Program-made: the position numbers and the translations under genes | Part shown: positions 1 to 64,000 of the stretch, one piece after another | Layout: the number at the start of each line of letters is the position of its first letter | Position numbering within the stretch: position 1 is the stretch's first letter | Notes under the pieces: generated by a model | What the model was told of the DNA's origin: nothing | What the model saw: the letters and a program-made list of their open reading frames with translations, nothing else | Databases searched by the model: none | Assembly: GCF_023028105.1 (NCBI RefSeq) | Contig: NZ_CP095491.1 | Coordinates: forward strand, 1 to 64,000 | Length of the DNA stretch: 64,000 nucleotides | Direction: 5' to 3' | DNA from: Halosolutus gelatinilyticus | GTDB lineage: Archaea > Halobacteriota > Halobacteria > Halobacteriales > Natrialbaceae

Positions 1-1070
1 GGATACACGACGAGCGCGGAGCGAAGTTCACGGAGTTCGGCGGCTGGGACATGCCGGTCGAGTTCGATTCGATCCGCGAGGAACACGAGGCCGTTCGCAC
101 GGCCGCCGGGAAGTTCGACGTCTCGCACATGGGCCAGATTCACGTCACCGGTCCCGACGCGACGACGCTGATGCAACGGCTCACGTCGAACGACGTATCG
201 CGACTCGACGTCGGTGGCTCGCAGTACGCGACGATCACGGACGAAGACGGCACCATCCTCGACGATACCGTCGTCTACCGGCTCCCGGATGAGGACGGCG
301 ATTCGACCTACCTCTTCGTGCCCAACGCGGGCAACGACGAGGCGATGCACGAGCGCTGGATCGGCTACCGCAACGAGTGGGACCTCGACGTTACCGTCGA
401 CAACCAGACCGACGAGTACGCGATGTTCGCCGTGCAGGGACCCGACGCGGCGAATCTCGTCGGCAGCGCGGCCGAGGAATCGATCACCGACCTGAACCGC
501 TTCGAGGCCAGGTACGCGACCGTCGAGGACGTCACCTGCTGGACGGCTCGCACCGGCTACACCGGCGAGGACGGGTTCGAGCTGATCCTGCCCTGGGCCG
601 AGGCCGAGCGGCTCTGGTCGGCGTTCGACTGTCAGCCCTGCGGCCTCGGCGCCCGCGACACGTTGCGGATCGAAGCCGGGTTGTTGCTCGCCGGGCAAGA
701 CTTCGACGCCGAGTCGAACCCCCGGACGCCGTACGAGGCCGGCATCGGCTTTACGGTCCAGCTGGACACCGAGTTCGTCGGCCGCGACGCGTTGAAGCGG
801 ATCGAAGCGGACGGCGTCGAGGAGATCCTCGTCGGCTTCACGCTGATCGACCGCGGCGTCCCGCGACACGGCTACGACATCACGAACACGGAGAGTCGAG
901 TCGTCGGCACCGTCACCAGCGGAACGATGAGTCCCAGTCTCGAGAAGCCGATCGGGCTGGGCTACGTGCCGATCGAGTACGCAGATCCCGGCACGACGCT
1001 GCAGGTGATCGTCCGCGGCCAGTCGAAAAAAGCAAGAGTTGAAACCACACCGTTCATCGATACAGTCTAA
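1..1070 (+). CDS. gcvT: Aminomethyltransferase (glycine cleavage T protein), 5' truncated by window start
   Basis: T protein of the glycine cleavage system: takes the aminomethyl group from the lipoyl arm of GcvH and passes it to tetrahydrofolate, releasing ammonia. The reading frame is open from base 3 (reads [20 protein letters not shown]), so the true start lies upstream of the window and the ATG at 51 is internal. Family hallmarks visible are the GGWDMP segment, FDVSHMGQ, the [12 protein letters not shown] block and the C-terminal [21 protein letters not shown] block. Its TAA stop overlaps the ATG of gcvH by one base, showing a translationally linked pair. No P-protein gene follows in the window. 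Confidence 0.95.
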
Positions 1071-1453
1071 TGAGCTTCGAAACCCCCGAGGACCGACGGT
1101 ATCTAGAATCGCACGAGTGGGCGCTCGAGACCAACGGCGTCGTCCGCGTCGGCATCACCGATTTCGCGCAGGACGAACTGGGCGACGTCGTCTTCGTCGA
1201 ACTCCCCGACGAGGGCGACGCGGTCACGCAAGAGGAAGAGTTCGGCGTCATCGAGTCGATCAAGGCGGTGTCGGACCTCTACGCGCCCGTCAGCGGGGAG
1301 GTCGTCTCGATCAACGAGACCCTGTTCGACTCGCCGGAACTCGTCAACGACGATCCGTTCGGCGAGGGCTGGATGCTCGAGATCGAGCCCGACGACGCGG
1401 CCGAGATCGACGACCTGCTCTCCCCCGACGAGTACGAGTCCCAGATCGCCTGA
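1070..1453 (+). CDS. gcvH: Glycine cleavage system H protein
   Basis: Lipoyl carrier that shuttles the aminomethyl intermediate between P, T and L proteins. The 127-residue length is normal for the family. The lipoylation motif is in [20 protein letters not shown], with Lys65 as the expected lipoyl-lysine. The start overlaps the gcvT stop by one base. The C-terminus keeps the usual [10 protein letters not shown] segment. No gcvP follows: the next gene is on the opposite strand. Confidence 0.95.
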
Positions 1454-1520
1454 TCCGTTCTCCCTCGCTACCGTTCGAATTCCCGCGGGCACCGAGCGAA
1501 CGCCCCGAAACTGCATCGAA

Positions 1521-1709
1521 TCACTCGGCCGAGGATACCCGGTTTACCGCTATCAGCACCGCTCCCACGAGCACGATCGTCGCGGCGCTCCAGAGGAGCC
1601 AGCCGATCGGCTCGTCGACGATCGCCACGATCGCGAGCGTCGCCAGAAACGCGACGAACACGGCGAGCGTCAGGCGTTCGGTTCGATCCAGGGTCGGACG
1701 TTCGGTCAC
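1521..1709 (-). CDS. Small two-helix membrane protein
   Basis: A 62-residue protein read from a GTG start. It has two clear hydrophobic segments (LAVFVAFLATLAIVAIV at about 14-30 and IGWLLWSAATIVLVGAVLIAV at about 35-55) separated by a short DEP turn. It lies 46 bp downstream of the HTH regulator on the same strand and may be cotranscribed with it. I do not recognise a family. It is supported by hydrophobic pattern and context only; the start codon is uncertain. Confidence 0.55.
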   Translation of the reverse strand: MTERPTLDRTERLTLAVFVAFLATLAIVAIVDEPIGWLLWSAATIVLVGAVLIAVNRVSSAE

Positions 1710-1755
1710 GGGGTCGGAGTTGGAAACGATCGGTCGTCGCCGGGGCGATCGACCG

Positions 1756-2466
1756 TCACTCGATCGCGACGAGTTCGTCGAGCAACTCGTCTAACGGAGC
1801 GGTCGTCACGGCCAGTGCGTAGCCGTCGATGCGGGCGAGATCCTGCGCGTGATCCCACAGTTCGTCCTCTTCGAGGCCGTGAAGGATCACGGCGTTAGGC
1901 GTCGGGTTGACGACCCGGAGCGCGATCCCGACGCCCTCGCCGCGGGTGACGTTGGTGAACACCAGCACGCGGTTCGTGCTCTGTCCGTACAGTCGGAAGA
2001 ACTCCTCGCTCGAGAGGCGGGTGATCGCCTCGATGCTGTCGATGACCGTGTGGCCGCTGATCCGATCGGTCGTGCCGGCGGTGATCTGGGTCGCGTCGAT
2101 CCGATCGTACAGTCGGTGCAGGGGGATCGACGTCGCGTACTCCCGGAGATCGAGGACGACGTCGCTCTCGAACCCGGCCGACAGCACGCGCCCGTACTGG
2201 CGAATCCGATCGCCGCCGCGGCGTTCGTCGATCGCGAGCAATCCGTCGACGAGCCGGCTGACGACGCCGATTCCGGGACTCTCCCGGCGTCCGCTCTCGT
2301 AGTCGGAGATGACCGACGAAGAGACGTCGATCTCCGCCGCGAGGTCCGTCTGCGAGACGTCGAAGTCCGTTCGCCACTTGCGCAACGTTGCGCCGGGGTC
2401 GTCGCTCAGCGTGATCTCCCCGGCGATCTTCTCTGCGAGTTCCTGTTTCGGCCCGCGTCCGCCCAT
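1756..2466 (-). CDS. XRE-type helix-turn-helix transcriptional regulator
   Basis: 236 residues. The N-terminal third carries a Cro/C1-type HTH: LRKWRTDFDVSQTDLAAEI, followed by the recognition helix region VSSSVISDYESGRRESPG (about residues 28-66). The remaining ~170 residues form a conserved C-terminal domain of the type seen in archaeal predicted regulators (COG1709-like), ending in the DELLDELVAIE tail. The first residues (MGGRGPKQELAEKIAGEI) match that archaeal family. Ligand and targets cannot be read from sequence. The 62-residue membrane protein lies directly downstream. Confidence 0.85.
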   Translation of the reverse strand: MGGRGPKQELAEKIAGEITLSDDPGATLRKWRTDFDVSQTDLAAEIDVSSSVISDYESGRRESPGIGVVSRLVDGLLAIDERRGGDRIRQYGRVLSAGFESDVVLDLREYATSIPLHRLYDRIDATQITAGTTDRISGHTVIDSIEAITRLSSEEFFRLYGQSTNRVLVFTNVTRGEGVGIALRVVNPTPNAVILHGLEEDELWDHAQDLARIDGYALAVTTAPLDELLDELVAIE

Positions 2467-2697
2467 GTGCGTCGGTTGCGTGGCCGCGTCAAGTAGCTTC
2501 TGGAGCGCGATCGACTATCGAGTCGCCGGCGGGCTCCGGGCACCGAGTCGCTAGTGGATTCCGATTGCCGCCTTCAATCGCCGATACCGCTCGCCGTCCG
2601 TCCTCGTCGCCCGGGGTATCGGTTCGACGATCGAAGGCGTCGGCGAACCGGACCGACCCGGCGAGAAAGAGAGCGCAGAACAGCCCCGCCGATCCGC

Positions 2698-2898
2698 TTA
2701 CGCGTTGTTCATTCGCGTGCTATCGCGGTGACCACAGCGCACGCACTCCCGAACCCGATACGGTTCGCGGGAGTAGCGGGCGTTTTCGCCGTCGGTCGCC
2801 TCGGTTACGAGTTGGATCGAAATTTCGTGGAGCGTGTCGGTTTCGCAGATCTCACACGGTTCGGTCATCCCGTTTGATACGCCGTTGGTCGTCGCCAT
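2698..2898 (-). CDS. Small zinc-ribbon protein (DUF7835-like)
   Basis: 66-residue protein with two CxxC knuckles, CEIC near residue 16 and CVRC near residue 54, the arrangement of a zinc beta-ribbon common in haloarchaea. It ends in GHRDSTRMNNA. The start at 2898 is preferred because a TATA-like TATATTA lies about 30 nt upstream, placing transcription initiation at the ATG (leaderless). An internal ATG at 2868 (MTEPCEIC) is the alternative and matches the length usual for homologs as I recall them. Function unknown; probably binds zinc and perhaps nucleic acid or protein. Confidence 0.75.
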   Translation of the reverse strand: MATTNGVSNGMTEPCEICETDTLHEISIQLVTEATDGENARYSREPYRVRECVRCGHRDSTRMNNA

Positions 2899-3176
2899 AC
2901 CCGTCCATCACACCTCCCCGTAATATATCGTCGACAGCGACTTCGCCCCCGGAAAAGAGGTATAAATAGGCATTCTCACGAACTGAAAACGCCCGCCGAT
3001 CGGCCCCCGAGGACCGGTCGAGCGAGCGACGCGGCACTGCAGCGGGCGCCCGATCGTCGATTGCAGGCGCGATCCCCTCGATCGACGACGTCTGATTCCG
3101 CTACAATACCTCAGAACGAAATACATTCTCCGATACTCGGAACACATTTAGCGGTGAACCACCAAGGCGATTTCAT

Positions 3177-3527
3177 ATGGACGACGAATCGTCGATCGAG
3201 GAAATTCTCAACACGATCGGGGACAAACACGCTCGAACCGTCCTCGCCTCGATCAGCCGCGAGCCGGGTTCGGCGAAGGAACTCGCGGAACGCCTCGATC
3301 TGTCCCAGCCGACGATCTACCGACGCCTCGAACTCCTCGCGGAGAACGACCTCATCAAGGACCGCACCCTCGTCGCCGACGACGGGAACCACTACAAGGA
3401 GTATCGGTGTAACTTCAACAGTACGGTCATCTCGCTGGAAGACGACGAGTACGACGTTCGAATCTTCCGCGAAGAGAACCTTCCGGACCGCTTTTCACAG
3501 CTCTGGGACGAACTCAACGTCAACTAG
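3177..3527 (+). CDS. Winged-helix ArsR-like transcriptional regulator
   Basis: 116 residues with a winged HTH: HARTVLASISREPGSAKELA, then the recognition helix segment LSQPTIYRRLELLAENDLI and a short beta wing containing HYKEYRCNF. A TATA-like ATTTAG about 30 nt before the ATG indicates a leaderless transcript. It is followed 91 bp downstream by a 90-residue three-helix membrane protein on the same strand, a pairing frequently seen in haloarchaea. The signal sensed is not evident. Confidence 0.85.
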   Translation: MDDESSIEEILNTIGDKHARTVLASISREPGSAKELAERLDLSQPTIYRRLELLAENDLIKDRTLVADDGNHYKEYRCNFNSTVISLEDDEYDVRIFREENLPDRFSQLWDELNVN

Positions 3528-3618
3528 CGATGCGATCGTCCCACCTCGCGATCCGATCCGTTCACCCGCGATCGCGCGTCGTCGATCGGTCGGAGAGTAC
3601 GCGACGCGGTGATCTCGG

Positions 3619-3891
3619 ATGACGGACCTCACCGCGGCGGTTCTCATGCTGTTGCAGATGACGGTCTTCGCGCTCTCGCTGGGACTGACGCTCATCAGCT
3701 TCCAGTCGTACAGACAGCGACAATCGAAGCGGCTGGAATCCGCGTTTATCGGGTTCGCCTTCCTCAGCATGGGCGTCGGGCTCACGACGATCACCTCGCA
3801 ACTGTCCGATCCGATGACGCTGTTCTACGTCGCCGAAACGGTTCCGTTCATCGTCGGGTTCGGGATGCTCTACGTCTCGCTCTATCGCTAA
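3619..3891 (+). CDS. Small membrane protein paired with wHTH regulator (DUF7521-like)
   Basis: 90 residues with three hydrophobic segments: AAVLMLLQMTVFALSLGLTL, a second around FIGFAFLSMGVGLTTI and a third around FIVGFGMLYVSLY. A short basic loop SYRQRQSKR follows helix 1. It lies just downstream of the wHTH gene on the same strand. It resembles the haloarchaeal DUF7521 family; no biochemical role is known to me. Possibly a membrane partner or target of the adjacent regulator (inference). Confidence 0.75.
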   Translation: MTDLTAAVLMLLQMTVFALSLGLTLISFQSYRQRQSKRLESAFIGFAFLSMGVGLTTITSQLSDPMTLFYVAETVPFIVGFGMLYVSLYR

Positions 3892-3894
3892 CCG

Positions 3895-4638
3895 TCACTC
3901 CGCCGGCGATTCCGTCGTCTCGACGCGCTCCTCGAGCCACGCCACCGCGTCCTCGACCACCGCCTCGTCCGTTCCCCGGACGCGGATGCGACCCGGCTGC
4001 CCCTCGCTTCGCGGATAACTCCCGACGGAGACGTCGAACGCCTCCGTGACGCCCGACAGCGCGCCGTGCAGCGATCCCTCGGGGGCCGGCGTGTAGATCG
4101 TTCGGGCCACCGCGTCGCCGCGGAACTCGTCGGCGACCCGATCGAACATGGCCTGCATCTCGTCGGGGATGCCCGCGAAGACGTAGACGTTCTCGACGAT
4201 GCAGCCCGGCGCCCAGCCCGCGTCGGTGACGATCGGCGTCGCGCCCGCGGGAATCGAGGCGCCGGCGTCGAAGTCGAGTTCGAGGTCGTACTCCGCGACC
4301 AGTTCGGGGTTCTCCTCGCGGAAGGCCGCCGCCTTCTCGACCAGCTCGTCCCTGATCGCCTCGTGGACCACGAGTTCCCGGTCCAGCCCCCCGGCGACGG
4401 CTTCGACCGTGACGTCGTCCGGGGTGCCGCCGATCCCGCCGGTGACGACGACGGCGTCGAACTCTTCGCTCCAGCGGGCGACGTAGTCGGCGATGAGTCC
4501 GCGGTCGTCGGGAATCGTCAGGATTCGATCGACCGTGCTCCCTCGCTCCGTGATCCGGGCGGCGAGCCAGGCGGCGTTCGTATTCGTCGTCGTCCCGGCC
4601 AATAACTCGTCGCCGACGGTGACGATCGCGACGTGCAT
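3895..4638 (-). CDS. Molybdopterin-binding (MoaB/CinA N-domain-like) protein
   Basis: 247 residues with the MoCF-biosynthesis fold found in MoaB/MogA and the N-terminal half of CinA. Visible are VTVGDELLAGTTTNTNAAWL at the N-terminus, VVVTGGIGGTPDDVTVEAVA in the pterin-binding region and VENVYVFAGIPDEMQAMF in the middle. CinA's C-terminal amidohydrolase domain is absent, as usual for the archaeal stand-alone form. A TATA-like CTAACTTT 28 nt before the ATG supports this start as leaderless. It is convergent with the membrane protein that ends 3 bp away. Exact substrate (molybdopterin versus ADP-ribose-type) is not decidable here. Confidence 0.85.
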   Translation of the reverse strand: MHVAIVTVGDELLAGTTTNTNAAWLAARITERGSTVDRILTIPDDRGLIADYVARWSEEFDAVVVTGGIGGTPDDVTVEAVAGGLDRELVVHEAIRDELVEKAAAFREENPELVAEYDLELDFDAGASIPAGATPIVTDAGWAPGCIVENVYVFAGIPDEMQAMFDRVADEFRGDAVARTIYTPAPEGSLHGALSGVTEAFDVSVGSYPRSEGQPGRIRVRGTDEAVVEDAVAWLEERVETTESPAE

Positions 4639-4714
4639 ACCCGGGGTTGGGCCTCGAGAAAGTTAGCCTACACGGGCAGCGACGGTGGTCGGCGGGCGGC
4701 GTGTCACGGAATCA

Positions 4715-5812
4715 TTACTCGGCGGCCCGCTCGCGCAGACGCTCGATCCGCGTTCCGATCGATGGCGTCATCGACAGCCAGCGACGATCGGTGATCAAGT
4801 CTTCACGGCCGAATCCCGCCGCCTCGCAGGCGCGTTCGAAAGCGTCGGCGAGGGACGATCCACCTACCGCTTCGGCGGCCCGATCATCGGCACGACAGCG
4901 CAGTCGCCGACAGATCGCGAATCCGCCGAGCACGACGGCGCCGGTCGCGGCGAATCCGATCGTCGCCGAGAGATCCCCGAGCACCCACGCCGACAGCGGC
5001 ACCATCGCCGCAGCGAAGGTCGTGATCCGCCCGAGCTGTTCGTAGGACGATACTTGCTCCTGGCGTGCGATCAACATCGCTATCAGCGTCTCGTCGTCGA
5101 GGGCGTCCAGCGCGCTCGGCGTAACGAACAGGCCGCATCGACCGGGAGCACCCCGGAAATAGACGGCCACGCGGATATCGCTGCCGTCGTGCATCCGGAT
5201 CGTGCGCGGATCCGCATCGGCGCGATCGCACAGCCGCTCGAGTCGGTCGCGTTCGGCGTCGGTCGGCGGTCGCGTGCCGGTAGTCAGCGACTGCAACAGC
5301 GGTGCGAAAACCCACAATACGATACCGATACCGACGACGAAGGCGCCGATTCCGAGAGGGCCGGTCTGCACCGCCAGCCTGATTCCCGGAACGAGCAGGA
5401 GCACGACGAGAAATGTGCCGCCGAAATAGCGCGCATACTCTCGCGGAAGCGTCGCACCGCCGTCAACGCCAGGCAGATCGGGTCGTGCGCGAACGATGCC
5501 CGCGACGGCCGTCGCGGCAACGATGGCGGCGGCGAGGCCGCCGGTGACGGCGGTGACGAGATCCGCGAGAACGGCATTATCGGGGACGACCGCAGACTCG
5601 GCGCTCGAGGACGGAAGCGCCAGCCAGACGCCGATGACTGCGACCGCGGCCGCGCTAATCGCGATGACGTTCAGACCGCGAGCGGTTCGCTCCCCCGGCC
5701 GACCTCGAGCGAGTCGCCCGTAAAGATATCCGACGACTGCAGCGACGACGGCTACGATGCCGACTCCTATTGCGAACTGGGCCCAATAGACGGCGGCGTC
5801 TCGCGGGGACAT
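4715..5812 (-). CDS. M48-like integral membrane protein lacking the zinc-protease active site
   Basis: 365 residues from the ATG at 5812, chosen because TATTTAAA lies about 30 nt upstream; a longer frame back to 5926 has no such support. It has N-terminal hydrophobic segments (AQFAIGVGIVAVVAAVVGYL and further helices to about residue 175), then a soluble region and two more helices, the layout of HtpX-like M48 peptidases. The segment LDALDDETLIAMLIARQEQV aligns with the family's LEAVLAHELGHV block, but the HExxH residues are replaced by Ala249, Arg250 and Gln253. The later RADDRAAEAVGGSSLADAFE matches the region after the third zinc ligand. It looks like a catalytically dead family member. 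Confidence 0.7.
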   Translation of the reverse strand: MSPRDAAVYWAQFAIGVGIVAVVAAVVGYLYGRLARGRPGERTARGLNVIAISAAAVAVIGVWLALPSSSAESAVVPDNAVLADLVTAVTGGLAAAIVAATAVAGIVRARPDLPGVDGGATLPREYARYFGGTFLVVLLLVPGIRLAVQTGPLGIGAFVVGIGIVLWVFAPLLQSLTTGTRPPTDAERDRLERLCDRADADPRTIRMHDGSDIRVAVYFRGAPGRCGLFVTPSALDALDDETLIAMLIARQEQVSSYEQLGRITTFAAAMVPLSAWVLGDLSATIGFAATGAVVLGGFAICRRLRCRADDRAAEAVGGSSLADAFERACEAAGFGREDLITDRRWLSMTPSIGTRIERLRERAAE

Positions 5813-6130
5813 ACTCGAATGCTCGTAATGATGTTTTAAATACATTTGTATTTCAATACCTATCGCTCGAGACGACCGTCTCGGACGACGATACGTGTGA
5901 ATCGTGTCTCGTACTCCGATCCACACTCGTGACGAGGACCGACGCGCCGCGATCGGTACTCGTTGTGGCCGCTACGCGTCGACGCGAACGTCGAACGTTG
6001 AAGATCACGGATTTGTGCCGTTCGACGCGCTCTACCTCGTCGAATCCAGCGGGGATACCATCATTTCGAGCGACGATACGTACGGAGCGTCGCCTCTCGT
6101 CTCGACCTGAAAACGATCGACGAGGAGCGA
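5813..6130. other. Intergenic region without a convincing gene
   Basis: About 320 bp between the M48-like gene (minus) and the first copy of the rfcL-derived repeat. It contains the TATA-like promoter of the M48-like gene near 5835-5842. Short frames exist on both strands, but their composition shows no coding pattern and they have no promoter or ribosome-binding support. Confidence 0.5.
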
Positions 6131-6196
6131 CGCTCTGCAACCACTAAACGCGGCTCACACCAACTCGTATCCGATGACCGACTGGACCGAGAAGTA
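6131..6196 (+). repeat. 66-bp direct repeat, copy A (duplicated rfcL promoter and 5' end)
   Basis: 60 of 66 bases match 9356-9421. The copy includes the TATA-like CTAAACG, then an ATG at 6174 followed by codons for M-T-D-W-T-E-K, the first seven residues of RfcL. The similarity stops after GAAGTA, and the next base makes TAA, so this is a seven-codon dead remnant. The only coding mismatch with the intact gene is synonymous (ACC versus ACG). Confidence 0.95.
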
Positions 6197-9100
6197 ACCA
6201 TAATTCGGAGGTAGTCATGTGTATTTGAAATGCCGGATATTCACTCAGAGGAATTTCCTTCAGCAGCGTTGAATCCACCAGCCACTGACATTGTGGCATG
6301 TTATCTCAGTAATGCCGAACTTTAACCGTCTGAATCGAGTATCCCGGCCTAATGAACCAAACCGTCGGACGCTATGACCAGCCAGAAGTACTGGGCCTCG
6401 AAAACGGTCTCGAGGCGTTTCAGTCCAGTCCTGAGTTCCGAGGTCCGGTTGAACCGCTCGACGAGCATACCTGCAACGATCACTTCGCACACATCTATGA
6501 GACACGTGAGGAGAAGTTTGAGGCCGCCGTCCCGTTTATTCGACACGGGCTCGAGCGCGGCGAGCGCGTCATGTACGTCATCGAGGAAAGTACTGAAGCC
6601 GAGGTGCGGGAAGCGATGCGCGACGCCGGACTCGACGTTGATACCGCGCTCACTGCGGGCGCATTGACGTTCCACACCGTAGAGGAGACCTATCTCCGAA
6701 ACGAATCGTTTGACCCCGACGAGATGATCGACTTCTACGATGAGATGGTCGCCGAGGCTACTGAGGACTACGAGGCGCTCCGGATCGTCGCCGAGATGAC
6801 GTGGCTCAACGACGACGATACGTTGGTCGAGCAGTTCATAGAGTACGAGCAGAAAATCAACGATCTCTTCGCCCACACGGATTCGCTTGCGATCTGCCAG
6901 TACAATCGCAACCTGTTCGCACCGGAGATCATCCGGAACGTCGTCCAAACGCATCCGCATCTCATCTACGACGGCGCCGCATGCCACAACGTCTACTACA
7001 CGCCGCCAGAGGAGTTCTTCGGTGCCGATGCACCAGCCCGCAAAAACGAGCGCATGCTCCGGACGCTCCGAGAGCGGACCACAGCGAAGGCCCAACTCCA
7101 CCGCCGCGAACGATTCCTGCAGAATCTTTACGAGGTCTCATCCGATCCCACGCTCTCGTTCGCAGAGAAATTGCAGGCGTTGTTCGATCTCGGATGCGAG
7201 CAGTTCGGCCTCGAACTCGGGGCGATGGCCAAGGTCGACCCCGCCGCCGATCAGTTCGAGGTCGAACTCGTGAGTGACGATCACGAGTACTTCGAGGCAG
7301 GTCTCGAACTCCCACTGTCGGAAACGTACTGCACCGCAGCGACCGATACCAGCGGGATCGGAAGCGTAGCTGATCCCGGTGAGGCCGGGTACGGCGATAT
7401 CTACGTTCATAATGAGTTCGGCATCAAGACGTATCTCGGCACCTATATCGAGGTCGAGGGCGACGACAACCGAACGTTCTTTTTCGTGTCCGAGAAGTCG
7501 CGTGACGAGGACTTCTCGGCTGACGAACGCACGTTCCAGCGGTTGCTGGGGCAGTGGGTCAAGTACGAACTCGAACGCCGGCAACGCGAACAGTTCCTCC
7601 ACAAGTGTTACGAGATCACGTCCAATCCCGCCCTCGACTTCGAGGGGAAACTCGAGCAGTTATTCGAACTCGGGCGCGACCGGTTTGGCCTCGAGATCGC
7701 CGGACTAAATCACTTGCCGTCATGGGACGGCAAATTCCGACTCGAGAAGGGCATCGGACTCGGCGTTGATTCCGATGAGGAGCTATGGACCGACCCGGAC
7801 GACGGCTGTTACTGCCGTCAGACCATGACCGAGGATAGTCCGGTCGGGATAGTCGACGTGCGCGACACCCGGTGGGCCGAGGACACGATCTACCAAGAGT
7901 TTGGACTAACGAGCTACCTCGGGACGAAAGTGTCGACCGGAGCCGCACCATACGGCACGCTCTGGTTTGGGAGTACCGAACCGCGGGATCGACCGTTTTC
8001 GCAGACCGAACGTTCGTTTATCGAGTTGATGGGGCAGTGGGTCAGCTACGAAATCGAGCGGCGCGAAAACAACGACTCCCAGCGGAAACTCTACGAAATC
8101 ACCGCAAATCCCGATCTCGATCCCGACGAGAAGATCGATCAATTGCTAGAAGTCGGCTGCAAGCGGCTGAACCTCCCGATTGGGATGCTCACTCGCAAAC
8201 GCGAGCAGGCATTCGAGATCGAGTATATGCACGGTAGGCATCCCGAGCTTGACGAAGGGACGCTCACCCCGCCGTTGACGGACAACTACTGCCGTCGCGT
8301 CGTCGACACTGGCGACTCGATTAGTGTCGGCGATGCCGGGGCGGCAGGATGGGACGGCGACGCGCTTTACCACGAATTCGATCTCGAGTGTTACGCTGGG
8401 ACGCAGGTGTTCGCCCGCGGTGAGAACTATGGCACCGTCTGTTTCACCGATATGGGGACCCGAGAAGAATTCACCGAGGCGGAGCAGGTGTTTCTGGATA
8501 TCCTTGGCCAGTGCGTGAGCTACGAAATCGAACGCCAACAGCACGAGGCCGATCTCAAGGAAACAATCGATCAACTAGAACAGTCCAATGATCGACTGAG
8601 GCAATTCGCCTATGCCGCCTCGCACGACCTACAGGAACCGCTCCGGATGGTTTCAACGTATCTACAGCTACTGGAGAACCGATACAAGGAGGATCTTGAC
8701 GAGGACGCGCAGGAATTCATCGATTTCGCAGTCAATGGAGCTGACCGGATGCGGGAGATGGTCGATGATCTGCTTGCGTTCTCACGGGTCGAACGCGCTG
8801 ATGACGAGTTCGATCAAATTGACTGTGACGCAGTCCTCGACTACGTCACGGACGATCTCCAGATACAGATCGAGGAGAACGATGCGGAGATCATCAACGA
8901 GTCACTTCCGACGGTGCGAGGCGACCAAGAGCAACTGGAACACCTGTTCAGTAATCTCGTCTCGAACGCTATCAAATATAACGAAAATGATCGGCTGCGC
9001 GTCGAAATCTCGGCCGACCAGCGGCCTAACCGCTGGAAATTCTCAGTTACCGATAACGGAATCGGGATCGATCCAGACGAAGCCGACAAGATATTTGAAG

Positions 9101-9355
9101 TTTTCAAGCGGCTCCACCACGATAACGAGTACTCGGGGACAGGAGTCGGGCTCTCGCTATGCCAAAACATCGTCAATAATCACGGTGGAGAAATCTGGGT
9201 TGAATCCGAACCCGGTGAGGGATCGACGTTCTCATTTACGCTTCCCGCGGTCGAGAATCCGGCGCAGTGAGTCACGTCCCTATTGTTCTCTGGGAGCCGG
9301 GACCTGTCTTAAAACGATATTGACTACGACGGCTGGCCCAGCATCTTCAGACCAG
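6197..9355. other. Low-GC islet inserted at the 5' end of rfcL
   Basis: Segment between the two 66-bp repeats. It holds only one gene, the histidine kinase at 6352-9270. Base composition differs from the surroundings: in 8941-9000, 27 of 60 bases are G or C by hand count, and 6200-6350 is also AT-rich, whereas flanking genes are far richer in GC. No integrase or transposase is present, so if this came in with an element, it is reduced. Import by homologous recombination at rfcL is an alternative. Confidence 0.6.
6352..9270 (+). CDS. Sensor histidine kinase with MEDS domain and three GAF domains
   Basis: 972 residues, soluble. Order: an N-terminal MEDS/DcmR-type sensory domain (about 35-235; NDHFAHIYETREEKFEAAVP, then RGERVMYVIEE), three GAF domains that each begin with a LYE(V/I)-type helix (about 250-400, 420-565, 575-735), a coiled linker, HisKA with the phospho-acceptor His758 in AASHDLQEPLRMV, and HATPase_c with NAIKYN, DNGIGI and GTGVGLSLC. 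No receiver domain or response regulator is adjacent. A TATA-like CTTTAACC about 31 nt before the ATG suggests its own promoter; the captured rfcL promoter lies upstream as well. Lower GC than its neighbours suggests transfer. Ligand unknown. Confidence 0.9.
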   Translation: MNQTVGRYDQPEVLGLENGLEAFQSSPEFRGPVEPLDEHTCNDHFAHIYETREEKFEAAVPFIRHGLERGERVMYVIEESTEAEVREAMRDAGLDVDTALTAGALTFHTVEETYLRNESFDPDEMIDFYDEMVAEATEDYEALRIVAEMTWLNDDDTLVEQFIEYEQKINDLFAHTDSLAICQYNRNLFAPEIIRNVVQTHPHLIYDGAACHNVYYTPPEEFFGADAPARKNERMLRTLRERTTAKAQLHRRERFLQNLYEVSSDPTLSFAEKLQALFDLGCEQFGLELGAMAKVDPAADQFEVELVSDDHEYFEAGLELPLSETYCTAATDTSGIGSVADPGEAGYGDIYVHNEFGIKTYLGTYIEVEGDDNRTFFFVSEKSRDEDFSADERTFQRLLGQWVKYELERRQREQFLHKCYEITSNPALDFEGKLEQLFELGRDRFGLEIAGLNHLPSWDGKFRLEKGIGLGVDSDEELWTDPDDGCYCRQTMTEDSPVGIVDVRDTRWAEDTIYQEFGLTSYLGTKVSTGAAPYGTLWFGSTEPRDRPFSQTERSFIELMGQWVSYEIERRENNDSQRKLYEITANPDLDPDEKIDQLLEVGCKRLNLPIGMLTRKREQAFEIEYMHGRHPELDEGTLTPPLTDNYCRRVVDTGDSISVGDAGAAGWDGDALYHEFDLECYAGTQVFARGENYGTVCFTDMGTREEFTEAEQVFLDILGQCVSYEIERQQHEADLKETIDQLEQSNDRLRQFAYAASHDLQEPLRMVSTYLQLLENRYKEDLDEDAQEFIDFAVNGADRMREMVDDLLAFSRVERADDEFDQIDCDAVLDYVTDDLQIQIEENDAEIINESLPTVRGDQEQLEHLFSNLVSNAIKYNENDRLRVEISADQRPNRWKFSVTDNGIGIDPDEADKIFEVFKRLHHDNEYSGTGVGLSLCQNIVNNHGGEIWVESEPGEGSTFSFTLPAVENPAQ

Positions 9356-9421
9356 CGCTCCGCAACCACTAAACGCGGCTCGCACCAATCCGTATCCAAT
9401 GACCGACTGGACGGAGAAGTA
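9356..9421 (+). repeat. 66-bp direct repeat, copy B (native rfcL promoter and start)
   Basis: The functional copy of the repeat at 6131-6196. It spans the TATA-like CTAAACG about 29 nt upstream of the rfcL ATG (9399) and the first codons of the gene. The six differences from copy A fall at 9361, 9382, two in 9389-9390, 9398 and one synonymous codon change. Confidence 0.95.
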
Positions 9422-10928
9422 CCGCCCGACGACTCTGTCGGAGGTGCGCGGAAACAACAAGGCTCGCGACCAGTTGCGAGAGTGGGCCGAAACCTGGGAC
9501 GACCACCGCAAGGCGGCGATCGTCCACGGGAGTCCGGGCGTGGGGAAGACCTCCGCCGCCCACGCGCTGGCCAACGACATGGGCTGGCCCGTGATGGAAC
9601 TCAACGCCAGCGACAGCCGCGGGGCCGACGTGATCCAGCGCGTCGCCGGCGAGGCCTCGAAGAGCGGTACGCTGACCCGCGGCGGCAGCGGGCGGCGACT
9701 CGTCGTCATGGACGAGGCGGACAACTTCCACGGCAACGCCGACTACGGCGGCTCGCGCGAGGTAACGCGCGTCGTCAAGAGCGCGAACCAGCCGATCGTC
9801 CTCATCGCGAACGAGTTCTACGAGATGAGCCAGTCGCTGCGCAACGCCTGCGAGACGATCGAGTTCCGCGACGTCTCGAAGCGCTCGATCGTCCCCGTGT
9901 TGCGGGACATCTGCCGGCGCGAGGACGTCGAGTACGAGGAGGAAGCCTTAGAGAAGATCGCCGAGAACACGAGCGGCGACCTCCGCTCGGCCGTCAACGA
10001 CCTCCAGGCGATCGCGGAGGAGACCGACCGACTGACCGTCGACGACGTGGTGACCGGCGAGCGCGATCGCACCGAGGGGATCTTCGACTTCCTCGACGCG
10101 CTCATCAAGGAGGAGGACGCCCAGGGCGCGCTGTACGCCTCCTACGACGTCGACGAGACGCCGGACGACCTCCTGAACTGGATCGAGGACAACGTTCCGA
10201 AAGACTACGAGGGCGCCGAACTCGCGGACGCCTACGAGTTCCTCTCGAACGCCGATCGGTGGCTCGGCCGCGTCCGGGCCACGCAGGACTACTCCTTCTG
10301 GCGCTACGCGACGGACAACATGACCGCCGGCGTCGCCGCCTCCCGTCGCGAGCCGAAGGGGGGCTGGACGCGGTACGGCCCGCCGAGCTACTGGTCGAAA
10401 CTCGGCCGGACGAAGGGGACGCGAAACACCCGGGACGCGATCGCCGAGCGCATCGCCGAGCGCGAGGGGACCAGCGTCGCGACGGCCCGCCGCGAGATCC
10501 TGCCGTTTCTCGCGGCGATGACCCACCACTGCAAGAACCGCGACCTGACCGTTCGCATGGCCGCGGTCTACGATCTCGACGCCAAGGAGGTCTCCTTCGT
10601 TACCGGGAGCGGCAAGGACACCAACAAGGTCCAGTCGATCGTCGAGGATGCCGAGGAGCTGCTGGCCGAGGAGGCGGTCGAACACTCCGGAAACGCGTTC
10701 TTCGTACCCGACGATGCCGAGGAGACGCGGAACGCCGAGGACGCGAACTCCGGGAACGAGGACCCCGGCGCCGATACCGACGCCGAATCCGCGGACGAGC
10801 AGCAAACGCTCGCCGCGCCGACCGACGACGGGACTACAGGCGGTGACGACGACGCCGATCCGGAGGCGACGGGCGAAACCGAACGAGAGTCGGACGACGA
10901 CCAGGCGGGACTGAACGATTTCTTCTAG
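9399..10928 (+). CDS. rfcL: Replication factor C large subunit
   Basis: 509-residue large subunit of the archaeal clamp loader, which with RfcS opens and loads PCNA on primed DNA. Walker A is GSPGVGKT (44-51) and Walker B LVVMDEAD (101-108); sensor and collar regions follow. The last ~80 residues are highly acidic and low-complexity, ending in QAGLNDFF (502-509), a textbook PIP box (QxxLxxFF) for PCNA binding. The start is leaderless, with CTAAAC about 29 nt upstream inside the 66-bp repeat. Downstream genes are not obviously linked. Confidence 0.97.
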   Translation: MTDWTEKYRPTTLSEVRGNNKARDQLREWAETWDDHRKAAIVHGSPGVGKTSAAHALANDMGWPVMELNASDSRGADVIQRVAGEASKSGTLTRGGSGRRLVVMDEADNFHGNADYGGSREVTRVVKSANQPIVLIANEFYEMSQSLRNACETIEFRDVSKRSIVPVLRDICRREDVEYEEEALEKIAENTSGDLRSAVNDLQAIAEETDRLTVDDVVTGERDRTEGIFDFLDALIKEEDAQGALYASYDVDETPDDLLNWIEDNVPKDYEGAELADAYEFLSNADRWLGRVRATQDYSFWRYATDNMTAGVAASRREPKGGWTRYGPPSYWSKLGRTKGTRNTRDAIAERIAEREGTSVATARREILPFLAAMTHHCKNRDLTVRMAAVYDLDAKEVSFVTGSGKDTNKVQSIVEDAEELLAEEAVEHSGNAFFVPDDAEETRNAEDANSGNEDPGADTDAESADEQQTLAAPTDDGTTGGDDDADPEATGETERESDDDQAGLNDFF

Positions 10929-11105
10929 TCCGTGACGCCGACGTCATCGTCGCCTCGCTCGTCGACGACGGGAGCTCTCGCCGGTTCGATCGCCAGGGCA
11001 TCGCGTCACCATCGACTCGCGTAACGCAGATCCGAGTACCCGTCGTTTTATTTGTCGACAACGCGTCAAAATATAGATTGATCGACACTATTACGTCGGT
11101 GAGCG

Positions 11106-11324
11106 ATGAGCATACTCGATGGTGAACAGTTACAGATGACCGACTACAGTTGTCCACTCTGTCCGGACACGTACGGCGATCGGACGAACCTGCACGTCCA
11201 CCTCGAGGTTGAACACCGCAAATCGGAGATCGTGTCGTACCTCGTCGAGACGCTCGAGATGGCCGACTCGAACGCCGACGACCGATCGATACCGGATGAG
11301 AAGCGGCCGATTCCGCCCGCCTGA
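11106..11324 (+). CDS. Small C2H2 zinc-finger protein
   Basis: 72 residues with one C2H2 finger: CPLCPDTYGDRTNLHVHLEVEH, that is Cys-x2-Cys-x12-His-x4-His (first two ligands at about 16 and 19). Small single-finger proteins of this kind are common in haloarchaea; some regulate motility or biofilm formation, but the role here is unknown. An AT-rich box (AAAATATAG) lies about 33 nt upstream. The second ATG (MTDYSCPLC) is an alternative start. The stop abuts the bioD stop on the opposite strand. Confidence 0.75.
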   Translation: MSILDGEQLQMTDYSCPLCPDTYGDRTNLHVHLEVEHRKSEIVSYLVETLEMADSNADDRSIPDEKRPIPPA

Positions 11325-12062
11325 CTAGAACGCTCCTGCCGACAGCCGATCGCGAAAGTCCGACGACAGCGCCTCGCGAACGCCGTCTGCGAGCGTTCGC
11401 GGATCGTCGCTCTCGATCGAGGGCACCGTTTCGACCGAGAGTCCCGTCACGCGTTCGAGTTCGTCGGGATTCGTTCGCTCGGCGATCGTCGCCCCCTCGT
11501 ACTCGTTGCAGACGATTCCGCGGACTTCGATCCCGCGCTGCCGGAGGGCCTCGACCGAGAGCGCGGTGTGGTTCAGCGTCCCCAGACCCGATCGAGTGAC
11601 GACGATCGTCGCCGCGGAGAGGTCCGCGACGAGGTCGATCACCTCCCGATCGTCGGCCAGCGGCACGCGAAGGCCGCCGACCCCCTCGACGATCGGGACG
11701 CGCGTCTCGTCGATCGCCTCCCGGCAGGCGGCGAGGACGGAGTCGTAAGCGAGGGGCTCGCCGCTCGCTTCGGCGGCGACCCGCGGGGCGAGCGCCGGTT
11801 TCAGGTACCGCGGGCAGATCGCCGCCTCGGGATCGCCGCAGGCCGCGGCGACGACACCCGCGTCGTCGTCGGGCGGATAGCCGGTCTGGGCGGGTTTGAT
11901 CGCTCGCGCGTCGAGTCCGTCCTCGCGGAGCCACCGCGTGAGGGCCGCCGCGACGACGGTCTTGCCGACGCCGGTGTCGGTGCCGACGACCGCGATCGGC
12001 GTCGCGGCGCCGGACCGATCGTCGGTCGCGTCCTCGCCGACGTCAGAATCCGCGGCCGTCAC
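11325..12062 (-). CDS. bioD: Dethiobiotin synthetase
   Basis: 245 residues from a GTG start. ATP-dependent carboxylation of 7,8-diaminononanoate to dethiobiotin. The P-loop is GTDTGVGKT (27-35), followed by KPAQTGY and the VEGVGGLRVPL block typical of BioD. The GTG overlaps the bioF stop by four bases (GTGA), so it is last in the bioB-bioU-bioF-bioD operon. A much longer open frame continues upstream through bioF in another frame; it is not used. Confidence 0.95.
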   Translation of the reverse strand: MTAADSDVGEDATDDRSGAATPIAVVGTDTGVGKTVVAAALTRWLREDGLDARAIKPAQTGYPPDDDAGVVAAACGDPEAAICPRYLKPALAPRVAAEASGEPLAYDSVLAACREAIDETRVPIVEGVGGLRVPLADDREVIDLVADLSAATIVVTRSGLGTLNHTALSVEALRQRGIEVRGIVCNEYEGATIAERTNPDELERVTGLSVETVPSIESDDPRTLADGVREALSSDFRDRLSAGAF

Positions 12063-13291
12063 AGCAGTCCCACCTCCCGTCCGGCGGCCTGGAACGCCTC
12101 GAGACAGGTCACGATATCGTCCTCGTCGTGGGTCGCCATCGGAACGACGCGAATGCGGCTGGTCCCGTCGGGAACGGTCGGCGGTCGGATCGCCGGCGCG
12201 ACGACGTCCCGCGCGCGGATCGCCTCGGCCAACTCGAGTGCGTCCCGACGATCGCCGACGAGAATCGGCAGGATCTGCGAGTCGCCGAGCACCTCGAACC
12301 CCATCGACTCGAGCCCCTCGCAGAGATGTGCGACGTTCTCCCAGAGCCGTTCCCGCGCCCCGCTGTGGCGAGCCAGGTGCAACGCCTCGCTCGCCGCGGC
12401 CGCCGCGGGCGGCGCGAGGCCGGTCGAGAAGACGAACGACCGAGCGTCGTTGACCAGCCACTCGATCAGGGCGTCGTCGCCGGCGACGTAGCCGCCCTGG
12501 CTCGCGAGCGCCTTCGAGAGGGTCCCCAGCTGGATCTGGATGCGGTTCTCGAGGCCCTTCGCCTGGATGACCCCGCCGCCGTCGGCGTAGAGGCCCGTGG
12601 CGTGAGCCTCGTCGACCATCACCCACGCGCCGAACGCTTCGGCGGCGGTGCAGATGGCTTCGAGCGGCGCGACGGTGCCGTCCATGCTGAACACGGAGTC
12701 GGTGACGATCAGCCACGACTCCGCGTCCGCACCGGGTCGATCGGCGCGCGCTTCGAGTTTCGACTGGAGGCTCGCCGCGTCGCAGTGGTCGTAGACGACG
12801 ATGTCGGCCCCCGAGAGTCGGCAGCCGTCGACGATGCTCGCGTGGTTCAGTTCGTCCGAAAAGACCACGTCGGGGGAGAGGGCGGCGATCGTCCCCACGT
12901 TGGCGGCGTACCCCGAGGAGAACGCGAGCGCCCTGTCGGTTCCCTTGGTCTCCGCGAGCAACCGCTCGAGGTCGCGGTGGACCATCGTGTCGCCGGTGAC
13001 GAGTCGGCTCGCGCCGGCGCCCGTCCCGACGGTCGCAGCCGCCTGCCGCGCTGCGTCCTGGACCCGCTGGTCGTCGGTCAGCCCGAGGTAGTTGTTCGAG
13101 GCGAACACCAGCGCCTCGTCGGCTTCGAGCACCGGAAGGTCGCTGCCCGACGGGGCCGCGAAGTAGCCGCGCTCGGCGACCCGATCGACGGGCGCCAGCG
13201 CTCGTTTTAGATCGGTCGCCTCGAGGTCGGCGAGTCGGCCCTCGGGGTCGAACCCGCGGTCGCAATCGTCCATTCGAATGTAGGGAGTCAT
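12059..13291 (-). CDS. bioF: 8-amino-7-oxononanoate synthase
   Basis: 410 residues. PLP enzyme that condenses a pimeloyl thioester with alanine to give KAPA. Seen in sequence: ASNNYLGLTDDQRV near the N-terminus, the SGYAANVG loop, DELNHASIVDG, the DEAHATGLY aspartate block and the PLP-lysine segment GTLSKALASQGG (Lys260). The start is either this ATG or the in-frame ATG at 13273 (MDDCDRGF), with no decisive promoter. It overlaps bioD by four bases. A 154-bp gap separates it from the bioU-like gene upstream. Confidence 0.95.
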   Translation of the reverse strand: MTPYIRMDDCDRGFDPEGRLADLEATDLKRALAPVDRVAERGYFAAPSGSDLPVLEADEALVFASNNYLGLTDDQRVQDAARQAAATVGTGAGASRLVTGDTMVHRDLERLLAETKGTDRALAFSSGYAANVGTIAALSPDVVFSDELNHASIVDGCRLSGADIVVYDHCDAASLQSKLEARADRPGADAESWLIVTDSVFSMDGTVAPLEAICTAAEAFGAWVMVDEAHATGLYADGGGVIQAKGLENRIQIQLGTLSKALASQGGYVAGDDALIEWLVNDARSFVFSTGLAPPAAAAASEALHLARHSGARERLWENVAHLCEGLESMGFEVLGDSQILPILVGDRRDALELAEAIRARDVVAPAIRPPTVPDGTSRIRVVPMATHDEDDIVTCLEAFQAAGREVGLL

Positions 13292-13445
13292 CGACGTGGT
13301 TTCACTTTCACGATTCCGATCGAGGGACGAGTTCGGGATTCGGTCCCGGATATCGCCGCCCAGTGCGGCTATCGCGTCCGATCGTCTACGACCGAGTTCG
13401 AGACCGATGAATTCGATCGGCGCGATCGAAATCGGCGGAATTCGG

Positions 13446-14498
13446 TCAGAAGCCGGGCATCAGTTCGGTCGGGCCGAAGACGCCGTACTCGCCGGCGCGG
13501 TTGCGCCGGACGCCGGCTTTCAGGTAGCCGAGCGCCGGACCGTTGACGTTCGCCTCCATGCTCGTCTCGTCGCCGAGCCGGAACGTGTTCGTGGCGGTCT
13601 CCCCGTCGAAGGTCATCCCCGTCACGGAGACGGTCGTCGTCGTCGGCTTCTCGTCGTTGCGGACGTCGAGGATCCCGCCGACGGTGACGTCCTCGGCGTC
13701 GCAGATCCCCGCGCGTTCGAGGAGCACGTCGTCGGCGTGCTCCATGTCCTCGAACTCGATGACGCCGCCGTGGTCGTCGACGATCGCTTCGATCTCCTCG
13801 TCGGAGAGGTCGCGCGCGGTTTCGATGTCGTACTCGGGGAGGTGGGCGATGTCCTCGCGGACCGTCCCGCGGTTGTCCTCGTAGCCCGACTTGAGGCCGA
13901 CGCCCCACCAGATGTCGACCGCCTCAACCTCGACGAACGACTGGGCGGCGAGCGCGGCGGCGCCCGTGAGGAACCCGGGGGTCGCGCCGGCCCCGCAGAC
14001 GAAGGTGATCCTTCGTTTTTCGAACGAACCGGCGCGCTCATCGAGCATGTCGATCACGCGCGATCGCTTGAGGACATCGATCAGCACGCCCGCGTAGTCG
14101 CCCTCGACGAACCGATCGGCCACCCGCGGGATGAAGTCGTGCTCGTAGTTCGGGAGCGCGAGCAGGACGGCGTCGATCCCGTCCCCGCGGTCGATGACGT
14201 CCTGGATGGGGTCGTCGCTGGGCCGGGCCTGCTCGGAGGCGACGACGCCCCTGTCCTCGCCGCGTTGTTTGACGCCGCCATCGGCGGTTTTGGCCCCGCC
14301 GTCGGTCGCCACCTCGTTATCGATATTCTCCTCCGTCGCCGCCAGCAGTTCGTCGACGTCCAGGCCGTCGAAGTCGATCGCCGTGCCGTGGCGATCGCAC
14401 GCCGCGACGGGGGTCAGGACGTCCTTGTGCTGGCTCACTTCGAGCGCTCGTCGGCCGATGCCTCCGGTTCCGAGTACCGCAAACGTGATTTCGTCCAT
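13446..14498 (-). CDS. bioU: BioU-type (S)-8-amino-7-oxononanoate/DAPA-forming enzyme, saccharopine dehydrogenase-like
   Basis: 350 residues with an N-terminal Rossmann motif VLGTGGIGRRALE and the saccharopine-dehydrogenase-like fold of BioU. BioU is known from cyanobacteria as a suicide enzyme that replaces the aminotransferase BioA: a lysine side chain donates its nitrogen to KAPA. Homologs are reported in haloarchaea. Here the gene sits between bioB and bioF, and no bioA is present. Lys144 in GVLIDVLKRSRVIDML is my candidate donor lysine, by position after the NAD domain. Residues 60-95 form an acidic, Gly/Asp-rich insertion. Function is inferred from context and family; the alternative is an uncharacterised oxidoreductase. 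Confidence 0.75.
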   Translation of the reverse strand: MDEITFAVLGTGGIGRRALEVSQHKDVLTPVAACDRHGTAIDFDGLDVDELLAATEENIDNEVATDGGAKTADGGVKQRGEDRGVVASEQARPSDDPIQDVIDRGDGIDAVLLALPNYEHDFIPRVADRFVEGDYAGVLIDVLKRSRVIDMLDERAGSFEKRRITFVCGAGATPGFLTGAAALAAQSFVEVEAVDIWWGVGLKSGYEDNRGTVREDIAHLPEYDIETARDLSDEEIEAIVDDHGGVIEFEDMEHADDVLLERAGICDAEDVTVGGILDVRNDEKPTTTTVSVTGMTFDGETATNTFRLGDETSMEANVNGPALGYLKAGVRRNRAGEYGVFGPTELMPGF

Positions 14499-14534
14499 GG
14501 ATGTGCTTCGATGTCCGTAGTCGTCTCGTGTTCG

Positions 14535-15647
14535 TCAGTCGTCGCTCGGTTCAGCCGTACTCGCGGTCGACTCGCCGCCCGTCTCGGTCGACGACTCCGC
14601 CGCGCCGTGGCGGGCCTTGACCTCGTCGGGATCGAACTCGTTTACCTCCGTGTTGGGTTCGAGGCCGGCGCGTTCGATGATCTCTATGTCCTCGCCGGGC
14701 GACTGGCCCTCCGTCGTCAGGTAGTCACCCGTGAGGATACCGTCCGCCCCCGCCTCGAGCGGGAGGTGCTGTTCGTCGGGTTCGAGGTTGACCTCGCGAC
14801 CGCCGGTGAGGCGCACCCGCGCCTGGGGGTGGAGCAACTTGTACACCGCGACGGTCTTCACGATCTCCTCGGTCGTGATCTCGACGCCTCGCTCGGCCAG
14901 CGGCGTCCCCGCGACCGGGTTCAGGATGTTCACCGGCAGCGAGGAGATTCCGACGTCCTGGAGGGCGATCGCGGCGTCGATCCGATCGGTCGGCGTCTCG
15001 CCCATCCCGAGGATGACGCCGGCGCAGAGGTCCATCCCGGCGGACTTGGCGACTTCGAGGGTCTTCACGCGGTCCTCGAAGCTGTGGGTGCCAACGATCT
15101 CGGGGAAGTACCGCGGGGAGGTCTCGATGTTGTGGTTGTAGTGGTTGATCCCCTCCGCGGCGAGAATCTCGGCCTCCTCTTCGGTCAGAATGCCGAGGGA
15201 CGCATCAACTTCGAGGTCGCACTCGTCGCGGACGAGTCGGATCGCCTCGATGACCTCCGCCCACTCCTCGGGGCGGCGCTTCTTCGAGACGCCCTTCTCG
15301 GCGACGACGATCCCGAACCGCTGAGCGCCGTCGCGCTCGGCCCGCTTCGCGGCCTCGAGGATCTTCTCCGGGCCGAGGAAGCCGTAGGTGTCGATCCCGG
15401 TGTCGAAGTGAACCGACTGCGCGCAGAAGCCGCAGTCCTCCGCGCAGTTGCCCGCCTTCGCGTTGACGATCGAGCAGGCGTCGACCGTGCCGTCGCCGAA
15501 GCGATCGCGCACGATCGCGCCGGCCTCCGCGAGCGGTTCGACCGGCTGGGCCAGCAGCGCGAGCCCGTCGGTTCGATCGAGTCGCTCGCCGGCCAGGACT
15601 CGCTCGAGCGCGTCGTCGACCGTCCGATTGTCCGTCTCGTAAACCAC
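14535..15647 (-). CDS. bioB: Biotin synthase (radical SAM)
   Basis: 370 residues from a GTG at 15647. Inserts sulfur into dethiobiotin using a SAM-radical [4Fe-4S] cluster and an auxiliary cluster. The radical SAM motif is in GNCAEDCGFCAQS (Cys68, Cys72, Cys75). Also visible are YNHNIETSPRYF and the VNILNPVAGTPLA block. The GTG was chosen because TATATAAT-like sequence at 15671-15678 lies about 29 nt upstream (leaderless); the upstream ATG at 15719 would precede the promoter. The last ~35 residues are an acidic Ser/Thr-rich tail. First gene of the biotin operon, 36 bp before bioU. Confidence 0.95.
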   Translation of the reverse strand: MVYETDNRTVDDALERVLAGERLDRTDGLALLAQPVEPLAEAGAIVRDRFGDGTVDACSIVNAKAGNCAEDCGFCAQSVHFDTGIDTYGFLGPEKILEAAKRAERDGAQRFGIVVAEKGVSKKRRPEEWAEVIEAIRLVRDECDLEVDASLGILTEEEAEILAAEGINHYNHNIETSPRYFPEIVGTHSFEDRVKTLEVAKSAGMDLCAGVILGMGETPTDRIDAAIALQDVGISSLPVNILNPVAGTPLAERGVEITTEEIVKTVAVYKLLHPQARVRLTGGREVNLEPDEQHLPLEAGADGILTGDYLTTEGQSPGEDIEIIERAGLEPNTEVNEFDPDEVKARHGAAESSTETGGESTASTAEPSDD

Positions 15648-15670
15648 GAGTCGAATGGCGGTTGACGAGC

Positions 15671-15678
15671 ATATAATA
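15671..15678 (-). promoter_or_regulatory. TATA-like box of bioB operon
   Basis: AT-rich octamer about 29 nt upstream of the bioB GTG on the minus strand, the spacing of haloarchaeal leaderless promoters. It fixes the translation start and would drive bioB-bioU-bioF-bioD. No clear BirA/BioQ-type operator dyad is seen around it. Confidence 0.6.
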
Positions 15679-16064
15679 ATTCTGGATGCTCTCGATTGGC
15701 TGACTGTTCCTCGAACCAACCGACGAGCCCGCCCGTCATCCGCGAACGATCTCGGGGATCGGATCGAATGTAGAGTTCTCCGACGCGGAAGTGATGAATT
15801 ACCGAGGTTTCACCCCTCGTTCACCCTCCCGTCCGCCGGTCGTCTCCGCCCGGGAATGTTGAATGGTACCGGTTGTCATGCGGATGGTCCGCGGCGAACT
15901 CCGAATTCGAATCGAGAACTCTACCATCATTATCGAACGTCAGTGGACGTTCGTCAACTTCCGGGCGGCCAGAAACCGGAGAACGGCCGGTACGCTCTTA
16001 TTCCAGTTCTATCACTCGCGCTATCTGACAAAAATTCCAAAAATTAAAGGTACGTGATAATCTA
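15679..16064. other. Divergent intergenic region, no gene seen
   Basis: About 390 bp between the bioB promoter and the acidic-protein gene. Short open frames on the plus strand have no supporting start signal and atypical composition. The last ~60 bp are AT-rich (including ATTAAAGG near 16044 and GATAAT near 16056) and probably hold the promoter of the plus-strand gene. Confidence 0.5.
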
Positions 16065-16082
16065 GTGGGACTGAACGAGTGT

Positions 16083-16892
16083 ATGACTGATAGCACCGCA
16101 GGTAACAGTGCGTGCGACGGGGGATTCGAGGTGGGGCCGAGCGCGGACGAACTGTTCGGCGACATCGAGGAGTCGTTCGAGGAGGAGACCACGGATCACG
16201 AGGAAGACGGCGCGTCAGCGGGGGGGAAATCGATCGAGGATCGGACCGCAGCGGACGTCTTCGCGCAGCTCCAGTCCGACGTCGGGGACGATACCGACGA
16301 GGTCCTCTCCGACGAGAGCCCCGAAGACATCATCGCGAGTGCGGACGACCCGGATCCCGAACCCGAGGTCGACGGCGCGTTGCTCGTCGACGAGGGCGAA
16401 CTCGAAGCCCTCCTGCTCACCGGTCGGACGAAAGAACAGGAGTTCCTCTGGGTCGACCCGGTGAAGACGGCGGACGCTTCCACCGCGGCCGACGCGCCGA
16501 CCGACGGCCGCTCTGACGGAGACGACGATCGGTCCGAGGCGGGCGACGTGACCGGCGGATCGATCGACAAAGCGCCGGCCGAGCCCGGCGCATCTGCGAC
16601 GACGGGCGACGAAGAGACGGGCGCGGACGAGCCGTCCGACGACGACGGCGACGGACCGGCCGCCACTCCGTTCGCGGGCGACGAGGACGTCGGATCAGCG
16701 TTCGGAGACGGAGCGGCCGACGCGGAACCCGATTCCGATCGCGAGGCGGAGTCGGCCCCCGAGGAGGCCGAATCGGACGAAACGTCGCTGATGGTCAAAG
16801 ATGACGAACAGGCCCTCGCGACGACCGACGGCGACGAGGAAACGTCCGGCATTCTCGGCTGGCTACGATCAAAATTCGGGAACCTGTTGTAG
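16083..16892 (+). CDS. Highly acidic hypothetical protein with C-terminal amphipathic helix
   Basis: 269 residues, dominated by Asp, Glu, Ala, Gly and Ser, with no predicted fold for most of its length. A conserved-looking N-terminal stretch (FEVGPSADELFGDIEESFEE) and a middle segment (GELEALLLTGRTKEQEFLWV) are the only ordered parts, and it closes with ILGWLRSKFGNLL, an amphipathic helix likely to bind membrane or a partner. The ATG at 16083 was chosen over the in-frame GTG at 16065 because of a GATAAT box about 27 nt upstream. I do not recognise the family. A thioredoxin gene follows after 31 bp. Confidence 0.7.
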   Translation: MTDSTAGNSACDGGFEVGPSADELFGDIEESFEEETTDHEEDGASAGGKSIEDRTAADVFAQLQSDVGDDTDEVLSDESPEDIIASADDPDPEPEVDGALLVDEGELEALLLTGRTKEQEFLWVDPVKTADASTAADAPTDGRSDGDDDRSEAGDVTGGSIDKAPAEPGASATTGDEETGADEPSDDDGDGPAATPFAGDEDVGSAFGDGAADAEPDSDREAESAPEEAESDETSLMVKDDEQALATTDGDEETSGILGWLRSKFGNLL

Positions 16893-16923
16893 CTCGCCGC
16901 CGTACCGACGGTCGGGGATCGCG

Positions 16924-17364
16924 ATGGCAGACGCTGACGACACCGACACCGCCGACGCGGACGAACTCGACCGGATTCGCACGGAAAAGCGCGAGCGACT
17001 TCGCGAACGGATCGAACGGGAACGCCGGGAACGGGATGCGCCCGATCGCCCGGTCCACGTACAGGATACAGCGCGACTGCGGGAACTCCTCGAGACGCAC
17101 TCGCTCGTTCTCGTCGACTTTTACGCCGACTGGTGTGGCCCCTGCCAGATGCTCGCGCCGGTTCTCGACGAACTCGCGAGCGACGTTCCGGCGGCGATCG
17201 CGAAAGTCGATACGGACGCGAATCCGGAGCTCGCACGGCAGTACGGCGTCCAGGGACTCCCGACGCTCGTGCTGTTCGCCGAGGGAGATCCGGTCGAACG
17301 ACTCGTCGGAATGCAACAGGAAGGGCGCCTCCGAGACGTGATTGCGAACCACGTCGATCGCTGA
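16924..17364 (+). CDS. trxA: Thioredoxin
   Basis: 146 residues. A charged, helical N-terminal extension (about residues 1-45, RIRTEKRERLRERIERERRE) precedes a standard thioredoxin domain with VDFYADWCGPCQMLAPVLDE (active-site Cys71 and Cys74) and the cis-proline loop GLPTLVLF. It is a cytosolic dithiol reductant for target disulfides. It lies 31 bp after the acidic-protein gene and may be cotranscribed. The extended N-terminus is typical of a haloarchaeal subgroup rather than of bacterial TrxA. Confidence 0.93.
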   Translation: MADADDTDTADADELDRIRTEKRERLRERIERERRERDAPDRPVHVQDTARLRELLETHSLVLVDFYADWCGPCQMLAPVLDELASDVPAAIAKVDTDANPELARQYGVQGLPTLVLFAEGDPVERLVGMQQEGRLRDVIANHVDR

Positions 17365-17521
17365 TCGATTCGGCCAGGATCGGGGGACTACGGGCCGGAA
17401 CGGTGCCGGTCGACTCGCGCGACTCCTCGCCGACCCTCCCGTTCGTTTCACCGATCGTGACTGACAACTTACGCAACCTTTTCGGTGATCGAACACGGTC
17501 CTTCGGGACGACGTACTGTCG

Positions 17522-17544
17522 GCCCGATCGATGACCGATCGGGC
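17522..17544. promoter_or_regulatory. Perfect 9-bp inverted repeat upstream of the G8 gene
   Basis: Arms GCCCGATCG and CGATCGGGC separated by ATGAC, ending 14 nt before the start codon at 17559. It could be an operator at the transcription start or an mRNA hairpin next to the start. It could also function as the end hairpin of the thioredoxin transcript, but no T-run follows, which argues against that. Confidence 0.5.
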
Positions 17545-17558
17545 TGGCGGTTCCAGAC

Positions 17559-20519
17559 ATGTCGTCGAACGAGTCACCCGAGGACGAGGCGGACGAACCG
17601 CGAGGAGTCGCACGGATCGATCGGCGAACGGTCCTAAAGGGAGCGGCGGCCGCCGGCGTCGGGCTGGCGGGTGCCGGCGCGCTCTACCGCCGGCTCGGGA
17701 CGGCCGACGCCAAGAGCGATCACGAACGGGCGCTCGAGTTGGTCCAGCGCGACGACGTCACCCACCGAGCCGCCGGCGACGGTCGGTGGACCGACGACAC
17801 CACGTGGGAGGACGGCGAGCGACCCGACGACGGGGCGCGGGTCCACGTCCCCGCGGACACCACGGTTGAGGTGGGGAGCGAACTCGAACCCGACCTGCGG
17901 ACGATTCGAGTCGACGGCGCGCTCGCGTTCGATCCGTCCGCGGAGACGAGACTCGGCGTCGAGACGGTGGTCGTCACGTCCGACGGATCGCTCCGCGTCG
18001 GGACGCCGGACGACCCGATCGGGCGGGACGTTTCGGCGACGATCGAGTTCGTCGATTTCGGCGCGATCGACACCGACGACGACCCCGCGCGACTCGGACG
18101 GGGACTCGTCTCCCTGGGACCCGTCGCGGTCTGCGGCGCGGCGACGGACGGGTTCCTCCCCGCGTCGACGCCGCCGCGAGCCGAGGACGCGGCGGTCGAA
18201 CTCGCGAGCGAGCCCGAGGGATGGTCGGTCGGCGACCGCGTCGTCGTGGCCGGACTCGAACCGCGCGCGAACGAGGACGAGGAGCGGCGGATCGTCGGTA
18301 TCGACGGACGCCGGATCGAACTCGACGAGGCGCTCTACTACGATCACGTGCCGCCCGCGGACGACCTCGACGCTTACGTCCTCAACCTCGATCGGAACGT
18401 CCGGTTCACATCGGAAACGGACGCCGTCGATCGACGCGGCCACGTCATGGTCATGCACCCGTCGGTCGAGCTCAGCAACGCCGGCTTCTACGATCTCGGC
18501 CGGACCGACAAGACGCGCCCGTTCACGGACCCGATCAACGGGGAGGCGATCCCCGGCGCGGAGCCGAATCCGAAAGCGCGGTACGCGGTCCACCTCCACC
18601 ACACCGGCATCGACCGCCGAGACCCGGTGTCGATCTCCGGCTGTGCGGTCTGGGACAGTCCAGGGTGGGGATACGTCAACCACGGCAGCTACGCCGAGAT
18701 CGAGGACTGCGTGAGTTACGAGGTGACCGGCGCCGGCTTCGTCACCGAGAGCGGCAACGAGCGCGGCGCGTTCAGGCGCAACTTCGCCCTCCGGTCCGAG
18801 GGCTCCGGTCAGCACGTCGACGCGCGCCGGATCTTCGGCGATCGCGAGCCGAACCCGGACGGTAACACCGCCCCGGTCGACGACTTCGGCCACGGCGGCC
18901 ACGGCTTCTGGTTCCAGGGGCCGGCGGTCGAGGTCGAGGAGAACGTCGCCGCGGGTCATCGCCACTACGGATTCGTCTACTGGAACCGCGCGCTCGCCGA
19001 AGCGCCGGTCGATCGGGAGAAGCTCTCGAGCGAACGCGGACAGATCGCCAACTTCCCGGTCGAGTACCTGGACGGGCAGGCGGATCTCGCTCATTCCGAT
19101 CTCGTTGCGGACGAGCCGGGCGACGGCGCGTTCGCGGAGCACGGCGATCACGGCGACGGCCAGAACGACGAACACGCCGGCCACGGTGACGATGGCGGAG
19201 ATAGGCACGAACACGGGGCGGAAGGCCACAGTGGCTACATCCCCTCGAGTTTCGTGCGACTCCGCTCGTTCCGCGACAACACCGTCTTCGCCTCGGGCGG
19301 CGGCGTCGAGATCTCCCGGCACATGTTCGGCCGATCGCACCGCCGCGGCGCGGCGTACAGCGTCGTCGACGGGCTGACGGTGTACGCCGTCGGCGACTTC
19401 GTCACCCACTGGGGATCGATCGACGAGAACCACGGCGATCTCGGACTCAAGGTCAAGTACAGCGCGAACCTCCTCGTTCGAGACAGCCGGCTGCTTGGCG
19501 GCGACGGCACCGGAATGGGCGTCCATCACAACGACGCGGTCGACAACCTGCTCTTCGAGGGAACGACGATCGAGGGCTGGGACGTCGGCGTCCGAGCGGC
19601 GACCGGACTGGCCCACATCACCGACTGCGAACTCGCCAACCGCCGGAACGTCCTCGTCCGTGCCGGCCGTTCGGGCCGCTGGAACGCTGGGCCGCAGCTT
19701 CGGATCACGGACACCGATCTTCGACGGGGGCCGATCGAACTCGAACTGGACAGAGAGGGGCGGTTCTGGGGCCTGCTGGCGGGCGACGACCACGTCTCGA
19801 TCGACGGCCGAACCGTGTACTTCGACGAGCAGGCACCCGACTACGTGCCGTTCCCGGACGAGGGGAACGTCGAAGCGATCGACGGGACGGACGAACTCGC
19901 CGACCTCCTAGATCGGGAGGAAGTCGACCCGACAATCCTGGTCGGCAAGACGAACCGCGAACTCGCGGACGAGTTCAGCTACCCGATTCGGGGCGAACTC
20001 GCGCCCCGATCGGCCGTCGCCGACGATCGGATCGAAGGCGGGCGGCTCGCGTCCGCGACTTCGGAGGCGATCGTCGAGACCGTGGACGCGGCCGACGGCG
20101 ACGTCGAGCCCCCGATGTTCGTCGAGGAGGGTGAGGACGCGGCGAGCGGGCAGTACGTCGCGCCCCGCGACGCCGAGAGCGTCCACCACCCGCCGCCGAA
20201 CGGGCTGGCGCGGTACGCGATCGACGTGCCCGCCGGCGAGTACCGGCTCTGGGCGCGGGTCGTCGCGCCCGACGAGGAGTCGGACTCGTTCTGGATCCGG
20301 ATCGACGACGGCGACTGGATCCGCTGGGACTGGATTCACCACACTCGAAGCTGGCGCTGGGCTCGGGTTCGCGACAGCGAAAACGATCACGAGCCGGTGT
20401 CGGTGCGCCTCTCCGGCGGCGAACACGAACTCACCGTCGCCTACCGCGAGGACGGGACGAAACTCGATCGGCTGCTGGTGACCGACGCCGATTTCGTTCC
20501 GTTCGGCCCGGATTCGTGA
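17559..20519 (+). CDS. Tat-exported G8-domain, beta-helix protein (CEMIP-like) with His-rich insert
   Basis: 986 residues. A Tat signal occupies residues 19-45 (RIDRRTVLKG followed by a hydrophobic Ala/Gly stretch), so it is exported folded. Next comes a G8-like domain (about 70-200; GRWTDDTTWEDGERPDDGAR, then VHVPADTTVEV), as in eukaryotic CEMIP/TMEM2 hyaluronidases and related bacterial proteins. A long parallel beta-helix follows (about 250-790) with right-handed-repeat features such as ISGCAVWDSPGWGYVNHGS. Residues about 526-560 are a His/Asp/Gly-rich low-complexity insert. The C-terminal ~120 residues (RYAIDVPAGEYRLWARVVAP) look like a carbohydrate-binding beta-sandwich. Likely acts on, or binds, an external polysaccharide; activity is inference. 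Confidence 0.8.
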   Translation: MSSNESPEDEADEPRGVARIDRRTVLKGAAAAGVGLAGAGALYRRLGTADAKSDHERALELVQRDDVTHRAAGDGRWTDDTTWEDGERPDDGARVHVPADTTVEVGSELEPDLRTIRVDGALAFDPSAETRLGVETVVVTSDGSLRVGTPDDPIGRDVSATIEFVDFGAIDTDDDPARLGRGLVSLGPVAVCGAATDGFLPASTPPRAEDAAVELASEPEGWSVGDRVVVAGLEPRANEDEERRIVGIDGRRIELDEALYYDHVPPADDLDAYVLNLDRNVRFTSETDAVDRRGHVMVMHPSVELSNAGFYDLGRTDKTRPFTDPINGEAIPGAEPNPKARYAVHLHHTGIDRRDPVSISGCAVWDSPGWGYVNHGSYAEIEDCVSYEVTGAGFVTESGNERGAFRRNFALRSEGSGQHVDARRIFGDREPNPDGNTAPVDDFGHGGHGFWFQGPAVEVEENVAAGHRHYGFVYWNRALAEAPVDREKLSSERGQIANFPVEYLDGQADLAHSDLVADEPGDGAFAEHGDHGDGQNDEHAGHGDDGGDRHEHGAEGHSGYIPSSFVRLRSFRDNTVFASGGGVEISRHMFGRSHRRGAAYSVVDGLTVYAVGDFVTHWGSIDENHGDLGLKVKYSANLLVRDSRLLGGDGTGMGVHHNDAVDNLLFEGTTIEGWDVGVRAATGLAHITDCELANRRNVLVRAGRSGRWNAGPQLRITDTDLRRGPIELELDREGRFWGLLAGDDHVSIDGRTVYFDEQAPDYVPFPDEGNVEAIDGTDELADLLDREEVDPTILVGKTNRELADEFSYPIRGELAPRSAVADDRIEGGRLASATSEAIVETVDAADGDVEPPMFVEEGEDAASGQYVAPRDAESVHHPPPNGLARYAIDVPAGEYRLWARVVAPDEESDSFWIRIDDGDWIRWDWIHHTRSWRWARVRDSENDHEPVSVRLSGGEHELTVAYREDGTKLDRLLVTDADFVPFGPDS

Positions 20520-20589
20520 TCGGTCACGAAGCGTTCGTTTCTTCAGCCCGGCCGGAAAACACTTACTCGATTACGACAGCTGAAAAGTA

Positions 20590-21345
20590 ATGATTCGGTC
20601 GCGATCCGTGCTGATCCTCTCGGGGCTCGTCGCCGTCGCCCTGTTGGCAACGATCGCTCATCCGGCGGCGCTCGCCGCCCCCTATCACGAGCAAACGCCG
20701 TCCTACGCGGTCGCGCACGAATCGACCGACGCGTTCGACGAAACCGTCGAAGAGGGCGAGTTCGACGTCGACGACCCGACGCCGGTGAGCGACCTCTCGC
20801 CCGTAACGCAGCGGGCCTTCGAGGAAGCCACCGACCAACCGGCGGATCCGGGCAGCGAGTACCGCGGCGCCGGCTGGCGATCGCACCCGGGCGTTACGAT
20901 CTGTAACGAGGATCTGCACGTCTGCGATGAGTACGAAGAACTACCGGAATTCCCGAACGACGGATACGCCGACGGATCCCACTCGGCCTACGGCGTCGTC
21001 GAAGCCGACGGCGAACTGTACCTTGTGGAGACGACGTCCGGGCCGTATCTCTCCCTCCCATTCGCGACCATCTTCAAATCGATCACGTTCGTCCCGTACG
21101 CGCTGTTTCTCGTGTTTTCGGCGACGTCGCGGAGTCGATTCCGCCCCGAAGAAACGACGCTGCTCGCCGGATACGGGCTGGCGATCGTCGCGTTCGCCTT
21201 CGCGTACCCGTACCTCGTGATGTTCGAGTATCTCCCGCTGGCCGAGTCGGTGTTCGTCGCGATCGGATGTACGTGGCTGCTAACGATCGCCGGCCTCGAG
21301 GTACACGTTCGTCGATACAAAAAGGGCGATAGAGTCGGCGCCTGA
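20590..21345 (+). CDS. Conserved haloarchaeal membrane protein
   Basis: 251 residues: an N-terminal signal or anchor helix (VLILSGLVAVALLATIAHPA), an external domain of about 130 residues containing a Cys pair (TICNEDLHVCDEYEEL), then three C-terminal hydrophobic segments (FATIFKSITFVPYALFLVF, LLAGYGLAIVAFAFAYPYL, SVFVAIGCTWLLTIAGL) and a basic tail. CTTACTCG about 28 nt upstream supports a leaderless start. It lies 70 bp after the G8 gene, same strand, and may be related in function, but I recognise no characterised family. Confidence 0.75.
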   Translation: MIRSRSVLILSGLVAVALLATIAHPAALAAPYHEQTPSYAVAHESTDAFDETVEEGEFDVDDPTPVSDLSPVTQRAFEEATDQPADPGSEYRGAGWRSHPGVTICNEDLHVCDEYEELPEFPNDGYADGSHSAYGVVEADGELYLVETTSGPYLSLPFATIFKSITFVPYALFLVFSATSRSRFRPEETTLLAGYGLAIVAFAFAYPYLVMFEYLPLAESVFVAIGCTWLLTIAGLEVHVRRYKKGDRVGA

Positions 21346-21349
21346 GTCG

Positions 21350-22222
21350 TTACGAGAGGAACTCCTCGATGTGGTCGGCGACTTCCTCGGGGGTGTCGCC
21401 GACGGGGACGCCGGCGTCGTTGAGCGCCGAGATCTTGCTCTCGGCGGTGCCGGTGCCGGACCCGGAGACGATCGCGCCGGCGTGGCCCATGCGCTTGCCC
21501 GGCGGGGCGGTGCGGCCGGCGATGAAGCCGGCGACGGGCGTGTCGACGTGCTCGTCGATGAACGCGGCGGCCTCCTCCTCGTCCTCGCCACCGATCTCGC
21601 CGCACATGACGATCGCTTCGGTCGCCGGGTCGTTCTCGAACAGCTCGAGGGCGTCGACGAAGTCGGTGCCGATGATCGGGTCGCCGCCGATGCCGATCGC
21701 GGTGGTCTGGCCGATGCCGCGCTGGGTGAGGTTATCGACGACCTGGTAGGTGAGGGTGCCCGATCGGGAGACGAGGCCGACGTTGCCCTCGGCGAAGATG
21801 TTGCCGGGGAGGATGCCGAGTTTCGCCTCGCCGGGCGTGATGAGGCCGGGACAGTTCGGCCCGATGAGTCGGGTGTCGGTCTCGGTGAGTCGCTTGTTTA
21901 CCTTCGCCATGTCCTGGGTCGGAACGCCCTCGGTGATGGCGACCGCGAGGTCGAGGTCGGCGTCGAGCGCCTCGAAGATGGCGTCGCCGGCGAACGCCGG
22001 CGGGACGAAGATGACGGACGTGTCGGCGTTTTCCTCCTCGACGGCCTGCTGGACCGTGTCGTAGACGGGGACGCCGGCAGCCTCCTGGCCGCCCCTGCCG
22101 GGAACCGCACCGGCGACGACGTTCGTGCCGTACTCGATCATCTGTTCGGCGTGGAACTTGCCTTCCCCGCCGGTGATACCCTGTACCACGACGCGCGTGT
22201 CGTCGTCGACTAAGACGCTCAT
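21350..22222 (-). CDS. sucD: Succinyl-CoA synthetase alpha subunit
   Basis: 290 residues. With SucC interconverts succinyl-CoA and succinate with ATP/GTP formation in the TCA cycle. Visible are the CoA-binding [14 protein letters not shown], the [13 protein letters not shown] block and the phospho-histidine His247 in [13 protein letters not shown]. The ATG overlaps the sucC stop by four bases (ATGA). A longer open frame that runs on through sucC belongs to another frame and is not used. Confidence 0.96.
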
Positions 22223-23376
22223 TGTTCGCTCACCTCCCCAGCGTACTCGACGGCACGCTGAACCGCATCCTCGAGGGTCTCTTCGACCGTCACGAGGTCC
22301 TCGTTCAGAATCTCCATGCCCTCCTCCCAGTTCGTCCCGGCGAGTCGGACGACCACGGGTTTCGGAATCTCGTCGAACTGTTCGAGCGCTTCGTTGATCC
22401 CCTTGGCGACCTCGTCGCCGCGGGTGATCCCGCCGAAGATGTTGAAGACGACGCTCTCGACGTTGTCGTCGGAGAAGACCATGTCGAGGGCGTTCGCGAT
22501 GCGGGCGGCTTTCGCGCCGCCGCCGACGTCCAGGAAGTTGGCGGGTTTCCCGCCGTAGTAGTCGACCAGGTCGAGGGTCGTCATCACGAGACCGGCGCCG
22601 TTGCCGATGATGCCGACGTTCCCCTCCAGGCGGACGTAGTCGAAGTCGTACTCGTCGGCCTTCTGCTCGAGTTCGTCGCCGCCCGCGGCCTCCTCTTCCA
22701 TCTCGGCGAGTTCGGGCTGGCGGAACAGGGCGTCCTCGTCGATGTTCATCACGGCGTCGGCCGCGATGACCTCGTCGTCGCTGGTGACCATCAGCGGGTT
22801 GATCTCGGCGTCGGCGCCGTCTCGGCTCTCCCAGAGTTCGTAGAGCGTCATGAGAACGTTCGAGACGTCGCGGGCGACGGCCCGATCGACGCCGGCGTCG
22901 TAGACCGCCTTGCGCGCCTGGTAGGGGTGCATGCCGAAGGAGGGATCGACGTGCTCGCGGGCGATCGCGTCGGGGTCCTCCTCGGCGACCTCCTCGATGT
23001 TGACCCCGCCGCGGGTCGAGACCATCGCGACCGGTTTGCCCTCGCCGCGGTCCATCGTAATCCCCACGTAGAGTTCGTTGGTAAAATCGACCGCCTCCTC
23101 GACGAGCACGCGGTCGACGCGGTAGCCCTTGAGATCCATCCCCAGAATGGCGTCGGCCGCCTCGCGGGCTTCCGCTCCGTCCTCGACGAGTTTGATCCCG
23201 CCGGCCTTGCCGCGGCCGCCAACCTGTACCTGCGCTTTGATCGCAACTGGATACCCGATCTCCTCGGCCGCGGTGACGGCACCGTCGACGTCGGAGGCGA
23301 GTTGAGAGGCCGGCGTCGGAATACCGGCGTCGGCGAAGACCTGCTTCGCCTGATACTCGTGTAATTTCATGGCCAT
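22219..23376 (-). CDS. sucC: Succinyl-CoA synthetase beta subunit
   Basis: 385 residues: an ATP-grasp domain ([17 protein letters not shown]) and a C-terminal CoA-ligase domain ([17 protein letters not shown]). The N-terminus [19 protein letters not shown] is the family signature. The first ATG is preferred over the ATG two codons later because TTTAAG lies 28 nt upstream, placing the leaderless start here. First gene of the sucCD operon. Confidence 0.96.
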
Positions 23377-23579
23377 TCGAACGGGTGTTCCGCCCTTGCT
23401 TAAATCCTGCCTGTTTCCGCTCGCGGGATCGGATCGGCGGCCACGGACAATCCGCCGCGTCGGCTCCGCTCTCGGTCAAATTGCGGGTAATCGCCGGTGC
23501 CTCCGCACGGACCACGGCAAAATTAACTCGATTACGCATTAGGGTACTTTTATTAGGCCGGCTGCATTATACTGGGGTG

Positions 23580-23699
23580 ATGCCAGAAGTCACGGTCTCC
23601 GAATCCCTGTACAAGAAACTCGAAGAGCAGACGGAGGAGTCCATCGAGGACGCGGTGTGGGAACTGATGTACCAGGCACGTCGAGAAACGCAGTATTAG
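23580..23699 (+). CDS. 39-residue small protein (DUF7557-like)
   Basis: Very short gene, MPEVTVSESLYKKLEEQTEE and on to a C-terminal RRETQY. It has one beta-strand followed by helices, reminiscent of the dimerising half of ribbon-helix-helix antitoxin-like proteins. A TATA-like TTTTATTA about 32 nt upstream supports the ATG. Homologs are common in haloarchaea as I recall; function unknown. No partner toxin is adjacent. Confidence 0.65.
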   Translation: MPEVTVSESLYKKLEEQTEESIEDAVWELMYQARRETQY

Positions 23700-23964
23700 A
23701 ACGTTTGCAACGCCCGGTTGGTTCTGTCGTGCAGTCTGTTATGTCAGCGGCGAGCACCGCGTTCGCGGGCGCCCACCGAAGCGTTTGACTTCGCCCGGAC
23801 CCAACGTGGCGACGAGCAGTGGTTTCCGGTATCGTCGACAGGCGTCGAATCCGACCCGGACAGTTCGCGGCCCGCCTCCCGGCTGACGACCGTGCGAAGC
23901 GCACCGGTCGAGTGTCGCTCGAGCGTGCGATCGGCTCCCAAATCCGGCCGGAGGCGATGTCCGA
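23700..23964. other. Intergenic region, nothing identified
   Basis: 265 bp between the 39-residue gene and the prenyltransferase. No coding frame with support, no RNA gene. The 3' end has GGAGG about 10 nt before the GTG of the next gene. Confidence 0.4.
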
Positions 23965-24837
23965 GTGACGACGTCGGCCGCCGTGTGCGCTCGGCGACGG
24001 TGGGTCTCGTCGCTCGCGGCGGCCCTTCGCGTGCTCGTTCACAGCAACCTCTTCATCTCGCTCGCAGCGGCGAGCGTCGTCGTCACGACGATCGTACTCG
24101 CGGACTTGCCGCCCGATCCGCGACCGTTCGCCATCGTCTTCGCGGTCACGATGTTCGTCTATACGGTCAACCGATTCACCGACCTCGAAGAGGACGAGGC
24201 GAACGTCCCGCAGCGCGCGGCCTTTATCAAGCGATACGGTCGGCTCTGGCTCGCGATCGGCGCCGTCTGCTACCTCGGGGCGATCGGGTTCGCGATCGCG
24301 CTCGACGTCCCTGGGGTCGGCTACATGATCTTGCCGTTGCTCGCCGCCGTGTTGTACTCGACGGTAGGGATCAAGCGTCTGTTTCTCGTGAAGAACCTGT
24401 TCGTCGGCGCGGCGTGGGGGCTGATTCCGCTCGGCGTCGGCTACTACTTCGGACAGCCGCGGCGCTTCGAGATCGTGTTTCTGGCCGTCTACGTCGGCGC
24501 GATGATCACGATCGCGGCGGTCATCTTCGACGTCAAGGACATCGAGGGCGATCGAGCCGAAGGGATTCGGACGGTGCCGAACACTTACGGCCCCGACCGG
24601 ACGCGGCTCGTCTCGCAACTGGCGAATCTGCTCGTCGCGGCGGCCGTCGTGGCGGTCGTCGCCCTCGGCTTCCTCTCCCGCGAGTACCTCGTTCTGCTCG
24701 CGTTCCAGGCCTACGTCGGTGCCTACATTCCCTTCGCGACCCCCGATCGGGGGCCGCTGTACTACGGATTCGTCGTCGACGGCGAGCACGTCTTTCTGGC
24801 CGCGATCGTGCTCGCCTTCGAGTGGCTGGTCTGGTAG
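23965..24837 (+). CDS. UbiA-family prenyltransferase
   Basis: 290 residues with about seven to nine hydrophobic helices. The two Asp-rich motifs that bind prenyl diphosphate through Mg2+ are present in divergent form: NRFTDLEEDEAN (about residues 69-80) and DVKDIEGDRAEG (about 189-200). It transfers an isoprenoid chain to an aromatic or lipid acceptor; which one (menaquinone, archaeol or other) cannot be told. GTG start with GGAGG about 10 nt upstream. Unusually, the first aspartate motif has NRFTD instead of NDxxD. Confidence 0.85.
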   Translation: MTTSAAVCARRRWVSSLAAALRVLVHSNLFISLAAASVVVTTIVLADLPPDPRPFAIVFAVTMFVYTVNRFTDLEEDEANVPQRAAFIKRYGRLWLAIGAVCYLGAIGFAIALDVPGVGYMILPLLAAVLYSTVGIKRLFLVKNLFVGAAWGLIPLGVGYYFGQPRRFEIVFLAVYVGAMITIAAVIFDVKDIEGDRAEGIRTVPNTYGPDRTRLVSQLANLLVAAAVVAVVALGFLSREYLVLLAFQAYVGAYIPFATPDRGPLYYGFVVDGEHVFLAAIVLAFEWLVW

Positions 24838-24873
24838 CTGCGGGCCGGGGTCGCCTCCCGACGTCGGTAGCGT

Positions 24874-25101
24874 TCAGTCCCGATCGGTCTCGCTCCAGTC
24901 GCAGTCCTGGCACTTCCAGCCGGTGACGAACTCGGTGATCGAGGGCATGTATCCCACGTTCAGCACGTTTCCGCCGCACTCGGGACAGTCCTCCTCTGCC
25001 TCCTCGATCGAGTCGACCTCCATCACCGAATCGCCCTCGATCAGCTCCGCGAGTTTCGTTGCTGTAACCATCCGGCCCTGAACGACGCGATTCTCGCTCA
25101 C
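24874..25101 (-). CDS. Small zinc-ribbon protein (DUF5795-like)
   Basis: 75 residues from the GTG at 25101, chosen because CCCTTAGG lies about 31 nt upstream; a longer frame to 25125 would start inside the promoter. The sequence has a helical N-terminus (RMVTATKLAELIEGDSVMEV) and a C-terminal zinc ribbon with CPECGG and CQDCDW. The overall pattern is that of haloarchaeal DUF5795. It is convergent with the prenyltransferase gene. Role unknown. Confidence 0.8.
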   Translation of the reverse strand: MSENRVVQGRMVTATKLAELIEGDSVMEVDSIEEAEEDCPECGGNVLNVGYMPSITEFVTGWKCQDCDWSETDRD

Positions 25102-25125
25102 GTTCCGGTCTCCGGGAGCGACCAC

Positions 25126-25461
25126 CCTAAGGGTTTCCGCTCGCCACTCGTCGGGTCGCGTTGCGGCCGCGTTCGTCAGCGGATCGAGCGGGTGCGGATA
25201 CCGAGCGACGGACGCTGGCGCCGTTCAACTAGCGTGCGGTCGACGACGCGACCGCGTCTCTGCGGCTGCCGCCGATCTCCGATCCGCCGTCCTCCTGCCT
25301 ACCGCGCGCGTACTGGATTCCGACGTGATTTCCCGACGTGAATTCCCCTCCTTTCGACGGAGATCAGCGACCGTTTTGTAACCGCATCCGGTTATCCGAA
25401 ATCTACAAGCAGTTCGGAAACCGAACGGACAGGCGACACCGGAATCGACGCGATAACTTGG
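25126..25461. other. Upstream region of the tungstate transporter, no gene seen
   Basis: About 340 bp without a supported gene. It holds a small perfect dyad, TAACCG-CATC-CGGTTA at 25379-25394. Closer to tupA a second, imperfect dyad is listed separately. Confidence 0.5.
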
Positions 25462-25481
25462 CGTAACCGATCGGGATTACG
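25462..25481. promoter_or_regulatory. Candidate ModE-type operator upstream of tupA
   Basis: Imperfect palindrome with arms CGTAACC(G) and (G)GGATTACG, one mismatch, centred about 54 nt before the tupA ATG and just upstream of the TATA-like CTATTT at about 25495. The location suits an oxyanion-responsive repressor such as the ModE-like gene at the end of this operon. Inferred from position and symmetry only. Confidence 0.4.
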
Positions 25482-25525
25482 TCGGCACCCAAAGCTATTT
25501 CCTTTCGGCATCTGTCGTGGTATCT

Positions 25526-26473
25526 ATGACGATACAACGGAGATCGTTCATCGCCGCGATCGGCAGCGGCGCTGCGGTCGGGCTCGCGGGCTGTACGGGC
25601 CTCGGTAACGAGAGCGACGGCAACTCCGACGGTGACGGTCCGGAGATCAGCGGCGAAACGCTTACGCTGACCACGACGACGAGCACGTACGATACCGGCC
25701 TCCTCGACGAACTCAACGCGCCGTTCCAGGATCGGTACGGCGTCATCGTCGACGCCGTCCCCAAGGGGACCGGCGCAGCCCTCGAAATCGCTCGAAACGG
25801 CGATTCCGACGTGGTGATGGTCCACGCCCGATCGCTCGAAGACGAGTTCATGGAAGAAGGGTACGGCGTCAACCGACGCGACCTCATGTTCAACGACTTC
25901 GTCATCGTGGGTCCGGCCGACGATCCCGCCGGGATCTCGGGGGGCGAGGACGCGCTGGCGGCGTTCACCGAGATTGCGAATACGGGATCGACGTTCGTTT
26001 CCCGCGGGGACGAGTCGGGGACCCACACCAAGGAACTCGCGATCTGGGAGGAAACCGGCGTCGGCGACGACGAGTTCGGCGACTGGTACCAGGAAGCCGG
26101 GCAAGGAATGGGCGAGGTACTCGTACAGGCCGACCAGAGTGGCGCCTACACGCTCTCCGATCGCGGGACGTACTTGTCGATGCAAGACAAGGTCGATCTG
26201 GAGATCCACGTCCAGGGGCCGGTCAAGGGCGGCCCGGAACTGCTCGCGAACCCGTACGGGATCGTCGCTGTCAACCCCGCCGTTCACAACAACGTGAACT
26301 ACGATCTCGCGATGGCGTACATCGGCTTCGTCACGAGCGTCGAGGGCCAGGAGATAATCGAAGGATACACCGTCGAAGACGAGCAACTGTTCTTCCCCAG
26401 AGCGCTCTCCGAAGATCCGAACTTTCAGCAGTACGTTCCCGAGGGGTGGGAATCTTCGGCGAGCGACGACTGA
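25526..26473 (+). CDS. tupA: Tungstate ABC transporter substrate-binding lipoprotein
   Basis: 315 residues. A Tat-lipoprotein signal ([20 protein letters not shown], lipobox cysteine Cys23) precedes a type II periplasmic-binding fold. TupA hallmarks are [38 protein letters not shown] and [14 protein letters not shown]. The ATG at 25526 was chosen over the in-frame GTG at 25517 because CTATTT lies about 31 nt upstream. First of tupA-tupB-tupC followed by a ModE-like regulator. Specificity for tungstate over molybdate is inferred from family resemblance. Confidence 0.9.
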
Positions 26474-26488
26474 GGTGATCACACCAGA

Positions 26489-27226
26489 ATGCCACTCGAC
26501 GCCAGTCCGATCGCGCCGCTGCTCGTCGACGCCCCGCCGCTAGTCGCCGAGTTCCCCTTCGAGTGGCCCTACGTTCGGAGCATCGTCCGCGTCTCCCTGT
26601 ACGTGAGCCTCGCCGCCGTCGCGCTGAGCACGCTGTTCAGCCTCCCGGTCGCCCTTCTCGTCGGATTCAGGGAGTTCCCCGGGAAGGCGCTGCTCACGTC
26701 GATCATCAACACCGGGATGGGGTTTCCGAGCGTCGTCGTCGGACTCTTCGTGTTGTTTGCGGTGTCCAATCAGGGGCCGCTCGGCTCGCTCGAGCTCATA
26801 TTCACCACGGAAGCGATGATCATGTCGCAGTTCGTGCTCGCAACACCGGTCATCACCGGCGTGAGCCTCGCCGCGGTGAGCAGCGTCGAACAGAACGTCC
26901 GCGATGCGGCGTACGCGATGGGCGGAACGCGGTTCGACGTCGCTCTCGTGACGATCAAAGAAGCTCGGTACGGCATCGCGACGGCCGTCCTCGCGGGATT
27001 CGGGCGGGCGATCAGCGAAGTCGGTTCGGTCCTCATCGTCGGCGGCAACATCACCGGCCCGAACGGGATTTCGAAGACGCGGACGCTCACGACCGCGATC
27101 CAACTCGAGGCGCGACAGGGTCGATTCGAAATGGCGTTGGTCCTCGGCGCGATCCTCGTCGTGCTCGTGTTGGTCGTCAACGCGATCGTGGTCCGACTGG
27201 GAAGCGGCAACGGGAGGTACCGATGA
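26489..27226 (+). CDS. tupB: Tungstate ABC transporter permease
   Basis: 245 residues with about five transmembrane helices. The EAA loop is at [20 protein letters not shown] and nearby. It starts 15 bp after tupA with a Shine-Dalgarno-like GAGGTGATC about 9 nt upstream. The membrane channel of the TupABC importer. Confidence 0.9.
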
Positions 27227-27990
27227 TGCTCGCGGCGAAAGACGTCCACCACGGGTACGGAACCGAGACCGTCTTCGAGGACGTCTCGCTGTCGGTGACG
27301 CCCGGCGAGGTCGTCGCGATCATCGGCCCATCCGGCGTCGGAAAATCCACGCTGTTGCGGTTGCTCGCCCTCTTCGACGCGCCCGACGAGGGAGTGATCG
27401 AGTACGACGGCGAAGACGTCTGGCTCGCCCCCGAACGGCAGCGACTCGAGTTTCGCCGCCGAATCGGCATGGTCTTCCAGGAGGCGAGTCTCTTCGATGC
27501 GAGCGTTCGACGGAACGCCGAGTACGGCCTCCGAATCCGCCGATCGTGGCCCGATCGCCTCCGCCACGAACTCGCGACCCTCGTCGGGCAGCCCAACGGA
27601 ACCGGCGACGCGCTCGAGGCGCTCGACGCCGTCGGCCTGCGGGAGAAGGCCGACCAGGACGCCGCGTCGCTCTCCGGCGGCGAGGCCCAGCGCGTCGCGT
27701 TCGCCCGCGCGCTCGCGTACGATCCGGACGTGCTCCTGCTCGACGAACCGACGTCCGACCTCGATCCGCGGAACACGGCGGTCATCGAGGACGCCGTGTT
27801 GCGGGCGCGAAACCGCGGCATCGGCGTCGTCATCGCGACCCACGACATGCACCAGGCCGAACGGGTCGCGGACCGGGTGGCGGTGTTGCTCGGCTCCGAG
27901 ATCATCGAGGTCGACGACGCCGAGACGGTGTTCGAGAACCCGAGCGACCGCCGAACCCGGAAATTTATCGCGGGCGAACTGATATACTGA
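27223..27990 (+). CDS. tupC: Tungstate ABC transporter ATP-binding protein
   Basis: 255 residues. Walker [11 protein letters not shown]-loop MVFQEASLF, signature [15 protein letters not shown], Walker [13 protein letters not shown] and switch His in [15 protein letters not shown]. The start overlaps the tupB stop by four bases (ATGA) with GGGAGGT just upstream; a second ATG follows at once. It couples ATP hydrolysis to tungstate uptake. Confidence 0.92.
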
Positions 27991-28035
27991 GCAACGGAAC
28001 CGGCGCCAACGCTCCCGATACACCCGACGCTACGA

Positions 28036-28752
28036 ATGACGATCGAAAAGGAATACACCACGAAGCTCTCGGTCGACGGGGTCACGATCGATCGACGCGA
28101 CGTCGAGATGCTCGACGCGATCGACCGGTACGGATCGATGCACCGGGCGGCGGACGAACTGGGCCGATCGTACGCGCGCCTGCAGAATCGGATCGTCGAG
28201 ATCGAAGCGGCCGTCGGCTCGATCACGGAACGAACGCGCGGCGGCAGCGGCGGCGGCGGCACCGAACTGACGCGAACGGCCCGCGACCTCCGGCGGCGAT
28301 TCGATCGTCACGCGGCCGAACTGGACGGCGTCGCACGGGTTACCGAATCGGTGTTTACGGGTCCCGTCCGAGAGCGAACGGGCGAACTGGGGACCGTCGA
28401 CACGGCCGCCGGTCCGGTCGTGGCCCTCATCCCCGACGATGCGACCGAGGTGCAGGTCAGCGTCCGATCGGACGCAGTCGTCCTGACCGATCCGGACGAA
28501 GTGCCCCGATCGGGCGGCACCAGCCTCCGAAATCGGTTTCCGGGGACCGTCGCCCGGCTCGAACCGGGCGCGGCGATTACCAGAGTGACGATCGACCTCG
28601 ACGGGGACGCCGAGTTGCAGGCGCTCGTCACGGACGCCAGCACCGATCGATTGGGGCTGGAACCGGGCGCGGCGATCGCCGCGTCGTTCAAGGCGACCGC
28701 CGCGAGGGCCACCTCGATCGAGCCGAACCCCGACGACCCGGCATGCCAGTGA
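28036..28752 (+). CDS. ModE-type molybdate/tungstate-responsive regulator
   Basis: 238 residues, 45 bp after tupC. The N-terminal LysR-like wHTH of ModE is visible (IDRRDVEMLDAIDRYGSMHR, then AADELGRSYARLQNRI). The C-terminal half has a TOBE/MOP-type oxyanion-binding region (SLRNRFPGTVARLEPGAAIT, then LGLEPGAAIAASFKATA). Residues 60-75 are a Gly/Ser-rich linker. The likely job is to repress tupABC when tungstate or molybdate is replete, perhaps through the dyad at 25462-25481. Confidence 0.85.
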   Translation: MTIEKEYTTKLSVDGVTIDRRDVEMLDAIDRYGSMHRAADELGRSYARLQNRIVEIEAAVGSITERTRGGSGGGGTELTRTARDLRRRFDRHAAELDGVARVTESVFTGPVRERTGELGTVDTAAGPVVALIPDDATEVQVSVRSDAVVLTDPDEVPRSGGTSLRNRFPGTVARLEPGAAITRVTIDLDGDAELQALVTDASTDRLGLEPGAAIAASFKATAARATSIEPNPDDPACQ

Positions 28753-28856
28753 CGACGGATACGCACTAGTATGGTGTGAGCTGATGGCTCCGCGCGACGT
28801 ATCTGGAGTGAGTTCGCTGCACGTCTCAACTAACGAGCTAGTTCGGATAAGTGGCA

Positions 28857-28925
28857 GGTGCGGTGATTTCTGATGCACTTGAACACCTCGAATACCATCC
28901 CGCGAGGCGGTTTCAGAGCCGCACC
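28857..28925. repeat. Nested inverted repeats upstream of histidine kinase 2
   Basis: Outer arms GGTGCGG (28857-28863) and CCGCACC (28919-28925); inside them CCTCG and CGAGG around an 11-nt loop near 28885-28910. The 69-nt segment could fold as a stem with an inner hairpin. It lies about 25 nt upstream of the kinase TATA-like box. It may be a transcript end for the ModE-like gene or a residual small repeat element. Confidence 0.4.
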
Positions 28926-28975
28926 CTGATATGACGACAGCAGTACTTATACCGCTTCCACCGATACGTGTAGTG

Positions 28976-31339
28976 ATGACTTCGTCTCCTCACGCGGATG
29001 CGGATTCGGAAATCCACGAACGCATCCGTCAGCAGGAGGTCGTCGCCGAACTCGGACAGCGGGCGCTCGAAACCGACGATCTCGACCAGTTGATGCATGA
29101 TGCAGCAGTCGCGGTCGCCGAAACGCTCGACAACGAGTACGCGAAAGTGCTCGAGTTGCCTCCGGGCGGCGACGAGGTCGTTCTCAGACAGGGCGTCGGC
29201 TGGCGCGACGGGCTCGTCGGCTCGGCGACGGTTCCGACCGATCTGGACTCGCAGGCGGGATATACGCTGCTCTCCGAGGAACCGATCGTCGTCGACGACC
29301 TGCGGACGGAGGAGCGATTTTCCGGTCCCGATTTGCTGACCGACCACGGCGTCGTCAGCGGCGTCAGCGTGATCATCGGGTCGGTCAACGAGCCGTGGGG
29401 CGTGCTAGGAACGCACGCAACCGAGCGGCGCGAGTTTACGCAACACGACGCGAGCTTCGTTCAGAGCGTCGCGAACGTGCTCGCGTCGGCGATCGAAAAC
29501 ACGCAGACCGAGCGCCGGTTCAAGGCGGTGTTCGAGGATCCGAACATTCTCGTCGGACTGCTCGAACCGGACGGAACGGTGGTGGACATCAACGAAACGG
29601 CGATGGAATACATCGACGCCACGCTCGACGACGTGACTGGAGAACTGTTCTGGGAGACGCCGTGGTGGGGAAAGGGAGACGAGGTCCAGTCGGACGTGAA
29701 AGAGTGGACCGAGCGAGCGGCGACCGGCGAGTACGTCGATTTCGAAGCCGATCTCACCCGACCGACCGGCGAGCGATATACGCTCAGCGGTTATTTTAGA
29801 CCGGTTCGGGACGACGACGGCGACGTCGTCTCGATCATCGTCTCCGATCGTGACATCGCCGAGCGCAAGCAGCGCGAACGGCAGCTCAGAAAGTCCGAAC
29901 AGCGCTACCGAACGCTCGCCGAGAACTTTCCGAACGGGATCGTCACGATGTTCGACACCGATCTCCGGTACACACTCGCTGCCGGACGCGCCTTCGACGA
30001 CCTCCCGTTCTCCTCGGGCGACGTCGAAGGGAAGCACGTTCGGGAGGTGTGGCCGTCGGACATCGGCGATGCCCTCGAATCCGCGTTCCGAGACGCCCTC
30101 GAGGGGGAAACGCAAACGGTCGAAGCCGAGTACGCCGACCGAGAGTGGGTTATTCACGTGGTTCCGCTCGCCGACGACGACGGGGCGATATTCGGCGGGA
30201 TGACGATGGCCCAGGACGTCACCGAACGGAAAGCGCGCGAGCGCGAACTCGAACGAGCGCTCGATCTGCTCAACAAGACCGAGCGAATCGCGGACGTCGC
30301 CGGGTGGGAGGTCGACCCGGACACCATGGAGCCGTACTGGTCAGATCACCTCTTCGATCTGCTGGACGTCTCCTACGACGAGCAACCGTCGCTGGAGGAG
30401 GCCCTCGACGTCTACTACACCGACGAGGATCGGGCGATCATCGAGGAAGCCATCGAGGAGGCGCTCGACACCGGCGAACCGTTCGATGTCGAGACGCGCT
30501 TTCCGCGGCCGAGCGGCGACGTGGGTTGGCTCCGGATCCAGGGCGATCCGGAGGTCGAGAACGGAACGGTCGTCACGCTCCGCGGGGCGCTCCAGGACGT
30601 CACCGAGCGCAAAAACCGCGAGCAGCGGTTAGAAGAGCTGATCGAGAAGCTCGAAGCGTCGAACGAACGCCTCGAACAGTTCGCGTACGCCGCCTCCCAC
30701 GACCTGCAAGAACCGCTGCGAATGGTTTCGAGCTACCTCCAACTTCTCGAGCGCCGGTACGGCGACGACCTCGACGACGACGGCCGGGAGTTCCTCGAGT
30801 TCGCGGTCGACGGCGCCGATCGCATGCGGGAGATGATCACCGCCCTCCTCGAATACTCGCGGGTCGACACGCGCGGCGATCCGCTCGAACCGGTCGATTT
30901 GAATCGCGTCTTCGAGGACGTTCTGGAGAATCTGCAGGTTCGGATCGCCGAAAGCAAGGCCGACATCACGGTCACGGAGCTTCCTCGCGTGAACGGCGAC
31001 GCCAGCCAGTTGCGCCAGGTGTTCCAGAACCTCCTCGAAAACGCGATTACGTACAGCGGGGACGGGCCGCCACAGATTCACGTCGACGCCGATCGCCGAG
31101 GGCGCTGGTGGCAGCTCTCGGTTCGCGACGAGGGTGTCGGCATCGATCCCGACGATCACGACCGGGTTTTCGAGGTGTTCCAGCGGCTCCACAGTCGCGG
31201 TGAACACGCCGGGACCGGCATCGGACTAGCGCTCTGTCAGCGCATCATCGAACGCCACGATGGGCGCATCTGGGTCGAATCCAACGCCGACGGAGGAGCG
31301 ACGTTTTCGTTTACGCTTCCGGCGGTGGACGATTCGTAA
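28976..31339 (+). CDS. GAF/PAS sensor histidine kinase
   Basis: 787 residues, soluble. The ATG at 28976 was chosen because CTTATA lies about 30 nt upstream. Domains: GAF (about 15-175), then three PAS domains (about 180-310, 315-430, 440-560), HisKA with His575 in YAASHDLQEPLRMV, and HATPase_c with NAITYS, DEGVGI and GTGIGLALC. Its N-terminal GAF is strikingly close to that of the kinase at 59663-63256 (shared RIRQQEVVA(E/D)LG and SQAGYTLLSE). No response regulator is adjacent. Signal unknown. Confidence 0.92.
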   Translation: MTSSPHADADSEIHERIRQQEVVAELGQRALETDDLDQLMHDAAVAVAETLDNEYAKVLELPPGGDEVVLRQGVGWRDGLVGSATVPTDLDSQAGYTLLSEEPIVVDDLRTEERFSGPDLLTDHGVVSGVSVIIGSVNEPWGVLGTHATERREFTQHDASFVQSVANVLASAIENTQTERRFKAVFEDPNILVGLLEPDGTVVDINETAMEYIDATLDDVTGELFWETPWWGKGDEVQSDVKEWTERAATGEYVDFEADLTRPTGERYTLSGYFRPVRDDDGDVVSIIVSDRDIAERKQRERQLRKSEQRYRTLAENFPNGIVTMFDTDLRYTLAAGRAFDDLPFSSGDVEGKHVREVWPSDIGDALESAFRDALEGETQTVEAEYADREWVIHVVPLADDDGAIFGGMTMAQDVTERKARERELERALDLLNKTERIADVAGWEVDPDTMEPYWSDHLFDLLDVSYDEQPSLEEALDVYYTDEDRAIIEEAIEEALDTGEPFDVETRFPRPSGDVGWLRIQGDPEVENGTVVTLRGALQDVTERKNREQRLEELIEKLEASNERLEQFAYAASHDLQEPLRMVSSYLQLLERRYGDDLDDDGREFLEFAVDGADRMREMITALLEYSRVDTRGDPLEPVDLNRVFEDVLENLQVRIAESKADITVTELPRVNGDASQLRQVFQNLLENAITYSGDGPPQIHVDADRRGRWWQLSVRDEGVGIDPDDHDRVFEVFQRLHSRGEHAGTGIGLALCQRIIERHDGRIWVESNADGGATFSFTLPAVDDS

Positions 31340-31404
31340 CGTCTCGCGTGAACCCGCCGGCGATCGGCTCGTTACGAGCTCGTCGGTCGCGGTGCACCCG
31401 GTTC

Positions 31405-31914
31405 TCAGGCGTCCTCTTCGTCGGGATCGTCGGGATCGGCTGGGCCAGGTAGCGCCCCCGGGATCGTCGCAGCCAGTAGATTCTGAACGTAGCGCATCCC
31501 AGTCGCGATCGCCATCACGCTGTCCATCAGCGCCTGCTGGGTCGCCTCTCCCGGGTAGATTCGGTGTTCCAGCTGGAGCGTCTCGGCGTTTCGAAGCTCA
31601 CAGGCCTGCCCCTCCTTGTCGAGGAACGTGTAGAACCCGGGCGTCGTCGCGAGCACCGGCCCGAGCTGACTCAGTAGTTCCGTGCGCGATTCCTCGTCCC
31701 GGATGAGTCGCTTCGCGCGATCGGTGTCGAACCCGCTGCGTCCGACGACCCGGATCGGCCCCCGCTGCTCCTCTTTGATGAGGTGGATCGGCAGCCGCGA
31801 GAGGGTCACCTGCAGGTTGAACTCCGTCTCCTCCTGCGAGTGCGGCGTTACGTCCTGGATGGCGTTCCGATCGAGCCACCAGCGGACCTGTTCCTCGCTG
31901 ACGTGGGTCGTCAT
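31405..31914 (-). CDS. DUF2299-like protein
   Basis: 169 residues, beginning MTTHVSEEQVRWWLDRNAIQ and ending in an acidic Pro-rich tail. It has the pattern of DUF2299, a small archaeal family of unknown function with mixed alpha-beta content. CTTTTTC about 29 nt upstream of the ATG supports a leaderless start. It is convergent with the histidine kinase gene. Confidence 0.8.
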   Translation of the reverse strand: MTTHVSEEQVRWWLDRNAIQDVTPHSQEETEFNLQVTLSRLPIHLIKEEQRGPIRVVGRSGFDTDRAKRLIRDEESRTELLSQLGPVLATTPGFYTFLDKEGQACELRNAETLQLEHRIYPGEATQQALMDSVMAIATGMRYVQNLLAATIPGALPGPADPDDPDEEDA

Positions 31915-32238
31915 ACCCCGGGTTCGGCTCTGAGGCGAAAAAGCGTTGAGCCGGCACTATACTCCACTTTCGAATACGAGTGCTTGCGGAACGATCGAAG
32001 CTTGCGACCGGGTCTGCGGTATACGTTTCTTGCGGGAAAACCGATTGTAGATGTGCCTTCTCACCGGTCTGAAGGCGGTAGGGGACTCGCGAGTTTTCTC
32101 GTCGCAAACCGGGCCGTCTGGGAGTTGAACCACGCCGAGACGTTCCGGGCCGTTCGCGCCGTTCACTTCCCGGGCTGCAACTTCTCTACGTCAAATCCAG
32201 AATCGAATTCTTCGCTCACGAGCGTGGTCGCGAAGAAG
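31915..32238. other. Intergenic region between DUF2299 gene and tRNA-Glu
   Basis: 324 bp. The 5' part is the promoter of the DUF2299 gene; the rest lies 3' of the minus-strand tRNA. Small frames have no signal. Nothing else identified. Confidence 0.5.
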
Positions 32239-32313
32239 TGCTCCGTCTGGGATTTGAACCCAGGTCATCGGCTCGAAAGGCCGAAATGATTGGCCGGACT
32301 ACACCAACGGAGC
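32239..32313 (-). tRNA. tRNA-Glu (anticodon TTC)
   Basis: 75 nt on the minus strand. The acceptor stem GCTCCGT pairs with ACGGAGC, with A as discriminator. The D arm contains GTGTAGTCCGGCCAA; the anticodon stem TCGGC-CTTTCGA-GCCGA exposes TTC. The T arm holds GGGTTCAAATCCC. CCA is not encoded. No intron. A TATA-like TTTTTACTAG lies about 85 nt upstream, so the precursor may have a long leader. Confidence 0.97.
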
Positions 32314-32576
32314 GTACACCTCGGTCGCATCCCGCGCGTCGACGGCTACGCCGCCGTACGTCGATGCGATCGCAATTGTTGGTTGCGGGGGGCTAGTAAA
32401 AAGCGTTCCGTTCCGAGGCGGCGGTGCCACGTAGTCACGTACGCGGTGTGCGGTCAGCTTTGGTCGGCCTGCGATCGCGTCGCCACTCCGTCGATCGATC
32501 GCACTGTCGACTGCGAGCCGGCGCGCGATCGACCGGCATCTCAATCCTTTTGTCCTCGGCCCGTGACCGATCGGCC

Positions 32577-33314
32577 GTGAAATACGTTCGATTCCGCGAT
32601 CCCGCCGGCGCCGTCCGCCGCGGCGAGTACGAAAGCGGCCACGTCCACTTCGGGAACGAGAGCTACGCGATCGACGACGACGCGATCGACGTCCTCCCGC
32701 CCTGCGAGCCGTCGAAGATCGTCTGCATCGGTCGCAACTACGCCGACCACGCCGACGAGATGGGCAACGACGTGCCGGACCGGCCGCTGCTCTTTTTGAA
32801 GGGACCGAACGCGCTCGCGGCCCACGGCGACACCGTCACCGCACCCGCGGGCAAAGAACGGATCGACTACGAGGCTGAACTGGGCGTCATCATCGGCGAG
32901 CAGTGCCGGCACGTCCCCGAGGTCAACGCGATGGACGTCGTCGAGGGTTTCACCTGCGTCGACGACGTCTCGAACCGCGACGACCAGAATCAGGAACAGA
33001 ACTGGATCCGCGGCAAGGCGTTCGACGGTGCCGCTCCGATCGGACCGGTGCTCGCGACGCCGGACGAGGTGCCCGACGACGCGTTCGTTCGCTCGCGCGT
33101 CAACGGCGAACTGAAGCAGGACGGCCACCTCGGCCAGCTGATCTTCCCGATCCCGGAACTGATCGCCGAGATCACGACCTACATGACCTTGGAGCCGGGC
33201 GACGTGATCGCGACCGGGACGCCGGAGGGCGTCGGGCCGCTCGAGGACGGCGACGAGGTCGAGATCGAGGTCGAGGGCGTCGGAACGCTCTCGCACTCGA
33301 TCCGCCGGCCCTGA
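32577..33314 (+). CDS. Fumarylacetoacetate hydrolase family protein
   Basis: 245 residues from a GTG start. FAH-fold metal-dependent enzyme with IVCIGRNYADHADEMGN, RIDYEAELGVIIGE (metal-ligand glutamates), VSNRDDQN and the C-terminal GDVIATGTPEGVG block. The family hydrolyses or decarboxylates C-C bonds in oxo-acids (acylpyruvate hydrolase, oxaloacetate decarboxylase and relatives). No aromatic-degradation genes are nearby, so the substrate is open. CCTTTT about 30 nt upstream fits a leaderless GTG. Confidence 0.9.
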   Translation: MKYVRFRDPAGAVRRGEYESGHVHFGNESYAIDDDAIDVLPPCEPSKIVCIGRNYADHADEMGNDVPDRPLLFLKGPNALAAHGDTVTAPAGKERIDYEAELGVIIGEQCRHVPEVNAMDVVEGFTCVDDVSNRDDQNQEQNWIRGKAFDGAAPIGPVLATPDEVPDDAFVRSRVNGELKQDGHLGQLIFPIPELIAEITTYMTLEPGDVIATGTPEGVGPLEDGDEVEIEVEGVGTLSHSIRRP

Positions 33315-33435
33315 GGCGGGTGCCGCGAAACCCGATCGACACGGATCACTATCGACGCGATTCTCGTCCGATACGAATCACCATCGACGCGGCCGAGTCG
33401 AACCTTTTTCGATCGCGTCTGTCGAATCCCGAGTC

Positions 33436-34143
33436 ATGACCGTTCGCTTCGGCGCGGTGACCGTCGACTGGCTCGGCCTCGCGACGATCCGTCTCGCGGG
33501 CGAGACGGGCGTGGTCATCTACGTCGATCCCGGCCCGGAAGAGTACGGCGTCCTCGAAGGTTCCAACCCGCGGGACGGCGACCTGATCCTCGTCTCGCAC
33601 GACCACCACTACGATCCGGACTCCATCCGACGGGTCGCCCACGGGGACGCGATCGTCGTCGTCCACGAGTCGATCGACGCCGACGAGATCGATCGCATCG
33701 ACGAGCGACCGGAGGACCTCCCCTACGACGTCGAGCGCGTCCGCGCCGACGAGTCGTTCGTCCTCGGCCCGCTGGACCTGTTCACGACGCCGGCGTACAA
33801 CGATCCCGACGGCCCGCACGTCGACGAGCGCGGCGATCCGTACCACCCCGAAGGGCAGGGCTGTGGCTTCGCAGTCACTGTCGACGGCGTGACGGCCTTC
33901 TGGCCCGGCGACACCGACGCGCTGTCGTATCACGAGGACGTGGATGTCGACCTGTTCCTCCCGCCGATCGGCGGCACGTTCACCATGGATCGTCGCGAGG
34001 CCGCGGAACTGGCCGGTGTCACGGTTCCGGATCTCGTCCTGCCCGTTCATTACGACACGTTCCCGGCGATCGAGGCCGATGCGGACGCGTTCGTCGTCGA
34101 CGTGGCGAACCGGGGCGTACCGGTGGTCATCGACGATCAGTGA
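33436..34143 (+). CDS. MBL-fold metal-dependent hydrolase (UlaG-like)
   Basis: 235 residues. The metallo-beta-lactamase motif appears as SHDHHYD (about residues 54-60), followed by FWPGDTD (about 155-161) and the C-terminal LPVHYDTFP histidine. The layout matches stand-alone UlaG-like hydrolases. CCTTTTTCG lies about 32 nt upstream of the ATG. Substrate unknown; the upstream FAH-family gene is 121 bp away on the same strand. Confidence 0.88.
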   Translation: MTVRFGAVTVDWLGLATIRLAGETGVVIYVDPGPEEYGVLEGSNPRDGDLILVSHDHHYDPDSIRRVAHGDAIVVVHESIDADEIDRIDERPEDLPYDVERVRADESFVLGPLDLFTTPAYNDPDGPHVDERGDPYHPEGQGCGFAVTVDGVTAFWPGDTDALSYHEDVDVDLFLPPIGGTFTMDRREAAELAGVTVPDLVLPVHYDTFPAIEADADAFVVDVANRGVPVVIDDQ

Positions 34144-34215
34144 TCTCCAGCGCTGTACATTCGACGACGGATCCGTGGGTATAAGTTCCGGGTCGCTAAT
34201 TCTCCGGTAAAATCT

Positions 34216-34320
34216 ATGCCAACTATTGACAATCGCACAATTCCGGGACGAGGGGCGATACCGGGTCTCGGACGAGACGGGCGGGCGAATCGCGAATCGG
34301 GTGGGAGCCGTGGCGAGTAA
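34216..34320 (+). CDS. Possible 34-codon leader ORF overlapping the NRAMP start
   Basis: An ATG at 34216, about 35 nt after a TATA-like GTATAAG (34179-34185), opens a frame encoding MPTIDNRTIPGRGAIPG and on to a TAA at 34318-34320. The stop overlaps the probable GTG start of the transporter (34310), which would allow translational coupling. Coding status is uncertain; the peptide has no homolog I recognise. Confidence 0.3.
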   Translation: MPTIDNRTIPGRGAIPGLGRDGRANRESGGSRGE

Positions 34321-35671
34321 GCCGGACGCCGGTGCTACGACCCGGGACCCCGACCTCACGTATCCCTCGTCGGACTGGTCGGGGTTTTTCAAGAATCACT
34401 TCGGGCCGTCGATGCTCTGGGCGCTGATCAGCATCGGCGGCAGTCACATCGTCATCGCGCCGACGATGGGGGCCAGTTTCGGGCTGGTCGCGATCTGGAT
34501 GTTCGGCCTCATCTACGTCGCGAAGTACGGCGCCTGGGAACTCGGCGTCCGCTACAACTACGGCATGGGTGCGAACCCGATCGAAGGGTACCGCGACCTT
34601 CCGGGCCCGAAAAACTGGGCGCTCTGGCTGACGATCGCCGTGTTCACCGTCATGTACACGTTCATCACGGCCAGCGTCGGCATGAGTTCGGCGGCGTTCG
34701 TCGCCGCGCTCGGCCCCGACTGGGTCACCGCGCCGTGGGCGTACGTCGTCTTCGTCAGCGCCGCCGGCGCGCTCGTGTTGGTCTCGCGGTACTCGCTCCT
34801 CGAGAAGGTGCTGATCGGATTCACGGTCGCGATCGGCGTCCTGGTCCTGCTCGGCGTCGTCGTCGGTCCGCCGTCTCCGGAGCGAATCGCGGAGACCGCC
34901 TTCGCCGTTCCCGATCTCACCGGACCGGCCTTCGTCGCGCTGTTCGCCGCCGCGGCGGGCTTCGCGCCGACCGGCTTCAGCACGAGCATCCTGATCGGAA
35001 GCTGGAGCATGGCGAAAGGGGACGGGGCCGGCGAACTCCGATCGAAAGGACTGGATCCGAACGATCCGGCCTACCACGACTACATTCGCGCGTGGATCAG
35101 GACCGGACGGCGCGACTTCAACGTCGGCTACGCGTTCAGCTTCGTTCTGATCGTCGCGATGGTGATCTTGGCGACGAACGTCCTCTACCCGAACCCGCCG
35201 GAAGACGCGAACCTCGCGTTCGCGATCGGAAACATCCTGAGCGACTCCTTCGGCGCGTGGTCGTACTACGCGATGCTGATCGGCGCCTTCGCGGCGCTGT
35301 ATTCGACTGTCATCACGCTCCTGGACGGCGCAGCGCGGGCGACCGGCGATATCCTGCCGCTGGCGCTCGAAGACGAGAGTATCGATAGCGAACGCGTGCG
35401 AAAACTGGTCGTCGTGGGCGTGGTCGTCGTCAGTAGCGCGATGGTTCTCGCGCTCGGAAACGTCCCGGTGACGCTGTTGCTCTACGTCGCCGCCGTCCTC
35501 GCCGTCACAGAGATTTTCTTCTACCCGGCGAACTGGTACGTCGTCGAGAACCACCTGCCGAAGCCGTTCCGGCCGTCGCGCGCCTGGCGCGCCTACTACG
35601 TCGGCAGCCTCGCCCTCGTCTTGCTCTTCGGCGCGATGGGGGCCGCGCTTCGACTCGGTCTCATCGGCTAA
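34310..35671 (+). CDS. NRAMP-family metal-ion transporter
   Basis: 453 residues from GTG 34310; GTG 34301 and TTG 34226 are in-frame alternatives. About eleven hydrophobic helices. The NRAMP-like core is seen in HFGPSMLWALISIGGSHIVI and ELGVRYNYGMGANPI. The classical metal-site DPGN is not present in standard form, so this is a divergent branch and the substrate is uncertain (Mn2+, Fe2+ or another ion). The conserved region starts at TYPSSDWSGFFKNHFGPSML, which favours the short start. A leader ORF overlaps the beginning. Confidence 0.8.
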   Translation: MASKPDAGATTRDPDLTYPSSDWSGFFKNHFGPSMLWALISIGGSHIVIAPTMGASFGLVAIWMFGLIYVAKYGAWELGVRYNYGMGANPIEGYRDLPGPKNWALWLTIAVFTVMYTFITASVGMSSAAFVAALGPDWVTAPWAYVVFVSAAGALVLVSRYSLLEKVLIGFTVAIGVLVLLGVVVGPPSPERIAETAFAVPDLTGPAFVALFAAAAGFAPTGFSTSILIGSWSMAKGDGAGELRSKGLDPNDPAYHDYIRAWIRTGRRDFNVGYAFSFVLIVAMVILATNVLYPNPPEDANLAFAIGNILSDSFGAWSYYAMLIGAFAALYSTVITLLDGAARATGDILPLALEDESIDSERVRKLVVVGVVVVSSAMVLALGNVPVTLLLYVAAVLAVTEIFFYPANWYVVENHLPKPFRPSRAWRAYYVGSLALVLLFGAMGAALRLGLIG

Positions 35672-35737
35672 CCCCGATTCGCATCGGGTTTCCGAACGCT
35701 CCAAACCATTACTGTCGCGCCCGGCGTGTCGTATTCT

Positions 35738-36775
35738 ATGCGCGGCGATCGGTCACGCGACCCGATCCGGAACCCGGGTCGCGATCGGGGTGATCGCGGA
35801 GTCCGGTACTGTTCGAACTGCGGCGAGTCCCTCCCGCCGCCGGCGAAGTACTGTCCGAGTTGCGGGACGCCGACCGGTCGCGACGGATCGTCTGCTGACG
35901 GTCGAACTCGATCACGATCCGCCGCCGATCCTACCAGGAGCGCGTCCGCGACGACCGATCGGGAGATTCTCGAACACCGGATCGCGACGGCCGTCCGGAA
36001 CGGCTGGGAACTCGAACGCGACTTCGGCGACCACGCCGTCATGGTTCGGCGCACGTTCGGCGGCCTGAACGCCCACCTCCTCGTCGCGCTCGTAAGCGTC
36101 TGGTGGACGATGGGGCTCGGAAACGTCCTGTACGGTGCATACCGGTACGTCACCGACGCCGATCGAGCGGTACTGTGGGCGGACGACGTCGACGGCGCCG
36201 GTACCGACGCTGTCCGCGTCGGTATCGATACCGAGACTGCCGATCGGGCCGTGAGCGACGGGCGGACGAGCGCACGCCTCACGGCCGCCGTGTACTGGCT
36301 CGTCGCCGCCGTCACCGCGGGTATCGGCGTCTCGCTGTCCGGGTCGATCGTCGCGACCGGAGCGTTCGCGCTCGCGTCGATGGTCGCGCTCGCGGGCGTC
36401 GGCGCCCTCCCGTCGGTACGGCGCCGACTCGATCGTCGCCACTCCGTGCTGGCGAACGGTCGCGTCCGATCGGTCGACGAACGGGCCGTCGTCGAGTTCC
36501 GACGGCCGTGTTCGGCCTGCGCCGACATCGTCGGGCGCGGCGTCGAACGGACCTATCGCGAGGACGTCTGCCTGTTCGGGGTTCCACTCTCGACGTCGTC
36601 CGGGCGCAACTACTACTGTCGACGGTGTGCGAACGCGGAGCGCGTCTCGGTACCGGATCCCTCCGCCGAGCGTTCGGAATTACCCCGGCCGGCGAACCGC
36701 TCCGGATCGAGACGCACTCGAAACGCGGACCGATCGGGGAACGGCGTCTCGGATACCGAGCGCGAACACACCTGA
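35738..36775 (+). CDS. Zinc-ribbon membrane protein
   Basis: 345 residues. The N-terminal double-Cys zinc ribbon is RYCSNCGESLPPPAKYCPSCGT (CxxC near residues 25 and 39). A soluble segment follows (ILEHRIATAVRNGWELERDF, then HAVMVRR), then four hydrophobic segments (one near 115, two at about 185-230), and a second Cys cluster near the C-terminus (CSACADIV, CRRCA). The ATG at 35738 is preferred to the GTG at 35726 by an upstream CCATTACT. Function unknown. Confidence 0.7.
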   Translation: MRGDRSRDPIRNPGRDRGDRGVRYCSNCGESLPPPAKYCPSCGTPTGRDGSSADGRTRSRSAADPTRSASATTDREILEHRIATAVRNGWELERDFGDHAVMVRRTFGGLNAHLLVALVSVWWTMGLGNVLYGAYRYVTDADRAVLWADDVDGAGTDAVRVGIDTETADRAVSDGRTSARLTAAVYWLVAAVTAGIGVSLSGSIVATGAFALASMVALAGVGALPSVRRRLDRRHSVLANGRVRSVDERAVVEFRRPCSACADIVGRGVERTYREDVCLFGVPLSTSSGRNYYCRRCANAERVSVPDPSAERSELPRPANRSGSRRTRNADRSGNGVSDTEREHT

Positions 36776-36860
36776 CGGTCACCGTCGGCGATCGAACAAC
36801 GAGAATCGGCAGGAACGTCGACGATCGGTCAGTAGCGATCGACTATCGAGTCGTGGCGCC

Positions 36861-37952
36861 CTAGAACACGCCCATCTCGTCGAGCCGTTCGGGCAGATAC
36901 GTATCGGTCACGAAGTCGAGCCCGCGGGCCGCGAGCGACTGCTGTTCGGACTTCTTCTCGATCTCGAGTTGGAGTTCGATCTGCTCCTCCCAGTAGTCCG
37001 TCTGGAAGCGCGGATCGTCGAGTTCGCTCTCCAGGGCGTTGACGTCCGAGTCCGAGAGCGGGTCGGTCGGCAGGTCGTACTCGACGATGTCGGCGGGCTG
37101 GATGCCGATGAACTTCGCCTCCGGGGTCGCGAGGTACTCCGAGAGGTGGGCCGACTTGATCGACCCGTAAGCGACGGAGCCGTAGATCCGGTACGACCAC
37201 GGGTCGCCGTCCGTAAAGACCGTCACCGGGAGATCGAGTTCGTCGTGGAGCCGCTTCGTGATCCGGCGGGTCGCCCGCGCGGGCTGGCCCTTCAGGTGGA
37301 CGATCAGCGCGTTGTACTCGTCGTCGAAGCCGTTCTCGACGAGCCGATCGCGCATACCACCGGTCTCGACGGCCAGGATGAAGTCGGCGTCGTTGTCGAG
37401 AAACTCGATCGTGTCGGGGTTGTTCGGAATCTGGTAGCCGCCCTCGCCGACGTCCTTCTGGCAGTGGATCTCGCGCTCGCCGCGGCGGGTCTGCTCGCGG
37501 AGGTGCAGCGGGCCCATGATCGTCGCCCCCGACTCCTCCGGTCGCATGTGGAAGTCCTCGCGGGTGACGCCCGAGACGATCTCTAAGTCCTCGACCAGCT
37601 GGTTCGACTCGTCCTGGTCGCCGAACTGGGCCTCGTCGTTGTCCCAGCTCTCCGAGAGGTAGTACAGCTCACGCAGGGTCGACGAGCGGTCCTGTTCGAG
37701 CTGGTTCGCGAGGAACTCGATCGTGTACACCGCCTTCAGAAGCTTCCGGGCGCCGCGGACGGAGTTGGCGGACCGCGTGGACTCCCGATCGCCGTACACC
37801 CAGACCTTCTTGTCCTCGTCGTACTCGATGTTGGCCTTCGTCCGCGTCGGCACGGACATGTGCGGAATCTCGCCGAGTTCGAACTGGTCGTAAAACTGTG
37901 CGGCGAGGTCGATCAACTGCTCTCGTGCTTGCTCGTCGTTGTCCGCGCTCAT
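36861..37952 (-). CDS. top6A: DNA topoisomerase VI subunit A
   Basis: 363 residues. Spo11-type DNA-cleaving subunit. The winged-helix (CAP-like) region carries [16 protein letters not shown], with the catalytic tyrosine in the Tyr97-Tyr98 pair (Tyr98 by Spo11 comparison). The TOPRIM domain contains [17 protein letters not shown] and the [17 protein letters not shown] block. The ATG overlaps the top6B stop by four bases (ATGA). Acts with TopoVIB to relax and decatenate duplex DNA. Confidence 0.97.
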
Positions 37953-40438
37953 TGTTTCACCGTGAGTTTCTCGCTTTCGACACCTTTCACGTCCAGATCG
38001 AACGTCGCGTCGTCCGGCACCTCGTACTCGAGGGCCGCCTCGTCGCCGCTCGAGACGTCGGGTTCCCACTTGACGAACCACTCGCCGTCCATCTCGACGA
38101 CGGTCGCCCCGCCGGGGAGATCCGTCGGTTCCGCGGAGACGATGTCGGTGATCTCGAGGGATTCGTTGGTGTTCGAGTTATTCTCGACGACGACCGAGAC
38201 GGCCTGCCCGTCGCCGTTCTCCTCGATTCGCCGCTCTACGAGCACGTTGTTCATGATCCGGGCGATCGCGTCGTCGATGTTGGGTTCCGGCCGATCGGTG
38301 ACCTCGGCGACCTTCTCGGCCATCTCGGGGAGGATCTTCCCGAGGACGTTCTGCTTCTTCCGGCGCTTTTGCATCGAGCGGCGCTTGTTCAGGTAGCTCT
38401 TCAACTCGCGGGCCGCTTCCCGGATGGCGAGTTCGATCTCGTCCTCGATCTCAGGGACGTTCGCGACGGCGTCTTTCGACTCGCTGGTGAAGGGGACGTT
38501 CGTGGACGCGACGTGGATCATGATCACGGCGGGGCCGTTCGGCAGACCGGAGCCGCCGGGCTGGTCGAGCCCGTAGTTGCGCCAGCCGATCGACTTCACG
38601 ACGTCGGTCGTCGCGCAGGCGCCGCGTTGGTAGACCAGCGGCACCCGGTTCGCGAACCGAAGGACGTCGACGCTCCCCTCCGCCTCGACGTCGCCGCCGT
38701 AGGCGATGCCGGCCTCGACGACGAACGGGTCGCCGCCGTGGACTTCGGCGTCTCGAGTGGCCGCGGAGTAGAAGTCCGCGTCGAACTCCTTCTCTAAGCC
38801 GGCCCGGATGAGCTCGTCCGTGATGGGCGCGAGACACCGCGTCGGCGGCGCCATGATGTCGGTCGCGCGCATCCCGTCGACGAGATCGCTCGTGGCGTCC
38901 CGATCGTCGTCGAGTTCTCGAACCAGCGGCGGGTCGTCGGGGACGGTCACCATCACGTCCCAGATCGCCTCGGTGACGTTCTCGCGGGCCGTCTCGCCGA
39001 ACGCGACGTCGTCGTATTCCTCGGTGAGTTCCGCGGCCCGATCGACGTGCTCGCGGAGTCGATCACGAGTTAGTCGATGTCGGAGGTCGGTTTCGGTCTC
39101 GTCCTCGAACTTCCCGGCGAGCCGAGAGGCGAACGCGCGGACGACCTCGTCGTCCTTGCGAGTGCTCGTCGCCTCGTCCGCGAGTCCGTAGAGCTCGGCG
39201 ACGAGGCGGGATTCGTCGTGTGCTCCCTCCGCGTCGGTACCGCCGTCGACGCCGGCCTCGTCGTTCGCGTCTTCGTCCTCCGGCGCGTCGATCAGCGCGC
39301 GCCAGACGGCGTCGACGGCGTTTTCGCGGACGGTCGTTCCGAACGTCGTTCCGTGCTCGGCCTCGACCTCGTCGGCCGCGACGTCGACGACGTCGAGCAG
39401 TTCGTGGTGGGCGATCCGATCGTACTCGTCGACGGCCTCGCCGATCGCGTCGGCGAAGGCGGCGGTTGCCTCCCGGCCCTTGTTCGCCGTCGCGCCGGAA
39501 ACCACCGTTTCGAGGTCGATCGACTCGTGAGCGGCGGGCGGCCGCCAGCGCATCTCGCGGCCGTAGTGGCGATCGCGGAACGCGTCGATGATCGACTCGG
39601 CGGTCTTCTTGCCGACGCGCGTAAACTCCTCCTGGAGGAACCCGGAGACGGTCTGGGAGTCCGTGCGCGCGAGCATCTTCATCACGGTGCCGAGTTCGAC
39701 GCCATGGGGATGCGGGCGGATCGTCTCGGTCTCCTCCGGCAGCTGATCGGTCGCGCGCTCGAACTTGAACTGGGCCTTGGGTTCGCGCAGTTCGAGGCGT
39801 GCGTGGGGGTTGACGACCGCCGTGTGCTTGATGTAGTCGTGAAGCTGCTGGCGGGCACGCATGTTCGCCTCCATCTCGAGTTCGATGCGCGTGCCGTGCG
39901 GGCGGTCCCACGAGGTGGTCCTGTCGACGCTGATCTCTGGCTCGTTGTCGTCGGTGTCGACGATGAGCTCGAAGTACTGCGCCTCGCTTGCACCCTGGGT
40001 TCGACTGGTGATCTTCGCCGGCTTGCCGCTGGTCAGCTGCGAGTAGAGCACGGCCGCGGAGATGCCGATCCCCTGCTGACCGCGGGACTGTTCGCGCGCG
40101 TGAAAGCGCGATCCGTAGAGCAGTTTCCCGAACACTTTCGGGAGCGATTCCTTCGTGATTCCCGGGCCGTTGTCCTCGACGATCAGACGATAGTAGTCTC
40201 CGTCCTCCTGAATCTCGACGTAGATGTCCGGGAGAATTCCGGCTTCCTCGGCGGCGTCTAGGGCGTTGTCCACGGCCTCCTTGACGGCCGTGACCAGGCC
40301 CCGCGCGCCGCTGTCGAAGCCGAGCATGTGCTTGTTCTTCTCGAAGAACTCGGCGATCGAGATCGCCTGCTGGTTCTCGGCCAGCTCCTCGGCGATCCCC
40401 GGCTCGTCACCGAGTGTCGACTGGAACGACGTCATCAC
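37949..40438 (-). CDS. top6B: DNA topoisomerase VI subunit B
   Basis: 829 residues. GHKL ATPase with [15 protein letters not shown] (N box), [13 protein letters not shown] and [17 protein letters not shown] (lid). It then has the H2TH and transducer regions. A ~170-residue acidic segment (about 360-530, [20 protein letters not shown] and neighbours) makes it longer than crenarchaeal TopoVIB, as is usual in haloarchaea. CTTTTAG about 31 nt upstream supports this start. First gene of the top6B-top6A pair. Confidence 0.97.
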
Positions 40439-40672
40439 TTTCCCTGTACTAACGGCGGGGCTAAAAGATGTGTGCTACCGGAGTGAAAGTGAAAGTCTCG
40501 TGGTGTTTCGCTTGAATCGAAGACGAACGTTCGGGATAACGGCGGGTATATCGACCACTCAGCCAACGGATCAAAATTTGCTGATCGATTCGATACCCGA
40601 TGTGTCGGTTTCCGTGAGACCGGTCGTTGCGGTCGACCGGGATCGAGCAGCTCGATCGCGTTGGGCGCATCC

Positions 40673-41671
40673 TCACTCGTCCACCGGCGGCCAGACCCAC
40701 GCGTCGGCCCGCACGACCCCGAGGAGTTTCCGCCGCCGCTCGCGCAGGTCCGCCAGCGCGTCGGCGAACTTCCCGTCGTCGACGGTCGGAATGTCCTCCT
40801 CCCGGAGTCGATCGAGTTCCGGCGGCGGCGGCGGCTCGTCGGCGGGTTCGATGAACGCCGTCTCGAGGGTGTCGAGGTAGCTATCCGTCGCCGAGCGGCC
40901 GGTCTCGATGATCGTCGGATTCGGCTGATTCTCCTCCTCGACGGCGTACCGAAAGAGCGTGATCGCCTCGTCGTAGATGGGGACGGCCACCGCGGACGAT
41001 CGCGAGGCCTGCTCGCTGTGGTAGTAGTGGAGGATCGGGTAGGCCTTGTGCTGGTCCGCGAGCAAGGACAGTTGCTCGGCGAGCGTCTCGAGCGGCAGGT
41101 CAAGCCCCTCGAACTCCTCGTCGGTCCAGCCCGTACGGACGAACGACTCGCTGCGCTCGCCCAGTCCGGTGACGCTGTTGGCGAACGATCGCTTCTCGGA
41201 GACGGCCCCCAGCACCGTGAGGACGTAGGAGACGCCGAGCGTGACGAACGCCATCCCGGTCGCGGTCGTGAACGAACTGGTAATCTCCCAGACGCCCGAG
41301 GTGGGGGTGTAATCGCCGTTGCCGTCCGTGAACATCGTGTAGGCGACGTACCACAGCCGGCCGGACCAGTCCGCCGGCTGACCCGTTCGCGTGCTGACGA
41401 GCGCGACGTTGCCGCCGGCGAAGAGGAGCGTCCAGCCGAGCCAGAGCACCCCGATCCACATCACGAGCGTAAGGACGAGGATGAGCGGACCTGCGGTGCT
41501 GAGCACTCGCTCGTGGTCTCGGCTTGCGGTACGGAGGCCGCGCCAGGTCCAGGTCGTCAACCGCCTCGAGAGCGGTCCCGATCCCCCGTCGACCCACAGC
41601 GTCGTCCAGATGATGTCGACGATCACGGCGATCAACAGCGCTCCCCCGAGGAGAAGGTACAGCGGTTGCAT
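40673..41671 (-). CDS. Two-pore-helix ion channel-like protein (Ion_trans_2)
   Basis: 332 residues from the ATG at 41671, chosen because GTTAACG lies about 30 nt upstream; a GTG at 41695 is the alternative. Hydrophobic segments at about 5-25, 55-85 and 135-160, with a pore-loop-like YTMFTDGNGDYTPTSGVWE before the last. The canonical TVGYG filter is replaced by FTDGNGDYTP, so K+ selectivity is doubtful. The C-terminal ~170 residues form a cytosolic helical domain. Ion and gating are unknown. Confidence 0.7.
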   Translation of the reverse strand: MQPLYLLLGGALLIAVIVDIIWTTLWVDGGSGPLSRRLTTWTWRGLRTASRDHERVLSTAGPLILVLTLVMWIGVLWLGWTLLFAGGNVALVSTRTGQPADWSGRLWYVAYTMFTDGNGDYTPTSGVWEITSSFTTATGMAFVTLGVSYVLTVLGAVSEKRSFANSVTGLGERSESFVRTGWTDEEFEGLDLPLETLAEQLSLLADQHKAYPILHYYHSEQASRSSAVAVPIYDEAITLFRYAVEEENQPNPTIIETGRSATDSYLDTLETAFIEPADEPPPPPELDRLREEDIPTVDDGKFADALADLRERRRKLLGVVRADAWVWPPVDE

Positions 41672-41801
41672 CACGTTCGCGTACGCCAGCGGCACCCGTT
41701 AACCGCCGCCCGGGGTGTGACGCGGCTTTTTCCGCGCCGGCGGATTTCGTCTCCGGACGCGGGCGGTGCCGTCGCGGCCGGCGACGGTGCGGGTGGTGAC
41801 G

Positions 41802-43070
41802 TCACTGTTCCCCGACGATCTCCGGCCGCTCCTCGACCACGTTCGAGAGCACGCCCGCGATCTCCTCGTTCGTCTCCGGGCTGTAGTGACCGCCCTCGCC
41901 GCGCTGGACGTACAGCGACTCCACGTCGCCGTCGTCGGGCGAGAGGTGTCTGGCCATGTCGATCGTCTCCAAGTCGTCGTACTTCTCGCCGAGTCGGTCC
42001 ATCAGGTCGCCGTAGATCGGGCCGTGTTCGGACTCGTACGTCGCGTATCGGAGCTGCTGGACCATCGCGAACACCGGCGTGAAGTCCCGCTCGTCGGCGT
42101 ACTCGACGAACTCCTCGATCAGCGCGTCGAAGAGGTACTCGTGGGTATCGAACAGCCGCTCGTGGTATCGGACCCGGGGTTGTTCCATCCGCAGCGCCGC
42201 CCGGGTCTGGGCCTCGTCGAAGTCGATGCCGGGGATCGACGTTTCGAGGCGGCGTTCGACCTCCTTCCCGCCGGTGTAGAGTGCGTACCGAAGGTGTTCC
42301 GGGTTCTCGAAGAACTCGGGCGTGTACGGGAACGACGCGTAGTGGGGCTCGAACCAGTGCTCGTAGTGGAAGTCGTGCTCCCGCAGGAAGTCGGCCTTCG
42401 ATTCGAGATCGAGCAGGTCCTCCTTCTCGTCGACCGGGCTCTCGACCCGTTCGAGTTCGCCGTCTTCCATCACGTACCGGGGTTTGACCGCGAGGATGTT
42501 GCCGAACTCCTGGTAGTGCTTCCAGACGGAGAGGATGCGGGCGATCGACGAGGCCGTGACGACCACGAACACGTAGTCGGTCGGATCCTCGGGATATTTG
42601 CGTTTGAGCCGCATCAGCGCCTGGTCGAGCCCGTAGTTGCCCCCGCCGTAGTTGGCGACGTGCGTGTCCAGGTTTTCGGCCATGTAGTGCTGGAACGTCT
42701 CGTCGTTGTTCACCTCCCGACAGAAACAGTAGGAATCGCCGTAGGTCGAGACGGTGACGTCCGTGTCGTCGTCTCGGTCGTTCGCGAGACAGACCCGACT
42801 CGCGTGCTCGTCGGTGGAGTACGTGACGACCGTCCGAACCTCCTCGCCCGGCAGGTGATCTCCGGTATCTTTCTGTTTCTCGCGGTTGGGCTGCGGGGCC
42901 CAGCCCAACTCCGGGTCGAAACTGCTGAACTTCTCCAGGAGATCGCGATCGATCTCAGGGAACTCCTCGGTCGCGACCGCCGGGATCCGTTCGAGCGCGG
43001 CGCGGGAAATCGCCTCGACCGCGGCCCCGACGATCGCGAGAACGAGCGCGAGCGCTACGTACGGTAGCAT
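41802..43070 (-). CDS. Membrane-anchored SGNH/GDSL hydrolase-like protein
   Basis: 422 residues. One N-terminal membrane helix (YVALALVLAIVGAAVEA), then a large external domain with SGNH-like blocks: TYGDSYCFCREVNND (block I, Ser nucleophile), NYGGGNYGLDQALMRL (block II/III) and GGHYSPETNEEIAGVL near the end (catalytic His). This layout resembles AlgX/DltD-type proteins that add or remove acyl groups on surface polysaccharides. ATTTAG about 31 nt upstream supports the start. Substrate not known. Confidence 0.8.
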   Translation of the reverse strand: MLPYVALALVLAIVGAAVEAISRAALERIPAVATEEFPEIDRDLLEKFSSFDPELGWAPQPNREKQKDTGDHLPGEEVRTVVTYSTDEHASRVCLANDRDDDTDVTVSTYGDSYCFCREVNNDETFQHYMAENLDTHVANYGGGNYGLDQALMRLKRKYPEDPTDYVFVVVTASSIARILSVWKHYQEFGNILAVKPRYVMEDGELERVESPVDEKEDLLDLESKADFLREHDFHYEHWFEPHYASFPYTPEFFENPEHLRYALYTGGKEVERRLETSIPGIDFDEAQTRAALRMEQPRVRYHERLFDTHEYLFDALIEEFVEYADERDFTPVFAMVQQLRYATYESEHGPIYGDLMDRLGEKYDDLETIDMARHLSPDDGDVESLYVQRGEGGHYSPETNEEIAGVLSNVVEERPEIVGEQ

Positions 43071-43161
43071 TCCTATGCGCCTACCGGGACCCGAACTAAA
43101 TGGCTTGGGCCGGCACTAGCCGAGGCCGGTCCGGCCGGACCGCGATCGTAGCGTTGGCCCG

Positions 43162-43686
43162 TTACTGACCGCTTCGATCGTACGTAGCCGTGGGACGGGC
43201 ATCGGCCGCCTTGCGCCGCGACCGGATCGCGAACGCGCCGTAGGTGCCGACGCCGAACGCGAGCAGGCCGACGAGGACTTCGTTCCACAGTCGGAGTCCG
43301 CTTTGGGCCGCCGTCCCCTCCGCCGGACCGACGAGGAAGGGCGACGCGACGAGCCACAGTCCGAGGATCGCGCCGAACGCGGCGACGCCCGCGCTGCCCA
43401 GTTCTCGCTTCGATCGGCGATAGTCGTTGTACGCGCCGACGGTGGCCAGGCCGAGGCCGACGAGGACGGCGTTCCAGAACGCCGACGGCGAGGGATCGAG
43501 CCAGATCGTCGACGCGATCAGCCAGACGCCGAGCAGGCCGACGATCGTCGAGAGCCGCCGGCCGCGCCGCTCGGGGTTCGGCTCGTACTCGATCCGGTCG
43601 CGGTGAGTCACCGCCCGCCGATCGCCGCGCTTGTCGTGTTCCGCGTCCGGGTCGTGCTCGCTCGCGTCCCGCCGTTCGTCGTGCAT
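43162..43686 (-). CDS. SPW-repeat membrane protein
   Basis: 174 residues. A charged N-terminal region of ~45 residues precedes four hydrophobic segments arranged as two SPW-type repeats: GVWLIASTIWLDPSPSAFWN and GLWLVASPFLVGPAEGTA, followed by LWNEVLVGLLAFGVGTYGAF. The family is small integral membrane proteins of unknown function. It lies just downstream of the universal stress protein gene on the same strand. Confidence 0.8.
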   Translation of the reverse strand: MHDERRDASEHDPDAEHDKRGDRRAVTHRDRIEYEPNPERRGRRLSTIVGLLGVWLIASTIWLDPSPSAFWNAVLVGLGLATVGAYNDYRRSKRELGSAGVAAFGAILGLWLVASPFLVGPAEGTAAQSGLRLWNEVLVGLLAFGVGTYGAFAIRSRRKAADARPTATYDRSGQ

Positions 43687-43809
43687 AGCGTCGGCTCGAT
43701 CGGGGATTCGTCACCGGACGCGAAGGAAGTGGTGCGCGCCGTTGCAGGGCGACGACGAAGCGGTTCGGGGTGTCGGGTCGACCGGCCTCGGACGCCGATA
43801 CCGACGGCG

Positions 43810-44244
43810 TCACCGCACGACCGTCACCGGAACCGGCGAGTGCCTGACGACCACCTCCGCGACGCTCCCGAGGACGATCCGCGAGACGCCCGATCGGCCG
43901 TGGCTGCCGATCACCACGTGATCGAACTCGCCGTCCTCCGCGCAGTCCACGATCTCCTGTGCGGGCGATCCGACCCGCGTTTGGGTCTCCAGCGCGATCC
44001 CGTCCTCCGAGGCGATCCGATCGGCGACGTCGAGGTGGTCGTCGGCCTCGCCCAGCGACTCCTGCAGTTCGGGGCTGGCGTCGGGATCGTCGGCCGCGTT
44101 CGGGATGAACGGCACCGACGAGGCGTCGACGACCGCGAGGGCGACGAACTCAGCGTCGGGAAAGAGAGCCGCGGCGTACCTGAGCGCCTCGCGAGCGGGC
44201 TCGGAGTCGTCGACCGGGACGAGAATCCGCTCCGGTTCGGGCAT
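43810..44244 (-). CDS. Universal stress protein (UspA family)
   Basis: 144 residues. Single Usp domain with ILVPVDDSEPAREALRYA at the N-terminus and the ATP-binding signature GSHGRSGVSRIVLGSVAE near the C-terminus, so it belongs to the nucleotide-binding class. GATACA about 27 nt upstream supports a leaderless start. The SPW-repeat gene lies 124 bp downstream; the TauE-type permease follows in the upstream direction. Confidence 0.93.
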   Translation of the reverse strand: MPEPERILVPVDDSEPAREALRYAAALFPDAEFVALAVVDASSVPFIPNAADDPDASPELQESLGEADDHLDVADRIASEDGIALETQTRVGSPAQEIVDCAEDGEFDHVVIGSHGRSGVSRIVLGSVAEVVVRHSPVPVTVVR

Positions 44245-44387
44245 GGGAATGTGGTATAACGGGGTGTATCGCCTTCAGTGTGGGCCCCTGCAACGATCCT
44301 CGCGATCGTCGATCGTGTTCTGACGTTACAGGGAGTCGGCTAGAATTACTGCGATAGCAATTGTACCCGATCTACTGCATACGGATC

Positions 44388-45167
44388 TCACAGAGCGAGA
44401 TAGGGGCCGACGGCGAGGAGGACGACGCCGAGGGCGACTTTCAGCCGCTCGGGGTCGATCGCGTGGGCGACCTTCCAGCCGACGACGACGCCCAGCAGGA
44501 GCGGGGTGCCGATGACGACCGCGACGGGCAGCAGGACGTTGCCCTGCAGGTAGTAGCCGGTGGTCGCGAAGACGGCGATGAAGATCGACTGGACCTGCGC
44601 GACGGCGACCGCGAGCAGCATGGGGACGCCGACCAGCACCAGCGCGGGGACCGCCAGAACGGGGCCGCCGATGCCCAGCAGGCCGCTGGAGATCCCGAGC
44701 CCCAGGCCCAGGCCGCCCAGGGCGACCTGTCCCGATCGCTCCAGGGGTTCGAGTTCGTACAGCGGGTTGAAACCGCGCCGCTCCCGGTAGAGGATGATCC
44801 CGCCGACGGCCATCGAGACGCCGCCGAGCAGGAGGCCGAAGATCGAGCGCGAGACGATCGCGTTGAGTTGCGCGCCGAGCAGCGCGCCGACGATGCTCGA
44901 GAGGCTGAGCACGATCGCGATCGCGCGGCTCTCGCCGGTGGCCATCTCGCCGGAGCGGAGGTAGGCCGCACTGCCGACGAGGCCGGTCACGACGAACGTC
45001 GCGTGCGCGGTGCCGGCGACCTGACTCGACGGCAGCGTCGTCAGCGAGTAGAGCGCGATCGTCACGAAGATACCGCCGGGGCCGATCGTGGTGATGCCGA
45101 TGCCGGCGAAGAAGGCGATCGAGACGAGCAGCAGGGCGAGGGCCGGATCGAAGGGCACGGGGAGCAT
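44388..45167 (-). CDS. TauE/SafE-family (TSUP) permease
   Basis: 259 residues with about eight hydrophobic helices. The TSUP duplicated motif is visible as ITTIGPGGIFVTIAL and ISSGLLGIGGPVLAVPAL. The family moves sulfite, organosulfonates or other small anions. No sulfur-metabolism gene is close, so the substrate is open. Confidence 0.9.
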   Translation of the reverse strand: MLPVPFDPALALLLVSIAFFAGIGITTIGPGGIFVTIALYSLTTLPSSQVAGTAHATFVVTGLVGSAAYLRSGEMATGESRAIAIVLSLSSIVGALLGAQLNAIVSRSIFGLLLGGVSMAVGGIILYRERRGFNPLYELEPLERSGQVALGGLGLGLGISSGLLGIGGPVLAVPALVLVGVPMLLAVAVAQVQSIFIAVFATTGYYLQGNVLLPVAVVIGTPLLLGVVVGWKVAHAIDPERLKVALGVVLLAVGPYLAL

Positions 45168-45302
45168 GTCGCTGCGGGTCGTTGTACAGTCCAGTGGATC
45201 CGAACGTCTAACCCTTCGGGTTGCGGCTCCCCCGACTCGATCGTCCTCGATCGCGTTCGATCGTCGACGCCGCGCGCGCCGCGAATAACGATCGTCGCCG
45301 GT

Positions 45303-46541
45303 CTAGAGCAACTGCAGGATCGATCGGGTCAGCGACTGGGCCGTCACGATCGACGTGAGGAACATCAGGAAGACGGCGGCGAGGAAGACCGCGCGTTCGG
45401 TCGACGTGGGCTCGAAGTACCGGTTCACGGCGGCGTACAGCGCGAGGGCGGTGATCGGTAACCCGACGACGCCGTTGACCGCGGGCATCAGGAGCGCGAG
45501 ACTGACAGGCGTGAAGTCCGTGAACGCGAGAATCGGGACCGCGAGCAGGACGGAGAGGCCGATCAGGAAGTGGACGGTGCGCCGGAAGTGGAGGTCGCCG
45601 AACCGCGTCGTGAGGCCGTACGACTGGGGGACCATGAAGCCGGCGGCGAATAGCGTCCCGGTCGCGCTGCTGAACGAGGCGGCGCCGACCGCGAGCATGA
45701 ACACGCCGAGCACCCAGGGACCGATCGTGTCGACCAGCGGCTCGGCGGGGGCAGTCAGCGTCAGTTCGACGTCGGCGAGCGCGATCGCCGCGGCGATGAT
45801 CACCGTCGCGCTCAGCGTGATGACGGCGGCCAGTCCGACGGTGTGGTCCCGGCGGTAGTGCGAGACGATGTCCCAGTTCTTCTCGTGTCGCATGCTGGTC
45901 TGGATGAAGAAGTTCGGGTAGTAGACCGTCGTCCCCAGCAGGGCGATGATCATCGTCAGGTACTCGACGTCCCGGACGATCCCGGGGACGAATCCAAGCG
46001 CGACGGCGCCGATCGGCGGCGAGAGGTTCGCGACGATGACGACGTACGACGCGAAGACCGCGAGCACGAGCGTCGCGATCACGCCCTCGATGCGGCTGTA
46101 GACCCGGAGTTCGACGAGTGAGATCCCGAGCCCCGCCGCGGCGATGATCCCCACGTACAGGTTCGACAGGGGCGTGAGGTAGACGAGCGCGGCCCCGGCG
46201 AGCGCGTAGTTGGCGACGCTCCAGAACTGCATGATGAACGCGATCCCGATCGCGAACGGTTTCGCCGCCGTCCCGCCGATCACGTCCGTGATGTACGTCA
46301 TCAGCGGATGATCGTCGGCGGCCAGCCGGGCCGACATCTCGTGCATCACGAGGCCGACGCCGAGAGCCATCGGCAGCACCCACAGCAGGCCGAACCCGAA
46401 CAGGACGCCCGCTTCGGTCAGGATGTAGACGGACCCGGCTCCGAAGATGTTCGCCGCGAACAGGAGACCGAGCCCGTATCGGTGAATCGTTTCTTTCGCT
46501 TTACTGACCGGTACGTCGATCGCGGCGGTGTGTTCTTCCAT
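45303..46541 (-). CDS. NRAMP-family transporter, paralog 1
   Basis: 412 residues and about eleven helices. The N-terminal half has FAANIFGAGSVYILTEAG and VMHEMSARLA, equivalent to NRAMP TM1 and the EMSARLG block in TM3. The TM1 DPGN metal ligands are replaced by FGAGS, so this belongs to a divergent NRAMP-like group. About half of its residues match the paralog at 46855-48096, and both share YPNFFIQ/WPNFFIQ and SATGTLF segments. No clear promoter; the upstream gap is 313 bp. Confidence 0.8.
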   Translation of the reverse strand: MEEHTAAIDVPVSKAKETIHRYGLGLLFAANIFGAGSVYILTEAGVLFGFGLLWVLPMALGVGLVMHEMSARLAADDHPLMTYITDVIGGTAAKPFAIGIAFIMQFWSVANYALAGAALVYLTPLSNLYVGIIAAAGLGISLVELRVYSRIEGVIATLVLAVFASYVVIVANLSPPIGAVALGFVPGIVRDVEYLTMIIALLGTTVYYPNFFIQTSMRHEKNWDIVSHYRRDHTVGLAAVITLSATVIIAAAIALADVELTLTAPAEPLVDTIGPWVLGVFMLAVGAASFSSATGTLFAAGFMVPQSYGLTTRFGDLHFRRTVHFLIGLSVLLAVPILAFTDFTPVSLALLMPAVNGVVGLPITALALYAAVNRYFEPTSTERAVFLAAVFLMFLTSIVTAQSLTRSILQLL

Positions 46542-46854
46542 GGGAGCGGATCGAACCGTGCGGATTCTCAGAATCGACGGGGGCCACGGGCGGACTCATC
46601 GACGATCGACTGCCGGCGATTCCACAGTGGTTCGGTTGTACGGTTTCGTGTACCGAGGTTCACGAGGGCGGTCCGATTGAGGGACAAGCTTGAGATAGCA
46701 ACCGGCACCACAGGCATTCGTCCGATTCGTCGCGGAAGAAACGTCCCGCGAGGCGGCGAAACCCGCCGAGTTCGGCCGGCAACGCGCTCCGATCGCCTTC
46801 CGGGATTCTCCGACCGGCGCCCCGTCGCGATCGAGGGCGAACGTCGACGTCCGC
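46542..46854. other. Spacer between the two NRAMP-like paralogs, no gene seen
   Basis: 313 bp. Contains the presumed promoter of paralog 1. No RNA gene or supported small frame was found. Confidence 0.45.
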
Positions 46855-48096
46855 TTAGAGGATGCTGACGATCGTCTCGTAGAGCGACTGGACGGTCAGG
46901 AGGCTCCCGGCCAGCAGCACGATCCCGGCGGCGAGAAACCCGAGGTTCTCGTAGCGCTCGACGTCGTCGAACCTGTTGACGGCGCCGATGAGCGCGAAGA
47001 CGGTTATCGGGAGGCCGATCGCGCCGTTGATCGCCGGCATGATTATCGCCATCTCGACGGGACCGAATCCGGTGTAGACGAGCAGCGGCAGCGCGACGAT
47101 CGCGGAGGCGGCGATCAGCCCGATGACGGTCCGGCGGAACGCGACGTCGCCAAAGACCGTGTCCCGACCGAACGACTGGGGAATCATGAATCCGGCGCCG
47201 AACAGCGTGCCGGTCGCGGACGTGAGGCTCGCGAGGAACGCCGCGAGCACGAAGACCACGAGCGCGAAGTCGCCGAGGATAGCCGCGAGCGGCTCGCCGG
47301 GGCCCGTCAGCGTCATCTGCCCCTCGGCGAGGGTGATCGCGGAGACGATCATCACGAAGCTGCCGATGGTGAGCGTCGTCGCGATGCCGAAGGCGTTATC
47401 CCGGCGGTAGCGCCAGATGTCGGTCCACTCCTTCGTCGGCTGGATGCTCGACTGGATGAAGAAGTTCGGCCAGTAGACGGTCGTTCCCAGCAGGGCGATG
47501 ACCGCCGTGAGGTAGCCGATCTCACTCCGGAGCACCGGCTGGAGGCCGGCCGCAACCGATTGCCACGGCACGTCCAGCCCCGCCAGGAGGAGGCCGTACG
47601 AACCGAAGACGGCGAGGACGGCGGCCGCGATCGCCGCCTCGACGCGATCGTAGACCTTGAGCTGGACGATCGCGATCCCGCCGCCGGCGGCGAGGACGAT
47701 GCCGACGATCACGTTGTCCAGGCCGGGTAGGAGCCAGGCGAGCGCGGCCCCCGCGACGGCGTAGTTCGAGACGGCCCACAGCGCCGACATCAGCGATATC
47801 GAGACGACGAGTGACGTCCCGCCGATCGGCAGCGCATCGACGACGTAGTCCGCGAGCGGCTCGTTCGCGACGGCGAGGCGGGCGCTCATGTCGTGGAGCG
47901 CGATGTCGATCAGGAACGCGAGCGGGAGCACCCACAGCAGCGAGAAGGCGAAGTTCGCGCCCGTGTCGGCGAGGATGTACACCGAGCCCGCGCCGAACAC
48001 GTTCGCCGCGAACAGGACGCCGAGCCCGTACCTGTAGAGCGCGCTGTGGATCGTTTCGCCCCCGGGAACGACGTCGACTAGCGTCGAGGTACTCAT
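46855..48096 (-). CDS. NRAMP-family transporter, paralog 2
   Basis: 413 residues, about eleven helices, same architecture as paralog 1: LFAANVFGAGSVYILADTG and LHDMSARLA near the N-terminus, LLGTTVYWPNFFIQSS in the middle. Again lacks the DPGN ligands. The ATG is preceded by GAGGTGATC about 6 nt upstream, a good Shine-Dalgarno match, unlike most genes here. Duplication of the same ancestral gene as 45303-46541. Confidence 0.8.
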   Translation of the reverse strand: MSTSTLVDVVPGGETIHSALYRYGLGVLFAANVFGAGSVYILADTGANFAFSLLWVLPLAFLIDIALHDMSARLAVANEPLADYVVDALPIGGTSLVVSISLMSALWAVSNYAVAGAALAWLLPGLDNVIVGIVLAAGGGIAIVQLKVYDRVEAAIAAAVLAVFGSYGLLLAGLDVPWQSVAAGLQPVLRSEIGYLTAVIALLGTTVYWPNFFIQSSIQPTKEWTDIWRYRRDNAFGIATTLTIGSFVMIVSAITLAEGQMTLTGPGEPLAAILGDFALVVFVLAAFLASLTSATGTLFGAGFMIPQSFGRDTVFGDVAFRRTVIGLIAASAIVALPLLVYTGFGPVEMAIIMPAINGAIGLPITVFALIGAVNRFDDVERYENLGFLAAGIVLLAGSLLTVQSLYETIVSIL

Positions 48097-50561
<2,465 letters not shown>

Positions 50562-50562
50562 C

Positions 50563-53058
50563 ATGAGCACGGATACATCGGACCTCCCCGATGAGGTCGC
50601 AGAGCGAGTACGAAACGTCCGCGTCGAGGACGAAATGGAGCAGAGTTACATCGACTACGCGATGTCGGTCATCGCGGGCCGCGCGCTGCCGGACGTCCGC
50701 GACGGGCTGAAACCCGTCCACCGGCGTATCCTCTATGCGATGCACCGATCCGGCATCACAAGCAGGGCGGGCCACCGGAAGTCCTCGAACATCGTCGGCG
50801 ACACGATGGGCGACTTCCACCCCCACGGCGACCAGTCTATCTACGACGCGCTGGCCCGGATGGCTCAGGACTTCTCGATGCGGTATCCCCTCGTCGACGG
50901 ACAGGGGAACTTCGGCAGCGTCGACGGCGATCCGCCGGCCGCCATGCGCTACACCGAGGCCCGCATGGCGCCGATCGCCGAGGAGTTGCTCGAGGACATC
51001 GACAAGGACACCGTCGACTTCTCCTCGAACTACGACGACCGCCTCCAGGAACCGGACGTGCTCCCGGCAGCGTTTCCGAACCTGCTGGTCAACGGCTCCT
51101 CGGGCATCGCGGTCGGGATGTCGACCAACATCCCGCCGCACAACCTGGGCGAGGTGATCGACGCGACGATCGAGTTGATCGACGACCCCGACGCGACCGT
51201 AGAGGAGCTGATGGAGCACGTCAAGGGTCCCGACTTCCCGACCGGCGCGAACATCGTCGGGCGCGACGCCATCTACTCGGCGTACAAGACCGGCCGCGGG
51301 CGCATCCGCGTCCGCGCTGAGTTCGAGGTCGAAGAGTGGAAGAACGGCCGAGAGCGCATCGTCATCACCGAACTGCCGTTCCAGACCAACAAGGCTCGGA
51401 TGGTCGAGCGCATCGCCGACGACGTCAACGAGGGCGAACTTGAGGGCGTCTCGGACCTGCGCGACGAGTCCGATCGCGACGGCATCCGCATCGTAATCGA
51501 ACTCAAACGCGGCGCCAACGCCGAAGTCGTCAAGAACCGACTGCTCGAGAACCACCTGGAACGCACGTTCGGCGTCATCAACCTCGCGCTGGTCGACGGC
51601 CGGCCTCGGGTGCTCTCGCTGAAAGAGACCTTAGAGGAGTACGTCGCCCACCGCCGAGAGGTCGTCCGTCGGCGCAGCGAGTACGACCTCGCCGAGGCCG
51701 AGGACAGAGCCCACATCCTCGAAGGACGGCTGAAGGCGCTCGAGAACGTCGACGAGGTCGTCGAGCTGGTCAGAAACTCCGAGGATCGCTCGAGCGCGAA
51801 GACGAAACTCTGCGAAACGTTCGACTTCTCGGCGGACCAGGCCGAACACATCGTCCGGATGCAACTCGGCAGCCTCACCTCGATGGAGGCGGCCGAGATC
51901 GAAGACGAGTACGCCGATGTTCAGGCCGAGATCGAGCGCCTGACGGCGATCCTCGAGAGCGAGGCGGAGCTCCTCTCGGTCATCAAGGAGGAGCTTCGGG
52001 AGATCAAAGCCGAGTACGCTGACGACCGGCGCACCTCGATCATCGAGGACCAAGGGACGGTCACCCACGAGGATCTCATCCCGGAGGAGGACGTGTTCGT
52101 CGTCATGACTGAGGACGACTACGTCAAGCGGATGCCGATCGATGACTTCGACCCCCAGGGTCGCGGCGGGAAAGGGATCATCGGCGCCGACGTCAAGGAG
52201 GACGATCGTGTCGCGACCGTCTTCCGGGCCAACACCCACGATTACCTGCTTTGCTTTACCAACCACGGACAGGTCTATCGGCTGAAGACCTACGAGATCC
52301 CCGAGATGGGGCGCACGGCCCGGGGCAAGTCGGCCGTCAACATCCTCGATCTGGATCCCGGCGAGGACATCACGGCAATCGTCGACACCGACGCCCTCGG
52401 CGCCGACGAGTACGTGACCCTGGCGACGCGCAACGGCTACGTCAAGCGAACCGCCGGCGAGGACTTCGAGAACATCCGATCGACGGGGATCATCGCCGCC
52501 GATCTCGAGGCGGGCGACGAGCTCGTCGACGTCGAGGTCACCGACGGCACGAAAGATCTCGTGATCGCGACCGAGCGGGGGATGACGATCCGCTTCGACG
52601 AGGAGGAGGTTCGTGCGATGGGGCGCAACGCCCGCGGCGTCAACGGGATCAAACTCGAGGACGGAGACGCCGTCGCCGGCCTCGTCGCCACCGACGAGGA
52701 CGACGAACGGGCGCTGTTGACGGTCACCCGAAACGGCTACGGGAAGCGAACGCTGCTCTCGGCGTATCGCACGCAATCGCGGTACGGCAAAGGGTTGATC
52801 GACATCAAGACCGACGGTCGGAACGGCCCCGTCACGGCCGTCAAGGCGGTGACGGCGGACGATCACCTCGTGTTGATGAGCGAGCGCGGCCAGATCGTTC
52901 GGACCCGAGTCGACGAGATCTCGATGGTCGGCCGGAACACGATGGGCGTGACGGTGATGGACGTCGAAGCCGGCGACGCGGTCGCGAGCGTCGACGTCGT
53001 TCCGGCTGCGCCGGCCGACGCCGCGGAACCCGAGCCAGAACCCGAGCCGTCGGCGTAA
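50563..53058 (+). CDS. gyrA: DNA gyrase subunit A
   Basis: 831 residues from the ATG one base after the gyrB stop. The breakage-reunion domain has the catalytic Tyr130 in [10 protein letters not shown]. The quinolone-determining region reads [15 protein letters not shown], with Gln91 at the position of E. coli Ser83 and Asp95 at Asp87. The C-terminal beta-pinwheel carries the GyrA box as QGRGGKG and several RNGY(V/G)KR-type repeats. It ends in an acidic Pro/Glu-rich tail. Cotranscribed with gyrB. Confidence 0.98.
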
Positions 53059-53177
53059 CGCTCGGGCGCAGTTTCGTCCTGTTCGATCGCTGTCCGGGCG
53101 GGTTTTCGGAGGGAGGATCGAAGACAGTAGCGAACGCTAGGTAGAGAGCGGGTTCGGTCGGTCGCCGATCGACCGAC

Positions 53178-53711
53178 TCAGTGGTCGGGCTCTTCCGACG
53201 GCGCGATCATGTCGTTGATGCGCAGGATGAGGATGTTGTTGGTGTCGTCCTTACCGTCGAGCGAACCCTCGATCACGAGTTTCGAGAGCGGCGTCGGGCC
53301 GACGGTGACGGAGTCGCCCTCGCTGATGCCGTCGAGGGCGCCCTGAATGTGGATCTCGGCGCGACAGAGTTCGGGGTGGTGGACGCTCGACAGGTCGATC
53401 TCCTCGACGATGACGTCCTCGACCGGTTCACCCTCGTGTTCGAGCGGCACCGAGGCGGGATCGTCCATCTGCTGGATCTCGAGGGCCTCGTAGGCCGCGG
53501 CCGTCGGTTTGTAGCCGCCTTTGGGGCCGGGTACCCCTTCGACGAGCTGGAGGGCCTTGAGACTCTGCATCTGGTTGCGGATCGTTCCCGGGTTCCGGTC
53601 GACCTGCTCCGCGATGTCTTCGCCCTTGATCGCGTCTTCGGATTCTTTGTGAAGGTTCGTGAGTGCACGAAGGATTTTCTTCTGGCTCGGGGTGAGTTCG
53701 ATCGATGACAT
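53178..53711 (-). CDS. Winged-helix transcriptional regulator (annotated Rrf2-like in haloarchaea)
   Basis: 177 residues from the ATG at 53711, chosen because ATTTAAG lies about 30 nt upstream. The N-terminal wHTH reads TPSQKKILRALTNLHKESED, then IAEQVDRNPGTIRNQMQSL. The C-terminal part includes SSVHHPELCRAEIHIQGAL and a domain with one Cys that could bind metal or effector. The sequence pattern is strongly conserved in haloarchaea. Targets unknown. Confidence 0.85.
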   Translation of the reverse strand: MSSIELTPSQKKILRALTNLHKESEDAIKGEDIAEQVDRNPGTIRNQMQSLKALQLVEGVPGPKGGYKPTAAAYEALEIQQMDDPASVPLEHEGEPVEDVIVEEIDLSSVHHPELCRAEIHIQGALDGISEGDSVTVGPTPLSKLVIEGSLDGKDDTNNILILRINDMIAPSEEPDH

Positions 53712-53906
53712 ACTGAATTGTTCGTAATTGATTTCCTTAAATGCGACGGGTGACACGGCGGTTTCCGTGCAATCGTGATCGTTCGCCCCGCTGCAGTTCG
53801 CGATTTCACACCCGAACTGCGACGGGCATCGATTACTGAGAAGGAGTTCGCATCGGTGCGTGATGTATCCGTCGACTTCGTGCGACCGTCGATCGCCGAT
53901 CGGCGA
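53712..53906. other. Intergenic, promoter of the wHTH gene
   Basis: 195 bp between the wHTH start and the end of the small ORF at 53907. Contains the TATA-like ATTTAAG about 53736-53742. No further feature seen. Confidence 0.4.
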
Positions 53907-54065
53907 TCAGCTTCGCCGGACGGCGCCCCCGCATTCAGGAAGGCTCCATCCCTCGAAGATGACGTTCTTGAAGATGAACACGAGAACGACCCGGGTGAGC
54001 CCGCCGACGACCGGGCCGGTCGCGAGCAGCCGCCGCGGCGTCGCGGCGCGCCACCGACTACGCAT
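53907..54065 (-). CDS. Small basic, single-helix protein downstream of the DtxR regulator
   Basis: 52 residues (MRSRWRAATPRRLLATGPVV and on), with one hydrophobic run LTRVVLVFIFKNVIF after a basic N-terminus, then WSLPECGGAVRRS. It is preceded by a perfect Shine-Dalgarno GGAGGTGA 8 nt before the ATG, which is rare in this window and argues it is real. It follows the DtxR-family gene by 80 bp on the same strand, so it may be part of that transcript. No homolog recognised; probably membrane-associated. Confidence 0.5.
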   Translation of the reverse strand: MRSRWRAATPRRLLATGPVVGGLTRVVLVFIFKNVIFEGWSLPECGGAVRRS

Positions 54066-54145
54066 CGCTGCGGTCACCTCCGGCCGCGACAGTTCGTCGT
54101 GGCATCGAACTCGGATTAGACGGCTCTAAAAATCCCGTATCGGGA

Positions 54146-54826
54146 CTACGGTTCGGGTTCTGCCGGTTGTGCGACCCGCACCTGCCGGGCGACGGACTCG
54201 GGCAGGGAGACGGGTTCGTCGTGGCCGGTCGATCGGGCCGTCACCATGCCGAACGGGGCGACTTCGATGATGTCGAGTTCGACCCCGGGTTCGACGCCGT
54301 GGTCGGCGAGATACGAGAGAATCTCCGGGTCGCGATCCGCGACCTCCTCGACGACGACGGTGTCGCCCTCGGTGAACTCGCCGATCGACTCGCCGGCGGG
54401 GCGTTCCGGCGGTTCGAGGTCGGCGCTCGGGATCGGCGACCCGTGCGGATCGACGTCCGGTTCGCCCAGAACGTCCGCGACGCGGGCCTCGAAGTCCTCG
54501 CTGATGTGGTGTTCGAGCCGATCGGCCTCCTCGTGGACCTCGGACCAGTCGTAATCGAGGTGTTCGGTCAGGTAGGCCTCGAGCAGCCGGTGGTGGCGGA
54601 TCACCTCGAGCGCGACGGTCTCGCCCTCCGCGGTGAGCGTGACGCCGCGGTACTTCTCCCGATCGACGAGGCCGCGATCCTCGAGTTTCTCGACCATGCT
54701 GGTGACGGTCGGCGACGTGACGTCCAGCTCGTCGGCGATCGCCGAGGTCGTGATCCGCTCGTCGACGGGGCCTTGGAGCTGGTAGATGGCTTTGAGGTAG
54801 TCTTCCATCACGTCGCTCAGCATCAT
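54146..54826 (-). CDS. DtxR/MntR-family metal-dependent regulator
   Basis: 226 residues. N-terminal wHTH (EDYLKAIYQLQGPVDERITT, then LDVTSPTVTSMVEKLEDRGL), a dimerisation domain with metal-ligand His and Glu residues (IRHHRLLEAYLTEHLDYDWS, EEADRLEHHIS), and a C-terminal SH3-like FeoA domain (VEPGVELDIIEVAPFGMVTA). Represses metal uptake genes when Mn2+ or Fe2+ is bound. An inverted repeat overlaps its promoter, consistent with autoregulation. Divergent from arginase. Confidence 0.92.
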   Translation of the reverse strand: MMLSDVMEDYLKAIYQLQGPVDERITTSAIADELDVTSPTVTSMVEKLEDRGLVDREKYRGVTLTAEGETVALEVIRHHRLLEAYLTEHLDYDWSEVHEEADRLEHHISEDFEARVADVLGEPDVDPHGSPIPSADLEPPERPAGESIGEFTEGDTVVVEEVADRDPEILSYLADHGVEPGVELDIIEVAPFGMVTARSTGHDEPVSLPESVARQVRVAQPAEPEP

Positions 54827-54837
54827 CCTACCCCGAA

Positions 54838-54859
54838 TTTAGATCCATCTATCCCTAAA
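54838..54859. promoter_or_regulatory. Candidate DtxR-family operator, TTTAG-N12-CTAAA
   Basis: Perfect 5-bp arms TTTAG (54838-54842) and CTAAA (54855-54859). On the minus strand the TTTAGGG half overlaps the TATA position about 30 nt before the DtxR ATG. Resembles TTAGG-type sites of archaeal SirR/Idr regulators; inferred from symmetry and location. Confidence 0.5.
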
Positions 54860-54912
54860 GCTGTCGCAGTCGATCGTCACGACCAAACCCCCGGTCATCG
54901 TACGGCCGGTAT

Positions 54913-55833
54913 ATGGGCGAAACCGTCCGCATTATCGGTGCGCCGATGGACCACGGCGCGAATCGACGCGGCGTCGACATGGGACCGTCCGCGATCCGGT
55001 ACGCGGGACTGGCCGACGAGCTCGAGAGCGCCGGTATCGACCCGATCGACGCCGGCGACTTGCACGTTCCCCGGGCCGAGGAGCGCGATCCCGACGCCAC
55101 CGCGCCGACCGACGGCAACGCGAAGTTCCTTGGCGAGATCGAGGGCGTCTGTCGACGACTGAGCGACGAGGTCGCCGAGACCCTCGCCGACGGCGAGTTC
55201 CCGCTCGTCCTCGGCGGCGACCACTCGGTGGCGATCGGCTCGCTCCACGGGTCGTCCCGCGAGACCGACCTCGGGGTGATCTGGTTCGATGCCCACGCCG
55301 ACCTCAACACGCCGGGGACCTCGCCCAGCGGGAACGTACACGGCATGCCCCTCGCCGCGGTGCTCGGGCGCGGGATCTTCGGCGAGATGGAGTGGGCCCA
55401 CGCGCCGCGCGTCCGCGAAGAATCGATCGTTTACGTCGGCCTCCGGAGCATCGACGATCGCGAGCGCGACCTCGTCCGCGAAAGCGAGATGACGGCGTTT
55501 ACGATGGCCGACATCGACCAGCGGGGGATCACCGCGGTCGTCGAAGACGCCCTCGACGTCGCGACCGACGGCACCGACGGCGTCCACGTCAGCCTCGACC
55601 TGGACTGGCTCGATCCGAAGACCGCTCCGGGCGTCGGCACGCCCGTCCGCGGCGGCGTCACCTACCGGGAGGCCCACTCGGCGCTCGAAACCGTGTCCGA
55701 ACGCCGCGAAGCCGACGGCGTCGTCCGATCGATGGACGTCGTCGAGGTCAACCCCATCTTGGACGAACAGAACGAGACCGCGACCCTCGCGGCCGAACTC
55801 TCCGCGAGCGCGTTCGGCAAGCGGATCCTCTAG
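54913..55833 (+). CDS. rocF: Arginase
   Basis: 306 residues. Binuclear Mn enzyme that cleaves arginine to ornithine and urea. Metal-ligand blocks: LGGDHSVAIGS, WFDAHADLNTP and SLDLDWLDPKTAPGVGTPV. The substrate loop TSPSGNVHGMPLAA is the arginase form, which argues against agmatinase. The CAAACC element about 30 nt upstream is a weak promoter candidate. The divergent DtxR gene shares the upstream region, so metal control of this Mn enzyme is conceivable. Confidence 0.92.
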   Translation: MGETVRIIGAPMDHGANRRGVDMGPSAIRYAGLADELESAGIDPIDAGDLHVPRAEERDPDATAPTDGNAKFLGEIEGVCRRLSDEVAETLADGEFPLVLGGDHSVAIGSLHGSSRETDLGVIWFDAHADLNTPGTSPSGNVHGMPLAAVLGRGIFGEMEWAHAPRVREESIVYVGLRSIDDRERDLVRESEMTAFTMADIDQRGITAVVEDALDVATDGTDGVHVSLDLDWLDPKTAPGVGTPVRGGVTYREAHSALETVSERREADGVVRSMDVVEVNPILDEQNETATLAAELSASAFGKRIL

Positions 55834-55926
55834 TTCGCGAGCTAACCGTTCTCCGGCCGTGATAACGAGACGCACGGCCGTTCGCGTTCCAACACCTTTG
55901 TATCCGTGTGTTTCAGAGTGTCGGGT

Positions 55927-57096
55927 ATGACTGAGAACGTCGTCGTGCTCGGGGCCGGATACGCCGGTGCCGGTGCGATCAACAAGCTCCAGTCGGAGCT
56001 CGGGCGCAACGCGCGGCTAACCTGGATCGCCGACGTCGACTATCACCTGGTTCTCCACGAGTCTCACCGCGTCATCCGCGACCCGAACGTCCGATCGGAC
56101 ATCACCTTCCCGGTCGAGGAGATCGCCGACCCCTCGACGCAGTTCATCCAGGCCGAAGTGACCGGGCTGGACACCGACGAGCGGATCGTCGAACTCGCCG
56201 GCGAGGAGGACATCGAGTACGACTACGTGCTGGTCGCCCTCGGCACCAAGACCGCCTACTACGGAATTCCGGGCCTCGAGGAGCACTCCCTGACGCTGAA
56301 GAGCCTCGACGACGCCCTCGACATCCACGAGGCCATCACGGAGGCGAGCCAAGAGGCGACCCGCGGCGAGCCCGCGCAGGTCGTTATCGGCGGAGCCGGC
56401 CTCTCCGGCATCCAAACCGCCGGCGAGGTCGCCGAGTTCCGCGACGCCCGCCGCGCGCCGATCGATATCCACCTCGTCGAGGCGCTCGACGAGATCTTCC
56501 CCGGCAACGATCCGGAGATCCAGCAGGCGCTCCGCAAGCGCTTGGAAGAGGCCGGCGTCCAGATTCACACGGACGATCCGATCACCGAGGCGAAAGAAGA
56601 CGTCATCGAGTTCGACGAGGGCGAGCCCCTCGAACACGACGTTCTCGTCTGGACCGGCGGCATCACCGGCCGCGACGCGTTAGACGACGCCGACGTCGAG
56701 AAGGAGCACAACCGCGTCCACGCCGACGCCACGTTCCAGACCTCCGACGACCGCGTGTTCGCGATCGGCGACTCGGCGATCATCGACCAGGGCGACCAGC
56801 CCGCGCCGCCGACGGCGCAGGCCGCCTGGCAGGCCGCCGACGTGGTCGGCGAGAACATCGCCCGCGCGATCGAGGGCCGACCGCTGATGACCTGGGAGTT
56901 CGAGGACAAAGGGACGGTCATCTCGGTCGGCGAGAAAGCCGTCGCGCACAAGATCAAGCCCGCGTTCGGGATCTCGCTCCCCGTCGACACCTTCGGCGGT
57001 ATCCCGGCGCAGAACCTGAAGAAGATGATCGCCGCCCGCTGGATCGCGGACATCACCTCCTGGAACGAGGCCCGCAAATCCTGGTCGTCGCTCTAA
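55927..57096 (+). CDS. NAD(P)/FAD-dependent oxidoreductase, NDH-2 type
   Basis: 389 residues. Type II NADH dehydrogenase-like flavoprotein: FAD-binding VVLGAGYAGAGAI at the N-terminus, second dinucleotide fold VVIGGAGLSGIQTAGEV, and FAIGDSAIIDQGDQPAPPTA (FAD-binding end motif), followed by the AQAAWQAADVVGENI helix. The ATG at 55927 was chosen because CTTTGTATCC lies about 31 nt upstream. The C-terminal segment may attach to the membrane. Likely transfers electrons from NADH to menaquinone (family inference). Confidence 0.9.
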   Translation: MTENVVVLGAGYAGAGAINKLQSELGRNARLTWIADVDYHLVLHESHRVIRDPNVRSDITFPVEEIADPSTQFIQAEVTGLDTDERIVELAGEEDIEYDYVLVALGTKTAYYGIPGLEEHSLTLKSLDDALDIHEAITEASQEATRGEPAQVVIGGAGLSGIQTAGEVAEFRDARRAPIDIHLVEALDEIFPGNDPEIQQALRKRLEEAGVQIHTDDPITEAKEDVIEFDEGEPLEHDVLVWTGGITGRDALDDADVEKEHNRVHADATFQTSDDRVFAIGDSAIIDQGDQPAPPTAQAAWQAADVVGENIARAIEGRPLMTWEFEDKGTVISVGEKAVAHKIKPAFGISLPVDTFGGIPAQNLKKMIAARWIADITSWNEARKSWSSL

Positions 57097-57368
57097 CTCG
57101 GCGCCTCGGGTTCAGCTTCGGCTTCGGATCGTTCCGGGTCGCGTCCCCACTCGTCGTCTCGGTTTACTTGTTTTCCAATCCGCCCGGCTTTCCCACCCTT
57201 CTCGGTCCGAATCGCGATCCCATCGCCCCAGCTCCGTTCCGGACCGCAGTCGAACGATCGGGGTTGTCGATCGGCCTTCGCGATCGAGACCGGAGACGGT
57301 ATCGACGCGGGCGATCGCGGAACCCGATCGAAGCGGCCGATCGATCGCGCGCCGTCGCGCTCGTCGCG
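57097..57368. other. Intergenic region, nothing identified
   Basis: 272 bp between convergent oxidoreductase and acyltransferase genes. Overlapping frames on both strands appear to be composition artefacts. Confidence 0.4.
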
Positions 57369-57926
57369 TCACTCGGCTACACCTGGACCGCCGTCGCCCG
57401 GCGCGTCGTCGCCCATCGGCCGGGCGGGAACGCCCGCGACCGTCTCCCCCGGCGGGACGTCCCGCGTCACCAGCGAGTTCGCCGCGACGCTCGCGTCGGC
57501 GCCGATCGTCACCCCGGGGAGGACGATCGCACCGGCGCCGATCATCGCGCGTTCGCCGACGACGACCTCGCCCGTGCGATACTCGTCCTGGAGGAATTCG
57601 TGACACAGCAGGGTCGCGTCGTAGCCGACGATCGCGCCCGCCTCGAGCGTGATGAGGTCCGGCCAGAAGACGTCGGGCGTGGCCTCGAGGCCCCAGGAGA
57701 CGCCCGGACCGACCGTGACGCCGATCCGGCGCAGGAGCCAGCGTTTCAGCCGGAGGCTCGGCGACACCCGCACGAGCCAGACGACTACGTACTGAACCGC
57801 CACCCGCAGCGGGTTCCGCGCGCTCGTCCAGTGAGAAAGCGAGTTCGCCGACCCCGGCGTCGGGTGCGACCTGATGCGATCGTGCCGTCGGGTCGGGCCC
57901 TCACCTCGCGTCGTATCGTCCGTCAC
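57369..57926 (-). CDS. Hexapeptide-repeat acyltransferase
   Basis: 185 residues from a GTG. Left-handed beta-helix acetyltransferase: I-x4-(V/A/G) hexapeptide rungs are seen across LEAGAIVGYDATLLCHEF and VVVGERAMIGAGAIVLPGVT, ending VAGVPARPMG. The N-terminal ~65 residues are basic with one hydrophobic segment (AVQYVVVWLVRV), hinting at membrane contact. Substrate (sugar or lipid-linked group) unknown. No nearby sugar-synthesis genes. Confidence 0.85.
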   Translation of the reverse strand: MTDDTTRGEGPTRRHDRIRSHPTPGSANSLSHWTSARNPLRVAVQYVVVWLVRVSPSLRLKRWLLRRIGVTVGPGVSWGLEATPDVFWPDLITLEAGAIVGYDATLLCHEFLQDEYRTGEVVVGERAMIGAGAIVLPGVTIGADASVAANSLVTRDVPPGETVAGVPARPMGDDAPGDGGPGVAE

Positions 57927-58246
57927 TACGAGATCACTGCGAACAGCGTTCGTCCGATCGCCTAATCAAACCGATCGATTCTCAATCGTCTTCGGATCGC
58001 ATCCGACGACTACCGAAGCGATCGAGAACATCACGAAACGCCGAAGACGTTTCGAACGACCTCACCCCGTTCGATTGCGGTCCGTACTGTGCCCGAGGGG
58101 ACCGACCGCGCCAGCCCCTTTCAGTCCCACTGTAGCGGCTGATCAGGTAGGCCACCGTGGATGGGAATGAAAGGGGCCTTCGGAGTGTTCTCGATCGCAT
58201 CGATAGTTGAACGTGACCAGAGACAGAATCCGAATACTCGGGCGAA
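57927..58246. other. Intergenic region containing an unexplained inverted repeat
   Basis: 320 bp with no supported gene. It carries the 17-bp imperfect inverted repeat listed next. Confidence 0.5.
58114..58177. repeat. 17-bp inverted repeat with GAAAGGGGC arms
   Basis: Left arm (58114-58130), read on the minus strand, is GTGGGACTGAAAGGGGC; right arm (58161-58177), plus strand, is ATGGGAATGAAAGGGGC. Fifteen of 17 match; the loop is 30 nt. The plus-strand flank of the left arm also contains GCGGTC and GACCG stretches that could pair. It has the look of a mobile-element end or structured RNA. No copy was noticed elsewhere in the window. Confidence 0.5.
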
Positions 58247-59068
58247 TCAGTGCGTCGATTCGATCGATCGTAATTCCGGCCCGTCTCGATCGCTCGGCAG
58301 CCCAACGATCTCGCGAAACGCCGATCCCGAAAGGCCGCACCGGTAGGCGGGCTTGTACATCATGTTTCGGCCGCCGGCCTCGATCGCGAGGACCGACTCG
58401 ATCTCCTCGCGGAGGTAGTACTGGGCGCGCTGGTTACCGTCTTTCACGTAGTAATCGCTGAGCCGGATCGGGTGGCGGTCGAACAGGCCGCCCGGTTCGC
58501 ACCCGTCGACGATGACGACGGGTTTGTCGAGGTAGAGGTCGCCGTCCCGGGAGCGTTTCGCGTGGGCGTTCTCGGGGTTGGCGGCCAGCAGTCGAGCGCG
58601 TTCGGCCGCCGGCATCGCGGGGTCGATCACCGTCACGTCGGCGACGGTCATGTAGCCAATCAGGTAGCGGTGGGCGCGATCGCCACCCGGGCGGCGAAGG
58701 CCGGCGTAGAAGCCGACGATGTCTCCGGGGTCGAGCGCCGAAAGCCGGGAAACGTAGCCGCTGGTGCGGTGTTCGCCGTAGGTCAGCGCCTCGAAGTCAG
58801 GGTCGCGGTGCAGTGGCCACGAGTCGATCGCGGCCCCGGTCACGGCGTCCGCCTCGCCGCGGACAGGCTGAGGTTCGATCCGGGTGGTCAGATCCGCCGC
58901 CGTCCCCTCGCTCGCGCGCAGCGGCCACGAGCCGAGCGTCTCGGTCTCGTCGGTCGCGCGGGTCTTCTCGGGGATCGGGACGTACTCGAACCGCCCGTCG
59001 TCGTACAGCGGGGCCACCGTGCCGAGGTTCGTGCTGTCGGCGCCGACGCCGGCGAGGACGACCGTCAT
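58247..59068 (-). CDS. Nmad3-like putative nucleotide-modification-associated protein
   Basis: 273 residues. The N-terminus MTVVLAGVGADSTNLGTVAP and YVPIPEKTRATDETETLG, then conserved blocks such as LDPGDIVGFYAGLRRPGGD and RYLIGYMTVADV, resemble nucleotide modification associated domain 3 (Nmad3), described by comparative genomics with DNA-base modification systems. A C-terminal half contains KPVVIVDGCEPGGLFDRHPI. No methyltransferase, glycosyltransferase or phage gene is adjacent. CTTTTTCG about 31 nt upstream supports the ATG. Function is inference from remembered family pattern. Confidence 0.55.
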   Translation of the reverse strand: MTVVLAGVGADSTNLGTVAPLYDDGRFEYVPIPEKTRATDETETLGSWPLRASEGTAADLTTRIEPQPVRGEADAVTGAAIDSWPLHRDPDFEALTYGEHRTSGYVSRLSALDPGDIVGFYAGLRRPGGDRAHRYLIGYMTVADVTVIDPAMPAAERARLLAANPENAHAKRSRDGDLYLDKPVVIVDGCEPGGLFDRHPIRLSDYYVKDGNQRAQYYLREEIESVLAIEAGGRNMMYKPAYRCGLSGSAFREIVGLPSDRDGPELRSIESTH

Positions 59069-59263
59069 CGATCGCTACTCTCGCCGGTGTGACGAAAAAG
59101 GACCCGATCGGCCGTGGCGGCCGACGGAACCGCGCCGAGCGCCGGTTCGCACTCGTCGGGCGAGAGGTGGTGATTCGCCGAAAACCGCCCTAACAGCCAG
59201 CGCCAGCATTTCCCGTCCGGTAACGCGCGATTTCTGCTAAACCTAGACCTAAGTAATTTGGTT

Positions 59264-59277
59264 CTACTATTAAGTAG
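59264..59277. promoter_or_regulatory. Perfect dyad CTACT-ATTA-AGTAG near the start of the small Cys-rich gene
   Basis: Five-base arms with a 4-nt centre, located 7-20 nt before the ATG at 59284 and just downstream of the TATA-like TAATTT. A position typical of a repressor site in a leaderless promoter. Confidence 0.35.
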
Positions 59278-59283
59278 TGAGCT

Positions 59284-59472
59284 ATGGAGGATGACGAAGA
59301 CCAGTCGCGTTTTCTCGCCACTTGCGACGAATGTGGATCGGTATACGCTGCGATGGAAACCGCCGACGGACAAATCACGCCGATCGGATCCAGAACCGGC
59401 TGTCCCTGCGGGAGTACATCGTTCTCGTGTGTCACTGACACCGATCCCGGCGAGTCGTCCGAAGAGGAGTAG
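59284..59472 (+). CDS. Small acidic Cys-rich (zinc-binding-like) protein
   Basis: 62 residues with CDEC (about 14-17) and CPCG (about 40-43), a likely zinc knuckle pair, and a very acidic tail GESSEEE. TAATTT lies about 30 nt upstream of the ATG. Similar tiny zinc-finger-like proteins are common in haloarchaea. Role unknown. A dyad overlaps its promoter. Confidence 0.65.
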   Translation: MEDDEDQSRFLATCDECGSVYAAMETADGQITPIGSRTGCPCGSTSFSCVTDTDPGESSEEE

Positions 59473-59662
59473 CTAGCACCGATCGATACGTGACCGCCGT
59501 CGGTTCAACTCGATTCTCAACGGCACGGCCGATGCGGTCGCGGACGCTTCCGCTGGCGTTCGAAGCCGCGATCGCGAGGTTCAGCGGCACGCGTCGAGTC
59601 CGTACCTGATGACGCGTCGGTTCCGCTTCCGCTCGTGCAGACCCACGCTGAAGGACGGGTCT
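59473..59662. other. Intergenic, 3' end of convergent genes
   Basis: 190 bp between the Cys-rich gene and the kinase stop codon. No feature recognised. Confidence 0.4.
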
Positions 59663-62600
59663 TTAGCGGTCGTTCACCGAAGGCAGGGTGAACGAGAACG
59701 TCGCACCCTCGCCCGGCGCGGAGTCGACGTGGATTTCGCCGCCGTGGCGCTCGACGATCCGCTGACACAGCGCTAACCCGATCCCAGTACCGGCGTGTTC
59801 GTCGCGGCTGTGCAGCCGCTGGAACACCTCGAAGATCCGGTCTTGCGAAGCGGGTTCGATGCCGATCCCCTCGTCTCGCACGGAGACGACCCACGTTTCC
59901 CCCTCACGCTCGGCGGAGACGCGCACGCGCGGCGGGTCGTCGCCGCTGTACTCGATCGCGTTGATCAATAGGTTCTGAAACACCTGCCGGAGTTGGCCGG
60001 CGTCACCCCGGACGCGCGGGAGCGATTCCGTCTCGATCGCGGCGTCGCTCTCTTCGATCCGCATGCTAAGATCCTCGGTGACGTCGTCAAGCACCTCCTC
60101 GAGATCGGCGGGCTTGAACGGGTCGCCCTGCGTTTCGACGCGCGAGTACGCGAGCAAGCCCTCGATCATTTCGCGCATGCGTTCGGCACCGTTGACGGCG
60201 AACTCCAGAAACTCCTCGCCGTCTTCATCCAACTCGTCGGCGTACCGGTGCTCGATCAACTGGAGGTAGCTCGAGACCATCCGCAGCGGCTCTTGCATAT
60301 CGTGGCTGGCGGCGTACGCGAACTGTTCGAGGCGTTCGTTGGATTCTCCGAGCCGAGTGATCAGTTCTTCGAGCCGCCGTTCGTATTCGACCCGTTCGGT
60401 GATGTCTTGTGCGAAGCTCAACCCTGCGAAGATTTCGTCGGTGGCGTCGCGTAGTGGCGCGGCCCACACCCGCCAGTGTCGGCCGCAGAACTCGGTTGTA
60501 GTACTGTTCATCTCGCCGTCTTCGATAGCGGCACGAAACAGCGCCTCGAGATCGGCGGCGGTGTCCGAACGAAGGAGCGCCGGTATTCTGTCGCCCTCCA
60601 GCTGGTCGGCGCTAGGTAAGGTGTCGCCCAGTGCACGGCCTTCCGTCAGCGTGAACCGAAGGTCGTGGTCGTACATCCCGACCGCCCCGTTCGGGAAATT
60701 TTCGGCTAGCGTCCGGTAGCGACGCTCGGATTTCTCGAGCTGTCGCTCGCGTCGTTTCCGCTGAGTGATGTCGGAGACCGCACCGTTTATCCGGATCGGC
60801 TCGCCAGCGTCGTCGTATTCGATTTCACCGCGGGCGATCATCCACATGAGCCCGCCGTCTTCGTTTCGAACCCGGTACTCGGCGTTTAGCTCGCCCGTTT
60901 CCTCGACGGCGCGCTCGAGGCGCGTCCACGTTCGCTCTCTATCTCCCGCGAGGATCGATTCGTAGAACGCGTCCATCGGCACGCCCGCGGCGGCTTCTGC
61001 CGGATCGATCCCGTGTGACTCCGCGAGGTACTCGTCCGCGGTAACGACGTCATCTCTGATGTCCCACGTCCAGAGGCCGACGGACGCCGCCTTGGTCGCC
61101 ATATCCAGTTGCGCCCGCGTCTCGCGCAAGCGTCGTTTTCGTTTCCGTTGTTCGGTAATGTCACGAACGAGGCAGATGAGTTCGCCGTCTTCGGTGTAGG
61201 TGAGCGAGTGCTGAGAGGGGAAGGTGCTCCCGTCGCTGCGCACGCAGGTGGTCGTGCCCGACCATTGGCCTTCGTCTGCGAGACGCGGCAAAATGTCGTC
61301 GTAGAAGCGAGACGGGTTGGATTCGATTCCAAGGTCGTCCCAGTGCTTGCCGACCATCTCGTCGGGATCGTACCTGAAGGTGTCGGCGTAGGCGTCGTTT
61401 ACGTAGATGAACTCGCCGCTCGCGTCGAGCAAACTGATCCCCTCGCGGGCCGCTTCGAGGGCACGTATCACGCGCCGACGTTCCCGCTCCCGGCGTTTCC
61501 GATCGGTGATATCTCGAACGACGCCAACTTCTCGCTGTTCTCTGTCGTCCGTCTGTAACGTCGCGAAGGTTCCTTCGACCGGAACTCGATCGCCGTCGGC
61601 CGTCTGAACTTCCGCCTCCATCGTCGGGCGATCCTCGTCTTCATCGGCCGGCGTCGCTAGTATTTCTCGCGATCGAGCGATCGTATCCTCGTCAACGACG
61701 AGCGAAGCGGGCTTGCCGACTAGGTCGTCGCGATCGTAGCCGGTCAACGCCGCGTACGCGTTGTTGACCATCGTGAACCGCGCCTCCTCGTCTTTCACGT
61801 AGATACCGTCGTTGATCGTCTCGACAATCGTCTCGTACTTGGTCAGTTCACGCTCGTGCGCTTTCCGTTCGGTGATGTCACGGCCGATTCCGGCCAGTAC
61901 TCGTTCGCCGTCGGGATTTTCGAGGCTGGCGGCGATGAACTCGTACGGGATGGACCCGCCGTTTTTTGTCCGTATTTTGGCCTCCACTCTCACCTGACCG
62001 GTTTCGAATCCCTCGACGATCGCGCTCGCAATCACCTCACGGTCGGTCTCGTCGAAGAAGTCGAGCGCGTGCATCGATGCGATCTCTTCGTCCACGTAGC
62101 CCGTTATCTCGGAGACGCTTTCGTTCCACCGCTCGAGCGTCCCATCGCTACCGAGCGCGTAGAAGACGTCGTCGACCGCGTCCAGGGTGTTGTCGGTGTA
62201 CTCTTTATACTGCTCGAGCGCCCGTCTCCGGCGTGTCCGTTCGAGTTCGTAACTGACCCACTGCGTCGCCAATTCGACGAACGTCTGCTCGCCCGGCGTG
62301 AACGGAGTGCGCTGCAACGCCCGATCTTCGAAGCAGAGCGTCCCGTAGAGGTCGCCCTCGGCGATCACCGACCCGCCGATGTAACAGTCGAGGTCCCATT
62401 CACCGTACACAGCCTCGTCGATCTTCTCATCCGGCGGCCGCTCGGTGAACGCGAGCAATCCGTCGATGTCGATGGTCGTCTGACAGTACGTCTCCGAGAG
62501 CGGCGTGACGGACCCAGGCTGGACGCGAGAGTCGTCGCTGCTGGCGTGCGTGATCTGGAAGTGATCTTCCTCCTCGTCGACCACTGCGAGGTAGCCGGTC

Positions 62601-63256
62601 TCGACGCCGAGGCGTTCACGTCCCAATTCGAGCACGCGAGAAACCTTTTCATCGAACGATCGGTCCTGGTCGGCGGTGACCTCGTACAGCCGCTGAAGCG
62701 CCCGGTTGTTCTCCTCGAGTTCGCGTTGGGTCCGTTCGTTCTCGATTGCCGACGCGAGCACGTTCGCGACGCTCTGGACGAAGTTCGCGTCGTGTTCGTC
62801 GAACTCTCGACGGTCCGCCGTGTGTGTTCCCAGGATTCCCCACGGCTCTTCGACCGAGCCGATGATCACGCTGATCCCGCTGCCGACGTCGTGGTCTACG
62901 AGCAGATCTGACCCGGAAAACCGATCTTCGGATCGGAGATCGTCGACAATAACCGGCTGTTCGGACAGTAACGTGTATCCTGCCTGTGAATCGCGATCGA
63001 TAGCCACCGTCGCCGAGCCGACGAGTCCGTCTTGCCAGCCGACACCTTGTCGCAGAAAGGCCTCATCGCCTCCCGGTCGCAGTTCGAGCACCGTCGCGTA
63101 CTCGTTGTCGAGCGTCTCCGCCACGGCGGCGACGGCCTCCTGAAACAACCGATCGAGGTCGTCCGTCTCGAGCGCTCGGTGTCCGAGGTCAGCCACTACC
63201 TCTTGCTGGCGAATACGGGCGCGCAGTTCCGCATCCTCCTCGGCGTGCGCGTCCAT
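59663..63256 (-). CDS. Multi-sensor histidine kinase (2 GAF, 5 PAS)
   Basis: 1197 residues, soluble. Domains in order: GAF 1 (about 10-175), GAF 2 (about 185-345), five PAS/PAC units (about 350-475, 480-595, 600-720, 725-845, 850-960; boundaries marked by DITERK, DITDRK, DITEQR, DITQRK and DITERV motifs), HisKA with His985 in YAASHDMQEPLRMV, and HATPase_c with NAIEYS, DEGIGI and GTGIGLALC. TTTACA about 31 nt upstream supports the start. GAF 1 is close to that of the kinase at 28976, while GAF 2 resembles the GAF units of the kinase at 6352. No response regulator is adjacent. Confidence 0.93.
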   Translation of the reverse strand: MDAHAEEDAELRARIRQQEVVADLGHRALETDDLDRLFQEAVAAVAETLDNEYATVLELRPGGDEAFLRQGVGWQDGLVGSATVAIDRDSQAGYTLLSEQPVIVDDLRSEDRFSGSDLLVDHDVGSGISVIIGSVEEPWGILGTHTADRREFDEHDANFVQSVANVLASAIENERTQRELEENNRALQRLYEVTADQDRSFDEKVSRVLELGRERLGVETGYLAVVDEEEDHFQITHASSDDSRVQPGSVTPLSETYCQTTIDIDGLLAFTERPPDEKIDEAVYGEWDLDCYIGGSVIAEGDLYGTLCFEDRALQRTPFTPGEQTFVELATQWVSYELERTRRRRALEQYKEYTDNTLDAVDDVFYALGSDGTLERWNESVSEITGYVDEEIASMHALDFFDETDREVIASAIVEGFETGQVRVEAKIRTKNGGSIPYEFIAASLENPDGERVLAGIGRDITERKAHERELTKYETIVETINDGIYVKDEEARFTMVNNAYAALTGYDRDDLVGKPASLVVDEDTIARSREILATPADEDEDRPTMEAEVQTADGDRVPVEGTFATLQTDDREQREVGVVRDITDRKRRERERRRVIRALEAAREGISLLDASGEFIYVNDAYADTFRYDPDEMVGKHWDDLGIESNPSRFYDDILPRLADEGQWSGTTTCVRSDGSTFPSQHSLTYTEDGELICLVRDITEQRKRKRRLRETRAQLDMATKAASVGLWTWDIRDDVVTADEYLAESHGIDPAEAAAGVPMDAFYESILAGDRERTWTRLERAVEETGELNAEYRVRNEDGGLMWMIARGEIEYDDAGEPIRINGAVSDITQRKRRERQLEKSERRYRTLAENFPNGAVGMYDHDLRFTLTEGRALGDTLPSADQLEGDRIPALLRSDTAADLEALFRAAIEDGEMNSTTTEFCGRHWRVWAAPLRDATDEIFAGLSFAQDITERVEYERRLEELITRLGESNERLEQFAYAASHDMQEPLRMVSSYLQLIEHRYADELDEDGEEFLEFAVNGAERMREMIEGLLAYSRVETQGDPFKPADLEEVLDDVTEDLSMRIEESDAAIETESLPRVRGDAGQLRQVFQNLLINAIEYSGDDPPRVRVSAEREGETWVVSVRDEGIGIEPASQDRIFEVFQRLHSRDEHAGTGIGLALCQRIVERHGGEIHVDSAPGEGATFSFTLPSVNDR

Positions 63257-63364
63257 TTCAAAGGAGATGGTAATGAACGGTTGTAAACTCTTTCCCCGTT
63301 CGGACGTCGGTCGAAACCGTATTAGGGGTGGTAACGCCGAGATGCGGTCAAGAAAGCGGCGTAA

Positions 63365-64000
63365 TCACGGCTTCGAAGAAGTTGCATGTGACTGGGATTC
63401 GATAGGGACGGCGCCGCCGCGGATCAGAGTGATGCCGTAGGTGCCGACCCAGACAACCCACATCAGCCAGCCAATGAGACCGAGGAGACCAAGCGGGCCA
63501 GCCTGGTCCATAATTAGAGGGGCAAGAGTGGCTGAGCTAAACAGCAGTGCGGCGGCAAGCAGCCCCAATCTGCCGTGCCACTGGCGGATGAGGCCTGCAC
63601 GTAGGCCGCTGATGGACAGGCCAATGAGGGCGAGTGTCAGGAAGGTGCCGTTGAGCATGAATAGCGCATCGTGCAACGCCCAGAGTTCAGTGGTCGCTGT
63701 ACTGTCGTGCGCGGTCGTCGACGCGAGAGCGAGCCGGATTGCGATAACCGCGGCGAAGGCGCCATTCTGCAGGATCAGGCCACCGAATCCGACCAATGAC
63801 CATGCCTCGCCTCGGTCGCGGTCGGACTGCCACAGCACGGAGACCGCGCCAGCGCCGAACAGCGTGGCCAGCACCCAGGCAAGGGGTGTGAGCATAGATG
63901 CGATACCAACGATATCCTTGCTTGTGGTGAAGAATGCGATGACTTCGCCAGTTTCGGCGCCAGCGTGAGGAAGTCCAGCCGGCACCAAGAATACGTTGCC
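63365..64000 (-). CDS. Multi-pass membrane protein (DUF4386-like), 5' truncated at window end
   Basis: At least 212 residues; the frame is open through base 64000 (upstream codons read GNVFLVPAGLPHAG), so the start lies outside the window. About five to six hydrophobic helices: MLTPLAWVLATLFGAGAVSV, LVGFGGLILQNGAFAAVIAI, LFMLNGTFLTLALIGLSIS, LLAAALLFSSATLAPLIM and LLGLIGWLMWVVWVGTYGIT. The pattern resembles DUF4386-type membrane proteins. It looks less acidic and less GC-rich than its neighbours, so may have been acquired by transfer. No function assigned. Confidence 0.7.
   Translation of the reverse strand, partial: GNVFLVPAGLPHAGAETGEVIAFFTTSKDIVGIASMLTPLAWVLATLFGAGAVSVLWQSDRDRGEAWSLVGFGGLILQNGAFAAVIAIRLALASTTAHDSTATTELWALHDALFMLNGTFLTLALIGLSISGLRAGLIRQWHGRLGLLAAALLFSSATLAPLIMDQAGPLGLLGLIGWLMWVVWVGTYGITLIRGGAVPIESQSHATSSKP

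Follow-up and report, generated by a model that had tools for sequence, protein, structure and literature searches.

The window, a 64,000-nt stretch of the Halosolutus gelatinilyticus genome, carries a direct repeat (D9) of 66 nt whose two copies match at 60/66 positions (91%) and lie 3225 nt apart, start to start. Between them is an islet of ~3.2 kb with a histidine kinase as its single gene; the right copy runs into rfcL, which encodes the large subunit of replication factor C. The features are as follows.

5982..6083, + strand: decayed C-terminal end of a VapC (PIN) toxin, found by tblastn
6131-6196: left repeat copy (D9)
6131..6173, + strand: promoter region of the left copy, a displaced rfcL promoter presumed to be that of the original host (D9; promoter HMM, 61 bits)
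6174..6197, + strand: dead rfcL start of the left copy, seven codons then TAA
6180..6195, + strand: left att core GACTGGACCGAGAAGT, attL side, at the boundary common to 36 integrase-less islets and 6 integrase elements
6352..9270, + strand: cassette gene, a MEDS-GAF-HisKA-HATPase histidine kinase of 972 aa (Pfam; genome search)
9356-9421: right repeat copy (D9)
9356..9398, + strand: promoter region of the right copy, the working rfcL promoter, presumed cassette-borne (D9; analogy with genomes G072, G093 and G100)
9399..10928, + strand: rfcL, replication factor C large subunit, 509 aa (ORF; Pfam AAA and RFC lid domains)
9405..9420, + strand: right att core GACTGGACGGAGAAGT within rfcL codons 3–8, attR side (shared boundary; end of the cassette homology between the window and G072)

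The left copy reads ATG ACC GAC TGG ACC GAG AAG TAA (6174–6197), and within its seven codons the sole difference from the right copy is synonymous (ACC/ACG). GC content is 53–60% in the islet versus about 65–70% in the flanks. Directly upstream of the dead start sits the vapC fossil, 76% identical in amino acids to residues 76–109 of the vapC found at the rfcL site of relatives (tblastn, E 5e-14), which we read as the leftover of an older vapBC unit that lay ahead of the original rfcL start. In a search of the 11 kb upstream, the second start copy scores 54 versus 13 for shuffled queries; the whole genome holds two copies of the repeat and no third. There is no integrase in the islet, where the kinase is the only gene, and no integrase of the rfcL-adjoining type described below (E ≤ 1e-40) in the window’s genome. 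An earlier sequence-only reading had described a 66-bp repeat (60/66) around one kinase gene in a low-GC segment, with a dead left copy (TAA after codon 7), a functional rfcL start on the right and a synonymous sole coding difference. All of this held, the repeat and GC contrast on re-measurement and the fate of the two starts as read from the sequence; its statement that no integrase remains is right for the window. The repeat as a common dispersed promoter sequence, which that reading named as a refutation, is ruled out by the presence of only two copies in the genome.

We gathered rfcL loci from relatives and searched their upstream DNA for further copies of the start. In the family-wide survey of 113 loci, 36 genomes, that of the window among them, have two start copies separated by an islet that lacks an integrase. 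Most of these islets measure about 825 bp and hold a toxin–antitoxin pair, made up of a VapC PIN toxin and an AbrB-like antitoxin. The window kinase (89–92% identical) is present in 6 of 125 family genomes, five besides the window, spread over four genera and every time at the rfcL start. The next-best proteins (≤68% identical) are other kinases, differently placed, and no orthologue was found in the closest congeners, G001 and G002. The kinase unit is alike in content and size across several genera, at 89–94% DNA identity, which demonstrates movement of the integrase-less unit itself.

The survey also returned loci with features of their own. About 1.9 kb upstream of rfcL in G093 (L082), an islet carries genes for a BAT/HTH_10 regulator and for a protein resembling response regulators, making this a third type of signalling cargo at the rfcL site. 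The rfcL start region of G113 is found on two contigs with equal score (L083, C4 ~143033; L084, C1 ~1687814), possibly a sign of a duplicated or plasmid-borne rfcL. At L053 (G012), an unrelated promoter lies upstream of rfcL with no start copy detected upstream; this could conceivably be a large insertion that escaped detection.

The site and its boundary are shown by comparing left and right copies. Over the 36 integrase-less pairs, identity falls from 0.92 at core nt 15 to 0.11 at nt 16, and integrase elements have the same boundary and block as the integrase-less islets. The core common to elements is GACTGGACSGAGAAGT, 16 bp corresponding to rfcL codons 3–8; in many left copies the sequence is GACTGGACCGAGAAGTC, which has GACT...AGTC arms. 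The integrase elements have this block in common but unrelated promoter regions; thus the attachment site is the core and not the 66 bp.

Empty sites are shown for other carriers. Relative to its congeners G073 and G074, G072 has an extra vapBC cassette at the core, between flanks at 95–96%. In G072 the left copy agrees with the start found in the congeners, the right-hand promoter is foreign (as are those of G093 and G100), and rfcL is identical to that of G074 for at least 60 nt from the ATG. The pairs G093/G114 and G100/G113 give the same empty-site pattern. For the window only a partial match to an empty site was obtained (223 nt, 82% to G141), and a partial match to its left flank, by way of the vapC tail, exists in other genera.

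Transfer between genera is also shown. An 822-bp vapBC cassette is about 99% identical between G092 and G100, which belong to different genera, the identity beginning and ending in the 16-bp core; rfcL itself is about 85% identical (4-fold-site identity 0.60) and the left promoters differ. G018/G107 agree with this pattern, and the 822-bp unit moved between genera very recently. For the kinase, 4-fold-site identity between the window and G109 is 0.89, versus 0.575 for rfcL, and between the window and G087 0.835, versus 0.614. The kinase values lie far above those of rfcL, and so the kinase cassette has moved horizontally. Homology between the kinase cassettes of the window and G072 stops at the right core, where G072 continues into vapBC and the window into rfcL, and homology between the window and G109 starts at the left core. 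Cassettes are moreover found in tandem: G072 has a kinase then vapBC, G109 two kinase units, G015 an IS-disrupted vapBC cassette then a 29-kb integrase element, and G375 (from another family) an intact vapBC to the left of a 35-kb integrase element.

An integrase clade belonging to this site is shown likewise. Searching 392 genomes of the order, we found ten related tyrosine integrases, all adjoining rfcL. They match PF00589, keep invariant R-K-H-R-H-Y catalytic residues and group as a single clade (support 94/91; 97% of bootstraps) whose members come from three families of the order; integrases more distantly related lie elsewhere than at rfcL. Both ends are available for six elements (35.1, 29.3, 26.6, 13.9, 13.3 and 7.6 kb), each of which has a displaced rfcL start at its far end; in the other four, the available sequence stops short of the left end. 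The islands of G003, G019 and G015 (13–29 kb) illustrate the arrangement, with the PF00589 integrase beside rfcL and the displaced start at the far end. A small gene separates integrase and rfcL in 10/10 elements; it resembles a ribbon-helix-helix protein by eye only and has no match among the Pfam families tested. A scan of named genomes returned three of the ten elements (Haloarcula amylolytica JCM 13557, Haloprofundus marisrubri SB9 and Halorubrum tebenquichense DSM 14210) and otherwise distant integrases. Phages and plasmids searched for free forms gave only distant integrases, and viral contigs gave neither an integrase of the rfcL type nor an rfcL promoter match. Family scans of the proteins of two large elements revealed no clear virus hallmark, and their nature as virus or plasmid is not assigned. 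The kinase unit was not found in any form that bears an integrase. In G075, a 2-kb islet at rfcL (L214 100-2150) encodes a GH16 glycoside hydrolase and the small gene, with no integrase hit, and is likely a relic of an integrase element.

We consider it likely that the window contains a cassette without an integrase, acquired horizontally and inserted at the rfcL start by site-specific recombination. In the mechanism that we propose, the first ~22 nt of rfcL would serve as attB for a clade of haloarchaeal tyrosine integrases, with crossover within GACTGGACSGA (nt 7–17 of rfcL). An incoming circle would bring its own promoter and first codons, so that integration would split off the old promoter with seven codons and supply a new start. 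The window unit would consist of the histidine-kinase gene with an rfcL promoter and start downstream of it; its left copy would be the former host start, with the older vapC remnant before it, and its right copy would have come with the cassette. Movement of this unit in trans by an rfcL-specific integrase, via a circular intermediate, is inferred without experiment, and any benefit of the kinase to its host is inferred too.

The sequence-only reading had suggested that DNA entered at the 5′ end of rfcL and rebuilt its start, and this is supported by the ten integrases, six complete elements and 36 genomes. Beyond its reach were the extent of the attachment core, 16 bp inside codons 3–8 rather than all 66 bp, and the nature of the unit as a recurrent integrase-less cassette in four genera. 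It had called for empty sites, which were found in congeners of other carriers, the window itself being only partly matched; for other duplicated rfcL starts, of which 36 family genomes (including the window) have examples with the same boundary; and for integrases using rfcL, ten of which lie beside the gene among the 392 genomes. Close relatives with the kinase next to rfcL but neither repeat copy would have counted against insertion; the nearest congeners, G001 and G002, are without a kinase orthologue.

Some data restrict this interpretation, among them the lack of an integrase in the window islet and of the rfcL type in its genome. The right crossover of the window has not been mapped directly, the right copy being truncated in the nearest cassette (G109), and the right promoter spacer of G087 differs from that of the window. 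Left and right promoter spacers are identical within each of G138, G122, G105, G084 and G068 (L130, L125, L135, L127 and L141), an identity exceeding the 99th percentile of cross-genome pairs, and spacers differ widely between genomes. A core-only crossover between species therefore does not explain these five cases; gene conversion or same-species donors might. G023 and G024 share a cross-genus tract that is not core-bounded and, taken with the identical spacers, this means that homologous exchange or gene conversion also acts at rfcL.

Other origins of the islet can be weighed against insertion of a mobile cassette. It is possible that the islet is an immobile, shrunken relic of an integrase-bearing element that lost its integrase after insertion. 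G075, with the small gene kept and no integrase hit, shows that such relics exist, and integrase loss is reported for archaeal elements (PMC8371274). The constant content and size of the kinase unit across genera, at 89–94% DNA identity, argue against a relic, as does the very recent movement of the 822-bp vapBC unit. Less probable is homologous recombination without an integrase, in which a relative’s fragment with a ready-made duplicated start and kinase was taken up via the 66-bp repeat and rfcL. It would have 66 bp of homology on each side, and both the G023/G024 tract and the identity of some left and right promoters speak for it. However, the donor-to-host switch in G072 lies at the core, with rfcL host-like at once, and in G092/G100 both ends are in the core and the left promoters differ; this explanation also leaves the first origin of the duplicated start unaccounted for.

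We find it hardly credible that the kinase was always beside rfcL and that the start was duplicated in place, by tandem duplication or slippage. The 91% likeness of the left and right copies favours this idea, but G001 and G002 lack a kinase orthologue, the kinase is sporadic in four genera, its 4-fold-site identity is far above that of rfcL, and the duplicated segment ends alike in unrelated islets. Tandem duplication in place next to a native kinase is ruled out by the distribution and the 4-fold sites.

Insertion of mobile cassettes at the rfcL start, our preferred reading, points to a new and heavily used archaeal integration site that lies within a gene essential for DNA replication and has a dedicated integrase clade, spread over at least three families of haloarchaea. 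Very small integrase-less units travel between genera, by recombination that would be confined to about 11 bp. Each insertion swaps the promoter of the clamp-loader gene, so that mobile DNA would repeatedly rewire expression of a replication protein. The site is a possible tool for haloarchaeal genome engineering and a clean system for studying trans-mobilisation of cassettes in archaea.

In the way the target is used, the closest match comes from dusA-associated genomic islands (Farrugia et al. 2015, PMC4482086): one clade of integrases is devoted to the 5′ end of a single protein gene, the direct repeats are imperfect and 21 bp long, and the island provides a new 5′ end and promoter. The rfcL elements are alike in dedicated integrase clade, repeats and new 5′ end. 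Direct repeats lie inside the rfcL 5′ end at both island ends, as membership of such a class requires, and the island supplies a new promoter and start in G072, G093, G100 and the integrase elements; that the window islet did likewise is inferred. An integrase of its own is present in the ten other elements and absent from the window islet, which in this respect fails the dusA-type definition. The dusA islands are bacterial and target a tRNA-modification gene, whereas the rfcL system is archaeal and targets a clamp-loader gene, with most insertions, unlike those at dusA, being integrase-less cassettes of 0.8–3.2 kb. SXT/R391 ICEs integrate at the 5′ end of prfC and supply a new start; these are large conjugative bacterial elements with their own integrase, unlike the window cassette.

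Haloarchaeal tyrosine integrases such as that of SNJ2 (PMC8371274) use att cores as short as 13 bp, with small accessory proteins in the case of SNJ2, and share with the rfcL integrases their nature as tyrosine recombinases of mobile elements in Halobacteria. Archaeal targets in that work are mostly tRNA genes, and rfcL is not among the protein genes named (HMG-CoA reductase, an efflux system and an AsnC regulator). In the literature searched, which leaves out most subscription journals, we came across no paper that links rfcL to integration or describes it as an attachment site.

CIMEs (PMC5704250), described as decayed ICEs or IMEs, have attL and attR without a recombinase and are stacked in tandem with integrase-bearing elements at one site. 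The window islet matches the first property, keeping attL and attR without integration and transfer genes; accretion with an integrase-bearing element is seen in G015 and G375, not in the window’s genome. The rfcL cassettes are akin to CIMEs in their recombinase-free stacking and differ in being very small, recurrent units that move between genera. They work like integron cassettes, both being integrase-less gene cassettes in head-to-tail arrays, except that the recombination site is an essential-gene start carried by each cassette and there is no resident integrase. A bolder reading, which we would neither press nor dismiss, is of an integron-like system without a resident integrase. Its small cassettes (toxin–antitoxin pairs, sensor kinases and regulators) would each end in a portable rfcL start with its promoter; they would be swapped between haloarchaeal genera and stacked at this essential replication gene by rfcL-specific integrases working in trans.
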